Below are positions 1 to 64,000 of a stretch of 64,000 bases of DNA, one piece after another. Location of the stretch: positions 162,586 through 226,585 of the forward strand of contig NZ_LTAQ01000045.1 of NCBI RefSeq assembly GCF_001590835.1, given 5' to 3'. The stretch is from Bacillus gaemokensis (GTDB lineage: Bacteria; Bacillota; Bacilli; Bacillales; Bacillaceae_G). Each line of letters begins with the position of its first letter. Position 1 is the stretch's first letter. The translations under genes were made by a program, and so were the position numbers. The notes beneath the pieces were generated by a model. It did not search any database. It was not told the DNA's origin and saw nothing but the letters and a program-made list of their open reading frames with translations.

Positions 1-316
1 CAGGTTCTGTGAACTTTTTAAAGTTATGAAAACTGTCTCCATCATCTTTCGTAATAAAGCTGAAGTTTAAGTTTCCTAAATCATGATACACAGCACCGCC
101 GCCGGATAAACGTCTTACAACATGGATGCCTTTTTCTTTCACATAATCAGCATTAATTTCTTCCACTGTATTTTGGTTTTTTCCAATGATAATGGAAGGT
201 TCATTAATGTAAAACAGTAAGTATGTTTCATTAATATCTAAGTTTTTCACACAGTATTCTTCAATTGCTAAGTTAATCGTAGGATCTGTAATCCCTTTAT
301 TATCAATAAATAACAT
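1..316 (-). CDS. lplJ: Lipoate--protein ligase, N-terminal part (cut by window edge)
   Basis: The minus-strand frame opens at an ATG at 316 and reads MLFIDNKGITDPTINLAIEE, then RRLSGGGAVYHDLGNLNFSF, the RRxSGGGxVxHD motif of the lipoate/biotin ligase fold. These enzymes activate lipoate with ATP and attach it to E2 and GcvH lipoyl domains in the cytoplasm. Only about 105 N-terminal residues lie in the window; the gene runs off the left edge in an open frame. It sits 9 bp downstream of the yhfI homologue on the same strand, as lplJ (yhfJ) does in B. subtilis, so the two are probably co-transcribed. Confidence 0.93.
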   Translation of the reverse strand, partial: MLFIDNKGITDPTINLAIEEYCVKNLDINETYLLFYINEPSIIIGKNQNTVEEINADYVKEKGIHVVRRLSGGGAVYHDLGNLNFSFITKDDGDSFHNFKKFTEP

Positions 317-325
317 GTTATCACC

Positions 326-1060
326 TCATGAATTCCAAACGTAACCGCTATGCGCAAGCGTAATGCGACCACCAAAAATTTGTTTTGCTTCCTCTACTAA
401 ATCAGAAGGATTTCCCGTATGCGGCAAATGCGTTAATAAGAGCTCCTGAACATTTGCATTCTTTGCAATGTCTGCTACTTCTGTACTGTTCATATGCCCT
501 GCTTTTGCAGCTTCCTGATGTGCATACATATTACACTCACAAATAAATAAATCTGCATCTTTTGTAAATGGAATAAATTCAGGAATGTAGCTGGAATCAG
601 CGCTATATACGATAACTTTATCTCCGGCCGTAATACGCATCGCATAGCATATAACAGGATGTACCGTTTTTAAGAATGAAATCGTGAACGGTCCAATCTG
701 AAGTAGTTCTTCCGGATTGTAAACAATCCCTTTCGTATGTGGTTCATGTGTTAAAGAAGAGAATCCTTGTACATCAAACCCATGACCATAAATCGGAAGT
801 TCCGGTAGTTGTCCTTTTGTCGCACTCGTAATTAACCGCGCATATTGCAATACCCCAATATCAGCAACATGATCGTGGTGATAATGTGACAATAGAACTG
901 CATCTATATCAGATGGTGTTATATATTTTTGAAGCTGTGCTAGTACACCACTACCACAGTCAACGAGTAAACGAAAACCATCGTGTTCAAACAAATACCC
1001 CGACGTTGCTTCTCCCGCTTCTGGAAAGCCACCCCAAAAGCCAACAACAGTCATTTTCAT
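326..1060 (-). CDS. yhfI: YhfI-like MBL-fold metal-dependent hydrolase
   Basis: The 244-residue protein has the metallo-beta-lactamase signature HYHHDHVAD at about residues 59-67, an early LVDCGSG strand motif, a later SADSSY aspartate strand, ECN near 175 and a C-terminal LTHLPHTG. These are the metal ligands of the RNase Z/arylsulfatase-like MBL subgroup. The substrate is unknown; the family includes phosphodiesterases and tRNA-processing relatives. The length is typical. The neighbouring lplJ downstream matches the B. subtilis yhfI-yhfJ order. There is no signal peptide, so it is probably cytoplasmic. Confidence 0.9.
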   Translation of the reverse strand: MKMTVVGFWGGFPEAGEATSGYLFEHDGFRLLVDCGSGVLAQLQKYITPSDIDAVLLSHYHHDHVADIGVLQYARLITSATKGQLPELPIYGHGFDVQGFSSLTHEPHTKGIVYNPEELLQIGPFTISFLKTVHPVICYAMRITAGDKVIVYSADSSYIPEFIPFTKDADLFICECNMYAHQEAAKAGHMNSTEVADIAKNANVQELLLTHLPHTGNPSDLVEEAKQIFGGRITLAHSGYVWNS

Positions 1061-1261
1061 ATGTATCCATCCTTTCTAAAACCACTAGAAATGCAGTATT
1101 TCCTCCCATTAAGAAGGGTTTTCACCTACACTCTACAGTCTTAACTATAATTCATTTCCTAAACTTTTTCATTATTTTTCAATTTTGTTATAAAACAGTT
1201 GTTGACTTTTGTTTTTTGTACTAATACAATATTAGTAAGAAATGGAAATGGAGGGATTTAC

Positions 1262-1390
1262 ATGATAGATCAACCAATGGAGTTTTTCAGAAATTTACCA
1301 ACGAAAACTTGTGCGCATTGCGGAAAGGAAATTGATGAACAGCACGAGGCATATCATAATAAATGTGACGATTGCGTTCACGAAGAATAG
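1262..1390 (+). CDS. yhfH: YhfH-type small zinc-ribbon protein
   Basis: This 42-residue protein starts at the ATG at 1262 behind the ribosome site GGAGGG about 6 bases upstream; an upstream in-frame ATG at 1199 has no such site. It contains two cysteine pairs, CAHCGKEI and CDDC, that can bind one zinc. B. subtilis has yhfH next to yhfI in the same arrangement. The function is unknown. A candidate TTGACT-N17-TAATAC promoter lies directly upstream, at about 1201-1229. Confidence 0.8.
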   Translation: MIDQPMEFFRNLPTKTCAHCGKEIDEQHEAYHNKCDDCVHEE

Positions 1391-1430
1391 TAGTTTGTAA
1401 ACATAAGAAAAACCTAGCAGACATCGTCTA

Positions 1431-2444
1431 CTAGGCTAGCAACATCGTATTTCTCATCGTTGAACCTTTCACCAAGAGCTCCAATTCAAACTCATATAAT
1501 TCTTTTTTTCGGTAATTTTTCGTATGGATTTTATCCATCATTAAATCGACAACTTTTCGAGCCATTTCATCAATTGGCTGTTCAATTGTCGTAATACCTG
1601 GCTCTGTAATCTGTGATAAAATTTGATTATCGAAGCCAATTACAGCTAAATCATCAGGAATGCTCCAGTTGTGACTTTTTGCCTCTGCGATAATTCCAGC
1701 TGCGACTTCATCGCCTCCTGCCAAAATAGCGGTAGGATTTTTTTTGTCCTTCAATGCTTCATGAAATATTCTTTTTCCATCTTCCCAAGAGAAAGCGTTT
1801 TCAAGAAAATCGATCGCTTCCACTTGTTTACTCTGTTCAGTAATCGCGCGTAAAAATCCCATTTTTCGCTGTTGGCTCATTACTTTTGTTTCATTTCCAC
1901 GGCAAAAAATAAGATTGCGATATCCTTGTTCTAATACATGTTTTGCAGCTATGTAAGCTCCTTGCGCATGATCAAATTTAACCGTTGGAATATTTGCTTC
2001 TTCAATATATTCATTACATAAAACCATTGGACCGTGTTGTAAATATGGCTCTACATTCTCCCATGGATTCTCAAGTGAACACAAAATAATACCATCAACT
2101 TGTTTCGTTGATAACAGTTGTAAGTATTCCATCTCTTTTTCTGGCAAGTATCTTGTTTGGCAAATAATCAGTTTATATTTATGTTCAGAAGCTGCAATCT
2201 CAATCGCTTCAATAAATCTACTGAAAAAAGGATTAGTAATCCTTGGAACAAGTACCGCAATTGTCTCTGTCTTTTGTTTTCTAAGTCTTCTTGCTGCAGA
2301 ATTAGGAACGAATCCTAAATGCTTCATCGCCAATTGAACCCTCTTTTTCTTCTCATCTGATACATACGGATGGTTATTAATCACCCGAGAAACCGTTGTT
2401 CTTGATAACCCCGCTAATTTCGCTACGTCCTCGATCGTCGACAC
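1431..2444 (-). CDS. LacI-family transcriptional repressor
   Basis: I place the start at the GTG at 2444, behind AAAGGGGGAG, because the protein then opens STIEDVAKLAGLSRTTVSRV, the canonical LacI helix-turn-helix and hinge (residues 2-55). The longer frame to 2552 would run through the promoter. The rest (about residues 60-337) is a periplasmic-binding-protein-like effector domain of the PurR/RbsR kind, with IIAEAKSHNW and the usual AVIGFDN strand. The inducer is unknown. No transport or sugar gene is adjacent, so the regulon cannot be read from context. A perfect LacI-type palindrome lies in its own promoter. Confidence 0.9.
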   Translation of the reverse strand: MSTIEDVAKLAGLSRTTVSRVINNHPYVSDEKKKRVQLAMKHLGFVPNSAARRLRKQKTETIAVLVPRITNPFFSRFIEAIEIAASEHKYKLIICQTRYLPEKEMEYLQLLSTKQVDGIILCSLENPWENVEPYLQHGPMVLCNEYIEEANIPTVKFDHAQGAYIAAKHVLEQGYRNLIFCRGNETKVMSQQRKMGFLRAITEQSKQVEAIDFLENAFSWEDGKRIFHEALKDKKNPTAILAGGDEVAAGIIAEAKSHNWSIPDDLAVIGFDNQILSQITEPGITTIEQPIDEMARKVVDLMMDKIHTKNYRKKELYEFELELLVKGSTMRNTMLLA

Positions 2445-2464
2445 GAAATTCTCCCCCTTTATAT

Positions 2465-2513
2465 GAAAACGTTTTCTTAAGTAGATTATATAGTATATTA
2501 TTGGAAACTGCAA
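2465..2513 (-). promoter_or_regulatory. SigA promoter with LacI-type operator (lacI-family gene)
   Basis: On the minus strand TTGCAG (2513-2508) and TATAAT (2490-2485) are separated by 17 bp. The perfect 12-bp palindrome GAAAACGTTTTC with the central CG typical of LacI/CcpA-family operators lies at 2476-2465, at the expected transcription start. The layout predicts autorepression, although CcpA binding is also possible because the core resembles a cre half. Confidence 0.75.
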
Positions 2514-2700
2514 TACAGGTTCGAATGATTTTACTATATTAATATTATACATAGGAAAAAGTCTGTTATTTGCAGGAGAAACAGCTATGGCTTTCGAACA
2601 TTCCTATTATAACGATTACTGTACTAACATAATGGTGTCCACCGCACTCGTTTATAGTAATCTTTAGGAACTAAATTTTATAGAAAAAGGAGCTAATCCT

Positions 2701-3225
2701 ATGTATACTAATGTCATTTTAGAGAAATTCGAAAGTTTAGCTATGGATTACGTGAATGAATTAGAAAAATACTCCCTTGAACAATTTAGAAGAAAACCTT
2801 CTGAAGAAGAATGGTCTCTCGGACAAATGTATAATCATTTGATTGCAGCTTCACATATGCAATTAGGTGCCATCGCAAAATGTACAACTGATTCTGCAAC
2901 GATAGATGGCCAGAAAACCGAAATGGGTGAAAAAGTATACAAGGTGGGAGCTTTCCCTCCTATACAAATAAAATTGCCTAATCGCCCTGGATACGCACCT
3001 GAAAATCCTACAGATAAAGAAGACGTTAAACAACGATTGCTACAACTAATTAAGGACATGAAGGAAGTTGAACCATCACTAGCTTCTACTTCAAGTAACC
3101 GCAAAGTAGAGCACCCTGGACTAGGTTATTTAAATGCAGTGGAATGGTTTCAACTCGTTTATATGCATTTTGTTCATCATCTTCATCAGAAGGAGAGATT
3201 GGAACAGAGTTTGGTTCTTAAATAA
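2701..3225 (+). CDS. DinB-family (YfiT-like) metal-dependent protein
   Basis: The 174-residue protein begins at an ATG behind AAAAGGAGC. It has the DinB four-helix-bundle pattern: EEEWSLGQMYNHLI with the first metal histidine near residue 47, and a C-terminal YMHFVHHLHQKERL carrying the last two histidines. The family includes bacillithiol-dependent transferases and DNA-damage-induced proteins; the substrate here is unknown. It is monocistronic, followed by a clear terminator. Confidence 0.85.
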   Translation: MYTNVILEKFESLAMDYVNELEKYSLEQFRRKPSEEEWSLGQMYNHLIAASHMQLGAIAKCTTDSATIDGQKTEMGEKVYKVGAFPPIQIKLPNRPGYAPENPTDKEDVKQRLLQLIKDMKEVEPSLASTSSNRKVEHPGLGYLNAVEWFQLVYMHFVHHLHQKERLEQSLVLK

Positions 3226-3290
3226 AAAATATCTTTTTCTTGTCTAACTATTACTGTTCCATTACGGACAGAGCTAGCTAATCGTAATAA

Positions 3291-3327
3291 AACATCCCAA
3301 TATAGTCTACTCTATTGGGATGTTTTT
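3291..3327 (+). terminator. Rho-independent terminator of the DinB gene
   Basis: A 12-bp perfect stem, AACATCCCAATA/TATTGGGATGTT, with a 10-base loop is followed by TTT. It lies 65 bp after the DinB stop codon. Confidence 0.85.
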
Positions 3328-3347
3328 GCGAATATCTGACTAATGAA

Positions 3348-3499
3348 GTGAAACTTTAATCAGTGGGGGGTCTTCATCCCCTACTGATTATTAGCCTTCA
3401 CCAATCGGGCTTTTATGGGCAATTTATCTCCCACTTGACTTCTTTGCTTCCGCTGAATTTTGAGGTGGGAGTATTACTGCTCGCAAATAGCGGGATAAA
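3348..3499 (+). repeat. bcr1-type interspersed repeat, copy 1
   Basis: This roughly 150-bp block, from GTGAAACTTTAATCAG to GCGGGATAAA, aligns along its length with the reverse complement of 21923-22076, sharing stretches such as CATCCCCTACTGATTATTAG and GGGATAAA. Flanking ATGAA/ATAAA could be a mutated copy of the TTTAT/ATAAA target duplication described for bcr1 of the B. cereus group. The remainder of the 3328-3734 gap holds only AT-rich DNA in which I see no gene. Confidence 0.7.
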
Positions 3500-3734
3500 C
3501 AAAAAGTGATTTTTGATTAAAATGAATTGCATAAAAGATATATGCTATTTAGCATATATTGCCGTTAAAATGCGGGCGATAGCCTTTTAGTAGTTATGTT
3601 CTTAGTAGAATTAGGCATATTAAGTTTATGAACCTAATTAATAAATAAAAGATAAGGTTAAAACAAGATAAGAAATAAATGTAATTAAAACAAGAAAACA
3701 TATAAATCTAGCATTAGATACACATTGTTTTATT

Positions 3735-4712
3735 TTATTTTTTAAATTTCGCAGTATCAATTTGAAGTTGACCTTTCCAAGATCCAGCTACTTTCCCAAT
3801 TTTATTTATATTTACATCTAACGTAAGTGGTTGTTTAAGCGATCCTTTCCCTTCAGAACCTTCAACAAATGTAATGACACCTTCTGGTCTATCTTTCTCA
3901 CGAATGCCCACATGTTCTAATTTTTTTCCTGCTGCCATCAATTCAAACGGTAAACCATCTGTACCTTGAATAAATGCTAACTGTGAGAACATACCATCCT
4001 TCGTTTTATATTCAGGATTCTCTTCTTGTTGTGCGTTTACCTTTCCATCACTTTTAAGATCTAATCCAGTTGTATCAAATTCAAACGGTACTACACTTCC
4101 ATCGGCCTTCTCAATTTTATAATGAATAGATATACGTGAATCTGCTACATACAATTCTTTGAAATGTACAGTAATCTCTTGATCCGTTATTTTTTCATCT
4201 ATAGGAAGAAATTGACCATTCTTCATCATATCTTGTGTGACACCATTTTCATCTTTTATTCCCTCATTTACAACCTTATCATTTGCAACTTCATTAGAAA
4301 AATACGAGGCAACATTAGTAGCCGCAACTTGTACTTGCGGAATCATTGCTGTTGTAACAAGCCCTGCCACAGCTACTGCTGTATACATTAAACGTTTTGA
4401 TTTTTTATTCATGTTTGTAAACAATCCTTTCTTCTTCTCCATTTTATGATTTATATCAGACACATTTTCTAACTGGGTATGGCTTTCGAATGTTTTCCAC
4501 GCTTGTTCCACATCAATATTGATTTCTTGTGTTTCATGTGTACACTCTTCATCAAGTATCAAATTTTCCCATTGATTTAATTTACTAATTTCTATCAATG
4601 CTTTTTGACACTTTTCACATGTATCTAGATGCTGTATAAATTTCTTTCTTGTCTCACGAGGAAGTTCTCCATCTATATATGCTTGAATTAACCCCATATC
4701 ATAACAAGTCAT
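3735..4712 (-). CDS. Membrane anti-sigma factor with zinc-finger N-terminus (DUF4179-like)
   Basis: The 325-residue protein begins with a putative zinc-finger anti-sigma domain: a cysteine at residue 3, then HLDTCEKCQ with the H-x3-C-x2-C pattern near residues 28-35. One membrane helix follows at about 110-128 (TAVAVAGLVTTAMIPQV), and the C-terminal two hundred residues are predicted to be extracellular beta-rich sequence of the DUF4179/DUF5643 kind. It starts 3 bases after the ECF sigma gene stop, so the pair forms one operon. The inferred role is to hold the adjacent sigma factor at the membrane until a surface signal arrives. The signal is unknown. Confidence 0.85.
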   Translation of the reverse strand: MTCYDMGLIQAYIDGELPRETRKKFIQHLDTCEKCQKALIEISKLNQWENLILDEECTHETQEINIDVEQAWKTFESHTQLENVSDINHKMEKKKGLFTNMNKKSKRLMYTAVAVAGLVTTAMIPQVQVAATNVASYFSNEVANDKVVNEGIKDENGVTQDMMKNGQFLPIDEKITDQEITVHFKELYVADSRISIHYKIEKADGSVVPFEFDTTGLDLKSDGKVNAQQEENPEYKTKDGMFSQLAFIQGTDGLPFELMAAGKKLEHVGIREKDRPEGVITFVEGSEGKGSLKQPLTLDVNINKIGKVAGSWKGQLQIDTAKFKK

Positions 4713-4715
4713 TTG

Positions 4716-5282
4716 TTATGCCTCCTCCATCTGTTTATAAATCTTGCGAAATTTTGTTTTGGCTCGTACCAATAATGTTCCAATAGAAGATACGTCCATT
4801 TGAAGTACTTGTGCAATTTCTTTATATTGAAATCCGGAAAATTTCATTAATAAAATTGTTCGATCTTGATCGCTCATTTTTATTAATGCATTTTGTACCT
4901 TTGTAATCTCCTCTTTTCGTATCCATTGATCATCTAGTGATGAATCATTTCGTATTTCATGATATTGTATTTCTTTATCTATTCTCGCCTGATGTCTTTT
5001 CTCAGAGCGTAAATAGTTATAAGCTACATAAGTAGAAGATTTAATCAGCCATCCAGGTAAATTTTCAATTTCTTTCCAATCAGTGCGATGTAATTGTAAA
5101 AATACTTCTTGCGCTAACTCTTCAGCGATAGTTTGTTTTTTGATAATCCATACTATCTGTTTCACAACGTACACATAGTATTGTTTAAACAAATCTTCAA
5201 ATGTCACATCCGAAACATGCCTCTCCTCACCTTTTATAGTTAACATTTTAGTTAAAACCTCACTCTCATTTGATGCCTGCAT
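4716..5282 (-). CDS. ECF-type RNA polymerase sigma factor
   Basis: The 188-residue protein has region 2 (FEDLFKQYYVYVVKQI with the AEELAQEVFLQL core) and region 4 (ILLMKFSGFQYKEIAQVLQM followed by a SIGTLLVRAKTKFR recognition helix). This is the two-domain ECF layout. The ATG at 5282 has no ribosome site and overlaps a TATAAT-like box; an ATG 12 codons downstream (5246), preceded by GTGAGG, may be the real start. The next gene encodes its anti-sigma. Its regulon is not visible here. I find no clear ECF-type autoregulated promoter. Confidence 0.88.
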   Translation of the reverse strand: MQASNESEVLTKMLTIKGEERHVSDVTFEDLFKQYYVYVVKQIVWIIKKQTIAEELAQEVFLQLHRTDWKEIENLPGWLIKSSTYVAYNYLRSEKRHQARIDKEIQYHEIRNDSSLDDQWIRKEEITKVQNALIKMSDQDRTILLMKFSGFQYKEIAQVLQMDVSSIGTLLVRAKTKFRKIYKQMEEA

Positions 5283-5606
5283 TATAGAGAAACCAGAAAA
5301 CCTAGTTTTGTGACAAAAATTTTTATTTTTTTATTATGTACTAAAAAAAATCATTCATTTTTCAATCCGATACATGCAAAAATTTGATTCAGATTAATCC
5401 CTGATACGAATTAACCTTACTTTTGTTTTTGGTTGTGAGGCGGTGATTGGTGTGAAGCGAGGGTCTAGCCACTACTTGTGTCATAAAAATATAGAGTAAG
5501 AGTTATTTCCTAAACAGCTGATTTAAGTGGTTCATCTTGGCAATAGAACCTGTTAGAAATATGCAAACGAATCACTACATATAAACTTCATATAACCCCC
5601 TTATAT
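5283..5606. other. Intergenic region between the sigma gene and the ABC exporter
   Basis: This stretch lies between two divergent operons. I see A/T runs next to the sigma gene and a moderately GC-rich segment (5430-5470), but no open frame with a ribosome site, no tRNA and no convincing terminator. Its right end merges into the repeat-containing promoter at 5607-5661. Confidence 0.5.
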
Positions 5607-5661
5607 CTCTAGATAAACTACTGAATATCTCCATATAGACTCCAGATAGCTCATATAGAAT
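5607..5661 (+). promoter_or_regulatory. ABC-exporter promoter with 11-bp-phased CTCCA direct repeats
   Basis: Four blocks starting at 5607, 5618, 5629 and 5640 recur every 11 bp (CTCTAGATAAA, CTACTGAATAT, CTCCATATAGA, CTCCAGATAGC). A TAGAAT -10 box follows at 5656-5661, 6 bp after the last core. There is no good -35, which suits activation by an OmpR-type regulator. The last two blocks recur almost identically before the response-regulator gene at 9990-10010. Confidence 0.7.
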
Positions 5662-5687
5662 AACAGCTATCAAGGAGGTTAGAAACA

Positions 5688-7118
5688 ATGAATTTTATAA
5701 AACGCGCAATTCTCAGTATGAAAAAAAGAATAGGAACATCATTAATTTTGATGGCTGTCTTCCTGATTGTTACAAATTTAGTGCTGGCAGGATTCACAAT
5801 CCAAAATGCATCAAAAAAAGCTACTGAATCAGCAAGAAAAAAACTGGGTGCAGATGTTACTTTAGGTCTTGATTTTGATAAATTAGGAAAACAAGCAAGG
5901 GAAAGTGGAGAAATGCCTAATCCGCCGCATCTCAATACAAAAGAAGCAGATCAATTAGCGAAGTCCAAGTATGTAAAAGACTATAATTATATAACCCATA
6001 CTTTCGGAATTCCGGATGGGTTTAAATTAGTAGGATCTTCAGAAGAAGTAGGAGAAGGAAAAAGTGGAGTGGGAATGGCTGTACGAGGAGGTTCAGGTTC
6101 AGAAATAGATCCGAATTCTTCTTTTATGATAGAAGGAGTTCGCAAGACTTTATTACAAGAAAGTTTTAAAAATGGAAAAAGTAAAATCATTGATGGGAAA
6201 CCAATTACAGAAAAGATGAAAGATCAGAATGTAACTTTAATGGAAAAACGATTAGCGGAACAAAACAAATTGAAAGTAGGAGATAAGGTTAAAATTCAAT
6301 CAGGGGATAAGAAGAAAACTCTTGAATTTGAAATTATTGGTATTTACGAAACAGATGAGCAAGCACCATCGATGGGTGGAAATGCCCCTCCTATGATGAA
6401 TCCAGCTAATAAGCTATATATGCCTCACTCTACTTTAAAAAAATTAGAAGCAGAGCAAGGTACTAGTAGTAGCATTCAAGTCGTATACTTCTTGAACGAT
6501 CCACAATACATTGATGCATTTAAAAAAGAAGCAAAACAATCTGATATTGATTTTAATTATTTTAAGTTAGATGCACATGATTCATTGTACAAACAAATGA
6601 TTGGTCCTATCGAAAATATCTCTTCTACTTCTCAAATGATTATATATATTGTATCTATTGCGGGTGCTATTATCTTAGGATTAATCATTATGTTATCGAT
6701 TAAAGCACGTCGTAAGGAAATGGGGATTCTATTGTCTATTGGAGAGAAAAAATGGAAACTGATGGCGCAGTTCGTAGTAGAAGTAGTATGTATTGCTATT
6801 TTAGCATTTGGATTATCCATAACAACAGGAGCTAAAGTTTCTCAATTCATAGGAGATCATTTACTTTCTAATGAAATTGCTACAGCAAGCGAAGAAAAAG
6901 ACGATCCACAAAATGGTAGTGTAATGATGGTTGGACCTGGTGGTACTCTACAAAACCAAAAAGAAGATCCAATTGATAAAATTGATGTAAGTGTAACAGG
7001 AGAGGATTTAGGAAAAATGGGGGGGATTGGACTGACTATTGCTTTACTAGCAACTATTCTTCCAGCATTATCGATTCTACGCTTAAATCCAAAACAAATC
7101 CTTTTAAAAGATGAATAA
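5688..7118 (+). CDS. FtsX/MacB-type ABC transporter permease
   Basis: The 476-residue protein starts behind AAGGAGG. It has one membrane helix near the N-terminus (about 15-37), a long extracellular MacB-like domain (about 40-305) and three C-terminal helices (about 315-335, 360-380, 445-462) with the FtsX core SIKARRKEMGILLSIGEKKW between the first two. That is the four-helix topology of exporters that pull on or expel peptides, lipids or cell-wall ligands rather than pumping through the membrane. The ATPase gene follows after 11 bp. The convergent two-component system, which has a matching promoter motif, suggests induction by an envelope signal; the substrate is unknown. Confidence 0.88.
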   Translation: MNFIKRAILSMKKRIGTSLILMAVFLIVTNLVLAGFTIQNASKKATESARKKLGADVTLGLDFDKLGKQARESGEMPNPPHLNTKEADQLAKSKYVKDYNYITHTFGIPDGFKLVGSSEEVGEGKSGVGMAVRGGSGSEIDPNSSFMIEGVRKTLLQESFKNGKSKIIDGKPITEKMKDQNVTLMEKRLAEQNKLKVGDKVKIQSGDKKKTLEFEIIGIYETDEQAPSMGGNAPPMMNPANKLYMPHSTLKKLEAEQGTSSSIQVVYFLNDPQYIDAFKKEAKQSDIDFNYFKLDAHDSLYKQMIGPIENISSTSQMIIYIVSIAGAIILGLIIMLSIKARRKEMGILLSIGEKKWKLMAQFVVEVVCIAILAFGLSITTGAKVSQFIGDHLLSNEIATASEEKDDPQNGSVMMVGPGGTLQNQKEDPIDKIDVSVTGEDLGKMGGIGLTIALLATILPALSILRLNPKQILLKDE

Positions 7119-7129
7119 GGAGGCTCGAC

Positions 7130-7816
7130 ATGGAGACAATTTTACAATTTAAGAACTTAAATTATTATTATGAAAGTAACCGAAAAAAAGTAACGATACT
7201 AGATGATGTTACGTTTTCTTTTCAAAAAGGGCATTTTTACACGATTTTAGGGCCATCTGGATCTGGTAAAACCACAGCTCTTAGCCTAGGTTGCGGATTG
7301 GATATACCAAAAACTGGTTATGTTCTGTATAAGGGCAAGGACATTCGAAAAATTGGTTTAGATCGATACCGTAATCAATATGTATCCGTGATTTTCCAAT
7401 CATATAATTTAATTACCTATATGACTGCTCTTCAAAATGTACTAACGGCAATGGAAATTACAGGTGTTAAGGTGCAAAATAAAAAGGCAAGAGCATTAGA
7501 ATTATTAGAGAAAGTAGGACTCACAGAAGTAGAAGCGAAACGAAATGTCCTGCAACTAAGTGGTGGACAACAACAACGTGTAGCAATTGCTCGAGCACTA
7601 TCTTGCAATGTTGATTTACTTATTGCTGACGAACCAACAGGAAACCTTGATGAAGAAACAGCACAAGAGATTATTGAATTGTTTCAGGAGCTCGCCCATC
7701 AAGAGAATAAATGTGTAATTGTTGTTACGCATTCACAAGAAGTTGCAAAAAAATCGGATCGAGCAGTTTATTTAAGCAAAAAGAAATTAGTAGTAAACGA
7801 TATTAATAACTCCTAA
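7130..7816 (+). CDS. ABC transporter ATP-binding protein (LolD/MacB class)
   Basis: The 228-residue ATPase has Walker A GPSGSGKTT at about 42-50, Q-loop FQSYNL, signature LSGGQQQR at about 142-149, Walker B LLIADEPTG and a switch histidine in VVTHSQE. It starts 11 bp after the permease gene behind AAGGAGG and supplies the energy for that FtsX-type permease. A bidirectional terminator follows. Confidence 0.92.
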   Translation: METILQFKNLNYYYESNRKKVTILDDVTFSFQKGHFYTILGPSGSGKTTALSLGCGLDIPKTGYVLYKGKDIRKIGLDRYRNQYVSVIFQSYNLITYMTALQNVLTAMEITGVKVQNKKARALELLEKVGLTEVEAKRNVLQLSGGQQQRVAIARALSCNVDLLIADEPTGNLDEETAQEIIELFQELAHQENKCVIVVTHSQEVAKKSDRAVYLSKKKLVVNDINNS

Positions 7817-7855
7817 TAAACAACTCCCCTTTTAGTAGGGGAGTTTGTTTATTAT
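7815..7855. terminator. Bidirectional terminator between ABC exporter and histidine kinase
   Basis: AACTCCCC and GGGGAGTT pair around an 8-base loop; flanking AATAAAC and GTTTATT extend the stem and supply U-rich tails in both directions. It separates the convergent ABC and two-component operons. Confidence 0.85.
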
Positions 7856-9300
7856 TTAGATATTGGAATACTAACAAAAAATTGTACACCCTGTTCTACA
7901 TTGTTTATAGAATACCTTATACCCAGTGCTTCAAAAATTTGTTTGACGATATATAACCCTAAGCCACTCCCCCCAGTATTTCGATTTCTTGACTTTTCGA
8001 TTCGATAAAATGGTTTGAAGATATCTTGTATATTCTCTTCTTTAATTTTGACACCTGTATTGATGACTTGCATTTGGATGTGGCTGTGTTTTGAATCCTG
8101 AGTTAGCTGTATATATACTTTCTCGCCATGCGGTGAATACATAACCGCATTATGAATAATGTTTTTACAGGCTTTTTCTAAAAGAACACAATCCGTATAA
8201 ACAAAAAGGTCAGAATCAATTTGTTTTATTATTTGAATGTCTTTTTCAGAAGCAAAAAATTCGAGATCTTTTATGATTGTATCCATTAATTCCGAGAGAT
8301 TTACTTCTTCTACTTGTAGTTTAAAGGTATGTTGTTCTAGTTTTGACATGCTTAAAATTTCACGAACCAGTTGTTCCATACTTTCAATAATTTGGTGATT
8401 TTTCTTTAAGTATTGGTCACGATTTTGATATGGACCAATATTATAGATCATCCCTTCTAAGTATCCTTTCATAACAGTGAGAGGAGTCTTTAATTCATGC
8501 GCTACAATCGCAAAAAATTCCCTGCGTTTTGTTTCTATTTCTCTTTCTTTTTCAATATCGCTTTTTAATTGCTGATTCGCTTTTTGTAAATCGAACATAG
8601 CTTGTTGTAAATTAATGGACATATCATTCAAGCTATTGGATAATTCCCCTAATTCATCAATGGAACGAACCTCAATTTTTTCCGAGAAATCTAAGTTTGC
8701 CATCTTTTGTGCGCCCTCATTAATATAAATGAGTGGTTTTGTAATAAACCTTGAATATATATAAGCACTTCCTACCCCAATAACAAGTACAATGATGCTG
8801 ATATAGGGGAGAAAACGTACCAAGACCTGCGTGGCTTCATCAATAGGTTGAAATGTTGCGAACACCACGAGCGTTAAGGTGCCATCTTGGAATTGGATCG
8901 GCATGGTAACCTCATATGAATTGCGAAGGTTATCTAAACTTCCTAATGGTGCTGCTTTAGCAAAAATTTTTGCTTGCGTACCTCCTTGAATAAAAGTAAA
9001 TGAAGGAGAATAAATAATTAATCCCTCTTTATTTTGAAGGGAAATCATTGCGTTATTTTTTTGTGCGTATTCATCAAAAAGTGGTATTGCATTTTGGAAC
9101 GTAAGATCTTTAGATTTATCAATTATTTCTTCTATTCCTGTTTGAAGCTGATCTGTTTTGTATTGCTCATAAAATGTAGGGAGAAAGAAGTATAAAGTTA
9201 AATAAATCAGGACTGCAAAGGCTAACAATATGAGAAATGTAGTCATAAAGAGTTTATAGGTAATTCTCTTCATCTTCATGATTTTTACAATCCTATTCAT
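7852..9300 (-). CDS. Sensor histidine kinase (EnvZ/OmpR class)
   Basis: From the ATG at 9300, which overlaps the regulator's stop region, the protein has about 482 residues; a TTG at 9315 or an ATG at 9279 are alternative starts. Domains in order are a membrane helix near 15-40, an extracellular sensor domain of about 120 residues, a second helix, a HAMP linker (RFITKPLIYINEGAQKMA), a DHp domain with the phospho-acceptor in FFAIVAHELKTPLTVMKG, and a catalytic domain with N box (KNIIHNAVMYS), G1 and G2 (GGSGLGLYIVKQ). It presumably phosphorylates the regulator encoded just upstream. The ligand is unknown. Confidence 0.9.
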   Translation of the reverse strand: MNRIVKIMKMKRITYKLFMTTFLILLAFAVLIYLTLYFFLPTFYEQYKTDQLQTGIEEIIDKSKDLTFQNAIPLFDEYAQKNNAMISLQNKEGLIIYSPSFTFIQGGTQAKIFAKAAPLGSLDNLRNSYEVTMPIQFQDGTLTLVVFATFQPIDEATQVLVRFLPYISIIVLVIGVGSAYIYSRFITKPLIYINEGAQKMANLDFSEKIEVRSIDELGELSNSLNDMSINLQQAMFDLQKANQQLKSDIEKEREIETKRREFFAIVAHELKTPLTVMKGYLEGMIYNIGPYQNRDQYLKKNHQIIESMEQLVREILSMSKLEQHTFKLQVEEVNLSELMDTIIKDLEFFASEKDIQIIKQIDSDLFVYTDCVLLEKACKNIIHNAVMYSPHGEKVYIQLTQDSKHSHIQMQVINTGVKIKEENIQDIFKPFYRIEKSRNRNTGGSGLGLYIVKQIFEALGIRYSINNVEQGVQFFVSIPISK

Positions 9301-9955
9301 CAATTTTGTAACCAATGCCCTTTACTGTTTTAATGTAGGAAATATCTAATTTTTTTCTTATGTTTTTAATGTGTGTATCAATTATTCGTGTTTCTCCGTG
9401 ATACTCGTATCCCCAAACTTTTTCTACAATACTTTCTCTTGTAAGTACTTTTTTCTCATTTTGAAGTAGTAGTTGCAGAATTTCGAATTCTTTTGTCGTT
9501 AAGGGGATTTCAACCTTATTTACATATACTTTATATGCATCACTATCGACATGTATTTCTTTAAAAACTAAATGATTATCCGTGCTTTGATCATAGCTTC
9601 TTCTCATTACTGCTTCGACTCGTCTAATCAAAACATGAAAGGAAAAAGGTTTCGTAATATAATCATCGATTCCAAGATCAAATCCCTTCATTTGATCTTG
9701 TTCTTCTTCTAACGCGGTTAGCATAATAATTGGTATATTTGACTGACTTCGAATCATTTTGGCAACTTCAAATCCATTAAGGTTTGGCATCATCACATCT
9801 AGAAGAATTAAATCAAAAGATTGCTTATTAAATTGCTTCATGCCCTCTAATCCATCTGATGCAACTGCAACAGTATACTGTTGTGTCATTAAAAACTGTT
9901 TAATTAATTCCTGAATTTCTTGATCATCCTCTACCACAAGAATATGATAGTTCAT
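9293..9955 (-). CDS. OmpR-family response regulator
   Basis: The start is the second of two adjacent ATGs (9955), 7 bases after AGAGGTGA; the one at 9958 is equally in frame. A receiver domain (residues 1-115) with acidic DD pair at 10-11, phospho-acceptor aspartate in LILLDVMMP near residue 53 and the KPF lysine near 103 is followed by a winged-helix DNA-binding domain (LTTKEFEILQLL, then HIKNIRKKL). It precedes and overlaps its kinase gene. Its own promoter shares a CTCCA repeat pair with the ABC-exporter promoter, so it probably activates both. Confidence 0.93.
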   Translation of the reverse strand: MNYHILVVEDDQEIQELIKQFLMTQQYTVAVASDGLEGMKQFNKQSFDLILLDVMMPNLNGFEVAKMIRSQSNIPIIMLTALEEEQDQMKGFDLGIDDYITKPFSFHVLIRRVEAVMRRSYDQSTDNHLVFKEIHVDSDAYKVYVNKVEIPLTTKEFEILQLLLQNEKKVLTRESIVEKVWGYEYHGETRIIDTHIKNIRKKLDISYIKTVKGIGYKIDE

Positions 9956-9977
9956 CATTATATCACCTCTCGTAGCC

Positions 9978-10010
9978 ATTATAACCTTACTATCTGGAGT
10001 TTATGTGGAG
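9978..10010 (-). promoter_or_regulatory. Response-regulator promoter with CTCCA repeat pair
   Basis: Reading the minus strand, CTCCACATAAA (10010-10000) and CTCCAGATAG (9999-9990) are spaced 11 bp apart, followed 6 bp later by TATAAT (9983-9978). The ABC-exporter promoter has the same order, phase and 6-bp gap, and 19 of 21 positions across the repeat pair agree. The -35 (ACATAA) is poor, consistent with activator dependence. Confidence 0.7.
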
Positions 10011-10122
10011 ACGCATTAGACTATATAGAAAAATTCAAATATGACGTGACCCCTATTATGACGAAAGAGACCAAATTATTAATTAAATATATATAACATT
10101 TATTGAACACTAAAATATAGAG

Positions 10123-10159
10123 CCTGTATCGACAATTACCAAGTAATTATCGATACAGG
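10123..10159. repeat. Long inverted repeat (cruciform-capable)
   Basis: The arms CCTGTATCGA and TCGATACAGG are perfect; inside them AATTAC and GTAATT pair around CAA. No U-run follows on either strand, so it does not look like a standard terminator. It lies between two divergently transcribed operons. Just after it TTTTAGACT occurs twice (around 10172 and 10211). Confidence 0.6.
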
Positions 10160-10362
10160 TGTCTTATTAAAAAATGTTTTAGACTATAAAAAAAGTATTA
10201 GATCATTAAAAAATAGTTTTAGACTGAAAAAGGTGCTTTCTATACATGAAAAGAATCCATTTTGAAAAATAGATGAACAGCTCCCTGTCAAGTAGACAGT
10301 GGAAATAATAAAAAAGTTTAATCGTTTTTTATTATTTGTAACAGACTATCTGTCATTTTCAA

Positions 10363-10503
10363 CTACTTCACTTTTAAATCACTCTTGCTTTTTTTGACCT
10401 CGATACCATCTATAGATGACATCGCATTCATTTCTGTTGACCTTGTTAATTCTTCGGTAGTATTTGCAATTAAATTCATGTTATCAGAAAGATAAAAAAA
10501 CAT
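10363..10503 (-). pseudogene. Short 46-codon frame, possibly a gene remnant
   Basis: The frame MFFYLSDNMNLIANTTEELT and onward ends in KSDLKVK and a TAG. It has no ribosome site and no recognisable domain; the look is that of the C-terminal tail of a longer protein. Next to it, 10278-10302 (CTCCCTGTCAAGTAGACAG) resembles the end of an IS3-type insertion sequence. I read the 10160-10520 stretch as decayed DNA with no functional gene I can support. Confidence 0.25.
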
Positions 10504-10520
10504 GTTGTTTATTTTTAGAA

Positions 10521-10601
10521 TTGACATGACATTATATTACATCTATACTGTCAGTAACACATTACTGTTAACAACAGTATATTATTACTAACAGTAATAA
10601 T
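10521..10601 (+). promoter_or_regulatory. Strong SigA promoter with three phased operators (PadR operon)
   Basis: TTGACA (10521-10526) and TATACT (10544-10549) are separated by 17 bp. Three perfect palindromes follow, centred at 10551 (TACTG-T-CAGTA), 10571 (TACTGTT-AAC-AACAGTA) and 10591 (ATTATTACT-AAC-AGTAATAAT). All share TACT/AGTA half-sites and are exactly 20 bp apart, so they lie on one helix face. The first overlaps the -10/start region. This is the expected arrangement for tight autorepression by the PadR protein encoded next. Confidence 0.75.
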
Positions 10602-10660
10602 TTTAATGTTATGATGACAAAAAATATTTTTTACATTTAATTCAGGAGGTTAGATATTTT

Positions 10661-11002
10661 ATGAAACATACAGGGAGACATACAGGTGCATTTCTTTTGC
10701 TGTTTTTAACAGAGGGAGATAGCTATGGAGGAAAACTTCTGCAGAAATGTGAAGAAAAACTTCCCGTCAATCCAATTGATAGTGCCATCATATACCGCAC
10801 TCTAAAAAAATTAGAAAAAGAAGGTGCTGTTGAATCTTATTTGGATACATCTGATCAAGATAAGCCAATAAAGATGTACAAAATTACTACAGCCGGAAAA
10901 AAACAATTAGAAGAGTTTCAAATAGATATTGAAGAAAAAATTAAAAATTTATCATTTTTCTTAGACAAATATAAAGACTGGAAAGAGTCTAATCATGATT
11001 AA
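10661..11002 (+). CDS. PadR-family transcriptional regulator
   Basis: The 113-residue protein starts behind CAGGAGG. It carries the PadR winged helix: an AFLLLFLTEGDSYGGKLLQK helix, then IDSAIIYRTLKKLEKEGAVE as recognition helix, and a YKITTAGKKQLEEF wing. The short C-terminal helix is typical of small PadR-s1 proteins, which repress transporter genes until a ligand binds. It overlaps the downstream permease gene by 8 bp, so regulator and transporter are one operon. Three palindromes in its promoter are the probable binding sites. Confidence 0.9.
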   Translation: MKHTGRHTGAFLLLFLTEGDSYGGKLLQKCEEKLPVNPIDSAIIYRTLKKLEKEGAVESYLDTSDQDKPIKMYKITTAGKKQLEEFQIDIEEKIKNLSFFLDKYKDWKESNHD

Positions 11003-11477
11003 TGGCGCTATCCTTTACTCTTTAGCCATTATTCTTATCTGTATTTCTTTTGTGAAGGATCGGAATAAAACAAAAGATGCGCTATTCAAGTCATGGAAAA
11101 TGTTTCGTAATCTTATACCTGACATGTTATCAATTATGCTTTTCGTTGGACTATCACTCTCTATATTAACGCCTTCCTTCATTTCTTCCATCATTGGGGA
11201 AAAATCTGGATTCATCGGTATTGTTTATTCAGCAATAATTGGCTCTGTTGCACTCATTCCAAGCTTTGTTGTGTTTCCTCTTGGAAATACATTAGTCCAG
11301 AATGGTGCGGGCCTTCCTCAAGTTGCGGCATTAATGTCTACATTAATGTCAGTAGGAATCACAACTTTACCTATGGAACAAAAGATATTTGGGCGAAGTT
11401 TTGCTTATTCTCGTAATGCATCTGCATTGTTAATGTCTCTCATATTCTCATATATTATTTGGGTGGTGATGGCATGA
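10995..11477 (+). CDS. Membrane permease subunit 1 (ArsP/nucleoside-recognition-like half)
   Basis: The 160-residue protein has four or five hydrophobic helices and the motif PSFVVFPLGNTLVQNGAG, reminiscent of half of an ArsP_1/YraQ-type permease. It overlaps the PadR gene before it and, by the ATGA form of overlap, the second permease gene after it, which implies translational coupling and a two-subunit transporter. The family assignment is from pattern recognition, not a search. Substrates of such systems include organoarsenicals, but nothing here shows the substrate. Confidence 0.65.
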   Translation: MINGAILYSLAIILICISFVKDRNKTKDALFKSWKMFRNLIPDMLSIMLFVGLSLSILTPSFISSIIGEKSGFIGIVYSAIIGSVALIPSFVVFPLGNTLVQNGAGLPQVAALMSTLMSVGITTLPMEQKIFGRSFAYSRNASALLMSLIFSYIIWVVMA

Positions 11478-12001
11478 ATGAGCTAAGAAAATATCGTTTC
11501 TTTTTCATTTTACTATTCGGGCTCATTATATTAACTTTTGTAAACCAATCGTTGGGATGGAACGCATTTCAATTAACAGGAAAAAGTATTTTAGATATGC
11601 TGTTTCTACTTCCTCCTGTCTTAATATTCGTAGGGTTGCTTGACCAGTGGGTGAAGAAAGAAACATTAATTAAATATATGGGGAAAAATTCTGGCATCTA
11701 TGGCATCTTGTTCTCCCTATTATTAGGAGGAATTGCAGCTGGTCCCCTCTATGTTGCTTTTCCAATCGCGGCACTTTTATTAAAAAAAGGAGCGAGCATA
11801 CGATACATTATATTTTTTCTAGGAGTTTGGACAACTGCAAAATTACCAGTTATGGTGTATGAATTTGCTTCATTTGGAGCTAAATTTACACTCATTCACA
11901 TTTGTTTTGGTCTATTATTTTTCTATTTAATGGGTATTATTTATGAGAAGTTTTATGACCAACGACAACTGTTAAAGTATGATATAACTAAAGAAATTTA
12001 G
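11474..12001 (+). CDS. Membrane permease subunit 2 (ArsP/YraQ-like half)
   Basis: The start is the ATG at 11474 within ATGA, four bases into the end of the preceding gene; an upstream in-frame ATG lies inside that gene. The 175-residue protein has about five helices and the motif GGIAAGPLYVAFPIAALLLK, an inverted counterpart of the PSFVVFPLG motif of subunit 1. The pair looks like the two halves of one ArsP-like permease on separate chains. The regulator PadR is first in the operon. No terminator is evident right after it. Confidence 0.65.
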   Translation: MNELRKYRFFFILLFGLIILTFVNQSLGWNAFQLTGKSILDMLFLLPPVLIFVGLLDQWVKKETLIKYMGKNSGIYGILFSLLLGGIAAGPLYVAFPIAALLLKKGASIRYIIFFLGVWTTAKLPVMVYEFASFGAKFTLIHICFGLLFFYLMGIIYEKFYDQRQLLKYDITKEI

Positions 12002-12494
12002 ATTTAGATCAATAAGTCTTTAAGCCCTTCCACCCCAGATTCTTTTGTAGCTGTAACCTTTAAAGATATGATGGTACATCTTTTTTGCAAACGGTATGAC
12101 TTTATTTCAAAGCTACAATAGAATCTTTTTGTGGTATATAAAATATGTACATTCATTCCGCTATATTTTTGTAGGGGAATGGACTTTTCGGAGAAATCCT
12201 TGAGGTTGTGCTTTTTTGCACAGAAGTTTGGGAGGGTAGGCTTTTGCCTAGTTAAGCTCCAGAAATTGGAGGATGTATGAGTAAAAAGTCCTATATACAA
12301 ATTCAATCTCAAATACTCCTTAAACTAACCGTTAAATTATAACATTATTCAGTTTTTTTAGCCGTATTGAAAAATCCTTGCCAATTTAACAAACTCTCCA
12401 ATTCTTCTATATAAATCTATTTGTATTTTCAACATACAAGTTATGGCTTTGAAAACAAACGAAGATCCCCACTCATTTCCTCCTTTTGTTCTCA
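12002..12494. other. Intergenic region downstream of the PadR-permease operon
   Basis: I find no gene I can defend here. A 102-codon minus-strand frame (12004-12312) is preceded by AAGGAG and a TATAAT, but would need a TTG start and has no family resemblance, signal peptide or domain, so I leave it uncalled. The right part is AT-rich. Confidence 0.4.
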
Positions 12495-12586
12495 CATGGC
12501 ATGGGGCTAAAAAAGGACCTGACCGCTTCTACGCACGGTCGGATGCTCTCTCCAAACTAAAAAGAAATGGTTTTCTATCTTTTTTA
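12495..12586 (+). repeat. GGCATGGGGCT interspersed repeat, copy A
   Basis: CATGGCATGGGGCTAAAAAA, then CTGACCGCTT, CGGATGCTCTC, CTAAAAAGAAA and TCTTTTTTAC recur in order at 30721-30810 and, inverted, at 39301-39373. CCGCTTCTACGCACGG and nearby bases can fold. The origin is unknown; it may be a member of the B. cereus-group bcr repeats. Confidence 0.7.
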
Positions 12587-12593
12587 CATATTT

Positions 12594-12626
12594 GAAAAAG
12601 CCTAAAGGATCACTCCCCTAGGCTTC
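12594..12626 (-). terminator. Terminator overlapping the yhgE stop codon
   Basis: On the minus strand AAGCCTA (ending in the TAG stop region) pairs with TAGGCTT, followed by TTTC. The loop holds GGGGAGTGATCCTT. Confidence 0.7.
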
Positions 12627-15302
12627 TATCGATTTCTCTTCTACTATATTTCTAAATTGACGCTTATGCATCCAAGTTAACGAACCTATTGTTCCGAGTG
12701 ATAACAGAACGATAAAGATCATTAAAATACCAGCATTTTGCCACATAAAGTCGAAGTCTCCACTTGATACCACCGCTTTAAAACCAGATACAGAATATGT
12801 CATCGGTAACCAAGCGTTAAAGTATTGTAAAAACTTCGGAATTAACTCAAGTGGGAATGTACCCGCACTTGTTGTTAACTGCAGAATTAAGGTTAAAATC
12901 GCAATAAATCGTCCTGCATCTCCAAATGCTGTTACTAAGCACTGAATTAATGCAATAAATGATAGACTTGTAAGAATACTAAATAAAATGAAGTATGGAA
13001 CACTCTTTACTTCCACACCTAATCCTAACAGCAGTACTAAATCTGCAACTAAAGCTTGGATAATACCTACTGATAATAAAACACCAAATTTACTAATAAA
13101 CCAACTAAATCCCGATTTCGGAATACCTACTGTATCACGCAGTGGATATACAATGGATAAAAGAAGCGCCCCAACGAATAGACCAAGAGATAAGAAATAT
13201 GGTGTAAATCCTGTTCCGTAGTTTGGTACTTCTGACATCTTCTCCGTTTGTACTTTCACTGGATCTGCAAACATGTCGTATGTTTTATCAGTTCCTTTTA
13301 CTTCACCTGTTTTCTCAGCACCCTCACCAAGTTTTGCAGCGAGTTCATTTGTTCCGTCATTTACTTTGACTAAACCATCTGTTACTTTTTCAGATCCGTC
13401 TGCTAGTTTGTTTACTCCGTCGATTAATTGATTGGAACCGTTTGACATTGTTCCTAAGCCATTTGTTACTTGGCTTGAGCCATCTGCTAATGTTCCTAAG
13501 CCATTTGTTACTTGGCTTGAGCCATCTGCTAATGTTCCTAAGCCATTCGTTACTTGACTAGAGCCATCTGCTAATTGATTAACACCTGTAATTAATTGAC
13601 CTGAACCTGTTGATAATGTACCTATCCCTCCATTTAACTTACCTGCACCATTTGTTAGTTCACTTACTCCATTTACAAGTTTCGGACCATTTTCAGCTAA
13701 TTGACTAACACCATCATTCAATTGCTTACTTCCTGATGCTAATCGATCGGCTCCAGATTTTGCCGCATCTAACCCTTTACCAAATTCTTGGAACTTAGCA
13801 ACGAATTCATTTTGTCCTTTTGTTAACTCATTCACACCAGCGACTAAGCCATTTAGCTTCTCTGGATTTGGTAATTTCGCTTGTAATCCTTTTGTTGTTG
13901 CATTTACTTTTTCTTGTAACTGCGACACTTCTACTTTTAATTGACTTGTTGCACTTGCTACTCCAGCTGATTTCTTTTGAACGCTAGTTGTACTATTCGT
14001 AGCATTCGTTATAAAAGGGGTTAATTGGTCTTGATATTCTTTTGGTAAACTTTCAATTTGTTTTTTCAGAGCAGCTACGTCTTGTGTTGCTTTATTCGCC
14101 TCCTCTGCATTAGACAGAGAAACTGCGTCTAATCGACTTATATTGTCTGCTGCGTCATCTACCTCTTTATTTGCTTTTTGTATTGCCGCTGGTATTTCTT
14201 GCATGTCTGAGAATCCAGTTACAGCATTTTGCAATTGATTATTTAATCCTTGTAAACCTTTTTGAATTTTTTGTGCACCTTGTTCTAATTGCCCTTGCGC
14301 ACCGTTAAGTGTTCCCACGCCGCTCGAAAGATCAGCAGTACCTTTTTGTAATTCATTAGAACCGGATGAAGCACGTTTTAAACCAGCATTAAACTCAATT
14401 GATTTGCCTGTTAATTCTTTTAAACCACCATATAATTGACCTGAACCATTAGAAAGATCGCCTATTCCTTTTTGTAGTTCGCTAGATTTATTAACTAATA
14501 AGTTTAAACCGTCTGTTACTTTTCCAGAACCATTTAATAGCTTATTTGCACCGTCTGTTACCTTGCCAGAACCATCTAATAGTTTATTTGCACCATCTGT
14601 TACCTTGCCAGAACCATCTTGTAATTTGTTGACTCCAACTACCATCTCTCCAGACTTCCCTTGCAGCGTATGCAAGCCATCTGTTACCTTGCCAGAACCA
14701 TCTTGTAACTCTCCAGCTCCATCATGTAACTTATTCGCTCCATCCGCTCCATCAGCGAGACCTTGTGAAACATCTTTTATCGAATCAAACATTTTCTCTG
14801 CATACGTTTTTGTTAATGTACTCGATACTTCACCTTTAATTTTTTCAATGGCTGTTCCACCAATTTGTGAAGATAAGAAGTTTAAGCTTTCATTTGGAAT
14901 ATATTCTAAGTTTAATGGTTTTGGATTTTCTTTTAACAGCGTTGTCGCATTGTCTGAGAAATTATCTGGAATACGAACTAGCATATAGTATTTCCTGTTC
15001 TCCATTCCTTCTCTCGCTGTTTTTTCACTAACAAACTCCCATTTGAAACTTTTATTATCTTTTAATTTATCTACGAGTCCTTTACCAACCTCAATTGGTT
15101 TGCCATCAAATACTGCACCTTGATCTAGATTCACTACCGCGACCGGCAAATCATCTAACTGTTCATATGGATCCCAAAACGCCCATAAAAACATCCCCGC
15201 ATATAAAAGTGGTACAAATAAAACGGCTATAATGGGTATTAAAATTTTTTTACTTTTTATAATCTCTACAAATTCCTTACCAAGTAACGTAAATCCTTTC
15301 AT
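12618..15302 (-). CDS. yhgE: YhgE/Pip-family membrane protein
   Basis: The 894-residue protein starts behind GAGGGGGAGG. An N-terminal helix (about 18-38) is followed by the YhgE/Pip N-domain with LPVAVVNLDQGA, then a long extracellular helical region (about 170-690) built of repeated DGSGKVTDG/LADGSSQVTNG units, and five C-terminal helices of the ABC-2 permease type with GTFPLELIPKFL. Relatives are the lactococcal phage-infection protein Pip and proteins involved in type VII secretion or lipid export; the precise role is not established. A 42-bp DNA unit encoding 14 residues is tandemly repeated at 13450-13575. The upstream tetR gene and shared operators indicate repression by YhgD. Confidence 0.88.
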   Translation of the reverse strand: MKGFTLLGKEFVEIIKSKKILIPIIAVLFVPLLYAGMFLWAFWDPYEQLDDLPVAVVNLDQGAVFDGKPIEVGKGLVDKLKDNKSFKWEFVSEKTAREGMENRKYYMLVRIPDNFSDNATTLLKENPKPLNLEYIPNESLNFLSSQIGGTAIEKIKGEVSSTLTKTYAEKMFDSIKDVSQGLADGADGANKLHDGAGELQDGSGKVTDGLHTLQGKSGEMVVGVNKLQDGSGKVTDGANKLLDGSGKVTDGANKLLNGSGKVTDGLNLLVNKSSELQKGIGDLSNGSGQLYGGLKELTGKSIEFNAGLKRASSGSNELQKGTADLSSGVGTLNGAQGQLEQGAQKIQKGLQGLNNQLQNAVTGFSDMQEIPAAIQKANKEVDDAADNISRLDAVSLSNAEEANKATQDVAALKKQIESLPKEYQDQLTPFITNATNSTTSVQKKSAGVASATSQLKVEVSQLQEKVNATTKGLQAKLPNPEKLNGLVAGVNELTKGQNEFVAKFQEFGKGLDAAKSGADRLASGSKQLNDGVSQLAENGPKLVNGVSELTNGAGKLNGGIGTLSTGSGQLITGVNQLADGSSQVTNGLGTLADGSSQVTNGLGTLADGSSQVTNGLGTMSNGSNQLIDGVNKLADGSEKVTDGLVKVNDGTNELAAKLGEGAEKTGEVKGTDKTYDMFADPVKVQTEKMSEVPNYGTGFTPYFLSLGLFVGALLLSIVYPLRDTVGIPKSGFSWFISKFGVLLSVGIIQALVADLVLLLGLGVEVKSVPYFILFSILTSLSFIALIQCLVTAFGDAGRFIAILTLILQLTTSAGTFPLELIPKFLQYFNAWLPMTYSVSGFKAVVSSGDFDFMWQNAGILMIFIVLLSLGTIGSLTWMHKRQFRNIVEEKSIEA

Positions 15303-15324
15303 AAATCCTCCCCCTCGTAATAGT

Positions 15325-15347
15325 TGACTACTTTGTTCATACGGTCA
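15325..15347 (-). promoter_or_regulatory. YhgD-type operator 1 (yhgE promoter)
   Basis: On the minus strand it reads TGACCGTA, eight further bases, then AGTAGTCA: a 23-bp site of the form TGAC-N15-GTCA. It sits just downstream of a TATAAA -10-like box and 23 bp before the yhgE start, ideal for repression. Confidence 0.65.
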
Positions 15348-15444
15348 TTTTATAACAAATAAAAAGACTATAGCATGTTATATATATTACCTAGCCCTAA
15401 CTTTTATGATCTAATTTTTATATTATGTTTCTTTTTATTTTAAA

Positions 15445-15467
15445 TGACCGTTTAATCCACCTAGTCA
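15445..15467 (+). promoter_or_regulatory. YhgD-type operator 2
   Basis: A second 23-bp TGAC-N15-GTCA site (TGACCGTTTAAT at its left, CTAGTCA at its right), 120 bp upstream of operator 1 in the yhgE-yhgD interval. Confidence 0.6.
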
Positions 15468-15542
15468 ATGCAAACAAATAAAATGATCTTTTTGATAATC
15501 GTATATACTTAATCTGCTGTTTTTTATATCCCCTCTCACTTT

Positions 15543-15565
15543 TGACCATTTTATTTAATTAGTCA
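15543..15565 (+). promoter_or_regulatory. YhgD-type operator 3
   Basis: A third TGAC-N15-GTCA site (TGACCATTTTATT then AATTAGTCA) lying just downstream of the tetR stop codon, about 98 bp from operator 2. Confidence 0.6.
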
Positions 15566-15591
15566 TTTTTATATATAATAAAAGGATTATC

Positions 15592-16164
15592 TTAATTTGA
15601 CAATCCTTTTAATAAATAAAGTTCGAAAAGCTCTGCAATTCTCTCTTTTTCTAATGGTTTATGATTTTTTTCCCAATCAAAGATCAGTGATACATATAGT
15701 CGAAGCATAATAAATGCCGTGATTTCTGGGTCACATTTACTAATCTCGCCTTTTTCAATCGCGATTTCTAAATAGGATTGAATAACAGATACAATTTCAA
15801 CATCAACTTGCTGCATAACCTCTTGTACTTCTTTCGTTCCCATATCTCGCTCTTCTTGAATGAGTTTAATCATGAGCTGATGTTCTTTTCTAAACTCTAA
15901 AATGCTATATAATGCTCTATGTACATTTTCAAAAAATGAAACTTCTGGACGAATTGCTTCTTTTGCAACTTGCTTCATTTCTGTAATTAAATTAGAAATA
16001 ATTTCTCCGAATAATTCCTCTTTGTTTTTGAAAAAAGTATAAATCGTTCCTTTTCCGACATTCGCTAGTTTAGCAACTTGATCCATTGTTGTTGCCTTAT
16101 AGCCAAAAGCTGAAAAAGATTTTGTCGCAGCTTCAATGATAGAACGTTTTCGATCTACTGCCAC
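15592..16164 (-). CDS. yhgD: TetR/AcrR-family regulator (YhgD-like)
   Basis: The 190-residue protein starts at a GTG (16164) six bases after GGAGGTG. The N-terminal helix-turn-helix reads AATKSFSAFGYKATTMDQVA then NVGKGTIYTFFKNKEEL. The C-terminal ligand domain has the pattern ISNLITEMKQV to FIMLRLYVSLIFDW. It precedes yhgE on the same strand as in B. subtilis. Four identical-format 23-bp sites around the two genes make autoregulation and yhgE control likely. The inducer is unknown. Confidence 0.9.
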   Translation of the reverse strand: MAVDRKRSIIEAATKSFSAFGYKATTMDQVAKLANVGKGTIYTFFKNKEELFGEIISNLITEMKQVAKEAIRPEVSFFENVHRALYSILEFRKEHQLMIKLIQEERDMGTKEVQEVMQQVDVEIVSVIQSYLEIAIEKGEISKCDPEITAFIMLRLYVSLIFDWEKNHKPLEKERIAELFELYLLKGLSN

Positions 16165-16180
16165 ATCTTCACCTCCAAAA

Positions 16181-16203
16181 TGACCATTTGGATAATATAG
16201 TCA
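16181..16203 (+). promoter_or_regulatory. YhgD-type operator 4 (tetR promoter)
   Basis: The 23-bp site TGACCATTTGG through ATATAGTCA lies 17 bp upstream of the tetR GTG start. It matches the other three sites in TGACC at one end and TAGTCA at the other. Confidence 0.65.
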
Positions 16204-16480
16204 ATTAGTACACTTTTGATATTATCACAGTCTTCCATTGTATACAAGTTCTCTTTTTATTTATTCCCAGTATAAAAAATTCCAGTCTATCAATTGTTTT
16301 TTATTCACAATCAATTACTATAATACTGTCATAGTGTATCAAAAAGAGAGTGGAAATGAAAAGGTAAAAAAACACTTCTTTTTTTATATAATCAACATGA
16401 AAAAACAAGAAAATCTTTACAAATAATAGTAGTATAGAACATAGACATATTTATTACATTTAGTGGGGGCTAAATCAAAC

Positions 16481-17338
16481 ATGATGCATGCACTTCGTTT
16501 AAATATAAAGCAAGCCTTTTTGAATCGGATTTCGATGAGTTTCTTTTTCAGTATGTTCGTTCTTATTTTAATTTATCATTATTACTATGTCATACAATAC
16601 ATAGGAGACATACCTGATAATGTTGTAACCACTGCATATAAATGGATTGGCTTTCGTGATAATGAGATGGATGTTTATTTATTATTAATGCCTGTTATCG
16701 CTTCTTTACCATTTAGTACGAGCTATAACTCTGATAAATCGGATGGTTTTAAATCATTTATAAGTAGAGAGATTCCTATATTCCCCTATCTATTCACGAA
16801 ATATATCGTTACATTTTTTTCTGGTGGAATTCTTTATATTTTTCCGTTTTTGTTTTCTTTATTACTTTGTAAACTAACAATACCAGATGGCATGCCACCA
16901 TTAACCTCTGAGATTATAAACAATAACGGTATGTTTGCATCACTATACTACACTTCTCCTATCACTTATATTTCCCTGTATATTGGGATTAATTTTTTGT
17001 TTGCAGGTTTAATGGCTGTATTAGGATTAGCTGCATCTATATGGTCAAAAAAAGATTACATGGCTATTTTATTTCCATTTGCCGTTAGCTCACTTCCCTA
17101 TGTAATTTTAAATGTTATATTCCCTACCATCGGGGGTGCACCTATTCATTTATATGATCCAAAGCAACCACTGCAAGGAATGTCACCTTATGTTTTAAGC
17201 ATACAATGCATGCTATTTTTATTAATTAGCTTATTTATGTATATAAAAGGTGTACAAAAAGATAACAAAAAATATATGCGAAGACTACAAAAAAGAATGA
17301 GATGCAAAGAATCCATTGGAAAATCAATAAATTTATAA
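16481..17338 (+). CDS. Multi-pass membrane protein, ABC-2 permease-like
   Basis: I place the start at the ATG at 16481, about 12 bases after GTGGGGGC; an upstream GTG would include that purine run. The 285-residue protein has about six hydrophobic helices (near 20-45, 65-85, 105-130, 155-190, 195-220, 245-270) and charged loops, resembling ABC-2 exporter permeases. No ATPase gene is adjacent, so it is either an orphan subunit or something else. The function is unknown. The final residues are strongly basic. Confidence 0.6.
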   Translation: MMHALRLNIKQAFLNRISMSFFFSMFVLILIYHYYYVIQYIGDIPDNVVTTAYKWIGFRDNEMDVYLLLMPVIASLPFSTSYNSDKSDGFKSFISREIPIFPYLFTKYIVTFFSGGILYIFPFLFSLLLCKLTIPDGMPPLTSEIINNNGMFASLYYTSPITYISLYIGINFLFAGLMAVLGLAASIWSKKDYMAILFPFAVSSLPYVILNVIFPTIGGAPIHLYDPKQPLQGMSPYVLSIQCMLFLLISLFMYIKGVQKDNKKYMRRLQKRMRCKESIGKSINL

Positions 17339-17342
17339 TACA

Positions 17343-17378
17343 AAAATATCCCTTAGCTTAATTGCTAAGGGATATTTT
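17343..17378. terminator. Bidirectional terminator
   Basis: AAAATATCCCTTAGC pairs with GCTAAGGGATATTTT around TTAATT. It serves the converging membrane-protein and nuclease genes. Confidence 0.9.
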
Positions 17379-17384
17379 GTATAC

Positions 17385-19745
17385 TCAAGAAGCCTTTTTC
17401 AAATCAATTTGAGCGAGTACTGGATCATGATCACTAACGCGTCCATGTTCCTTCATAACATTTGAGTTTAGATGTACAGGATCTACAATCGTATGCGGAG
17501 CAATATTATTTGTAACTAAAATATGATCTAATACTTGTGCATTTCCTTCATGAATATACGTGTAACGATTTTCTTTCGAAACCGTTTCTAACATATCTTG
17601 CATTGTATCACCTTTTAGAGCTTGCAGTGGTTTAGAGAATTCAAAGTCGTTCATATCACCAACTACAACAACAGGTGCATCCGCATCTCTTTCTTGTATA
17701 CCTTTTACGAAATGATTCACTTCTTGCGCGAGCTGAATTCGTCTCTCTTCACTCTTTAATACAAGCGGTTGTATTTTTCCAAATGGCGTCGCATCCCCAA
17801 GTTTAGAGTTTAAATGATTCGAAACAACAACGATATTTTGACCTTGGAATGTAAATTCAGCAGCTAATGGTTTACGTGTATTTTCAAATAATGGGTTGTC
17901 TTGTCCAATACGCGTTGGATTTGTTTCTAACAACTTTGGCTGATCTGCTAATTTCACACGTGATGCATTATAGAAGAAACCAACGCGAATATTCGCTCCT
18001 GGTGCTCCTCCATCTTGATTATTCTGCGGAGTAACTTCTACATATTCATACTTTGGTCCACGAATTTCTTGCACAGCATCAATAATACGCTTTGCACTTA
18101 ATGAAGCATCTGTTGTTCCATCGTTAAGTGTTCCATTGTTATCCTGCATCTCTTGTATACCAATAATATCTGGCATCTTTAAATTATATTTAATAGAATA
18201 CGCAAGTGCCTTTACCTTTTCATCAGATGTTTCTTTTTTGTTTGCGGAAAAGTTCTCAATGTTATATGTTGCCACTGTTAGTTTTCCAAGTCGTGGTTGA
18301 ATATTTGCCCCCACTTGTTTAAATCCGCCATCCGTTACAGATGGTAGTTCTGTTACTGGGGAAATACGATACGAACCATAGTCATAACCTACTATTCCCG
18401 TTATATCTCCATTAAATGTATCTCCTACTTTCGCGACATAATCACGAGATACTTTTAGAGAAAGACGTTCTGGATTTAGTTGATTCTCGCCTAAGAGTGG
18501 TGTTCCATATTTTGTTACGATTTTATCGCTACCATTTGCAACGGTTACATATAGATTCCCGTTTTTCTGAGGTGCAATAACTTTTGGTGTTTGCATTGTA
18601 ACACGCATACCTTCTAAACTTTCATAAAAATCAATTGCATCTTCATTTGGATCAAATACTCCAAATGCATCATTATCAATAATTTGATCAGGAATCTTTA
18701 AACCATTTTCACCTAATACAATCGCAGATGGTAACTGTTGATTCTTTACTTTTACTACGGCGCGATTTGCTTTAATTTCGGTAATAGATAAATCTGTTTC
18801 AAACTTCTCAGCATACCCAGGTCCAATATACTCTTCAACATCTCCATCAACTTGCACAAGATCTCCTACTACTACATTTGCCTCTTTTTTATATACATAG
18901 ATTCCTTCTGAAGTTGCCGGATCATTATCAGGCTGTTGGTCTTGCATATAAAAACCATTTTTATCTAGCGCAGTTACAACACCTTCTATATTTCGTACTT
19001 TTTTTCCATTATAAGGGGAAATATGTGATTTCCCTTGAATATCATGAATGCGAATTTGCTCACTTTTTTCGATTGTAAAAGAAAACGTAGAAATAGCCGA
19101 AGATACAAGACCTTCTTTTACTCCAATCGCTTTTACAACACTATTTTCATTTAAAACAATAGGTGCATGATAACGAATACTTTTATCTGTAGGAACAGAT
19201 CCATCTAGCGTATAATAGATTGCTGCTCCCTCTGTATTTGTTGTTAATGTAACTACTGTTCCTTTTTCAATTTCTCCACCATTTGGTGATGCACTAACAT
19301 CCCCAACACGATTTGGTATTTCACCTTGAAACTTGTAAGCTGTTACTGATTTTAGGCCAGGGCTACTAAAATACAAATCAAGTGTCCCTGTTAAACGAAC
19401 CTTCTTCCCCATATTTTCAGGGTGATCCTTTACATTTACCGCTGTTCTCACGTCACCTTTTGGCAACTGAACAGGCATAATTTTCGCTGGATCTGTCTCA
19501 TTTGGAGAATCAGCGATCGCCACATTCGTATCTTCAAACTTCGCTGGATCCTTCGTGTATTTAGAAGGGCTTTGCGTATATCCAACAATATACCCTTCTA
19601 CTACCCCTTTACCTTTTCCCTGATTTTGAAACATTTGAATTGCATCCTGTACTGACAACGAAGCATTCTCCTCTGCTTTTGCTACAGTGCCAGTAAATGA
19701 AATCAGTAGAATCAATGATAAAAAGACACTTACTATCTTCTTCAA
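17385..19745 (-). CDS. Secreted endonuclease/exonuclease/phosphatase-family nuclease
   Basis: The 786-residue protein has a signal peptide (MKKIVSVFLSLILLISFTG, cleavage near AKA). Then come a DUF6359-like/OB region, a chitobiase-type beta domain (GAAIYYTLDGSVPT), an OB-fold segment (FYMQDQQPDNDPATSEGIYV), and from about residue 490 an exonuclease-endonuclease-phosphatase domain with TVATYNIENF, IIGIQEMQDN, VVVVGDMNDFE and GRVSDHDPVLAQI. The architecture is that of extracellular nucleases such as YhcR/ExeM. It probably degrades environmental DNA or RNA. There is no LPXTG sortase motif, so it may be released or held at the wall by the beta domains. Confidence 0.85.
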   Translation of the reverse strand: MKKIVSVFLSLILLISFTGTVAKAEENASLSVQDAIQMFQNQGKGKGVVEGYIVGYTQSPSKYTKDPAKFEDTNVAIADSPNETDPAKIMPVQLPKGDVRTAVNVKDHPENMGKKVRLTGTLDLYFSSPGLKSVTAYKFQGEIPNRVGDVSASPNGGEIEKGTVVTLTTNTEGAAIYYTLDGSVPTDKSIRYHAPIVLNENSVVKAIGVKEGLVSSAISTFSFTIEKSEQIRIHDIQGKSHISPYNGKKVRNIEGVVTALDKNGFYMQDQQPDNDPATSEGIYVYKKEANVVVGDLVQVDGDVEEYIGPGYAEKFETDLSITEIKANRAVVKVKNQQLPSAIVLGENGLKIPDQIIDNDAFGVFDPNEDAIDFYESLEGMRVTMQTPKVIAPQKNGNLYVTVANGSDKIVTKYGTPLLGENQLNPERLSLKVSRDYVAKVGDTFNGDITGIVGYDYGSYRISPVTELPSVTDGGFKQVGANIQPRLGKLTVATYNIENFSANKKETSDEKVKALAYSIKYNLKMPDIIGIQEMQDNNGTLNDGTTDASLSAKRIIDAVQEIRGPKYEYVEVTPQNNQDGGAPGANIRVGFFYNASRVKLADQPKLLETNPTRIGQDNPLFENTRKPLAAEFTFQGQNIVVVSNHLNSKLGDATPFGKIQPLVLKSEERRIQLAQEVNHFVKGIQERDADAPVVVVGDMNDFEFSKPLQALKGDTMQDMLETVSKENRYTYIHEGNAQVLDHILVTNNIAPHTIVDPVHLNSNVMKEHGRVSDHDPVLAQIDLKKAS

Positions 19746-19800
19746 ATCCTTCTTCCTCCCCTAATTTTGTATTTTCTCAGCATGTACTATCATAACAAAT

Positions 19801-19818
19801 AGTTCTTTATAAAGAACT
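19801..19818. promoter_or_regulatory. 18-bp palindrome upstream of the nuclease
   Basis: AGTTCTTTATAAAGAACT is a perfect palindrome 56 bp upstream of the nuclease start. A TATGAT box lies nearer the gene, with the left arm of the palindrome at -35 distance. It could be an operator; the protein that would bind is unknown. Confidence 0.45.
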
Positions 19819-20260
19819 AAAAATTCGACAAACTTTACAAAAAATTAATCTCATCCTTCTGTAAGAAATTCTTTCTTTTCTGTGACGACCGTGAGATGAA
19901 AGAAAGGTTTGAAAAATCCGACGAAGGCTATCAGACGAAATAGGAGAGACAAAAGAAAGAAATCATTACATGAAAAAAAGTGTCTACTAAATTGTCCTGT
20001 TTCTTGCATAAGAATAAGGCGACCTCCTTTTTCGAAGAATCGCCCCATAGTAATGTCTTTATTTTTTGGGAATTCACGCTATTTCGTCATATATCCTTCT
20101 TCAACTAACCTACTTCGTTAATACAATAAGAAAAACCGAAAGACTTCCCTTTTGGTGCTCAAAGGCATTTTATTACTTTCCAATATTAATAACTAGACAC
20201 AAAACTCTAAAAATACTGTAAAATAAGATGGTATAATTTTCAAAAGGTGGGAGATAACAA
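19819..20260. other. Intergenic region before the Nudix cluster
   Basis: No confident gene. A 52-codon minus-strand frame (19851-20009) starts with ATG 13 bases after a strong AAAGGAGGTC and encodes a Phe-rich hydrophobic stretch (NDFFLLSLLFRLIAFVGFF). It could be a small membrane protein, but has no family match. Near 20220-20235 a TAAAAT/TATAAT-rich segment with GGTGGGAG before 20261 probably holds the promoter and ribosome site of the first Nudix gene. Confidence 0.35.
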
Positions 20261-20746
20261 ATGACTTATCATATTAGAGTAAGAGCCGGAGCAGTTATTA
20301 TAGAAAATGATTCAATCCTGTTAATTGAATTTAATGATGAAAATGGACTCCATTATAATTTACCAGCTGGCGGAGCGGAACCTGGTGAAACAGTTATCGA
20401 CGCTGTACAAAGGGAAGCGAAAGAAGAAGCATCCGTTGATGTAGAAGTTGGTTCATTAGCATTTGCTTATGAATATGCGCCACATCTAAATGCTAATAAA
20501 TATGGTCCAATCCATTCTTTATGTCTCATGTTTGAATGTAAAATACAAGATGGATCTGCACCGAAAATGCCCGCTAACCCCGATCCGAATCAAACTGATG
20601 TAAAATGGATACCGCTATCTGAATTACATACTATTATTCTGTATCCAAACATAAAAGATCATATCATCCATTATGCAAAAAACAAAAGAAATATAGATAT
20701 GATTGAAGAGCATGCCTTAGAAGAATATCCTACGGCTGTTAACTAA
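20261..20746 (+). CDS. Nudix hydrolase 1
   Basis: The 161-residue protein has the Nudix box GGAEPGETVIDAVQREAKEEA at about residues 39-60, with the metal-binding REAKEEA helix complete. The N-terminal VRAGAVIIENDSILLIEF strand is typical of MutT-like enzymes that cleave nucleoside diphosphates linked to another group. The substrate is unassigned. It starts behind GGTGGGAG and is followed after 15 bp by a second Nudix gene, so the two are an operon. Confidence 0.85.
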   Translation: MTYHIRVRAGAVIIENDSILLIEFNDENGLHYNLPAGGAEPGETVIDAVQREAKEEASVDVEVGSLAFAYEYAPHLNANKYGPIHSLCLMFECKIQDGSAPKMPANPDPNQTDVKWIPLSELHTIILYPNIKDHIIHYAKNKRNIDMIEEHALEEYPTAVN

Positions 20747-20761
20747 AAGAGAGTGATGCAC

Positions 20762-21205
20762 ATGAAAATTAGAAATTCAGTCAAAGCCATACTCATACAT
20801 GAAGAAAAATTATTAGTAACAACTTATGAAGATGAGGAAGGTATCTATCACCTACTTCCTGGTGGCGGACAAGAGGTTGGAGAAACTCTAGATAAAACCT
20901 TGAAAAGAGAATGTCTTGAAGAGACAGGAATTGAAGTAAAAGAAGGCGATCTCTTATTCATCAGAGAATGTTTTATGGATTCAGAAATACACAGAGTTGA
21001 ATTTATGTATTCATGTACACCGGTATCCTTTACAAATGTAAAGTCCAAAAGTCTAAATATGGACAGCAAACAAACAGGGATTTTATGGTTACCAATCGCT
21101 GACTTACAACATTATCCACTGTTTCCCATTGGCATCAGGAAGCTTATTAAAGACTTTCATACAGGAAATCCATCAAGTCCCGTTTATATAGGTGAAATTG
21201 ATTAA
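20762..21205 (+). CDS. Nudix hydrolase 2
   Basis: I choose the ATG at 20762, 8 bases after GAGAG; GTG (20753) and ATG (20756) lie upstream in frame. The 147-residue protein carries GGGQEVGETLDKTLKREC then LEETG at about 37-58, the REcLEETG variant of the Nudix box (KRECLEETG). It forms an operon with Nudix 1. It is only distantly similar to its neighbours, so the set is not a recent duplication. Confidence 0.82.
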   Translation: MKIRNSVKAILIHEEKLLVTTYEDEEGIYHLLPGGGQEVGETLDKTLKRECLEETGIEVKEGDLLFIRECFMDSEIHRVEFMYSCTPVSFTNVKSKSLNMDSKQTGILWLPIADLQHYPLFPIGIRKLIKDFHTGNPSSPVYIGEID

Positions 21206-21392
21206 ATGCTTCAGTTAAAATGAACTTCTTAAAAGATCGATATCGCTAACACTGATTATACGAATGAAAAATTTCTTCAGTTCTTCCGAAGAAATTTTTC
21301 AAGGTTTTGCAACACATTGTTTTTATGTACAGAAAACACCTTTTCAGTCTACAACTATTTTTTAATATAACAATTACAGAGGAGGACTTATT

Positions 21393-21887
21393 TTGTATAA
21401 GCATACTTTGTGCTTTATGAAAAGAAATGATGAAATACTCATGTTAAACCGAGAATATGATCCATTAAAAGGCTTGTGGAACGGTGTAGGAGGAAAAATA
21501 GCGAACCAAGAAACACCATTAGCTTGCATTATTCGAGAAGTAAAGGAAGAAACAGGGATTGACATACTAGACAATCAAGTACAGTTTAAAGGGATTATAA
21601 AGTGGGAATTTGATGATGCTTATTTTGGTGGAATGTATGCTTACTTGGTTAATATTCCTAAAGATTATTCTTATCCCACTCCTAAGAAAGTAGATGAAGG
21701 CATATTAGACTGGAAAAATATTTCGTGGCTTTTAAGTGAAGGGAATTATGGATTAGATGAAATAATACCACACATTTTACCTAAGATTCTCGATAGCTCG
21801 AAGAAATTTGAACATAGATGCGTAATTATAAATAATAAAATGGTTGCGTACGAATGCAAGGAATTAGAAATATTAGAAATATTATAA
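21393..21887 (+). CDS. Nudix hydrolase 3 (8-oxo-dGTP diphosphatase-like)
   Basis: Translation appears to start at a TTG (21393), 8 bases after GAGGAGG. The 164-residue protein has the YtkD/MTH1-like opening LCFMKRNDEILMLNRE, then GLWNGVGGKI followed by the Nudix helix REVKEETGID. The GLWNGVGGK signature is typical of enzymes sanitising oxidised nucleotides. A 187-bp gap with its own hairpin region separates it from Nudix 2, so it is probably transcribed separately. Confidence 0.82.
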   Translation: MYKHTLCFMKRNDEILMLNREYDPLKGLWNGVGGKIANQETPLACIIREVKEETGIDILDNQVQFKGIIKWEFDDAYFGGMYAYLVNIPKDYSYPTPKKVDEGILDWKNISWLLSEGNYGLDEIIPHILPKILDSSKKFEHRCVIINNKMVAYECKELEILEIL

Positions 21888-21892
21888 GATAT

Positions 21893-21932
21893 AAAATAAC
21901 AGCTTGGTCAATCACCAAGCTGTTTATCCCGC
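21893..21932. repeat. 40-bp direct repeat, copy 1 (hairpin plus bcr1 end)
   Basis: This sequence is identical to 23863-23902. It contains the hairpin CAGCTTGGT-CAATC-ACCAAGCTG (21900-21922) and the first bases of bcr1 (TTTATCCCGC). The hairpin serves as a terminator for Nudix 3 and, on the other strand, originally for the LysR gene. The two copies flank the LysR-tautomerase-CMD cassette. Confidence 0.8.
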
Positions 21933-22076
21933 ATTAACGAGCAGTAAGACCCCCATCTCAAGATTCAGCAAAAGCAAAGCAGTTAGATGAGGGATCAACT
22001 GCCCGTAAAGACTCGATTGGTTGACTAATAATCAGTAGGGGATGAAGCCTACCCACTGATTAAAGTTTCACTTTAT
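21923..22076 (-). repeat. bcr1-type interspersed repeat, copy 2
   Basis: The 154-bp unit is bounded by TTTAT on both sides (21923-21927 and 22072-22076), a perfect 5-bp target duplication of the kind reported for bcr1. It aligns with copy 1 (3348-3499) in opposite orientation. It lies between the LysR stop codon, which is inside the right TTTAT, and the hairpin terminator. Confidence 0.78.
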
Positions 22077-22948
22077 AATAACGACACTTGAATCAATTTC
22101 ATAAGTTGTTGTTTTGTTTGACTCAAATAGTTTCTTTTTTTCGAAGAAATTAATAATCCGATAGGCATTTTAGGATCAAATCCTCTAACCTTAAATGATA
22201 TATTACTTTCTTTTAAGTTAGTTCCCTTAGGAATAATACCTATCATATCCTCAAAAATCATTTGTGGAATGAGATGTAGTGCACTACAATTGTAGACTTT
22301 TTTAAATGATAAATTGTTTTCTGATAAGAAAGCATTCACAGATCGATAATAATAACAACTATTCTCCCCAATTAAAATAGGATACTCAATGATATCAAAT
22401 ATTTCTACTGACTCTTTTTGTAATAATGGATGATGATGATTATCGACGATAAATTGTATTTGTTCATGGCAAAGTGGAGTGAAATTCACATTGGAAATGT
22501 TTTTGTTGTTTCCACAAACAGCAAAATCAATCTTATTTTGCTCTATCATTTGTGATAAAAGCGCTGTGTTTCCTACAACAAAATCACAATGTATGTATGG
22601 TTTCTCCTCATGTAAACATTTTAATATACGGGGAATTAATTTTTCTGCAACAGATTCTAATAACCCGATTCTTACTGTTCCTTTCTCTTCATTGCTGATA
22701 CGCTGCGCTTGAGATATTGAATAATCCCAATGCATTAACAAGTTATCTACTTCCTCTGCAAATAGAATGCCTTCATCTGTTAATCGAGCATCCCATCCTC
22801 GTTCAAATAGAAGAAAACCAAGTTCATTTTCGAGTTTTTTTATATGTGTTGTTACGGTTGACTGCGCATAGTTTAATTTTTTGGCTGCAAGTGAAAAAGT
22901 GCCTTCCTGGGCAATCATTTTGAACGTTTTTAACTCTTTTATTTCCAT
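22073..22948 (-). CDS. LysR-family transcriptional regulator
   Basis: The ATG at 22948, preceded by AGGTGTG, gives a 291-residue protein; a GTG two codons earlier is possible. The N-terminal helix-turn-helix reads FSLAAKKLNYAQSTVTTHIK then LENELGFLLFER, followed by the two-lobed effector domain (GTVRIGLLESVAEKLIPRIL). It is divergent from the tautomerase/CMD gene pair, the classical LysR layout, so it most likely controls those genes. Its stop codon falls inside a bcr1 target duplication. Confidence 0.9.
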   Translation of the reverse strand: MEIKELKTFKMIAQEGTFSLAAKKLNYAQSTVTTHIKKLENELGFLLFERGWDARLTDEGILFAEEVDNLLMHWDYSISQAQRISNEEKGTVRIGLLESVAEKLIPRILKCLHEEKPYIHCDFVVGNTALLSQMIEQNKIDFAVCGNNKNISNVNFTPLCHEQIQFIVDNHHHPLLQKESVEIFDIIEYPILIGENSCYYYRSVNAFLSENNLSFKKVYNCSALHLIPQMIFEDMIGIIPKGTNLKESNISFKVRGFDPKMPIGLLISSKKRNYLSQTKQQLMKLIQVSLL

Positions 22949-23057
22949 TTTCACACCTGATCTCTATCGGTTTTATTGATAATTTTATTATATATTTTCA
23001 ATTATACAAATCGAAGTTACAAACGTAAAATAAAACCATAAGAAAGGGAGTGAATAT

Positions 23058-23471
23058 ATGCCATTTGTTACTGTTTATTATCCAGACGGTCAATTGCATA
23101 GAGAAGAGTTAAAAAAAGTAAGTAATCGTATTCACCATTCATTAATTGAACATTTTAGAATTCCAGAAAATGATTACTTTCACATGTTCTTACCCTACCC
23201 ATCTCATCAATTTTTTTACGATCCGTATTATCTCTTAGAAGGGCAGAAAAAGAGAACAGATAAAATGATTCATGTTTCTATTACATGCGGACCAGGAAGA
23301 ACAATACAGCAAAAAAGAAATTTGTATCGATCAATCTCAGAAGCTTTTTATAATCATTTAAACATCTCTACAACTGATATTTTTATTACATTAAACGAAA
23401 CATCTGCTGAAAACTGGTCATTTGGTCAAGGAATAGCACAAATGGTTAATATGAGGGGAGAAAAAGAATAG
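23058..23471 (+). CDS. Tautomerase-family protein
   Basis: The 137-residue protein has an N-terminal MPFVTVYYPDGQ with Pro at position 2, the catalytic base of the 4-oxalocrotonate tautomerase superfamily after loss of Met. It has two beta-alpha-beta halves (TVYYPDGQLHREELKKVSN and IHVSITCGPGRTIQQKRNLY), as in the longer fused tautomerases. Translation starts behind AAGGGAGTG. Its stop overlaps the start of the CMD gene, and the pair is divergent from a LysR gene. Substrate unknown; an aromatic-acid or stress aldehyde pathway is plausible. Confidence 0.82.
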   Translation: MPFVTVYYPDGQLHREELKKVSNRIHHSLIEHFRIPENDYFHMFLPYPSHQFFYDPYYLLEGQKKRTDKMIHVSITCGPGRTIQQKRNLYRSISEAFYNHLNISTTDIFITLNETSAENWSFGQGIAQMVNMRGEKE

Positions 23472-23779
23472 TGAATGATCGTATCGAATTCAATATACCA
23501 AAGAAAATGAGAGATACTGCTCCCGATTTTGTTGATTATAGTGAAAACGTGTTATTCGAAAAAGTATGGAGAGAACCTACTTTAACATCAAAAGAAAGAA
23601 GTTTAATTACACTTTCTGCTCTAATTAGTATTGGTAATACAGAACAACTACCATTTCATATACAATTAGCCGAAAAAAACGGAATGAACCAACAAGAAAT
23701 GATTGCTTTAATAACCCATCTAGCCTTTTATGTTGGATGGCCGAAAGCGGCTGCAGCTCTAAACGTAATACTGAGTTAA
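23471..23779 (+). CDS. Carboxymuconolactone decarboxylase-family protein
   Basis: The GTG start at 23471 overlaps the tautomerase stop. The 102-residue helical protein matches the CMD family pattern (PTLTSKERSLITLSALISIG, then LPFHIQLAEKNGMNQQEM and YVGWPKAAAALN). The AhpD-type CxxC is absent, so it is the decarboxylase-like rather than peroxidase-like branch. It acts presumably with the coupled tautomerase. Confidence 0.85.
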   Translation: MNDRIEFNIPKKMRDTAPDFVDYSENVLFEKVWREPTLTSKERSLITLSALISIGNTEQLPFHIQLAEKNGMNQQEMIALITHLAFYVGWPKAAAALNVILS

Positions 23780-23862
23780 AAAGCTCCCAAAGATATGCAT
23801 GCGTCTGCTATGGAATTAAATAGAATGAAGTATTTAAGCGAGAACCTGTGTTATGAAAATAA

Positions 23863-23902
23863 AAAATAACAGCTTGGTCAATCACCAAGCTGTTTATCCC
23901 GC
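23863..23902. repeat. 40-bp direct repeat, copy 2; hemY terminator
   Basis: Identical to 21893-21932, including the hairpin and the truncated bcr1 end TTTATCCCGC. On the minus strand the hairpin is followed by TTATTTTTTATTTT, so it can terminate the hemY transcript. Confidence 0.8.
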
Positions 23903-23942
23903 TATGTCTTTGCAGTTTTACATGCATAAAAGATTTCTTTCA

Positions 23943-25364
23943 TTATTGCGCAATTAATTCAGCTTCATCTCTTTTTTCCAAATAGGATAATACATGCTTC
24001 ACAGCTGCCTCACCTTGATCAATACAATCAGGAAGACCAGTTCCGCCATAAGAGCTCCCTGCTAAATAAACACCTGGTAATTCTTGCTCCATAAATGTTC
24101 TTAACTCGTCCATTCGCTCTTTATGTCCCACGGTATATTGCGGCATTGCTTCTTTCCAGCGACTCACAACGGTAAAGTCTGGATCGGCTGTTATATCCAT
24201 TGTTTTTTGCAAATCTTCTACTACAAATTGAACAATTTCTTCATCCGTTTGTTCTACAATTGCTTCATCACCTGGACGTCCAACGTAGCAACGAAGCAAT
24301 ACTTTTCCTTCTGGAGTTGTATGTGGCCACTTCTTATGCGTCCACGTACACGCTGTAATGGAGAAATCACTATTTCGCGATACTACAAATCCCGTACCTT
24401 CAATGTCACGCTGAATTGCTTCTTTCGGAAAAGCTAACGCAACATTAGCAACCGATGTCGAGGGAATATTACGGAAGAAACGAAACTGCTTATACTGTGC
24501 AAACATAGACGGCAACACTTTATGAGAAGTTGCAACAACAATAGAATCTGCTTCAATTTCTTTTCCGTTGCTAAGCGTAAGCGTATAACCATCGCCTATC
24601 TTTGCAATTTTTTCAATACGAGTTCCCTTCATAACAGTTCTACTATCAAGCTTCTCCTCAATTTCTTCCACTAAGGATTCTAAACCTGTTTTCAATGTTA
24701 AAAAGATTCCCTTTGGCTTTACATCCTTTGCTTTCTTCGGTGCTAACGTACGCATACCAAGTGAAATACTACGGTATTTCTGCTCAACTTGATAGAATTG
24801 TGGGAACGTCGCCATTAAACTCATTTGGTCGATATCCCCCGCATAAATACCAGATAGTAACGGTTCAATTAAGTTTTCAACCACTTCATTTCCTAGACGA
24901 CGACGGAAAAACTGCCCAAGTGATTGATCAGAAACTGGTTTCGAACGTGGTAACACAAAATCAAAACCAGCTCTTAATTTACCAATCGGAGAGAACAATC
25001 CTGAAAATAGAAACGGGGTAATTTGCGTTGGAATTCCCATCATTGATCCGCTCGGCATTCCATGTAATCGGTTGTTCACAAGAACAAATGATTTACCCGT
25101 TGCATTATTTACAAGCCCATCTCCAAGTCCTAGTTCTCTCGCTAATCTAGCTGCACTTTCTTTTCTTTCTAAAAAAGAATCCGGACCGCGCTCAATTGTA
25201 AATCCATCTTTTTGAACGGTTTGAATTTTCCCTCCAAGCTTACCCGATGCTTCTATCAGTAATGTATCAATCGGCAATCCTTTTTCGCGAATTTCTTTTT
25301 GTAAGTAATACGCTGTTGTTAAACCTGTAATGCCACCACCGATGACCACAACTTTCTTCTTCAA
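23943..25364 (-). CDS. hemY: Protoporphyrinogen/coproporphyrinogen III oxidase
   Basis: The 473-residue flavoprotein opens with the FAD dinucleotide motif [17 protein letters not shown] and has the C-terminal FAD-contact VYLAGSSYGGTGLPDCIDQG. It performs the six-electron oxidation of the late haem pathway; in Gram-positive bacteria the enzyme oxidises coproporphyrinogen III. It is last in the hemE-hemH-hemY operon, with a 24-bp gap after hemH. Length and order match B. subtilis. Confidence 0.95.
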   Translation of the reverse strand: MKKKVVVIGGGITGLTTAYYLQKEIREKGLPIDTLLIEASGKLGGKIQTVQKDGFTIERGPDSFLERKESAARLARELGLGDGLVNNATGKSFVLVNNRLHGMPSGSMMGIPTQITPFLFSGLFSPIGKLRAGFDFVLPRSKPVSDQSLGQFFRRRLGNEVVENLIEPLLSGIYAGDIDQMSLMATFPQFYQVEQKYRSISLGMRTLAPKKAKDVKPKGIFLTLKTGLESLVEEIEEKLDSRTVMKGTRIEKIAKIGDGYTLTLSNGKEIEADSIVVATSHKVLPSMFAQYKQFRFFRNIPSTSVANVALAFPKEAIQRDIEGTGFVVSRNSDFSITACTWTHKKWPHTTPEGKVLLRCYVGRPGDEAIVEQTDEEIVQFVVEDLQKTMDITADPDFTVVSRWKEAMPQYTVGHKERMDELRTFMEQELPGVYLAGSSYGGTGLPDCIDQGEAAVKHVLSYLEKRDEAELIAQ

Positions 25365-25388
25365 AATAGCTCCTCCTTTCCCAAGGTA

Positions 25389-26324
25389 TTACAAAACAGT
25401 TGCTTGTTTGTTTAAAACTACATCCGCTAAACAAGAAATAAATGCCTCTGATGCATTTGGCATTTCTGGACGATAATACTTCGCCCCGATTTCTTCTGTA
25501 ACGACTTTACATTCAATATCATTATCGTATAGTACTTCTAAATGTTCAGCTACGAACCCAACCGGCGCATATACAAATGAAGTGTAACCATACTTTTCAT
25601 TTAATTCTCTCGTTAAATCTTGTACATCTGGTCCAATCCATGGGTCCGGTGTATTCCCTGCACTTTGCCAACCTACTGCGTAATTTGGCACTTCTGCACC
25701 ACGTGCAATGTAATCGGCTGTTTCATTTAATTGTTCTGGGTACGGATCGCCTAGCGCAATAATTTTCTCGGGCAAACTATGTGCAGACACAATTAAAACT
25801 GCTTTCTCACGTTCTTCTTCTGTCATACCACCATATATTTTTTTCACTTCGTCTACCCAATACTGAATAAACTTCGGTTCTTTATACCAACTATCAATAC
25901 CATGAATCTGTAAATCACCTAGTTTTTCCGCTTCTTCTTGTGCTCGTCCAACGTATGATTTCACACTAAAAGTAGAATAATGCGGAGCAAGGACAAGGGC
26001 AATGGCCTCTTCAATTCCATCATTATGCATTGTCTGCACAGCATCTTCAATAAAAGGCTCAATGTGCTTTAAGCCGAGATACATATGAAATTCCACGTTA
26101 TCCTGCATTTCGTTTAAACGCGTCTCTAATTTTTTTGCTTGTTCTAATGTAATAGTAGCTAAAGGAGAAATACCACCGATCGCACGGTAACGCTCTGTTA
26201 GGTCCTCTAACATTTCAGGGCTCGGCTTTCTTCCTCTACGAATATGTGTATAGTAACGTTCAATATCTTCTTCTTTATACGGTGTTCCGTATGCCATTAC
26301 AAGCAAACCAATTTTCTTTTTCAT
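25389..26324 (-). CDS. hemH: Ferrochelatase (coproporphyrin type)
   Basis: The 311-residue protein begins [29 protein letters not shown], the ferrochelatase N-terminus with the PYKEEDIE metal-access region. It has the catalytic histidine in [13 protein letters not shown] (near 183), [15 protein letters not shown], and a late glutamate in [14 protein letters not shown]. It inserts iron in the cytoplasm, coproporphyrin III being the expected substrate. A neighbouring hemE and hemY confirm the pathway. Confidence 0.95.
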
Positions 26325-26338
26325 ACACCTATTCTCCT

Positions 26339-27385
26339 TTACTTCGCTAACTGTCCTTTAGAATAATCATGAATAAATGCTGTTAAGCGTTTTAATGTAT
26401 CTGGATTTACTTCTGGGAACACACCGTGGCCTAGGTTAAATACATAGCCAGGTTGCTTCATCCCTTGATCTAAAATGCCTTTTACATGTTCTTCAATTAC
26501 ATGCCAAGGTGCAAGTAATAAAGAAGGATCCATATTTCCTTGTATCGCTTTATGAATACCACGCGCGCGCGCTTCTTCAATCGGTAAACGCCAATCTAGC
26601 CCCACTACATCAAGAGGTAAATCATGCCATTCATTTGCTAAATGCCCTGCGCCTACACCGTGCATAATCATCGGTACATTCATAGCCTTAAGCTCTGTAA
26701 AAATACGCTCCATTGCTGGCTTAATAAATAGACGATAATCTACTACATTTACCGCTCCAACCCAAGAATCAAATATTTGTACAGCCTTTGCTCCTGCTTT
26801 AACCTGTGCCTTCAAGTATGTAATTACCATATCTGCAAGCTTATCCATTAAAGCAAACCAAGCTTTTGGCTCAGCATACATAAATGCCTTCGTCTTATGA
26901 TAGTTACGAGAAGGACCGCCTTCAATCATATAACTCGCTAATGTAAACGGTGCTCCTGAAAAACCAATTAACGGAACATCTAACATTTCTGTTGTTAATA
27001 AGCGGATTGTATCTAATATGTATGGTACATCCTCTTCCGGATGAATTTCACCAAGCTTTTCCACGTCCTGTAAAGAACGAATCGGGTTGTCAATAACCGG
27101 ACCAATCCCAGATTTAATTTCCACATCTACACCAATTGCTGGAAGGGGCGACATAATATCTTTGTAAAGAATCGCCGCATCTACGTTATATTGATCAACT
27201 GGAAGCTTTGTAACATACGCACATAGCTCCGGGTTATGTGTGATTTCAAATAAAGAATACTTTTCTTTTATCTTTCTATATTCAGGCTGCGAACGCCCTG
27301 CTTGTCGCATATACCATGCTGGTACATATTCCGTTTGTTCCCCCATACATGCTTTTAAAAATGTCTCATTTATATTTCTTACCAA
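26339..27385 (-). CDS. hemE: Uroporphyrinogen decarboxylase
   Basis: I use the TTG at 27385, preceded by AAGGGAGCAAGGG; this gives [20 protein letters not shown] and 348 residues, the usual length. The frame extends 37 codons upstream without a ribosome site. Motifs are [16 protein letters not shown] (substrate-binding RQAGR) and [17 protein letters not shown]. It converts uroporphyrinogen III to coproporphyrinogen III. It heads the hemE-hemH-hemY operon, 14 bp before hemH. Confidence 0.95.
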
Positions 27386-27566
27386 GACCCTTGCTCCCTT
27401 CCTTACTAACACTTCTAAGAACCTTATCCGATATTTATCTTTTTTTACTATACATCTTGTAAAAACAAAATGCATACCATTATGTACGTTGTTCATGAAA
27501 TTGACACAAACGTTCGTAAAAACGCTTACTATTTTTGTAACATTCTTATTATAACATAAGCAAAAA

Positions 27567-30287
<2,721 letters not shown>

Positions 30288-30301
30288 ACATTTTAAAGTA
30301 G

Positions 30302-30335
30302 AAAAGCACTTCTTTACGTAAAAGAAGTGCTTTTT
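30302..30335 (+). terminator. hmoB terminator
   Basis: AAAAGCACTTCTTT pairs with AAAGAAGTGCTTTT around ACGT, ending in TTTTT. Confidence 0.9.
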
Positions 30336-30487
30336 CTCCCCCTCATATGAACCTCACTACACAGTCATAGTTATTAATATGACTGTGACTGAATTTCTAA
30401 TTTTCATTTACATCACCTATTATCTTTTTTACTTAAAAGAATTACCGTTATCAGAAGTTGTTTTAACTCCTTTATAATCGATAAATA
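30336..30487. other. Intergenic region with inverted repeat
   Basis: ACAGTCATA (around 30361) and TATGACTGT (ending near 30388) form a perfect 9-bp stem around GTTATTAA, without a following U-run. Nothing else recognisable is present. Confidence 0.45.
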
Positions 30488-30722
30488 CTATCCCATATCC
30501 CCGACATAGGTTGCCAACTTCCTATTTCTAAGTCCATATTCTGTTAAGAACGGTATGATTGCTTTTGGATAAAGGTTTGTGTTTTGAAGGTCTTCTAATG
30601 GCAACCATTCAAGTGCTAATTGATCAAGATCAAATTCTATACCTTTCCCAAAAGAACGATCGTCATCAGGATACAGGCATTCAAAAAGATGAACAACGAC
30701 ATGTACATTACTATCCCACTCG
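30488..30722 (-). pseudogene. Truncated Nudix hydrolase gene (C-terminal half)
   Basis: The minus-strand frame up to 30722 reads DSNVHVVVHLFECLYPDDD, then FDLDQLALEWLPLEDLQ and LYPKAIIPFLTEYGL, ending at TAG (30488-30490). This is the C-terminal half of a MutT-like protein (the EWLPLEDL...LYP pattern). The N-terminal half with the Nudix box is missing: the frame runs directly into a GGCATGGGGCT interspersed repeat. It is non-functional. Confidence 0.75.
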
Positions 30723-30810
30723 GCATGGGGCTAAAAAAGGATCTGACTGCTTTTATGCATGGCCGGATCCTCTCGCCCTCCTAAAAAGAAAAGGCTTTTG
30801 TCTTTTTTAC
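30721..30810 (+). repeat. GGCATGGGGCT interspersed repeat, copy B
   Basis: It matches copy A (12495-12586) through GGCATGGGGCTAAAAAAGG, CTGAC, GGATCCTCTC, CTAAAAAGAAA and TCTTTTTTAC. It abuts exactly the break point of the Nudix pseudogene, so its arrival or an associated deletion may have destroyed that gene. Confidence 0.7.
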
Positions 30811-30816
30811 TTTATT

Positions 30817-30846
30817 AAAAAACACCCTTTCAAAAGGGTGTTTTCT
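30817..30846 (-). terminator. Terminator of the ydbS-ydbT operon
   Basis: AACACCCTTT/AAAGGGTGTT with a 2-base loop; the minus strand ends in TTTTTTAAT. Confidence 0.85.
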
Positions 30847-30847
30847 T

Positions 30848-32287
30848 CTACTTCTTTTTATACCAATCTTGCATACACTCTGCATCTTCTAAACGCGTAT
30901 GCTCCAACTTGTAATGATGTCCGCCCTCTGATGAAGCAATAATAAATATATATGTGCATAACTTATCTTTACGTTGAAAGAACGTTTGCGTCTTCGAGAG
31001 TGATTGTATATGCCTTCTACGAATTAAACCTGTACGCTTTCCAAGACCTCTAGATACGATTGTCAGCTGCTGGTCATGTAGTGCATATCCACCAGCTGTA
31101 AACGATATGTAACCTAACCATGTAAGCAAAATAAATAGCGGAAGTAATACTAACAATGCAATATATTTTTCAAAATATATCCCTGCTCCTGCAATTAGGA
31201 TTGTTAAAAAAATAAAGAAGATCCAACTTCCAAGTAAGTAACGTCTTAATGCCGCCTTTGGTAACCCGATAAGATTTGTTTCCATTTTATAAGGGAGTTC
31301 CAGATGCTCTAGTAAACCGGATACATGCGCTTTTTTCATAAGGGGATGTATCGTTACACTTTTCTCCCCTTTTTCAGCATTTTGAATGACTTCTACATGA
31401 ATCGAACAATAACCTAACCATTCACGTAACAACGTTTCTTTTATTGTAATCCCTTGAATACGATGCGTTTTTAAAACAATTTCTTTCTTCTCAAAAAGAC
31501 CTTGTGAAACTCGTATTTCATTGCCATTTCGAACGATAGTAAAATTGGCGTGCTTCATTGCATATCGAATCGTTGATAAGATCCACGACAGAACAAGTAG
31601 CACTGCAACGCCGTATACCCAAACGTAAACATCAAAATCAAAATCCATCACATATTTTTCAGCTTTTTCTACAATCCATTTCGGAGCATAGTCGTGCGCT
31701 TTTGAATAAATAAACAATAGCACAGAGAACACGATTCCAAATTCACCAGAAGTGATGGAAGCAAAAATAATTTCTTTCCATGTTAGTTTGTATTCAGACG
31801 ATTTCGGTTCTTCTTGTAAAACTGAATCTGTTATCTCTTCCTGATTTTCTCTTTTTACAGTCGCTTCCTCATTTAATAGAGAAATAAGTGCTTTTGCCTC
31901 TTCAAGGGTTACACCAGCCAAACTTACTTCTGGTTCTTTCCCCCCACCCGCTGTTTCAATCTTCAGTTTCGTTAATCCTAATAATTGATATAGAACATTT
32001 GAACTTGTATTTATTGTTTGTACACGTTCTTTATTTAAGTAACTCTCTTTTTTCACAAACATTCCTTGCTTTATGTGCAATACATTGCCCTTAATCCAAT
32101 ATACTTTGTAATACCAATGTATAACTGCAAAGAAAATCGTCCCAACAAAAACTGCAATCGGGATCATATACCAAAAAGGAAACTTCCCATTTAAACTAAT
32201 TAAAGGAATCAGCCCTGGTAAGAGGTGAGAAATTTTTATTTCCAGTAAAATTGTTATGGGATGCTGCCTCTTATACATCCTCATCAC
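30848..32287 (-). CDS. ydbT: PH-domain membrane protein YdbT
   Basis: The 479-residue protein has paired membrane helices and repeated bacterial PH-like domains: GNVLHIKQGMFVKKESYLNK, then NEIRVSQGLFEKKEIVLKTH and a third near the C-terminus (QLTIVSRGLGKRTGLIRRRH). This is the YdbT architecture. It overlaps the ydbS gene by 17 bp, so the two are translationally coupled. The B. subtilis pair is linked to bacteriocin (amylocyclicin) resistance; a role in envelope protection is plausible but not shown here. Confidence 0.85.
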   Translation of the reverse strand: MMRMYKRQHPITILLEIKISHLLPGLIPLISLNGKFPFWYMIPIAVFVGTIFFAVIHWYYKVYWIKGNVLHIKQGMFVKKESYLNKERVQTINTSSNVLYQLLGLTKLKIETAGGGKEPEVSLAGVTLEEAKALISLLNEEATVKRENQEEITDSVLQEEPKSSEYKLTWKEIIFASITSGEFGIVFSVLLFIYSKAHDYAPKWIVEKAEKYVMDFDFDVYVWVYGVAVLLVLSWILSTIRYAMKHANFTIVRNGNEIRVSQGLFEKKEIVLKTHRIQGITIKETLLREWLGYCSIHVEVIQNAEKGEKSVTIHPLMKKAHVSGLLEHLELPYKMETNLIGLPKAALRRYLLGSWIFFIFLTILIAGAGIYFEKYIALLVLLPLFILLTWLGYISFTAGGYALHDQQLTIVSRGLGKRTGLIRRRHIQSLSKTQTFFQRKDKLCTYIFIIASSEGGHHYKLEHTRLEDAECMQDWYKKK

Positions 32288-32747
32288 TCACCTTCGCAAG
32301 TTCTGCAATTTGTCGTTTCAATTGCTCTGCCTCTCTCATCTTTAAACCTGGAATACTATGAGAAGTAGCCGCCGTTGAAATTTGTAATTCTGCTAAATCG
32401 TATTTTCTCATAACTGGACCTTGTTCAATTGTAACGTGTTGCACACGAATCATCGGAACTAATACACGTTTTACTGTAAACATTCCGTGCTGAATTTCTA
32501 ATTCTTCTTCATTTAATTGATAACTATGGTAACGTTGACGTAGTTTTTGAAACACAAAATAATCGAATGGTGTATATACAATCGTCGCAACAACAAGCAC
32601 CCAGAAAAGCCACTCCCACCAATTAAACTTAATCATAAAAAAGAGATAAGCTAGAATTACTAGTACACTAATTCCCGTTTCAATCAAAACTCGAATTTTC
32701 CACACCTTGACCATATCAGGATGAATTTCATTTTCCAATGGCTGCAT
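32271..32747 (-). CDS. ydbS: PH-domain membrane protein YdbS
   Basis: The 158-residue protein has two membrane helices (about 22-65) followed by one PH-like domain with LEIQHGMFTVKRVLVPMIRVQHV and LAELQISTAATSHSIPGL. It is first in the operon and overlaps ydbT. It likely forms a complex with YdbT in the membrane. Confidence 0.87.
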   Translation of the reverse strand: MQPLENEIHPDMVKVWKIRVLIETGISVLVILAYLFFMIKFNWWEWLFWVLVVATIVYTPFDYFVFQKLRQRYHSYQLNEEELEIQHGMFTVKRVLVPMIRVQHVTIEQGPVMRKYDLAELQISTAATSHSIPGLKMREAEQLKRQIAELAKVSDEDV

Positions 32748-32831
32748 CTAATCACTCCAAATCTAGAAATCTAATATATATAAATTCTCTTATTATATAT
32801 ATTATAAGGTTTTACAAAAAATAGAAATGTT

Positions 32832-33014
32832 TTAATGCTCCTTCTTTTCCTCTTCTTTCTTCTCTGGTATAAAACAACCGAACCAAATGAACCAAATGAG
32901 ACTAATGTATGCCGTCCATTCTTTTTCACCTTGAAACGCATCAATCACATCAGGAAATTTATAAACTCCAATTAAACCAAGAAATCCAAGAAACCAATCT
33001 TTTCGAAACTTCAT
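32832..33014 (-). CDS. Small membrane protein of unknown function
   Basis: The 60-residue protein starts behind GAGAGGGAAAT. It has two hydrophobic segments (WFLGFLGLIGVYKF and TAYISLIWFIWFGCFI) and a charged KKEEEKKEH tail, resembling a truncated DUF3796-type protein. It lies upstream of the ydbS gene on the same strand with an 84-bp gap. The function is unknown. Confidence 0.6.
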   Translation of the reverse strand: MKFRKDWFLGFLGLIGVYKFPDVIDAFQGEKEWTAYISLIWFIWFGCFIPEKKEEEKKEH

Positions 33015-33091
33015 ATTTCCCTCTCCTCTCTATCGATTAATTGATTTTATCTATTTTTGCTTTCCCACATACGAATCGCAATTATGAAAAC

Positions 33092-33206
33092 AAAAGCGAA
33101 TCGGCGCAAATTCAAATATATCGACCGTTTCTCAAAATGTATCGGCGATTTTTTCAATATATCGGCTTTGCGACAAAGGATATCGGCTTTGCGACAAATA
33201 ACAACA
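33092..33206. repeat. Degenerate ~20-bp tandem array (ATATCGGC units), site 1
   Basis: Units beginning ATCGGCG, ATATCGACCG, TATCGGCGATT, ATATCGGCTTTGCGACAAAG and ATATCGGCTTTGCGACAAAT recur about every 20 bp; the last two are near-identical. A second array with the same words lies at 46700-46850. Frames through it spell YRPF/YRRF peptides, but there is no ribosome site, so I do not call a gene. Confidence 0.7.
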
Positions 33207-33237
33207 AAAAAACAGGAGCCAGAGGGCTCCTGTTTTC
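33207..33237 (-). terminator. Terminator of the ecsABC operon
   Basis: AACAGGAGCC pairs with GGCTCCTGTT around AGAG; read on the minus strand it ends in TTTTTTTG. It starts right after the ecsC stop. Confidence 0.9.
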
Positions 33238-33957
33238 TCAAATAACGAGTCCCTTTTGCTGAAGTAATCGCAAACGATAACAGTTCATCGTCACTTCTCC
33301 GAGTCGTTGTAGTAATTGATAATTCGCATAAGCTCCAACTGGTGCACCAATAACCGGAACAAGCTGGAGCATCTTCGCTAAATCGATATAATCACGATAT
33401 TCTTGCTGAAATTTCTCCCAATCGATATGGTTTTCTTCCTTCGTATCCCATGTTTCAATTGCTTTCCATATTTCTTTACGGTACTCATCGCTTGAAAAGG
33501 CAAGTTGAAAGACATGAAGGATAAAAAGCCGTTCTTCTTCTTTGCTCGTATCAAACCCATAAACAGTAGCTGCATCAAATAAAAATTTAATTTTAATACT
33601 GAGTAAGAGCGGAAAATCTGCAAGCCCAAGGAGAAAACCACCAGCCCCCGTCCCTGCACCTTCTGCTGCCGCAATTTTTTTATACTCATCCATTTTTTTG
33701 ATGACTTCTTCATCTCTTCTTTGCAGCGACCAATCTGTTTCCTTTAATTTGGGCTTTATAAAATTAGAACCAACACTAATACCTTGAACCATCTTTTTGA
33801 TTGTTTCTGTTAAGGCTTTTTGCACTTTTTCAGGGATAAGCTGTTGTACTTTCGTTTGTACCTTTTTGGAAAACCGGGTCATCATAGAAGAATCTTTCAT
33901 GATCGTATGCTTCCACTGCTGCACTTCTTTTATGACCTTCTCTTCATATTCAGTCAT
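33238..33957 (-). CDS. ecsC: EcsC-family protein
   Basis: The 239-residue protein carries the EcsC pattern: GAGTGAGGFLLGLADFPLLL (glycine-rich amphipathic stretch), then IKFLFDAATVYGFDTSKEEE and VPVIGAPVGAYANYQLLQRL. It is the third gene of the ecs operon, 13 bp after ecsB. Its role is unknown; ecsA/B mutants in B. subtilis lose regulated intramembrane proteolysis and secretion, while ecsC is dispensable. Confidence 0.9.
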   Translation of the reverse strand: MTEYEEKVIKEVQQWKHTIMKDSSMMTRFSKKVQTKVQQLIPEKVQKALTETIKKMVQGISVGSNFIKPKLKETDWSLQRRDEEVIKKMDEYKKIAAAEGAGTGAGGFLLGLADFPLLLSIKIKFLFDAATVYGFDTSKEEERLFILHVFQLAFSSDEYRKEIWKAIETWDTKEENHIDWEKFQQEYRDYIDLAKMLQLVPVIGAPVGAYANYQLLQRLGEVTMNCYRLRLLQQKGLVI

Positions 33958-33970
33958 AGGTTCATTCCTT

Positions 33971-35182
33971 TCAACTTAAACGCTCAATGCGTTTTGCACC
34001 GTATTGATAGACGAAGCCAATACTAAAGACTATGCTAACAGCAAATAAAATACACGTCATAATGATATCTTTTGTTGCGAAAGCAAATATGATTGTAAAT
34101 ACAATACTACCTGTGCAGAGAATTGCACGTAGCAGGGTAAGAAAATCTGTTTTCTTTTCTTCTATAGCTACTGGATATAGATCAAGCCAAAGTTTCAAAC
34201 GATGATGTTTCCAAAGGCTTAATAGCTGATAACCAATTAAGTATAAAAACACAATACTTACAATGAAACGACCATATAAAAATGGGATAAAGTAAAGAAT
34301 GACACCGCCAATAGCGAGTAAACGAATATACAAACCAAAATAATTACCCGATCTTAAGAACGTTCTTGTATATAAATATAAATACATCCGTTTTTCACCA
34401 ATGATTGTAAGAACAAAATCAAGCCACTTCCGGCGTGATACCCGTTCTTTTAATGCTGGTACATCAACAAACATATTCGCAATACGGTATAGGAACATCA
34501 TTTTCTTGCCTTCTTCTGCAATTAAATATTCCCAATTCAGCGGTTTTCCTTTAACCATTTGATGCATAGCTACGAGGTACATAACCATTACAAGGAGAAT
34601 AGCCCCTATGTAAATGACAGAAGCATGTCCGACAAGAATGTATACAAACAAAGCATTACATATAAAACGAATAAACCAATCTCCACGCTGCATTCTTTGA
34701 TCTGTTAAAAATGATTTTTCCCATGTCACAAATAAATTCCACGCTTTTACTAAAACGAGTGCAACGACAATCCATATGTAAGCCCCACCCGTCTGCTTCG
34801 TTTGCTGGAAATATAAAGGAGCAAGTGCAGCGGCCACAATCGCTATCACATAGAGCTGAATTGTAAATGTAAAGAAAAACGCCTTTGTAAAGTATGGTTT
34901 TAATCTTTCTTCGACCGGAAGCAAATATACAAGATCCGCTTCTTTTAATAACGTCTGAATGGAGCCTGTCGTTAAAGCAAGTCCAAGTAAAACTGCCATA
35001 ACGAGTGCGGTGGGAAACGAAGGTGTTAGCGTTTGTAACCATTGCTGATAATAGTAAGCCCCCGCACCAATGATAAAGACAAAAATAAATTTCAAATGAT
35101 CATTAAAAACATATTTACTATATGTACGAACTTCCTTTAAAAAATGCCTGAATCGTTCTTTCCATAACGCTTTACTATTCAT
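33971..35182 (-). CDS. ecsB: ABC transporter membrane protein EcsB
   Basis: The 403-residue protein has about eight hydrophobic helices arranged in pairs and the EcsB signature region FRHFLKEVRTYSKYVFNDHL near the start. It overlaps the ecsA gene by 8 bp. With EcsA it forms an exporter needed in B. subtilis for protein secretion, competence and RasP-dependent intramembrane cleavage; peptide fragments are the suggested substrates. Confidence 0.9.
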   Translation of the reverse strand: MNSKALWKERFRHFLKEVRTYSKYVFNDHLKFIFVFIIGAGAYYYQQWLQTLTPSFPTALVMAVLLGLALTTGSIQTLLKEADLVYLLPVEERLKPYFTKAFFFTFTIQLYVIAIVAAALAPLYFQQTKQTGGAYIWIVVALVLVKAWNLFVTWEKSFLTDQRMQRGDWFIRFICNALFVYILVGHASVIYIGAILLVMVMYLVAMHQMVKGKPLNWEYLIAEEGKKMMFLYRIANMFVDVPALKERVSRRKWLDFVLTIIGEKRMYLYLYTRTFLRSGNYFGLYIRLLAIGGVILYFIPFLYGRFIVSIVFLYLIGYQLLSLWKHHRLKLWLDLYPVAIEEKKTDFLTLLRAILCTGSIVFTIIFAFATKDIIMTCILFAVSIVFSIGFVYQYGAKRIERLS

Positions 35183-35918
35183 AATCTTCTTCCTTTGTTA
35201 ATGCAATATAAATATCGTCTAGTGTTGCACCAGGCATATTAAATTGCGACTGCAATTCAGATAATGTCCCTTTCGCCCTTACTTCACCTTGATGTAAAAT
35301 AATAAAAGAATCACAATAGCGCTCTGCTGTCGCTAAAATATGTGTACTCATTAAAATTCCCGCACCGCTCTTTTTCATTTGATCCATCATTTGTAGAAGT
35401 GATTGAATTGCTAATGGATCTAACCCCACAAAAGGTTCGTCAACAATATAAAGCGCTGGTTCAACAAGAAACGCACTCATAATCATGACCTTTTGTTTCA
35501 TCCCTTTTGAAAAATGGGCTGGGAACCATTTTAAGCGATTTTTCATTCGAAATTCTTGCAATAACTGCCCTACGCGTTCCTCATATTGCTTCTCATCTAC
35601 GCCATATGCCATCGCTGTTAACTTTAAATGTTCTTCTAATGTTAACTCATCGTATAATACAGGCGTTTCAGGAATAAAAGAAAAACTGGATCGATATGCC
35701 GTCATATCTTCGCGAATTGTTTTTCCGTTAATTGTTACACTGCCTTTTTTCGGTTCCATTAAGCCAATAATATGTTTAATCGTCGTACTCTTACCAGCTC
35801 CATTTAAGCCGATTAAACCAACAAGTTCACCTTTATTAACAGAAAATGAAACATTTTGTAATACAGGTCGCTTCGTATATCCCCCTGTAACATTGTCCAC
35901 ACGTAATAACTGTTCCAT
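35175..35918 (-). CDS. ecsA: ABC transporter ATP-binding protein EcsA
   Basis: The 247-residue ATPase has Walker A GLNGAGKSTT, the signature FSKGMKQKVMI, Walker B LYIVDEPFVGLDP and the switch histidine in MSTHIL. It is first in the ecsABC operon and divergent from hit, the order known in B. subtilis. It energises EcsB. Confidence 0.94.
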   Translation of the reverse strand: MEQLLRVDNVTGGYTKRPVLQNVSFSVNKGELVGLIGLNGAGKSTTIKHIIGLMEPKKGSVTINGKTIREDMTAYRSSFSFIPETPVLYDELTLEEHLKLTAMAYGVDEKQYEERVGQLLQEFRMKNRLKWFPAHFSKGMKQKVMIMSAFLVEPALYIVDEPFVGLDPLAIQSLLQMMDQMKKSGAGILMSTHILATAERYCDSFIILHQGEVRAKGTLSELQSQFNMPGATLDDIYIALTKEEDYE

Positions 35919-36149
35919 ATGACACCACTTTCTTCGTTATATTCATTCGCTTTTAAAAAGCGTATACTCCACTAGAATGTATATATCCATCTTACCAAAA
36001 ACAGAAGATACTACATAGTACCCTGATTTCTTCAAAAAAAATTTAATTTCTTTACATATCCTCTGCAAAACGGGACATCATAATTAGTGAAGAAGGAACA
36101 CATTGAAAAAGCAACCACCAAATTGATGAATACAACTTAGTGAAATCAT
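35919..36149. other. Intergenic region upstream of ecsA
   Basis: It carries the divergent ecsA promoter region and AT-rich DNA. A possible plus-strand start for the transcript that must end at the orphan terminator (36417-36444) is the TATACT at 35961-35966 or the CATAAT near 36082, but neither has a good -35 box. No open frame is credible. Confidence 0.4.
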
Positions 36150-36444
36150 CATGAAATGGGGTGTCCATCATGGACAAAGAAAATTTACACGAAACCAGAT
36201 AATTTGTTTCATTTTAGAAACGGGGTGTCTCGCGGAGAGTATATACTGTTTTATAAAATAAACAATTTCATTTCATAAAAGATTGCAATTTCATTTTATT
36301 GAAAATGGGGTGTCTACGGCAGAAACTTTAGCCGAATTACCATGCATTTCTTAAATAAATGAGGTGTCTGCGAAAGGTAAATTATAAAAATGCTTTTTCA
36401 ATCCCTCTTCAGAAAACAGGAAGCTGAGCCAGCTTCCTGTTTTT
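36150..36444 (+). ncRNA. Candidate small RNA with repeated GGGGTGTC hairpins
   Basis: The octamer GGGGTGTC (or GAGGTGTC) occurs at 36158, 36222, 36307 and 36361. In three cases it directly follows an inverted repeat (GTTTC-ATTTTA-GAAAC, CATTTT-ATTG-AAAATG, CATTT-N7-AAATG). A strong terminator at 36417-36444 closes the segment, while the hit promoter lies downstream of it and ecsA points away, so no annotated gene needs this terminator. I infer a plus-strand non-coding transcript of up to a few hundred bases; the promoter is not identified. Confidence 0.45.
36417..36444 (+). terminator. Orphan terminator upstream of hit
   Basis: A perfect 10-bp stem CAGGAAGCTG/CAGCTTCCTG with a 3-base loop is followed by TTTTT. 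It precedes the hit promoter. Its mirror A-run could also allow minus-strand function, but no minus-strand gene ends here. Confidence 0.9.
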
Positions 36445-36449
36445 CGTGT

Positions 36450-36477
36450 TTGTTCTCCTATGTAATTATGTTAAAAT
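36450..36477 (+). promoter_or_regulatory. hit promoter
   Basis: TTGTTC (36450-36455) and TAAAAT (36472-36477) are 16 bp apart, 31 bp upstream of the hit start codon. Confidence 0.55.
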
Positions 36478-36508
36478 ACGGCTAAGACTACTCGAAAGGA
36501 TGAGAACT

Positions 36509-36943
36509 ATGAATCATACAGCGGATAATTGTATTTTTTGTAAAATCATTGAAGGACAAATTCCTTGCTCAAAAGTATATGAAGATGAACATGTACTTGC
36601 ATTTTTAGATATTAGTCAAGTAACAAAAGGACATACACTTGTTATTCCAAAAGTACATAAGCAAGATATCTTTGCTTTAACGCCAGAAATTGCATCCCAT
36701 ATTTTTTCTGTCGTTCCTAAAATCTCAAATGCGATTAAATCTGAATTTAATCCCGTCGGCTTTAACCTGTTGAACAACAATGGCGAAAAAGCGGGACAAA
36801 CTGTATTCCACTTCCACCTGCATTTAATTCCACGCTACGGTGAAAACGATGGTTTCGGGGCCGTTTGGAAATCACACCAAAATGAATATACGACGGAAAG
36901 TTTACAAAATATCGCAAGTACGATTGCAAATAGTGTAAAATAA
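36509..36943 (+). CDS. hit: HIT-family nucleotide-binding hydrolase (HinT)
   Basis: The ATG at 36509 follows AAAGGATGAG. The 144-residue protein has CIFCKIIEGQIPCSKVYEDE near the start and the catalytic histidine triad HFHLHLIPR at about residues 100-108. HinT proteins hydrolyse nucleoside phosphoramidates. It is divergent from ecsA, as in B. subtilis. Confidence 0.95.
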   Translation: MNHTADNCIFCKIIEGQIPCSKVYEDEHVLAFLDISQVTKGHTLVIPKVHKQDIFALTPEIASHIFSVVPKISNAIKSEFNPVGFNLLNNNGEKAGQTVFHFHLHLIPRYGENDGFGAVWKSHQNEYTTESLQNIASTIANSVK

Positions 36944-36985
36944 AAATAACAACACGATTTATCACATGCTAGCAAGTAAACCGTA

Positions 36986-37177
36986 CTATAGAAACATATA
37001 AAATAAGAGTGTACATAGCAAGCCTACTCCTCCAAAAGAAATATACTGCATGGCTTGTTTCTTAACCCAAAACGCTGGAGGATACGATCTTTTTTGCTTT
37101 ACAAATAACAATAGATGCATAGCACGCACAAGAAAGAAAAGACTTACAATAAAACAAATGGTTGTCACGAGTTTCAC
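36986..37177 (-). CDS. Small two-helix membrane protein
   Basis: The 63-residue protein starts behind a GGGGGGAGAAAGGTG run. It has two hydrophobic helices (LVTTICFIVSLFFLVRAMHLL and ISFGGVGLLCTLLFYMFL) with a basic loop between. The family is not recognised. It is convergent with hit and divergent from yhaH. Confidence 0.6.
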   Translation of the reverse strand: MKLVTTICFIVSLFFLVRAMHLLLFVKQKRSYPPAFWVKKQAMQYISFGGVGLLCTLLFYMFL

Positions 37178-37256
37178 CTTTCTCCCCCCTTGTCTTAAGC
37201 ATATGCATTGTTTTATACATCATGAATACGAACAAAAAATAAGGAGGTATCCTTTT

Positions 37257-37619
37257 ATGTCAAAAGCTAAATCCTTTATAACAGGTATACTTTGCGGCGG
37301 TGCTGTCGCTGGACTAGCCGTTCTTTTTTCCACTCCTTCTTCTGGTAAAGATATGCGCAATAAGCTAAAAGAAAAAGGAAATGATATTAAAAAGACGTTA
37401 GCAGATATTACTGCTGATACAAAGTTATTAAAACGTCAAATTGTTGAAACTGCTTCAGAAGGTAAAGAAGTCTTTCAAGAATTGAAAGATGATATGCAAG
37501 ATACGCTTTCCACATGGAAACAAGATATTTCTCAGAATAAGCGTCATATTGAACAAGAGATTTTAGACATTCAAAAATCAATTGAAAAATTGCAACAAAC
37601 AGTTCCAGAAAAAGCGTAA
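37257..37619 (+). CDS. yhaH: YtxH-domain protein YhaH
   Basis: The ATG at 37257 follows AAGGAGG and gives 120 residues. An N-terminal glycine-rich helix (FITGILCGGAVAGLAVLFST) is the YtxH anchor, followed by TPSSGKDMRNKLKEKG and a long coiled coil. Its position between hit and hpr matches B. subtilis yhaH. The role is unknown; relatives are general-stress proteins. Confidence 0.85.
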   Translation: MSKAKSFITGILCGGAVAGLAVLFSTPSSGKDMRNKLKEKGNDIKKTLADITADTKLLKRQIVETASEGKEVFQELKDDMQDTLSTWKQDISQNKRHIEQEILDIQKSIEKLQQTVPEKA

Positions 37620-37678
37620 AACACGTTCCATTCTTAGTTTTTGCATATAACAAATATTTTTTATAACTGTTTCTCCTA

Positions 37679-37711
37679 ACACGGCATATCACATAGATAT
37701 GCCGTGTTTTT
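37679..37711 (+). terminator. yhaH terminator
   Basis: ACACGGCATATC pairs with GATATGCCGTGT around ACATA, followed by TTTTT. Confidence 0.92.
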
Positions 37712-37919
37712 ATGCATTTACAATATATGTTATCCTCTATTGCGTAAAGATAACATATGTAGTTTTAACACCTAAAACGCGTCCACAATTATGCACGATT
37801 TGTATAAGAGTGTAGTTTTACCGAAAAATTTTCACAATTCTCACAAAAAGACTTTATTAATTTTTATTTTACTGGCATAATAGATACTAATGAATAAGAA
37901 TGTAAAAGTGGGTGAGTAA

Positions 37920-38477
37920 ATGAAAAGTGGAGAAAAAGATTATTCGGTAAAAGAAGCAATGATTTTTAGTCAACGTATCGCTCAATTATCGAAGGCGTTA
38001 TGGAAATGTGTAGAAAAAGATTGGCAGCAATGGATAAAACCATACGATTTAAACATTAATGAGCATCATATTTTATCAATCGCTTATCATTTAAAAGGGG
38101 CTTCTATTTCTGAGATTGCAAAGTTTGGTGTTATGCACGTATCGACGGCATTTAACTTTTCTAAAAAGCTTGAAGAGCGCGGCTATCTTGTATTCTCAAA
38201 AAAAGAAGATGATAAACGGAATACGTATATTGAAATTACAGAAAAAGGGGAAGAATTACTGCTGCAATTAATGGAGGAGTATGACCCTGAAAATAATTCT
38301 GTCTTTAATGGCGCTCTTGCTCTTCGCAATTTTTACGGGAAATTCCCAGAAAACATTGAATTAATCGCAATCTTACGAAATATTTACGGTCAAGATTTTA
38401 TCGATATTTTTGAGAAATCATTAGAAAATATTGAGGAAAACTTTACAGAACACGATCAAAAATTAATTAAAAAGTAA
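37920..38477 (+). CDS. hpr: MarR-family transition-state regulator Hpr (ScoC)
   Basis: The 185-residue protein starts behind GGGTGAG. It has the long Hpr N-terminus, the MarR winged helix ([20 protein letters not shown], then [19 protein letters not shown] and the wing [17 protein letters not shown]) and the extended C-terminus typical of ScoC. ScoC represses extracellular proteases and sporulation genes before stationary phase. Its location between yhaH and yhaI is conserved. Confidence 0.94.
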
Positions 38478-38483
38478 TGCCAG

Positions 38484-38819
38484 TTATTTTTTCGCTGTCA
38501 TGCGTGAAAATTCTTTCATAACTGGCTGAAATAACCCTTGTCTTACAAGCGCTTCCGCAGTTTCGTTTACTTCGAGCTGATGTGGAAGCGCTTTTTCGAA
38601 TTGCTCCAAAAGAGCATCAAACAAAAGTAAACCTTCTTGCTTCTCTATTATGTATTGTTCATTCAATTGTTCACAAAGCGATAATATACGTTCGATATCC
38701 TTTTTTCGAGCTTTCTTCTTGATAATCAAAGAATAAAATGGACACTTATCTTCATCGATCATTTGAAAAAGAAGTTCTACATAATATTCCGCTTGCTCTA
38801 GTCGTTTTACAACGTCCAT
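38484..38819 (-). CDS. yhaI: YhaI-family protein (DUF1878)
   Basis: The ATG at 38819, preceded by GTGAGG, is preferred to the GTG at 38831. The 111-residue helical protein reads MDVVKRLEQAEYYVELLFQM then CPFYSLIIKK, the DUF1878 pattern. It is convergent with hpr, 6 bp apart. The function is unknown. Confidence 0.85.
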   Translation of the reverse strand: MDVVKRLEQAEYYVELLFQMIDEDKCPFYSLIIKKKARKKDIERILSLCEQLNEQYIIEKQEGLLLFDALLEQFEKALPHQLEVNETAEALVRQGLFQPVMKEFSRMTAKK

Positions 38820-38938
38820 TTTCTTCCTCACTTTCTAACACAAGGTCTTCTATTTCTGAATTTTATAACACGAACAAAATATCGTATGATACAATATATA
38901 AAAGTATATGTATTTTGGCCAAAAGGAGGTATCTCCTC

Positions 38939-39133
38939 GTGACTCTTATAGAACTTGTTTTTGTCACATTTGCACTTATTGTTCTATTCTACACGAATTT
39001 CCTGACACATACACTGTGTGAGCGAAAACAACTATCCGAGAGCCACCAAACGAGGGCTTTTCGGGTTATTAATGTATGTATTACTATTCTATTAATTTCT
39101 AGTTATATAGAAATTATATTTCATGGAAAGTGA
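38939..39133 (+). CDS. Small membrane protein, GTG start
   Basis: A GTG start at 38939 follows AAAAGGAGG. The 64-residue protein has two hydrophobic helices (LIELVFVTFALIVLFYTNFL and INVCITILLISSYIEIIF) separated by a charged loop. It is divergent from yhaI. A family is not recognised, though such small proteins are common in Bacillus. Confidence 0.65.
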   Translation: MTLIELVFVTFALIVLFYTNFLTHTLCERKQLSESHQTRAFRVINVCITILLISSYIEIIFHGK

Positions 39134-39160
39134 GGAAGGAAAGTCCCTTCCTCACTTTTT
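39127..39160. terminator. Bidirectional terminator
   Basis: GTGAGGAAGG and CCTTCCTCAC pair around AAAGTC, with TTTTTT on the plus side. It separates the small membrane gene from the micro-frame on the other strand. Confidence 0.88.
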
Positions 39161-39164
39161 TCCT

Positions 39165-39236
39165 CTATAAGCAAATTATACCTATTATAACTAATAAAAT
39201 AAACAGTACAAGCAATAAAATAAGTAGTGAATTCAT
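39165..39236 (-). CDS. Candidate 23-residue membrane microprotein
   Basis: An ATG at 39236 preceded by AAGGGATGGGATGGG starts MNSLLILLLVLFILLVIIGI followed by ICL and a stop. It is a single uninterrupted membrane helix, similar in kind to the YjcZ-type spore micro-peptides. The terminator right after its stop supports a transcribed unit. Evidence is limited to the ribosome site and the hydrophobic pattern. Confidence 0.4.
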   Translation of the reverse strand: MNSLLILLLVLFILLVIIGIICL

Positions 39237-39300
39237 ACGCCCATCCCATCCCTTCTCCTCTTTTCTATATAAATACGGATTGAAAGACCGACATAAAACC

Positions 39301-39373
39301 ATTCCTTTTAGGTGGAAGAGAAGATCCGCTCACGGATAGAAGCGGTCAGTGCCCTTTTTAGCCCCATGCCATG
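39301..39373 (-). repeat. GGCATGGGGCT interspersed repeat, copy C
   Basis: In reverse complement it reads CATGGCATGGGGCTAAAAAG, CACTGACCGCTTCTA, GCGGATCTTCTC, in the same order as copies A and B. The 39237-39788 interval is otherwise gene-free; it holds this repeat, a bcr1-like element and a probable distant prsA promoter. Confidence 0.65.
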
Positions 39374-39666
39374 TGAAAACAGAAGGAAAAAATGAGAGGA
39401 AGTCCCCTTCTGTTCTTCATAGCCGCAATTTATATGTTGGAAAATCAAATTGGATATATATATATGCACATTCGCCCAAAATGGTACTCCCCTTCAATCT
39501 GACAATCTTCATAAACAAATGGGCATTTTTTCTTTATCAATAGGAAAAGACGTCAAAATATGATATATTAATTTTTGTACATATTGCTTATACTATAAAA
39601 AAAATTACCTTCAGCTAGATTTTATCCTCAGCCTCGGTAAGCCCTGTTAAGCAGGCTTTCAACTTG

Positions 39667-39755
39667 ATAAGAAAGCGAAACCAGTGAGACTTAATCGGGC
39701 TCTTATGGACAAGCATAACCTTTAATGAGGAAATTGTTCATTTGTGCGGGATAAA
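39667..39755 (+). repeat. Shortened bcr1-related repeat
   Basis: Shared words with bcr1 copies 1 and 2 are TTAATCGGGCT, CTTATGG and the terminal GTGCGGGATAAA; ATAAG/ATAAA at the two ends could be a degenerate target duplication. The segment lies about 35 bp upstream of prsA. Confidence 0.5.
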
Positions 39756-39788
39756 TTAAAAATACATAATAGTAGGAGTGTTTATTGA

Positions 39789-40634
39789 ATGAAGAAAGCT
39801 ATGCTTGCCTTAGCCGCAACAAGTGTAATTGCCTTATCAGCATGTGGAACAGGATCATCTGATAAAATTGTAACATCTAAAGCTGGTGACGTAACAAAGG
39901 ATGATCTTTACACAGCAATGAAGCAACAATCCGGTAAACAAGTTTTACGTAACATGGTTATCGAGAAAGTCTTTGTGAAAAACTATAAAGTTGAAGACAA
40001 AGAAGTTGATAAAAAATATGATGAATTTAAAAAGCAATACGGTGATCAATTCGAAACACTAATGAAGCAACAAGGCCTTAAAGAAGAAACTTTAAAAAAT
40101 AGTGTTCGCGCTCAATTAGCAACAGAAAAAGCTGTTGAAAAGAGTATCACAGAGAAAGAACTAAAAGAAAATAATAAACCTGAAATTAAAGCAAGCCACA
40201 TCCTTGTAAAAGATGAAGCAACTGCGAAAAAAGTAAAAGAAGAACTTGGTCAAGGAAAATCATTTGAAGAGGTAGCAAAACAATACTCTGAAGATAAAGG
40301 CTCTGCTGAAAAAGGCGGCGACTTAGGTTACTTCGGACCAGGTAAAATGGTACAAGAATTTACAGATGCTGCATATAAATTGAAAAAAGATGAAGTAAGT
40401 GAACCTGTGAAATCACAATTCGGTTACCACATCATTAAAGTAACAGATATTAAAGAACAAAAACCGTTCGAGCAGGAAAAAGAAAATATTAAAAAAGAAC
40501 TTATTGCGAAGAAAACTCAAGATGCTGAATTCATGAACGACCTTATCACTAAAGAAGTTAAAAAATCTGATGTGAAAATTGAAGATAAAGACTTAAAAGA
40601 TATCTTTGATGCTCCAAAAGCAGAAAAGAAATAA
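39789..40634 (+). CDS. prsA: Foldase lipoprotein PrsA
   Basis: The 281-residue protein has a lipoprotein signal with lipobox LSAC near residues 16-19. A parvulin peptidyl-prolyl isomerase domain lies at about 133-222 ([20 protein letters not shown], then [16 protein letters not shown] and [10 protein letters not shown]). It helps secreted proteins fold at the membrane-wall interface. Ribosome site AGGAGTG. The locus after yhaI matches Bacillus gene order; the B. cereus group has several prsA paralogues. Confidence 0.93.
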
Positions 40635-40637
40635 TAA

Positions 40638-40667
40638 AAAAAGCTCGGCACATGCCGAGCTTTTTTA
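40638..40667 (+). terminator. prsA terminator
   Basis: AAAAAGCTCGGC pairs with GCCGAGCTTTTT around ACAT, ending in TTTTTT. Confidence 0.93.
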
Positions 40668-40707
40668 TATGAATCACCAAATATGCCAATCCTTGTCTTT
40701 TTTACTT

Positions 40708-41081
40708 CTACAAATCTAATATCCCCATAATTTCCTTAGCAAACAGTTTAAAATTATTCAAATGCTTCTCAATGATTTGACGGACAATGTCTAAGTTCAC
40801 ACTTTGATAATCATGAACAGCAATGTTACGAAATCCTACCATTGCCTTTAAGTTCTTTGCTAATTCCTTACTAATCAATCCTGCCTCTACTAATAAATCA
40901 AATGCTTCCCGGCTAGATTGTGGCAATCCTAGCTTCCTGCCTGCTACAATATGCATCGCTAAATCAATACTTGCTTCGTATAATCTTTTAAATTATCTGG
41001 ATTGTTTTCATATACATCTTTAATCCTATTTATACAACGCTCTATCGTAGCAATTTTGTTGAGAATCACTTCATTCTTCAT
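40708..41081 (-). pseudogene. hepT: Frameshifted HepT-type HEPN ribonuclease toxin
   Basis: A start at 41081 gives MKNEVILNKIATIERCINRI and continues to NPDNLKDYTKQ, then reaches a stop at about 40960. The remaining domain is in another frame: EASIDLAMHIVAGRKLG up to the HEPN catalytic motif RNIAVHDY and the C-terminus EIMGILDL. About a dozen codons that usually lie between LKDYT and EASIDL appear deleted with a change of frame near 40983-40990. The toxin is presumably dead. It overlaps the 3' end of mntA by 11 bp, the usual hepT/mntA arrangement. Confidence 0.75.
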
Positions 41082-41487
41082 ATATAGTACCTCTTTTCTT
41101 AATATCATCAAATATGACCTGGCGTTCCTCATTCAATCTCGCATACATTTTGAGAGCTTTCATTTCAAATACTATTTTGCGCTCTTCGTCCGAACAATAT
41201 ATTGTTTTTCCTTTATGTATAATCTGTGCTTGAAAAATTGTTGATGCTTCTGATAAATCAACTAAATCAACCTCTTTATGAACAATATTTGCTAATTCCT
41301 GTGCCAACAAAAAACGTTCATAATTACCTAGCATTATATCACTGGCATATGCTATATCGATATCACTATCTTCTCTTTCCCGATTCTCTGCTGTCGATCC
41401 AAATACAATAATCCAATATGGATTTACTGTTTCTTTCAGTTTCTCAATAATAAATGTTACCATATTTTGAGGAATCATATTATCCAT
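41071..41487 (-). CDS. mntA: MntA-type nucleotidyltransferase antitoxin
   Basis: The 138-residue protein carries the minimal nucleotidyltransferase motif GSTAENREREDSDID, that is GS-x10-D-x-D, near residues 31-45, followed by a partner aspartate in EVDLVDL. In type VII systems MntA adenylylates a tyrosine of HepT to neutralise it. Here it is intact while the toxin gene is broken, so it is an orphan or has another target. Confidence 0.85.
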   Translation of the reverse strand: MDNMIPQNMVTFIIEKLKETVNPYWIIVFGSTAENREREDSDIDIAYASDIMLGNYERFLLAQELANIVHKEVDLVDLSEASTIFQAQIIHKGKTIYCSDEERKIVFEMKALKMYARLNEERQVIFDDIKKRGTIYEE

Positions 41488-41543
41488 TCTCCCTTACCAT
41501 TCTTATCCTTTATTTTATCATAACCATTAACAGCCTACTAAAA

Positions 41544-41584
41544 AACCCGAATTGTGTACTTTCAAAGTGTCCACAATTCGGGTT
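41544..41584 (-). terminator. glpD terminator
   Basis: AACCCGAATTGTG and CACAATTCGGGTT pair perfectly around 15 bases; read on the minus strand the stem is followed by TTTTAG. Confidence 0.85.
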
Positions 41585-41673
41585 ATCATTCAGAAAAAAA
41601 TGTATTTATTTTTTATCCCACTATTCTCAGACAGTGCTAGGGAATGAAGAAATCACTGATAGAACTTTCCATT

Positions 41674-43356
41674 TTATGCTAATGCAACTGCTTGTTCTTG
41701 CTGGTCTACAGGCACTACAGCGTCTCTTAATGCTTTCTCTAATTCAGCTGTATATTTCATTTGTTCTTCTTTACTCCAGCCTAATTTTGCTGCCATATAG
41801 GCAATAACTGCTTCTTTCCACTCATATACCCAGTGAATGTTAAAGAATACAGCCCCTCTGCGGCGTACGAAGAAGTCAATAGGTTTTGCTGTCATTTCAT
41901 AGTCCATCGCGTATACAAGCGGTACAAGCACGTCTAACGGCATGTTATACTCTTTTTCTTCTTCTTTATGTTGTTTTGCTAAGTTAAAGAGAATATCAAC
42001 GTTAGAGCCATAGAATTTCGCAAACTCTTCTGCTTGCTGCGTTGTTAAACCATATTTCGTTCCTTCTTGTGCTTTTTTCGCAACGAATGTTGGGAATTGT
42101 TTTGACCCACTTACATGCCCACCAGAGATTGGCATATGCTTCGTTTCACTTTTCGGATACGCACTGTGTCCTTCTTTTTGTAATAACGTCGTTACATAAT
42201 CTACTACCATTTCCGCCATTTTACGATAGCCTGTTAATTTCCCACCAGCAATTGTAATTAAGCCAGATTCAGAAGTCCAAATTTCATCTTTACGAGAAAT
42301 TTCAGATGCATTCTTACCTTCTTCATAAATTAACGGACGAACACCAGCCCAGCTTGATTCAATATCCTTTTCTGTAATCTTCACGCTAGGGAACATATAG
42401 TTAATCGCATTGATAATATATGTGCGATCTTCTGTTGTCATTTGTGGTACCGCTGCATCTTTATCATAGAACGTATCTGTTGTACCTACATATGTTTTCC
42501 CGCCGCGTGGAATCGCGAAGACCATACGTTTGTCTGGTGTGTCAAAGTAGATCGCTTGCCCAAGTGGGAAACGTTTTTGATCAATAACTAAATGCACACC
42601 TTTTGATAATTGCAAGACTTTACCTTTTTTAGAGTTATCTTTTTCACGAAGTGTATCTACCCAAGGGCCAGCTGCGTTTACGATTTTCTTACCGTATACT
42701 TCATACACTTCTCCATCTAATAAATCGATAACACGTACACCACATACTTTTCCATCTTTATATAAGAAACCGTCTACTTTTGCATAGTTAACAGCTTTCG
42801 CACCGTGTTCAATTGCTTCTTTCATTACTTCGATTGTTAAACGAGCATCATCCGTACGATATTCTACGTAGTAACCGCCGCCTTTTAATCCTTCTTGTTT
42901 CACAAGCGGTTCTTTCTTCATTGTTTCTTCACGACTAAACATTTTTCTACGTTCGCTTCGTTTTACTCCTGCTAGGAAGTCATATACACGAAGACCGATT
43001 GATGTACTGAATGAACCAAATGTGCCGCCTGTATGGAACGGTAATAACATCCACTCTGGTGTTGTTACATGGGGACCGTTCTCATATACGATCGCACGCT
43101 CTTTCCCAACCTCTGCTACCATCTTCACTTCAAGTTGTTTTAAATAACGTAAACCACCGTGTACAAGCTTCGTTGAACGACTTGATGTACCTGCTGCAAA
43201 GTCTTGCATTTCAAACACAATTGTTGATAAACCGCGTGTTGCCCCATCTAATGCAATACCAGAACCAGTAATACCGCCACCAATTACGATCACATCTAAC
43301 TCTTGTTTATTTACTCCGTTTAATACGTCTTTACGTTGTTTACTTGAAAATTTCAT
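41674..43356 (-). CDS. glpD: Aerobic glycerol-3-phosphate dehydrogenase
   Basis: The ATG at 43356 follows AAAGGGAGG and yields 560 residues; a longer frame to 43401 overlaps the leader terminator. The FAD motif [20 protein letters not shown] and [17 protein letters not shown] are typical. It oxidises glycerol-3-phosphate to dihydroxyacetone phosphate at the membrane and passes electrons to quinone. It is the last gene of glpFKD; a GlpP-type terminator leader lies just upstream. Confidence 0.95.
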
Positions 43357-43377
43357 GGTAATTCCTCCCTTTGATAC

Positions 43378-43436
43378 GAAAAAAGAGACCACAAACATCA
43401 CTATAGAAATCGCTTCTATAGCGCGTTGTGGTCTCT
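43378..43436 (-). promoter_or_regulatory. glpD leader terminator (GlpP antitermination target)
   Basis: On the minus strand GAGACCACAA and TTGTGGTCTC form the outer stem, with an inner CTATAGAA/TTCTATAG hairpin, then TTTTTTCG. It sits between glpK and glpD, 22 bp before the glpD start. In B. subtilis GlpP with glycerol-3-phosphate overrides this terminator. Confidence 0.85.
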
Positions 43437-43488
43437 CCGAATCTCCTACCGAATTATTAACTTATCATCATTATAACACTGTTTATGA

Positions 43489-45814
<2,326 letters not shown>

Positions 45815-45887
45815 AAAATCCCTCCACAATCAATTTAAACGCTTTCAATGTGATAGAGACAAAATGAATGGCCATTCGTTTTTTTCG

Positions 45888-45955
45888 AAAGAAAAAGACC
45901 CACAGCTAACACGTTTCTATATAAAAATATAGAAACAATGAAATGTGGATCTCTT
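45888..45955 (-). promoter_or_regulatory. glpF leader terminator (GlpP antitermination target)
   Basis: On the minus strand AGATCCACA and TGTGGGTCT form an outer stem around GTTTCTATA/TATAGAAAC, followed by TTTTTCTTTC. It matches the glpD leader in design, and both contain the CCACA/TGTGG base. Confidence 0.85.
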
Positions 45956-45988
45956 CTTTTCTCCGTCACGTTTATTAACTTGTCTATA

Positions 45989-46017
45989 ATGTTAACCTCA
46001 AATGAAAGCGGTGTCAA
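45989..46017 (-). promoter_or_regulatory. glpFKD promoter with cre site
   Basis: On the minus strand TTGACA (46017-46012) is followed after 17 bp by TAACAT (45994-45989). The cre TGACACCGCTTTCA (46016-46003) fits the TGWNANCGNTNWCA consensus at every position and overlaps the -35 box, so CcpA should repress glpFKD on glucose. Confidence 0.8.
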
Positions 46018-46041
46018 CAGAATTCTTTCACATTTTCGTCA

Positions 46042-46599
46042 CTATTTTTGGAAATGTTTCCATAGTTCTTTTTTCGACGTTGTAATCGCTGTCGCCCCAG
46101 CAGCTAACGCTCTTTCTACATCCTCAACTGTACGAATAAAACCACCTGCTAAAATCGGTACACCTGTCCGCTCTTGCACTTCTGCAATCACACCCGTTAA
46201 AGCTCCTGGAAGCACCTCAATGTAATCAGGTTTAGTTTTTTCTAAAAGATTGCAGCTTTTTTCCATCGCACTAGAATCAATTAAAAAGATACGCTGAATG
46301 GCAACAACACCTTTTTGCTTTGCCTTCACAATGACACTCGCCTTTGTCGACAATAAGCCATACGGTTTATATTCTTGGCATAAAAACTCTGTTGCATGCC
46401 CATCACTTTGCAAACCATGAATGAGATCCACATGTAAAAACACTTTCTTACAATGCTGCTTTGCAAGTGCAACCACACTTTTCAATTGACCGATATGAAT
46501 ATCTAAAATCACAATATACTCATAAGAGCTATGTAGTAATTTTTCTAAATCCTTTATTTGCCGAACAGCTGGTAAAATTCTTTGTTCATGAAATTCCAT
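46042..46599 (-). CDS. glpP: Glycerol operon antiterminator GlpP
   Basis: The 185-residue TIM-barrel RNA-binding protein has IDSSAMEKSCNLLEKTKPDY, EVLPGAL and the glycine-rich phosphate site ILAGGFIRTVEDVERALAAG. With bound glycerol-3-phosphate it permits readthrough of the glpF and glpD leader terminators. It is upstream of glpF, with the promoter and cre between them. Confidence 0.93.
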   Translation of the reverse strand: MEFHEQRILPAVRQIKDLEKLLHSSYEYIVILDIHIGQLKSVVALAKQHCKKVFLHVDLIHGLQSDGHATEFLCQEYKPYGLLSTKASVIVKAKQKGVVAIQRIFLIDSSAMEKSCNLLEKTKPDYIEVLPGALTGVIAEVQERTGVPILAGGFIRTVEDVERALAAGATAITTSKKELWKHFQK

Positions 46600-46699
46600 T
46601 CAAAAGTCCCCTTCTTTGCGTCTTCCTATCCTTTATAGTACACAATTTAAGGGAAAAGAACAGCTAGTAAGAGAAATTTTTAGTTCCCTTGATGTTGCA

Positions 46700-46850
46700 C
46701 TTTGAATGGCCGATATCGTTCTTCGCTTGTCGCGCTATGTTGAACTGCGTCGAACGGTCGATATCCTATGTCGAATCGCCGATATACGCTGAGAAGCGGT
46801 CGATATATTTTAAAAATCGCCGATAAATATATACTTTCCGCCGATATAAT
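46700..46850. repeat. Degenerate ~20-bp tandem array (ATATCGGCGATT/ATATCGACCG), site 2
   Basis: On the minus strand units begin ATATCGGCGG, ATCGGCGATT, ATATCGACCG, ATATCGGCGATT, ATATCGACCG and ATATCGGCC, spaced about 18-23 bp, with one longer interval. The same words form the array at 33092-33206. It fills the glpP-yhaL gap. Confidence 0.7.
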
Positions 46851-46856
46851 AAAAAA

Positions 46857-46886
46857 GGGGTGAATAATCGATTCGCTATTCACCCC
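46857..46886 (-). terminator. yhaL terminator
   Basis: GGGGTGAATA and TATTCACCCC pair around ATCGATTCGC; the minus strand continues TTTTTT. Confidence 0.92.
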
Positions 46887-46895
46887 TTACTATAA

Positions 46896-47096
46896 TTAAA
46901 GCAGAACAGAATCCTTATCGTTATTTTGATTGCGTCGCTCTCGTTCTTCTTCTAAACGCTTCATATATACTTCGCCTTCTTTTTCAATAAACTCATTATC
47001 CATCTCTTGTTCTTTTTTAGAAGTATATAAAACCATGTAGCCACTTACAACAATCCCGATAATAATAAGATAAATCCACCATGGTAAAGTTTCCAC
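46896..47096 (-). CDS. yhaL: Sporulation-associated membrane protein YhaL
   Basis: A GTG start at 47096 behind GGAAGGAC gives METLPWWIYLIIIGIVVSGY and 66 residues; the frame extends further upstream but without a ribosome site. One helix is followed by the family motif FIEKEGEVYMKRLEEERERR. In B. subtilis YhaL is expressed under SigE. It sits next to yhaM there, whereas here an accessory block separates them. Confidence 0.85.
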   Translation of the reverse strand: METLPWWIYLIIIGIVVSGYMVLYTSKKEQEMDNEFIEKEGEVYMKRLEEERERRNQNNDKDSVLL

Positions 47097-47188
47097 TCTT
47101 CGTCCTTCCTTTCCTGAGACAAGCCTTGTTAGTTTCACTATATGAAGGTTGGACAAGAGTTATGACAATTTCTTTTTCAAACAATTAA

Positions 47189-47232
47189 AGCAATACTCCT
47201 ATCTACGATTATTATAGATAAGAGTACTGCTC
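47189..47232 (-). terminator. inhA terminator
   Basis: AGCAATACTCCTATCT pairs with AGATAAGAGTACTGCT with few mismatches, 17 bp past the inhA stop. Confidence 0.7.
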
Positions 47233-47248
47233 TTAGTTTCACTTTATT

Positions 47249-49636
47249 CTATCGATGAATCCAAACTGCACCTGCAGATTTGTCTTCAGCTTGTCCTACT
47301 ACCTCGAACTTCAATCCTAATTTCGGTAGTTTACGTCCTGCATCTGGAATTGTACTGTTGATATACTGCTTAGAATCATCAAACTTCGCAACTCCTGGTA
47401 ATCCTTTATAATCAAAGATACCGCGAGTTGGGGAATCAACTTTCCATGCTGGTGTTTGATCAAATGAGAATGCAGCATCTGCAATTTGGTAACGCGTACT
47501 GCTCTTCACAGTTGGTTTTCCGTTTAATGTCCCTACAATTGCCTCTGGATGAGAATCTACTACTCCTAAGAATCCTTCACCTGGATGAACTCCTACCCAG
47601 TTATCTGTAAAGCTTTGATCTGCATACCATACAACCATTCCTGTATTAAACACTGGACCACGCGCATGTTTTAACGCAACGTCAGAACCAGCATAGTTTC
47701 TCCACTCTAAATAGTAGTTATGTTTCTTCTGTTCCAATCCATTAGATACAGTAAATCCTTTTAGTGTTAATGCTGGTTGGCCTTCTGCATCATCAGTGAA
47801 GACAACTTTACCATCTACAGTTAAGGATGCATTATCTAAAGCAAATCCTTTGTAAGCTACTGCAATATCTGTTACATACTCAAACTGTAGTTTTACTTTT
47901 TTCCCTTTGAATTGGCTTAAATCGTATGATTTATCAACCCACTTACCGTCAGTTGTATCTATACCATTTTTCACATCTTTTTCACCAATTCTATCAATAC
48001 GCACCTTCGTTCCATCTTCTGTAATCGCGTTTACATCAAGGAAATCATACTTCGCCTCAAGTTCATAGAATGTCTTGTAATCAAATTTAGCATTCTCAGC
48101 TTTCGTTAAATCAAATACTGGTGTCTCAAGTGTTGTATGAATGTCATTCCCTTTTGTACTGTAATAAAATTTCTTACCAAATGCAGATTCAATATTTTTG
48201 ATATCTTTGTCCGGCAAGTTAACGCGAACGATGCCTGGTCGTTGTGATTTTGTAACACTTTGGTCTAAATATGTTGCAGCACCGATTCCATTGCGAAGTT
48301 TATCATAATCTACTTCAACAATATTCGCCCAATTTCCACCCATATTCTTTTGGAAGAATTCTTTATTTTGTGGTGAGAAACTTGTTGGTTCTGTTCCTGC
48401 AATTTTTCCAGACCAGCTACCACCGCTCATAAGAGACCATGATTCTACTGGTTCACCTTGTCCTGTATACTTTGTGTCGTATTCATCTGGTAAACCTAAA
48501 TCATGACCATATTCATGTGCAAACACACCAACAGCTCCGTCTTCAGGCTCAATTGTATAATCGTACGCAGCCATCTTTCCTCCCCAATTAGGAACAGATG
48601 CTTTTGTTCCCTCAATTGGATATGGTTTTGATCCAAGTTTTGAACGATGAGACCAAATCGCATCATCTTTCAACTTACCGCCGCCAGCTTCTTGACCTAC
48701 ACCAGCATGTACAACCATTAAATGATCAATAATGCCATCTGGCTCATTTTTGTTTCCATCACCATTTTGATCATATTGATCGAATTGATCAAATTCTGCT
48801 AAGTTTATTCCTTTTGCTGCCGCTGCTTTTAACGCTTCTTTCACGAAATCACGTGGTCCTAAAGGCCCTTTGTTATCATGACCAGTTCCAGCATCTGCAC
48901 CATAATCTGAAGCTTTTCCTGGAACAGTCAACCATTCCGTTACAGTTCCATCAACTGTGTAACTACCACCTGATTGTTCCTCGTAATATTGTTTAAATGT
49001 ATTAATTTTAGAACCATCAAATAATGTAAATGGCTCATCGCCAAATAGCATTTTTTGATAATGCTCACGATTAAAATCTTTAGAATACATATATCCTGGT
49101 TCTTGATCAATATTATTATGTTTAAAATCGCTAAACTCTACGAGTAAAACAAGCACTTTATCTTTTCGAACAGCCCCATTATATTCTTCCGGCTTCGCTG
49201 GTGTAGTAGGAACTTTCCCGTTTAACTTGCTAGGATTGAGACCTGCCGCTGGTCCAGTTAATACTCCGTCCGCTGGCTTCTCTGCTTGTTCCTTTTCCTT
49301 CGTCTTTGCATCTTTTACTTTTTTCATAAAATCAGAAGCTTCTTGTGTAAGAGTATCTCCTGGTATAATTTCTTTTCCTGGGTTTTCACCTTTTTTCTTC
49401 TCTACATACTTTTCAACAGCTTTTGATGTTTCTGCTTGCGAAGCAGATTTATCAATTACTCCTCTTTCTTTCAGTGCATTCGCTAATCGCTCTTCTGGTA
49501 TTACATGCTCATCTACCGGTATAGATGGTAACACTTTTTCTTCTGCATACGCAGAAGAATTGCCGAACGCAAATGTACTACTTAATAGCGCTGTCGTCGC
49601 AAGTACTGCATACCCATTCAATCTTCTCTTTTTCAA
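47249..49636 (-). CDS. inhA: Immune inhibitor A-type M6 metalloprotease
   Basis: The likely start is TTG (49636) after GGGGAGGG; this gives a 795-residue pre-protein, typical for InhA. It has a signal peptide ([18 protein letters not shown]), a propeptide with [16 protein letters not shown], a catalytic domain with zinc motif [14 protein letters not shown] and the SLMSGGSW Met-turn, and a C-terminal MAM-like/VEG domain. InhA proteases cleave host antimicrobial peptides and matrix proteins. I see no PlcR box upstream. Which of the InhA1/2/3 paralogues it is cannot be decided here. Confidence 0.92.
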
Positions 49637-49782
49637 TGCATTCCCTCCCCTTATTCTCAAAAAAAAAACAGATTTTTTTGTCAATAAACAAATAATATTG
49701 TTTGTTTATTAAATTTTCAATATATTTTAACAAACTGAATATACGAAAAGTTGAGAAATATTTTTCTGACAATTTCTCGTAC

Positions 49783-49816
49783 AAAAAAAGCTCTGCTATT
49801 TTTAGCAGAGCTTTTT
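49783..49816. terminator. Bidirectional terminator between inhA and phr
   Basis: AAAAAAGCTCTGCTA pairs with TAGCAGAGCTTTTT around TTTT. It follows the phr gene on the minus strand and blocks readthrough into inhA. Confidence 0.88.
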
Positions 49817-49944
49817 CAAACAACCTATTTTTAATTACGGAACAAAAAGCTATATTTTATATAAGGATATAAATCATTACATAATTTAAAACGTCGATAT
49901 AACAATAAAAGAGACCCCCTTTTTAGGAGCCCCTATTCTTTCAA

Positions 49945-50166
49945 TTAAAAATGATCCGCGTGACTTTCATTACTTACGATTCCACCAGTATCACCACGAG
50001 CTTCAGCAGGTGCAGGCGTGTCACCTATATTGTACGTTAAGTTAGGTCTTTGCGGCGCCCCAGTCTCTCCTATATTTAAGCTTTGATTTGTCAATGAGTT
50101 ATTGAATCCTAATAATAAAATACTTGCTAGCGTTATCCCCATTACAGTTACACGAACCTTTTTCAT
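49945..50166 (-). CDS. phr: Phr signalling-peptide precursor
   Basis: The 73-residue protein starts at an ATG sharing one base with the rap stop. A signal peptide (KVRVTVMGITLASILLLGF) is followed by a short exported tail that contains two related blocks, NIGETGAPQRP and NIGDTPAPAEA, and then ARGDTGG. Phr precursors are secreted, trimmed to 5-6 residues and re-imported by Opp to inhibit their Rap. The duplicated block suggests the active peptide may be encoded twice. The exact peptide is not certain. Confidence 0.82.
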   Translation of the reverse strand: MKKVRVTVMGITLASILLLGFNNSLTNQSLNIGETGAPQRPNLTYNIGDTPAPAEARGDTGGIVSNESHADHF

Positions 50167-51278
50167 TATTTCAACGCTCCTTTTTCTAATTCGTTTTTTT
50201 TAGCATTGTTACTCATGTAAAAATATTGACTTGCTTTAAGATGGTTATCTTCTTTATAAAATCTAATTGCTAAAATTTCAGTGTATTCTTGAATACAGTC
50301 CCATAGTTTTTCTTCTTCAAAGTAAGAAATCCCTTCTAAAATTACTTTTTCTAAAGTTAGTGTAGGAACTTTATTGTTCAATTCTCTTAGAATCGTAAAG
50401 CGATATTGAAATTCTTTTTTATTTAATTCTACACATATACTTAACCCTTTTTCAATTAGAGCATCCGCAAGTTGATATTCTCCTAGTTTATAATATTCGC
50501 GCGCTTCTACAAAAAGAGCTTTAAAAAGTTTAGGATTCTTCTTCGTCACTTCAGATGCATGACGAATTGCTAATTGTGAAAGATTTTGGTTAGCATATAA
50601 CGAACCTAAGTTATGCCGAACCATGAGAATATATTCTTCGTTATTTACTTTTTGGAAAATATTTATTGCTGTATTAAAGCTTTCTTCAGCAAGTTCATAA
50701 TTTTTTAAGTCCACACAACATAACCCAAAAGTATTTTCACATAATGCTATATGTATTTCATATCCTGGGTGTTTTGAAAATTCTTCTTTTGCTTTTCTAA
50801 TATATTCAATCGAAATAATCTGTTGATATATCTGATAATAAAAATTACCCATTCGATAGTTAAATTCAGCACGTTCTAAAGGATCTGGAATGTATTTTAA
50901 TAGCTGTTCAGCTTTTTCCAAATGTTCTTTCGCAGCATTATAATTTGACGTCGAAGTACAATGAACCCCTTTGAAAAAATGATAATAATAAGCTAAATAG
51001 TTATCAACTGGAGTGTCAAAAAATTCGATATTATCAAAACTATCATCTTTAATATTTAACCAATCTGCGAGCATTTTATAACGAAAATCTAACAGTGCAT
51101 AGTATAGCAATAAATTTTGATCTTGAAATTCTTCGTTTCCATTTTTCACCTTATTTATCATTTCATCAATATCATGTTTCAGGCTTGTTGCCTTTACAGT
51201 TTGTAGTGACAACATAGCCTGATACCAATCATTCAGAGGCTTTGTCATGTTTGTATTTGTAAATAATTCCGTATTCAT
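50166..51278 (-). CDS. rap: Rap-family TPR response-regulator phosphatase
   Basis: The 370-residue protein is the usual length for Rap. It has the N-terminal three-helix bundle (LNDWYQAMLSLQTVKATSLK, then LLLYYALLDFRYKMLADWL) and about six tetratricopeptide repeats (for example NYNAAKEHLEKAEQLL, NYELAEESFNTAINIF, EYQLADALIEKGLSI). Rap proteins dephosphorylate Spo0F or block ComA-type regulators, so this one probably influences sporulation timing. It starts behind GGGGGAAG and is coupled to the phr gene. Target residues cannot be judged by eye. Confidence 0.9.
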   Translation of the reverse strand: MNTELFTNTNMTKPLNDWYQAMLSLQTVKATSLKHDIDEMINKVKNGNEEFQDQNLLLYYALLDFRYKMLADWLNIKDDSFDNIEFFDTPVDNYLAYYYHFFKGVHCTSTSNYNAAKEHLEKAEQLLKYIPDPLERAEFNYRMGNFYYQIYQQIISIEYIRKAKEEFSKHPGYEIHIALCENTFGLCCVDLKNYELAEESFNTAINIFQKVNNEEYILMVRHNLGSLYANQNLSQLAIRHASEVTKKNPKLFKALFVEAREYYKLGEYQLADALIEKGLSICVELNKKEFQYRFTILRELNNKVPTLTLEKVILEGISYFEEEKLWDCIQEYTEILAIRFYKEDNHLKASQYFYMSNNAKKNELEKGALK

Positions 51279-51410
51279 TTAATCTTCCCCCTCACTCTGT
51301 CTTTAACCTTCTAAATATTACCATAATTCTACTAATTAAGAATAAAATCCCCCTATTAAAAACTTGAGAAATAAATTACAGCATATTATTAGATGATCAT
51401 AGAAGCAAAA

Positions 51411-51458
51411 AACTGCACCTCTAATTGTTAGACTGTGTCTAACAATTCGGGTGCAGTT
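51411..51458. repeat. Near-perfect palindrome, insertion-sequence-end-like
   Basis: AACTGCACC/GGTGCAGTT outer arms and AATTGTTAGAC/GTCTAACAATT inner arms flank TGT. The minus strand ends in TTTTTT, so it could act as a minus-strand terminator. GAACTGCACCC..GTTAGAC also resembles IS3-family termini, as if two element ends had collapsed together. Confidence 0.6.
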
Positions 51459-51570
51459 CAATTTCAGTCGGCTTTCTTTATTAAGATCCTTTCTTGAAGT
51501 AGCTATGTCCAATCATACTTTTTCTCTACTGAATAGCATGTACTAAAAAGAAAGGAGAATTAAAATAAGT

Positions 51571-52197
51571 ATGGCAGATTACTATTACGATAGTTGTCAT
51601 AAGTGCTATAGGAGAAAATCTCATCACCATCATTTTCATTGCCACCATCATCGCCAAACCTTGTCGTCAGGCCCCTTATTCCGAAGCGTGAACACTGACT
51701 TCATCCAAGTTTCCGTCCTTAACCAAACTGACGAACCACAAACTGTTACCGTATCCATAACCAATTGGCAAGATACTTGTGATGCGAATGAATTTCCTAA
51801 GTATGGCTATCTTTGCGGAGAACTCGTTAACGATTCGGATGAGGAAGTTCGACATGGTAACGGAAACGGCGACGATATCTACTATCCACCGGAGGGCGTA
51901 GATCCCGTTCTGACTCCGTTTACCTTTACGATTCCAGCGCGGCAATTATTCAACGTTCGAGCATGGCCAGGTGACCCTACTAGGCCCCAAGACCCTCATT
52001 ACGTAATTCGGGTGACGATACCGGTAGACCCTCTCGCCCCGACTGATCCCTTAGCACCAACCGACCCACATTCGCCCGTCACTGTAAACACATGGGGAAT
52101 CAGTGCTGCGGGTGTGATTCAAAGTGGGAATACGGTCCTTCATGGGCAGTTCTCTCGGAGTCCAGTTGACCCCGCTAGCCCAACCGACCCAACCTAA
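51571..52197 (+). CDS. GC-rich, His-rich protein of unknown function
   Basis: The 208-residue protein has an N-terminal metal-binding-like segment (CHKCYRRKSHHHHFHCHHHR, residues 9-28), then a beta-rich domain with FIQVSVLNQTDEPQTVTVSI and TFTIPARQLFNVRAW, and Pro-Asp repeats (DPLAPTDPLAPTDP) including a final SPVDPASPTDPT. There is no signal peptide. Its GC content (near 50%) is clearly above its neighbours (about 35%), which suggests recent acquisition. The repetitive acidic/proline tail and beta sandwich recall spore-surface proteins, but I do not recognise the family. Ribosome site AAAGGAGAA, with a longish 13-base gap. Confidence 0.7.
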   Translation: MADYYYDSCHKCYRRKSHHHHFHCHHHRQTLSSGPLFRSVNTDFIQVSVLNQTDEPQTVTVSITNWQDTCDANEFPKYGYLCGELVNDSDEEVRHGNGNGDDIYYPPEGVDPVLTPFTFTIPARQLFNVRAWPGDPTRPQDPHYVIRVTIPVDPLAPTDPLAPTDPHSPVTVNTWGISAAGVIQSGNTVLHGQFSRSPVDPASPTDPT

Positions 52198-52206
52198 GAA
52201 GAAAGT

Positions 52207-52240
52207 AAAACCGACTCCTATTACAGAGCCGGTTTATTTT
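52207..52240 (+). terminator. Terminator of the GC-rich gene
   Basis: AAAACCGACTC pairs with GAGCCGGTTTT around CTATTACA (one mismatch), followed by ATTTTATT. Confidence 0.8.
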
Positions 52241-52266
52241 ATTACTTCACATATACATAACCTATT

Positions 52267-53229
<963 letters not shown>

Positions 53230-53252
53230 TTAAGTACTTTTAGTATAGCACA

Positions 53253-56180
53253 TTACACCGTATTTTCTTTGTGATCACGTGTTAATTTTATAATCTGTTT
53301 TTCCGTAAATAATGATAATAGATGTGCATGACATGTAAAGAAAATCACTTGTCTATCTTTCGCAATTTCTTTTATTAACTCTATCGTTCGATTCGTTCGC
53401 AGTTCATCAAAATGCACAAAGCTATCATCAATAATAAATGGACAATCATGTTCAAATGTCCGCGCTAGGGCAAAACGCAATGATAAATACAACTGCTCTG
53501 CTGTCGCTTGACTTAGCTCATGACTATAAAAACGAATACCATCGCTCCGCTCTACAATAAACGGCTCTGTTTCTGATGGTGAAAATATTTTACTATACTG
53601 CCCGCCTGTTAAGTATACAAAATATTCTTCCGCTTTTTGCAAAATGCGAGGCAACTGCACTTCATGATAATATTGCTTCGTTTTTGTTAATACCATTTTT
53701 GCAGTCGCGTACGCAGCCCACTTTTTCACCTGTTCACGTACATGCGATTTTTTCATTTCCCATTCATGCAATAAATCACCGTATGTACTACCCTCTTCTA
53801 AGTTTGCAATTTCTACGCGGTACTCCGCAATTCGCTCGGTTAATTCCTTCTCTTGTGAAACGAAAGATCGTATACGCAATGATTCTTCCTTTAACTTTTC
53901 CTCATAGCCCTCTACTTGATAATGTTCCGCTAGCGATAAACTCATTAAACGCTGTTCTAACATATCAATCTGAGGTAACAATCGCTGCAGTTGCTTTTCA
54001 GCATCTTCAATTTCCGCCACTTGCTTGCCTGCTTCTAAAAACATTTCTTCATTATTAGCTCCTGCTATTTCCCACAGTGCATCCCTTTCTAATAAAAGTT
54101 GCTGCAGTTGATACTGTAATAATGATTGTTCCTCCTGCAACTCGCCAAGCTTTCCTAAAAGTTGCTGATGCAGTTGTCCCTTTTCTTTTTCCTTTTGAAT
54201 ACGATCACGAATCATATGCAGATTATCAAAATCTGTATCTTTCATAACATTCTCTAGTTTATGTTCAAACTGCGAAATCATTTCATATAATGCGCTTTTT
54301 CGCTCTATTCGTTTTCCTAGGTTACGGTACAATTGTTGCATTTTTTCAATGCGCTCAAATGCTGGTAATACGTGTGCATATGTATAAAAGCTTGGGAATT
54401 GATAGCGCGTATTATAGGCATCCACTTTCTCACCTACATGAAACGTATCCCGTTCCCATTCTTCATATGCCGAAACAACTTTATCATAAGCTCTTTCTAT
54501 TTGTTGTAGTTTATAAGATTCTCGCTCAAATAACTTTCGGATTTCTTCATCCTTTTCTAATTGATAACGAATTGACAGCGCCTCTTCACTTTGCCGTCCT
54601 CCTGCACTTTGCTTTAGTGCCAGTAGTTCTTCTTTTAAATTGTCAGTAGAAGAATCTCTATATAAGATAAGAGCAAGTACAATCCCAACAAATGCGATTA
54701 CACTAATAAATAGTAATGTACGATTATCTAAAAATAAACTCGTCAGTAAAATCCCCGTATTCAGTAGCAATAAAATATAGCAGATTGTTTGCCACCGCTT
54801 TTTCTTCTGCAGCGCTGCTTTCATTCCTTGCTCATATGTACCTTGGATTCTTTCCGCACCACTCCCTCTAAACATCGTATCTTGAACCGACTTTTCCTGC
54901 GCAACAAGTGCCTCGCGTTCTTCATCAGATAACATTTGCTTACGAATATGTCCTACATTCTCTTCTTGTTCCTCTAATTGCTCTTGCGCTGCTTTAAAAC
55001 GAGCGTCTAACTGCTCTTTCCGAGTTTCTAGCTCTCTCGCCTTTTGCACAGTTTGCGTAACCATTTCTTTTGTCCCAAGACTCGTATCAAATGAAAGAAC
55101 ATGTTCTTGTTCAAAAGTCGTACCAATTTGTTGCTGTAACTCTTCTATCTCTTCTTTCATATTTCCAATACTACTTGTAATATCACGCATTTCTTGACGT
55201 GCATTTTCATAAGACATATGCTGCATCCGAAGTTCTTCTACATAGCTCTCCTTTTGAAGAAGCTCTTCCTGTATTTCAAGTGAATCCACTTCAGATTGCA
55301 CCATCTCCATCCTTTTTTGGACTGCATCTAGTTGTATTTGGAGCGGTTCAATCTTTGCTTTTATCGTTTCATAACGCACTACACCTTGAACAGGAAAATG
55401 ATTCTTTTTCTCCTCTAACAATTTTTCATATGCACGTTTTTCAATTACAAGAGGCTCGAGTGAAGCCAATACTTCATAATCTTGTTTTCGCTTCTCTGCC
55501 ATCTCTTTCTCATTCCGTACATGAGTAAGCTTTTGTTCACTTTCCTTTAACTGCTTCACCTGTTTTTCATACGTGCCAATTTTCCCTTGCCACTCATTCA
55601 ACTTCTCCTGAAGCTTCTTGATTTCTTGAAGTGACACATTAATCTCCGGCTTACGACCATTCGGTTTAAAACGTTGATCCATTTCTTTTTCTAGCTTTTT
55701 ATCTAACTGTAGTAATGCATCACTTCCGACTGCACTTGCTGAAAATAGATAGTTCCCGATTTCTGCTTCACCAATATGATGAATATTTTGCAAACCGTGC
55801 ATATCAAATGAAAAGACAGAATCAAATAGACTTTCATTCATCCCGCTCAGCAAATCGTGTAATACCTCTTCACCGCCCGTTTTTCCATCTTCAAAATAAA
55901 CCGTCACTTCCCCAGCGGCCGTCTTCGGAAGGCGCTCAATTTTGAGACGGCCATACTGCTTACTCATAACAGTCATCGCCCCGCCATATTTCCCGCCTTC
56001 TTTCGGTTCATAACGCCGCTGCCCTCTCGTCGGAAAACCAAACAATATACTTTTCATAAACGAGCGAATGGTTGATTTTCCCGCTTCATTTTCACCATAC
56101 AATACAGTCAGCATCGAAAGGTCCATTTCCACATTTTCTAATTTTCCATAACCGTAAATATGGAGTTTCTCAATTCTCAT
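53253..56180 (-). CDS. yhaN: YhaN, SbcC/Rad50-like ATPase
   Basis: The 975-residue protein has Walker A in LYGENEAGKSTIRSF, long coiled-coil arms (about 170-480 and 560-850) broken by two central membrane helices (ICYILLLLNTGILLTSLFL and LLFISVIAFVGIVLALILY), and a C-terminal ABC signature plus Walker B near FIIDDSFVHFDE. With YhaO it forms an SbcCD-like nuclease pair, membrane-attached. An IS607-like element separates it from yhaO, replacing the tight coupling known in other bacilli. Its ribosome site (GGGAT) is weak. Confidence 0.9.
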   Translation of the reverse strand: MRIEKLHIYGYGKLENVEMDLSMLTVLYGENEAGKSTIRSFMKSILFGFPTRGQRRYEPKEGGKYGGAMTVMSKQYGRLKIERLPKTAAGEVTVYFEDGKTGGEEVLHDLLSGMNESLFDSVFSFDMHGLQNIHHIGEAEIGNYLFSASAVGSDALLQLDKKLEKEMDQRFKPNGRKPEINVSLQEIKKLQEKLNEWQGKIGTYEKQVKQLKESEQKLTHVRNEKEMAEKRKQDYEVLASLEPLVIEKRAYEKLLEEKKNHFPVQGVVRYETIKAKIEPLQIQLDAVQKRMEMVQSEVDSLEIQEELLQKESYVEELRMQHMSYENARQEMRDITSSIGNMKEEIEELQQQIGTTFEQEHVLSFDTSLGTKEMVTQTVQKARELETRKEQLDARFKAAQEQLEEQEENVGHIRKQMLSDEEREALVAQEKSVQDTMFRGSGAERIQGTYEQGMKAALQKKKRWQTICYILLLLNTGILLTSLFLDNRTLLFISVIAFVGIVLALILYRDSSTDNLKEELLALKQSAGGRQSEEALSIRYQLEKDEEIRKLFERESYKLQQIERAYDKVVSAYEEWERDTFHVGEKVDAYNTRYQFPSFYTYAHVLPAFERIEKMQQLYRNLGKRIERKSALYEMISQFEHKLENVMKDTDFDNLHMIRDRIQKEKEKGQLHQQLLGKLGELQEEQSLLQYQLQQLLLERDALWEIAGANNEEMFLEAGKQVAEIEDAEKQLQRLLPQIDMLEQRLMSLSLAEHYQVEGYEEKLKEESLRIRSFVSQEKELTERIAEYRVEIANLEEGSTYGDLLHEWEMKKSHVREQVKKWAAYATAKMVLTKTKQYYHEVQLPRILQKAEEYFVYLTGGQYSKIFSPSETEPFIVERSDGIRFYSHELSQATAEQLYLSLRFALARTFEHDCPFIIDDSFVHFDELRTNRTIELIKEIAKDRQVIFFTCHAHLLSLFTEKQIIKLTRDHKENTV

Positions 56181-56189
56181 TTTTTATCC

Positions 56190-56342
56190 CGTTGCCAAAA
56201 CCTTATAAAACTCTATAAAGTTTGTTTTGCTTCCTGCTTCTACGTGTCCGATTTTGCCGGGGCTACTTTCGTTTGGTATAACACTCCACAGGCGTAAATT
56301 CGGATACAACGAATCCTACATATTAGCAGTAACGTTTTGATG
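56190..56342 (-). ncRNA. Possible TnpB guide RNA (omega RNA) region
   Basis: Downstream of tnpB there are 150 non-coding bases before yhaN that belong at least in part to the element. In IS200/IS605 and IS607 elements the guide RNA spans the 3' end of tnpB and the element end. The short inverted words GTTTTGCTTCCTGCTTC...GGTATAACACTCC are present but I did not fold it. Its exact ends are unknown. Confidence 0.3.
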
Positions 56343-57461
56343 TTAACTTACTAATTCATATTGCGACAAGTTGATTGCTGCGTTTAAATCCCTGTCTATT
56401 TCATGACCACAAGTACATTGGTACATTCGATCAGACAGCTTTAAATCTTTTTTGATATTCCCACAACTTGAACACATTTTTGACAACGGAAACCACTTAT
56501 CAGCTTCTACAAATTCAATCCCATATTTCTCACATTTATATTGTAACTTCAGCTTGAAATCGTGTAACTTTTGCTGTGCAATTGCCTTTGATAAGTGTTT
56601 ATTCTTCATCATTCCTTTGATATTCAATGTTTCCATCACAACTCTGCAAGGCTTGATTTTCACGATTGCAGTTGTTGTTTGGTGAATATGGTTATTGCGA
56701 ATGTTTGCCAACCGTCGGTGTAGGTGTTGTATACGTTTTTCAAGTTTTATAATGTTGCTTGTTTTGACAAAACGGTTTCCCTCCTTATTCATTTCATATT
56801 TGCGAGAAACTTGCCGCTGTAACTTACGAAGGCGTTTCTCTGCCTGTTTTATAACTTTTGTTTTGTTAATGTTTTTAAACGTCATTCTATTCGAACAAAC
56901 CGCAAGTTCTTTTACACCAACATCTATTCCAATACACTCATTTGTTAGTTTATATTGAGAACATTCTTGTTCAATCCCTATACACAAGTACCAATACTTC
57001 CCGTCAAAATTAACACGTGGGTTTGTGTACTTATCAACTATTGGAATGAGTTCAGATGTTTTTATCCATCCTACTTTTTCAATGAGAACATAATTCTTTT
57101 TTACTTTTAGTTTGACATTATCATTATAGAAAGATGGTTTAGAGCGTTTGCGACTCTTGAATCGTGGTCTGTCAGCTAATCCCTTGAAGAATCGTTTATA
57201 CGCCTCACATAAATCCTTAATCGCTTGTTTCGTAATATTATTGGATACACCGTATAACCAAGCATATTCTTCTGTTTGTTTCATTTGTGTCAACTCTTTT
57301 CGAAGAACACCATCAGTGATGAACTTTCCACCTTGTTTATAATTCTCTTCTTGTTTAGCTAACGCCCAGTTATATGCCCATCGAGCTGTTCCAACGGATT
57401 TCCATGGTTGTTTCTCTTGCTCTAAAGTCGGTTTAAGAGAAACTCTCCTCGCTAATATCAC
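56343..57461 (-). CDS. tnpB: RNA-guided nuclease-type transposon protein TnpB
   Basis: A GTG start at 57461 follows AAGGAG. The 372-residue protein has the OrfB helix-turn-helix start (ARRVSLKPTLEQEKQPWKSV), a RuvC-like core with aspartate in CIGIDVGVKELAV, glutamate in VVMETLNIKGMMKN, and aspartate in EIDRDLNAAINLS, plus the zinc ribbon CSSCGNIKK...CTCGH. All catalytic residues are present. It may cleave DNA guided by an RNA from the element's end and bias its retention. Confidence 0.9.
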   Translation of the reverse strand: MILARRVSLKPTLEQEKQPWKSVGTARWAYNWALAKQEENYKQGGKFITDGVLRKELTQMKQTEEYAWLYGVSNNITKQAIKDLCEAYKRFFKGLADRPRFKSRKRSKPSFYNDNVKLKVKKNYVLIEKVGWIKTSELIPIVDKYTNPRVNFDGKYWYLCIGIEQECSQYKLTNECIGIDVGVKELAVCSNRMTFKNINKTKVIKQAEKRLRKLQRQVSRKYEMNKEGNRFVKTSNIIKLEKRIQHLHRRLANIRNNHIHQTTTAIVKIKPCRVVMETLNIKGMMKNKHLSKAIAQQKLHDFKLKLQYKCEKYGIEFVEADKWFPLSKMCSSCGNIKKDLKLSDRMYQCTCGHEIDRDLNAAINLSQYELVS

Positions 57462-57540
57462 TGTCCACCAACTCCTTAATCACCTTCTTAACTTCATTTG
57501 CCCTTTTTTATTGAAGTCTACAACTGAACATAGTGACAAT

Positions 57541-58016
57541 TTAGATTAAATCTTCAACTAACTCCTGTTCCTCGGTCTTTTCAGTAGCGCCTATTATTTC
57601 TATCGTGTTTCCAAACTTAGAACAAAGGTTTTCTATCAGCTCAAATCCAAACCGAATCAACCTGTCTTTATACAGAATAACTACCTTTTCTACTTCTGAA
57701 TTTGTAATCCTATCGAGTAATTGATTTAATTCCTTGTTATGATAGCTAATCCCGCTACCTATATCTGTGATAATTTCAAATCGATAACCCTTAGCAAACA
57801 TATATGTTCTTAATATTATCAATCTGCCTATCTAAGTCACCTTTTTTAAGTTATATTTCATTTTTAATTCCTAAAAAGTGATTAAGCTGTTCTTGAGAGT
57901 ACCACTTTTAGTTACGTGATGAGGCTTGAAATCCCCTTCTTTATCCCAGTTCCGTAGCGTTTATGTGTTTTTTTTACTATCGAATCAGCAAATTTACCAA
58001 TCGTGTAATATTTCAT
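57541..58016 (-). pseudogene. tnpA: IS607-type serine recombinase TnpA (frameshifted)
   Basis: It opens well (GGAGGGGTGGTATAG then MKYYTIGKFADS) but the MerR-like helix-turn-helix continues in other frames as TLRNWDKEGDFKPHHVTKSG and SQEQLNHFLGIKN. The catalytic-domain remainder is an open frame from about 57822 (GYRFEIITDIGSGISYHNKE, then KVVILYKDRLIRFGFELIEN). At least three frame changes and stop codons lie between. The catalytic serine region is lost or scrambled. Non-functional. Confidence 0.8.
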
Positions 58017-58096
58017 CTATACCACCCCTCCAATTATCAAAAAATAAACATTATAATAATTAAAGAGTGTTGACTTTTATAACTTATTTTTAACTG

Positions 58097-59332
58097 TTAT
58101 TTCCTCTCTTGCTGGAATAATTGTTCTAATATAATACTTTCCGCTTCCTTTTGAATCTCCGCTTTTTCTTCTTCTGAAAAAGTTTCAATCACATTACGCG
58201 CAATAGGAGATGTCCAAATTGTTCGTAGCACTGCATCCATATTCGTAAATGATTCTAACTCTTGCAGAACATTACCAACAAAATGATTCTCCTCTTTCAA
58301 CCGTTCAATTTCCGCAAACGAAACCGTCTCATTCTTCCACTTCATAACATATACAAAATCTCTACGTTCTTCTCCCGCTGCTAAAATATGAAAAATCTCT
58401 TCCACTCGTTTCTCATCGCGCAAATAAGAAGATACTAGCCCTTGTCCTGTAAAAACAACTGTCAAAAGCGTTCCTTCCTCTTCCTTGCGCCATTCATTTA
58501 TGACTTCCGTACAAGCTGACATAAGGTCATCAACCGTTTGCAGTTCATCAATCCGAATCTCTGCCTCACCCCAAACGACCTCCGCCGCACTGAAAAATGA
58601 ACAAGTCGTCCCTTGCTCTGTAATCGTAACAAGATACGCACCCTTTTCTCCTGTTTCCTTCCGGTGACGCCCTTGTATATTACCTGGATAAATAATGTAC
58701 GGTTCCTCTGATAAAATCTCTCTATTATGTATATGGCCAAGAGCCCAGTAATCAAATCCTTTTTCCTTTAACTCACGAATTTGAAACGGTGCATAGCGAT
58801 TATGTTCTGCATCGCCTTCCACACTCCCGTGAAGCATCCCAATATGAAAAGGTGCATCACTCGTCTTTGTATATTGCGCTGTCATATTATCCGTTACCGC
58901 TTGCTGCTGGTAACTAAATCCGTAAATAGATGCAAGAAGTTCACCATCTTTATAAAATGTCTTCTCTTCTACATACGGCTCCGTAAACACATGAACATTT
59001 TCAGGAAACTCAATCGCTGCCCAGCTTCCCCCTAAGTGATCATGGTTACCATGAATGATATAAACAGGAATCTCATACTGCGAAAGCCGCTTCATCTGCT
59101 CTCTCACAAACACTTGCGCACGCAAACTTCTCGTTTCAGCATCATATAAATCTCCTGCTAATAATACAAAATCAACGCGCACTTGAATCGCCTTATCAAT
59201 AATACGCTCAAACGACTGAAACGTACTTTGCTTCATTCTTTCCCAAACCGATAGCGGCACATTCATTTCCATTCCTTTAAACGGACTATCTAAATGTAAA
59301 TCTGCCGCATGTATAAACTTTACTTGTTTCAC
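58097..59332 (-). CDS. yhaO: YhaO, SbcD/Mre11-like metallophosphoesterase
   Basis: The 411-residue protein has the calcineurin-like metal motifs FIHAADLHLDSPF, LLAGDLYD, IHGNHDH, MLHGS and LGHIHNRE. It is the predicted nuclease partner of YhaN. The element after it separates the two genes; it ends with QQERK 6 bp before that region. Confidence 0.92.
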   Translation of the reverse strand: MKQVKFIHAADLHLDSPFKGMEMNVPLSVWERMKQSTFQSFERIIDKAIQVRVDFVLLAGDLYDAETRSLRAQVFVREQMKRLSQYEIPVYIIHGNHDHLGGSWAAIEFPENVHVFTEPYVEEKTFYKDGELLASIYGFSYQQQAVTDNMTAQYTKTSDAPFHIGMLHGSVEGDAEHNRYAPFQIRELKEKGFDYWALGHIHNREILSEEPYIIYPGNIQGRHRKETGEKGAYLVTITEQGTTCSFFSAAEVVWGEAEIRIDELQTVDDLMSACTEVINEWRKEEEGTLLTVVFTGQGLVSSYLRDEKRVEEIFHILAAGEERRDFVYVMKWKNETVSFAEIERLKEENHFVGNVLQELESFTNMDAVLRTIWTSPIARNVIETFSEEEKAEIQKEAESIILEQLFQQERK

Positions 59333-59502
59333 AAATAAACGTTCCTTTCTTTTTTCTTACTCTATTGCAAACAGCATAACTGTTCATATATAAAAGTTTC
59401 ACTTTATTTTACCACGCAATGTCACATATTTCTTTGCATATTCTATTGTTTTATGACAAAATAGTTATAAGATTCTGATTTTAATTTGGAGGGGAATTTT
59501 TC

Positions 59503-59688
59503 ATGGGAGTATACGTTCTAACAGTCTTTGAAAAAGATGGTTCAAAAGCATTAGACGAATCATTCGAGGCCGTAACAGAAAAAGAAGCGAAATCAAAAGG
59601 GGAATCCCTTTTACGAGAAAAAGGATTATATGAAAAAACGCATCGTTGCACATCTTCAGCAGGAAAGCTCGTTTTATTCCAGCGCTAA
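59503..59688 (+). CDS. yhzD: YhzD-family small protein
   Basis: The 61-residue protein starts behind GGAGGGG and reads MGVYVLTVFEKDGSKALDES, then YEKTHRCTSSAGKLVLFQR, very close to my memory of B. subtilis YhzD. The function is unknown. Divergent from yhaO, as in B. subtilis. Confidence 0.85.
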   Translation: MGVYVLTVFEKDGSKALDESFEAVTEKEAKSKGESLLREKGLYEKTHRCTSSAGKLVLFQR

Positions 59689-59715
59689 AAAAAGAAGCGT
59701 CATCCGCTTCTTTTT
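59689..59715. terminator. Terminator after yhzD
   Basis: AAAAAGAAGCG pairs with CGCTTCTTTTT around TCATC; it works in both directions for the convergent neighbour. Confidence 0.92.
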
Positions 59716-60074
59716 CATTCCATATCTTCATCACACCACGTGAATACCACATCTAGAATCCGATTACCAATACGCACGCGCCGATTCCACTCTCCAGTTT
59801 GAATTTGGCGCTGCAATTCGAGTTTCATCTTTTCCGTCCAGTCGTGAATGGTTCCATTCCCGTCGTACGGATATACGCCCTGGAACTCTTCCTGCAGAAG
59901 ACGTAAACTTTCTGCATCCAAATGAAAATGGAAAAAGTAGTTTGCGGTAAGCGATGGCTCTTGCAATCGTAAAAACGGATCGTTAATTTGCTTTCTATTT
60001 CGATAAAAAGTAAATATATTTGCCTTTCCGCTCGTAATTTGGTCAATTTGAATTTCGTGCTTCTCTATAATCAC
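59715..60074 (-). CDS. Protein of unknown function (119 residues)
   Basis: It starts behind a GAGGTGG run with MIIEKHEIQIDQITSGKANI and ends VFTWCDEDME. It is soluble, acidic and has no cysteine-pair or membrane segment. The FHFHLDAESLRLLQEEF region is distinctive, but I do not recognise a family. It is convergent with yhzD. Confidence 0.65.
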   Translation of the reverse strand: MIIEKHEIQIDQITSGKANIFTFYRNRKQINDPFLRLQEPSLTANYFFHFHLDAESLRLLQEEFQGVYPYDGNGTIHDWTEKMKLELQRQIQTGEWNRRVRIGNRILDVVFTWCDEDME

Positions 60075-60228
60075 GTCTTGTCCACCTCGTTATATACTAC
60101 CCTTAGTATATATGTCTTTTACACTGAAGTTAACCATTTTCACACGAAATTCATTTCCTTCATCTATTTCCCGTACCTCCAAGTAACAATCAGAACAAAT
60201 AAAAACAAATTTGAAGGGGAGCGATCAC

Positions 60229-60369
60229 ATGTATTTCGGAAGTAAAGGATGGTATGTAAAAGAATTAAAAAAATTAGGTATCCGTCATTATGAAGGTAAA
60301 AAACTAGAATCATATCGTACGCATGTGTTGGCTAGTTTACTCGAAAGAGCTCAGAGAGAGTCTGCTTAA
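60229..60369 (+). CDS. DUF2639 (YflJ-like) small protein
   Basis: A 46-residue protein starting at 60229 behind AAGGGGAGCG, reading MYFGSKGWYVKELKKLGIRH and ending LERAQRESA, the DUF2639 pattern of small Bacillus proteins, thought to be spore associated. It is basic and likely helical. A terminator follows directly. Confidence 0.7.
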   Translation: MYFGSKGWYVKELKKLGIRHYEGKKLESYRTHVLASLLERAQRESA

Positions 60370-60378
60370 TACATGAGG

Positions 60379-60412
60379 AGAAGCAACGTTTATTGGGACG
60401 TTGCTTCTTTCT
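60379..60412 (+). terminator. Terminator after the DUF2639 gene
   Basis: AGAAGCAACGT pairs with ACGTTGCTTCT around TTATTGGG, followed by TTCTT. Confidence 0.85.
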
Positions 60413-60456
60413 TATTTTACTTTTCATCTACTACGCAACAGATATGACTTTCGTAG

Positions 60457-60903
60457 TTAATTAACATGAATAGTTATGCTATCTTGATAAAAACCATCGA
60501 ATATCACTTGAGCTTTGATTATAGAATTATCTTTCAAATGATTATACGTATGTATACTAAATTTCCCATACTTATCAACCCGTCCGCTCCCAATAACCAT
60601 ATCGTCACCTATTAGTACAATTGTTGAATGAGGTTCCGCATGGCCTGTTACATACTTATCACTATGTGTCACAGAAGCTATCATTATTTTTGCATCAATA
60701 TAACCAACTGATTGAATACATTTCTTTTCTTTCAAATTCATTTTAATCGTTCTATCTTCGTAGAATATATTTTTAATTTTTAAATCTTCCGTTCCCGAAA
60801 ATTCTTGATTCATATCAGCTTTATCAGAACAGAAACTCAAATTTTTACGCCAACTAAACCTATACAATATGGCAATAATACTAATAGATGGAGCCATCTG
60901 CAT
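60457..60903 (-). CDS. Protein with C-terminal bacterial Ig-like domain
   Basis: The ATG at 60903 behind GGAGGG gives 148 residues. The C-terminal half (VTGHAEPHSTIVLIGDDMVI, then GRVDKYGKFSIHTYNHLKD and a final FYQDSITIHVN) has the Big_6-type Ig pattern (TGxAEPGSTVxL). The N-terminus (MQMAPSISIIAILYRF) is weakly hydrophobic. It may be a fragment of a larger surface protein. The role is unknown. Confidence 0.6.
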   Translation of the reverse strand: MQMAPSISIIAILYRFSWRKNLSFCSDKADMNQEFSGTEDLKIKNIFYEDRTIKMNLKEKKCIQSVGYIDAKIMIASVTHSDKYVTGHAEPHSTIVLIGDDMVIGSGRVDKYGKFSIHTYNHLKDNSIIKAQVIFDGFYQDSITIHVN

Positions 60904-61157
60904 TAACTGTCCCTCCATTTCTCCAAAACTACCTTCTCATTTTTGATCAATTCAAATCATGACATACAACCATATCTCACTGGAATCTGAAAACAGAATA
61001 AATTCCCCCACACTCTCTGAATCAATATAATAAAATGAATTTACAGCTATAATTTCTATTTTTTGAAAAAAGGAAACAGCTTTGATTGGTAATAAGGGAC
61101 TCTTAAATATTTCCATATTGAATATAATATGTTAAGAAAAAACATTCGATTTTCCAC

Positions 61158-61598
61158 TCAATTCCTTACTGTTAGCTTGCACAAAATATATAAAATACAG
61201 CTTTTTATTCCAGATGTAATAACAACGCTAAACAAAAGTAACCATGCTCCATTAGCTATAGATGTAATCCCTCCCTCGAATAAATCAATAATAATAATCT
61301 GACCGATTATTAAGAAGATCCAAGAGATTAAATACTGCCTTCCACTTTTGATATATAAAATCCCACCCTCGTAATAGACTTCAATTACACTCCCTTGCCA
61401 AACACCAATACAAAAAGAAAAGAGTGTAATCGCAAGTAACTCAGCTTGCAAATTCCATGTCATAGGACGCGGCATCGTGTATATAATGATTCCTGCAACA
61501 ATTAGAAAAATTAAAATATCTATCCATTTTATCTGTCTAGGTTTGATTTGAATCCAAACAAAGAAAATCATTGTAGAAATGAACAACAAAGTTATCAT
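61158..61598 (-). CDS. CcdC-like four-helix membrane protein
   Basis: The 146-residue protein has four hydrophobic helices (about 1-16, 25-42, 50-68, 85-140 in two parts) and the motif YTMPRPMTWNLQ. It resembles CcdC/DUF1453 proteins. The pair of short gene-free regions around it (60919-61157 and 61599-61747) shows nothing beyond AT-rich DNA. Function unknown. Confidence 0.6.
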   Translation of the reverse strand: MITLLFISTMIFFVWIQIKPRQIKWIDILIFLIVAGIIIYTMPRPMTWNLQAELLAITLFSFCIGVWQGSVIEVYYEGGILYIKSGRQYLISWIFLIIGQIIIIDLFEGGITSIANGAWLLLFSVVITSGIKSCILYILCKLTVRN

Positions 61599-61747
61599 TT
61601 AATTATTCTGTTTCCTTTCTCTATTAGAAGCGTCTGTATTTCTAATGAGATTGTATTGTTTCAATTTTTCTTGAATCTCATTTATGAAATTAAAGTTATA
61701 CAATATTCAACTTTCTTGATACTCTCTGAGCATAGCATAAAGAAAAA

Positions 61748-61792
61748 ATAAAAAAATCGTACAAAAGGGCAAGCCTACAATGTACGATTGGG
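61748..61792 (-). terminator. Terminator of the NarL-type two-component operon
   Basis: On the minus strand AATCGTAC and GTACGATT pair around a long loop, followed by TTTTTTTATT. Confidence 0.75.
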
Positions 61793-61805
61793 CATATATA
61801 ATGTT

Positions 61806-62450
61806 TTAAAAATGAATTAATTTTCTTTCGATAGATACAGCTACCGCTTCTGATCGTGAATTAACACCTAGTTTATTGTATATATTAGTTAAATACGCTT
61901 TTACTGTCCGCTCTGCTATCCCCATATCAAATGCAATTTCTTTGTTCTTATATCCTCGCGCAATAGCTTTTAGAACAAAAAGTTCTTTTTCTGTCAAATT
62001 ATGTTCTTCAATGGTATTGGTATGTACCTTTTTTCTTTTATAATTAACTATCTTTTCCATAATATCTGGTTGTAGTAAAATCTCACCCCTGATAGCAGCT
62101 TCCAATGTTCGAAACAAATTGTCACGATCAGTATCTTTTAGTAGATATCCTTTTGCTCCTAACTCAATTCCCTTTATCATTAATTCATCTTCATTATAAG
62201 TAGTTAATATAATAATTGGAGTATTATCCTGTTTTTTATTTAAAGATTCAATTGTTTCTAAACCACTCATTTTAGGCATATTTAAGTCCATTAAAATTAC
62301 ATCAGGTTTCTTTTCCTCTATTAACCAAAGAGCCTCTTCTCCATTTTCAGCCTCACCTATTATTTGAAAGGAATCACTAGTTTCTATTATTAATTTCAGA
62401 CCTTCTCTTACAACGAAATGATCATCAACAATTAATACATTATACTTCAT
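61806..62450 (-). CDS. NarL/LuxR-family response regulator
   Basis: The 214-residue protein has acidic DD at 9-10, phospho-acceptor D55 (VILMDLNMPKMSG), and a GerE-type helix-turn-helix (LTEKELFVLKAIARGYKNKE, then AERTVKAYLTNIYNKLGV). It overlaps the end of its kinase gene by 11 bp. The YhcZ/LiaR-like design indicates a transcription activator. Confidence 0.92.
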   Translation of the reverse strand: MKYNVLIVDDHFVVREGLKLIIETSDSFQIIGEAENGEEALWLIEEKKPDVILMDLNMPKMSGLETIESLNKKQDNTPIIILTTYNEDELMIKGIELGAKGYLLKDTDRDNLFRTLEAAIRGEILLQPDIMEKIVNYKRKKVHTNTIEEHNLTEKELFVLKAIARGYKNKEIAFDMGIAERTVKAYLTNIYNKLGVNSRSEAVAVSIERKLIHF

Positions 62451-63657
62451 ATCTATCTCCTTCTTTATTCATCGGTACTTGAATATGTACTTTAGTACCC
62501 TTCATCTTTTCACTCGATATGTGTATTTCTCCCTTGATCAATCGAACACGCTCATTTAAACCAATTAAACCATAGTGTCCAGGATTCTTACCGATATACC
62601 CAGTGTCAAAACCAATTCCATTATCTTCAATTTCGATAGTGAGTTTCTCAAGGTCATACATATAATCAACTTCTATATTCACATCCGTTGCCTGTGAATG
62701 TTTCACGATATTGGTTAAACATTCACTTATTAAATATAAACAGTGTTCCTTTACTAAGTTTGAAATAAGCGGGGGACTTTGAATATTAAATCTCACATGT
62801 ATAGACGTAGCCTCAGAAAAACGTTGCACTTCTTCCTCTACTGCTTCATTAAATGAATTGGTGGTATGACGCAAATCATCAATAACCAATCTTGCATCAT
62901 GTAAAGTTTTTCTCGCTCTTATCATAGTTTGTTTAATAATCTCTTGAGATCGTTTTGTATTCCCTGTTTGCATATGAGCATCTATTGCTTCCAATTGCAT
63001 AATTAAGCCTGCTACACCTTGCGCTAATGTATCGTGTAAATCTCTTGCCATTCGCTGTCTTTCATTGGCTAATGTCAATTCTTCCACTCTCATATATGCA
63101 GACTCTAACTCTTGAATGTATCTCTGTATGCGATTACGTGCATCAAATTGCTGCTTATTAATATAGGAAAAAGGAATAATAATTGCTAATACTAAAAGGA
63201 ACATAGAGATAAGAATAGATAATTTATTCACACCATAATTGATACTAATTGCAACACAAAATATTGCATACATGAGAGTAAAAACTGCAATTACTTTAAA
63301 TATCTTATTATATACATATAAGCTTTGCGCAATTAAAATGGGGGTTAATCCAACAAAAACCGCTATTGAACCATTTGGCACAATAAATGCAGCGAAAAAT
63401 ACAATGAAGAGTTGAATAAAAAAGAAGTACAGCAATTGACTATTCTTTAATGAACTAGCATACCAATGAAAGATTGTATGGATAACAATTATTATTGTAA
63501 AGAAAAAACTATCCATAGAGAAAATGTTATCATGAAATTCTAAAAGCATTGAAGCTATATACACGAGTGTTATCCATAAAATTATAAACCTTCTCGGAAT
63601 AAACACCGCTTCTAATAAATTTGTATCCAAATCTATATTTGACTTTAATTTCTTCAT
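62440..63657 (-). CDS. Sensor histidine kinase (NarX/YhcY-like, HisKA_3)
   Basis: The 405-residue protein starts behind GGAGGTCG. Six hydrophobic helices (about 23-40, 48-68, 76-92, 98-116, 122-140, 148-165) form a membrane sensor without a large outer loop. The DHp motif ERQRMARDLHDTLAQG places the phospho-acceptor at H208; the ATPase domain has N box YLISECLTNIVKHS and GHYGLIGLNERV. It overlaps the regulator gene and probably senses a membrane or small-molecule cue. Confidence 0.92.
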   Translation of the reverse strand: MKKLKSNIDLDTNLLEAVFIPRRFIILWITLVYIASMLLEFHDNIFSMDSFFFTIIIVIHTIFHWYASSLKNSQLLYFFFIQLFIVFFAAFIVPNGSIAVFVGLTPILIAQSLYVYNKIFKVIAVFTLMYAIFCVAISINYGVNKLSILISMFLLVLAIIIPFSYINKQQFDARNRIQRYIQELESAYMRVEELTLANERQRMARDLHDTLAQGVAGLIMQLEAIDAHMQTGNTKRSQEIIKQTMIRARKTLHDARLVIDDLRHTTNSFNEAVEEEVQRFSEATSIHVRFNIQSPPLISNLVKEHCLYLISECLTNIVKHSQATDVNIEVDYMYDLEKLTIEIEDNGIGFDTGYIGKNPGHYGLIGLNERVRLIKGEIHISSEKMKGTKVHIQVPMNKEGDRYEV

Positions 63658-63826
63658 ATACGACCTCCACCATTAGATTATACTATAAATCGATTGTATA
63701 ACATGCCCGGTGGCATTATTCTCAAATGATTAAATTAACTACTGTTACATGACAAATTTATCCTCTTACGAATTTCGTATAATCATTTAGACCACTATAA
63801 GTTATCCTGATTTTCCCCATAGAAAA

Positions 63827-63881
63827 ATCCCCTTATAGTAAACAGATTAATGTGCTTTCTTTTTCTGTCCTATAAGGGGAT
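63827..63881 (-). terminator. Terminator of the YbjQ-family gene
   Basis: ATCCCCTTATAG and CTATAAGGGGAT pair perfectly around a 31-base loop; on the minus strand TTTTTC follows. Confidence 0.8.
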
Positions 63882-63910
63882 CATATCATTTCATGAGATG
63901 CTTTTTTATT

Positions 63911-64000
63911 TTATATACGTACAGCAGTACCACTTACAGCAACCATTAACATTCCGTCACGAACGACTTCGTAGTCTACATCAATGCCAACAATTGCATT
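63911..64000 (-). CDS. YbjQ/UPF0145-family protein, C-terminal part (cut by window edge)
   Basis: The minus-strand frame at the right edge reads NAIVGIDVDYEVVRDGMLMV then AVSGTAVRI and TAA (63911-63913). This is the characteristic end of the YbjQ heavy-metal-binding-domain family (DVDYE...MLMVSxSGTAV). Only about 29 residues are visible. Confidence 0.85.
   Translation of the reverse strand, partial: NAIVGIDVDYEVVRDGMLMVAVSGTAVRI

Follow-up and report, generated by a model that had tools for sequence, protein, structure and literature searches.

In Bacillus velezensis, the 294-nt small RNA Bvs196 is described as a sigma-F/G forespore transcript from between ecsA and hit (hinT), and its deletion gave spores that were less resistant to heat and UV and more resistant to formaldehyde (PMC9147052). 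Bvs196 bound spo0A and sspN-tlp RNA in vitro, with the pairing region placed at nt 74-131 (PMC9147052). In its introduction that paper gives S357 as the homolog in B. subtilis, whereas its discussion has "S547 (Bvs196 homolog)", and S547 is CsfG in PMC8216469; one of the two names is therefore a slip, and we favour S357 as the correct homolog by position and promoter. Further, ncr1670 is listed at hinT-ecsA and showed a 2.77-fold enrichment with Hfq of B. subtilis, the second lowest among the enrichments shown (PMC3574147), and "ncr1670; S357" is reported to change upon Hfq loss in an hfq mutant (PMC4410918). In B. licheniformis, a 323-nt independent RNA with hit as its neighbour has been reported (PMC3871023) and may be the same RNA. 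We found no other paper on S357/ncr1670 in the literature collection searched, and the available passages of the published accounts of S357, ncr1670, and Bvs196 hold no mention of a repeated box.

The predicted small RNA gene between ecsA and hit

In the window, which is the whole 64-kb stretch of B. gaemokensis DNA analyzed here, ecsA lies on the minus strand (35175-35918) and hit on the plus strand (start 36509), forming the divergent pair described in the earlier note. The features identified between the two genes are as follows.

36054..36082, plus strand: predicted sigma-G/F-type promoter, ACATA-17-CATCATA, 1 mismatch to the consensus
36089..36446, plus strand: predicted small RNA of ~358 nt, start taken from the promoter and end from the terminator, both approximate
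36088..36112, plus strand: 5' arm of the closing stem P1, pairs with 36392-36411
36154..36165, plus strand: box 1, AAATGGGGTGTC, pattern match
36218..36229, plus strand: box 2, AAACGGGGTGTC, pattern match
36303..36314, plus strand: box 3, AAATGGGGTGTC, pattern match
36357..36368, plus strand: box 4, AAATGAGGTGTC, match to the wider pattern
36392..36411, plus strand: 3' arm of the closing stem P1, GCTTTTTCAATCCCTCTTCA, pairs with 36088-36112
36412..36444, plus strand: intrinsic terminator of the small RNA, a 15-pair terminator-like stem

Promoters were scanned for with GHATR, 17-18 bases, and CATNMTA, which we take to be the sigma-G-type consensus, at no more than 1 mismatch and with a purine-rich start. 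The unit begins earlier than position 36150, where it had first been taken to start, with a predicted start near 36089 behind the sigma-G-like promoter, and the scan found no sigma-A-type site (at least 9 of 12) upstream of the array. The terminator noted earlier is present as the 15-pair stem; a hit promoter following it, also claimed earlier, found no confirmation, the single candidate from the scan being a 9-of-12 match overlapping the start of hit. The two arms of P1 pair at -23.1 kcal/mol in the window versus -11.4 kcal/mol when swapped, and 0/42 swapped partners were as good. An RNA gene at approximately 36089-36446 on the plus strand, separate from its neighbours and ending at the terminator, is strongly supported on sequence grounds. 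A weak terminator-like site was also observed on the minus strand at 36115-36143 (11 pairs, 3 of them G-C), directed at ecsA and antisense to the 5' part of the predicted RNA.

The four-copy array reported in the earlier note is real. The octamer GGGGTGTC has exactly 3 plus-strand sites (36158, 36222, and 36307) and none elsewhere in the window, versus 0.31 expected, with 3 or more reached in 1/100 shuffles, and the fourth copy of the array reads GAGGTGTC. The octamers are as first described, and they proved to be the middle of a box of 11-12 bases. The wider pattern AAAYGRGGTGTC, which was derived from the box copies themselves, has 4 matches in the window (36154, 36218, 36303, and 36357) versus 0.02 expected and 0/100 shuffles. 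The G-form (GGGG) was identified in 3/4 window boxes.

Like S357/ncr1670 and Bvs196, the window RNA lies between ecsA and hit/hinT and reads towards hit, and it resembles S357 and Bvs196 in its sigma-F/G-type promoter (by sequence only), its own terminator, and its similar length. The box was also identified in the B. subtilis-group loci L050, L052, L054, L057, L059, L060, L063, and L079, and the closing stem is likewise common to the B. subtilis-group RNA, the comparison being with these loci and not with the letters of Bvs196. The promoter and terminator rule applied to L050 (Bacillus inaquosorum) gives an RNA of ~293 nt with three boxes, whereas the window RNA is predicted to be longer (~358 nt versus 294 nt for Bvs196) and has four boxes, mostly in the GGGG form. 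By position, promoter type, and length, the window gene is very probably the counterpart of S357/ncr1670 and Bvs196, and as a member of a known forespore sRNA it is therefore not new in kind. The earlier proposal of a separate plus-strand small RNA is borne out by the conserved promoter, closing stem, boxes, and terminator and by the published transcripts in B. subtilis and B. velezensis; the word "unannotated" remains apt for the missing Rfam match and not for the relatives, in which the RNA is known. An unannotated interval is in this way linked to a published spore-resistance sRNA.

The Rfam search proposed in the earlier note returned nothing at the gathering score at the locus and just weak, chance-level matches with E up to 5, and no match was obtained with Rfam in 16 related loci. 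A search of the plasmid collection also gave no match. The sole Rfam match at gathering score within the 64-kb window was a RAGATH-18 RNA (RF03064) on the minus strand at 56231-56292, with 74.2 bits versus a cut-off of 44.9.

Conservation of the boxes and the closing stem in Bacillaceae

Relatives were obtained by a Hit-protein scan of genome contigs, retaining the best 80 of at least 548 loci (top segment identity 77%), and 74/80 loci yielded the ecsA-hit intergenic (ecsA was not found in 5, and L069 was not delimited). The final set comprised 84 intergenics, namely these 74, 9 from genome searches, and the window, with 6 duplicates removed. For the B. cereus group, in which the earlier note had proposed an alignment, genome searches (397 genomes and another 19) brought up no close match. 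A loose box pattern had at least 1 plus-strand match in the 1000 bases upstream of hit in 61/80 loci, where the match in L076 is not counted as a box, and matched the minus strand in 2 loci, L033 and L071.

With the strict pattern, a box-bearing unit was identified between ecsA and hit in 68/84 Bacillaceae intergenics, with three boxes in 33, two in 24, four in 8, five in 2, and one in 1. The 16 loci without boxes were excluded from the box, promoter, and stem counts and used only as a promoter control. The intergenics of L061, L064, and L070 are boxless and share a different stretch, GAAGAAGG..CCCCCCTTCTTC plus a terminator-like end, which may mark a different small RNA at this position.

Over the 68 loci, AAATGAGGTGT with at most 1 mismatch anywhere was found 189 times on the plus strand, 0 times on the minus strand, and 0 times in shuffles, and with two mismatches 204, 6, and 7 times, respectively. 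Among the 115 unique one-mismatch copies, 92 carry A and 23 carry G at the variable base R, and the other 10 box positions show only 17 changes in total, 8 of them at the last base. Mismatches were allowed anywhere in this recount because the first pattern had partly fixed the core letters, an earlier tally of 136 unique copies having used a pattern that fixed most of them; outside the box pattern, twelve bases further along, an A and a G are each conserved in 120/136 of those copies.

A sigma-G-type promoter was identified upstream of the first box in 61/68 box-bearing loci, versus 0.3% of shuffled stretches and 1/16 control loci without boxes. The promoter script picked another site in L086 and in the window, both of which were set by hand for the stem and openness analyses, and its picks are doubtful in L023, L027, and L035. 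The script located a terminator at the corresponding position in 60/68 box-bearing loci and none in the remaining 8/68. Across 43 species, P1 averages -24.7 kcal/mol with its own arms versus -17.0 kcal/mol with arms exchanged between species, and own arms beat the mean of the swapped ones in 42/43 species, in some barely, with L075 as the exception. RNAalifold retains P1, with changes on both sides of the stem, in the window plus 4 relatives, for which its overall covariation term is unfavourable (+1), and in 6 Anoxybacillus/Geobacillus-type loci.

The conserved stem is this long-range one and not the small stem-loops that the earlier note had placed before the boxes. Visual inspection allows such hairpins to be drawn upstream of boxes 2 and 3 (for instance GTTTC..GAAAC upstream of box 2), where they consume the AAA of the box itself, and they are not a feature of the family. 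A small hairpin after the box was rejected as a conserved element, pairing at or only slightly above the level of shuffled columns in 135 unique boxes: the paired count versus the shuffled mean is 128 versus 125.2 for pair 8-18, 117 versus 117.5 for 9-17, 104 versus 102.0 for 10-16, and 15 versus 15.3 for 11-15. The predicted unpaired fraction is 0.29 for the box core versus 0.37 for the rest of the RNA (43 species), the core being more open than the rest in only 13/43 species, and no conserved intramolecular partner of the core was found, the partners of 127 boxes scattering over four kinds of place. Of the earlier hairpin-plus-box reading, the linear conservation of the boxes stands and the hairpins find little support; since the latter hardly covary and the partners of the core vary by species, the box is kept as a linear sequence, most simply for an outside partner.

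Candidate partners of the boxes

Transcription and its forespore timing in B. gaemokensis, the binding partner, and the effect are what we infer from these comparisons. The RNA would be transcribed from the sigma-F/sigma-G promoter late in sporulation and end at the terminator before hit, and both of its ends would pair into the closing stem, enclosing a string of AAAYGRGGUGUY boxes. Each box would be a Shine-Dalgarno-like decoy in which GRGGUG pairs with CACCUC at the 16S rRNA 3' end; with as a rule no start codon after the box, the RNA would hold 30S subunits, untranslated, in the late forespore, or alternatively would itself be shielded by the bound subunits. Action of the boxes chiefly via the anti-Shine-Dalgarno, as a multi-site decoy, is the leading but tentative reading, which we hold to be possible and short of probable, and the counterpart identity and this mechanism taken jointly are plausible without being likely.

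An A/G base amid kept G, G, G, U, and G fits a partner that reads CACCUC, as in the anti-Shine-Dalgarno at the 16S 3' end. We calculated pairing energies of -8.7 to -12.0 kcal/mol between the anti-Shine-Dalgarno and 48 boxes from 14 genomes, the A and G forms alike, and shuffled boxes matched the score in at most 9% of trials for 45/48 boxes, the three exceptions lying at 18%, 19%, and 26%. A start codon 3-10 nt past GRGGTG was identified in only 7/102 unique stretches, window box 1 among them, versus 42.6% of background positions. Comparison across the family shows this depletion of start codons, as it does the gene unit, the promoter type, the closing stem, and the conservation of the boxes. 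Outside the array, 12 genomes hold 71 exact copies of the complement RCACCTCATTT. In 20/71 of them an ORF of 60 aa or more begins 1-10 nt downstream on the box strand, versus 8.9% of random positions; these 20 sites likely serve as Shine-Dalgarno sequences. The start-codon depletion, the fit of both box forms to the anti-Shine-Dalgarno, and the sites outside the array argue for a decoy over any particular sRNA or mRNA partner. Mini-ORFs starting from an AUG inside the box were ruled out because window box 2 and 2 further unique copies read ACG. The idea of a bait, raised in the earlier note, is compatible with these data; its alternative, that the boxes cover the ribosome sites of mRNAs, fits badly because the box is itself ribosome-site-like and its expected partners would be the anti-Shine-Dalgarno or C-rich RNAs.

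Some properties of the box speak against a ribosome decoy. The base preceding GRGGUG is U in 114/115 copies although a U (or C) is unpaired with the anti-Shine-Dalgarno there, the AAA before GRGGUG and the AAAG after it are also conserved and are not needed by the model, and a perfect Shine-Dalgarno would bind at -19.5 kcal/mol versus -9.5 to -10.3 kcal/mol for the boxes. Window box 1, moreover, does have a start codon behind it, and the nt 74-131 through which Bvs196 reportedly pairs with its targets (PMC9147052) would, by the layout of L050, fall between boxes 1 and 2. Given the nearly fixed U, the remaining conserved bases, and a core no more open than the rest of the RNA, a protein partner therefore stays a serious rival, albeit in our estimate a rather unlikely one. 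The boxes would then be sites of an RNA-binding protein, Hfq or some forespore protein, which the RNA titrates in a CsrB-like manner or by which it is guarded. Consistent with such a site are a linear run of 11 nearly invariant bases, repeated two to five times, in which anti-Shine-Dalgarno pairing leaves some fixed bases unexplained, and a core whose intramolecular partners are not conserved, whereas the tolerated A/G change is what an RNA partner with U would permit. We know of no protein that reads the box sequence. Hfq is the sole protein candidate with any evidence, namely the 2.77-fold enrichment of ncr1670, which is also the second lowest shown (PMC3574147), and the reported change of S357 in the hfq mutant (PMC4410918).

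A third reading makes the RNA a sponge, in the manner of RosA, for C-rich sRNAs, for example RoxS, FsrA, or CsfG; we consider this reading quite improbable. With RoxS sequences from the same 14 relative genomes as the 48 boxes, the 19 G-form boxes fit RoxS at -11.6 to -12.9 kcal/mol, and 3/4 window boxes are of this form, whereas the 29 A-form boxes reach only -4.2 to -8.0 kcal/mol, no better than shuffles. CsfG is unsupported as a partner of the A-form boxes, which it does not fit better than shuffles in ten genomes; for the G-form boxes its fit is weakly better than shuffles. The RosA promoter is moreover reported to be sigma-A and CcpA-controlled (PMC8216469, PMC8464778), not sigma-G.

A second box, AAGGGGATGGTYnnnTTGAAC, was identified in 35/84 loci, such as L022, L055, L090, and L086, the window not included, with 58 copies, 46 of them unique, and the letters RGGGATGGT preset by the pattern used to find it. 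Most copies are complementary to RoxS over 9-10 bases. AGGGGATGG lies inside 43/46 unique second boxes, and its complement CCATCCCCTT occurs in 11/14 RoxS sequences, those of G003, G102, and G210 differing; in G210 the second boxes do not follow the changed RoxS site. Nine copies from six genomes score -15.4 to -20.2 kcal/mol against RoxS versus -10.2 to -13.1 kcal/mol against the anti-Shine-Dalgarno. RosA, a sponge of RoxS, is reported to pair through ten bases in a row with a RoxS region of this kind (PMC8464778, PMC8216469). The second box (AAGGGGATGGT) pairs with RoxS at the region that RosA reportedly uses (PMC8464778), so in the genera that carry it the RNA may also bind RoxS. The fuller picture, in which a conserved forespore RNA captures 30S subunits through two to five nearly start-less boxes and, in some genera, RoxS through the second box, is on balance unlikely as a whole.

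Pairing of the boxes with specific mRNAs is very doubtful. It can draw on the in vitro binding of spo0A and sspN-tlp RNA by Bvs196 (PMC9147052). A conserved mRNA target with the exact box complement was rejected on 71 sites in 12 genomes, as a shared gene context was found only for G072/G135 (three pairs) and G405/G408 (one pair, located 53 nt upstream of an ORF whose product begins MEYIVETH), apart from a single protein match at 30%. Chance, or a mobile repeat, can be dismissed as the origin of the array, with 0.02 matches expected in the window, 189 copies versus 0 in shuffles over 68 loci, and the pattern AAATGRGGTGTYT occurring only singly outside the array (18 genomes), which ties the array to one locus.

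Significance and comparison with known systems

The repeated boxes, the slight variation they show between genera, and the second box are the features that merit specialist follow-up. The sRNA gains a testable anatomy that consists of a repeated box with hardly any variation, a closing stem, and, in many genera, a second box. Several ribosome decoys, or a protein bait, in one RNA would bear on the silencing of forespore translation and its later restoration. If the fuller picture were true, a single RNA would titrate the ribosome as well as the C-rich regulator RoxS.

Like the window RNA, CsfG is a forespore small RNA, of sigma-F/G type (PMC8216469, PMC9147052). It differs in sitting between ylbG and ylbH (PMC3574147) and in being CU-rich, whereas the window RNA is G-rich and has no match to Rfam RF00516 (ylbH). 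The CsfG family (RF00516) scored above cut-off in 21/21 genomes searched (loci L105-L125).

RosA and RsaI of S. aureus are, like the window RNA, stand-alone RNAs with G-rich regions, and theirs pair with C-rich sRNAs (PMC8464778, PMC8216469). Unlike RosA, the window RNA has a sigma-G-type promoter and not a sigma-A/CcpA one, and the main box in its A form misfits RoxS in the relatives compared. Protein sponges of the CsrB/RsmY type carry repeated GGA in hairpin loops, whereas the window box reads GRGGUG and its hairpin hardly covaries. The STAB-SD of Bacillus thuringiensis cry mRNA is a sequence like a Shine-Dalgarno that would bind ribosomes without being translated. The window boxes would resemble it in this respect, and differ in that STAB-SD is one site at an mRNA 5' end, whereas the window holds a string of boxes in a predicted non-coding RNA.
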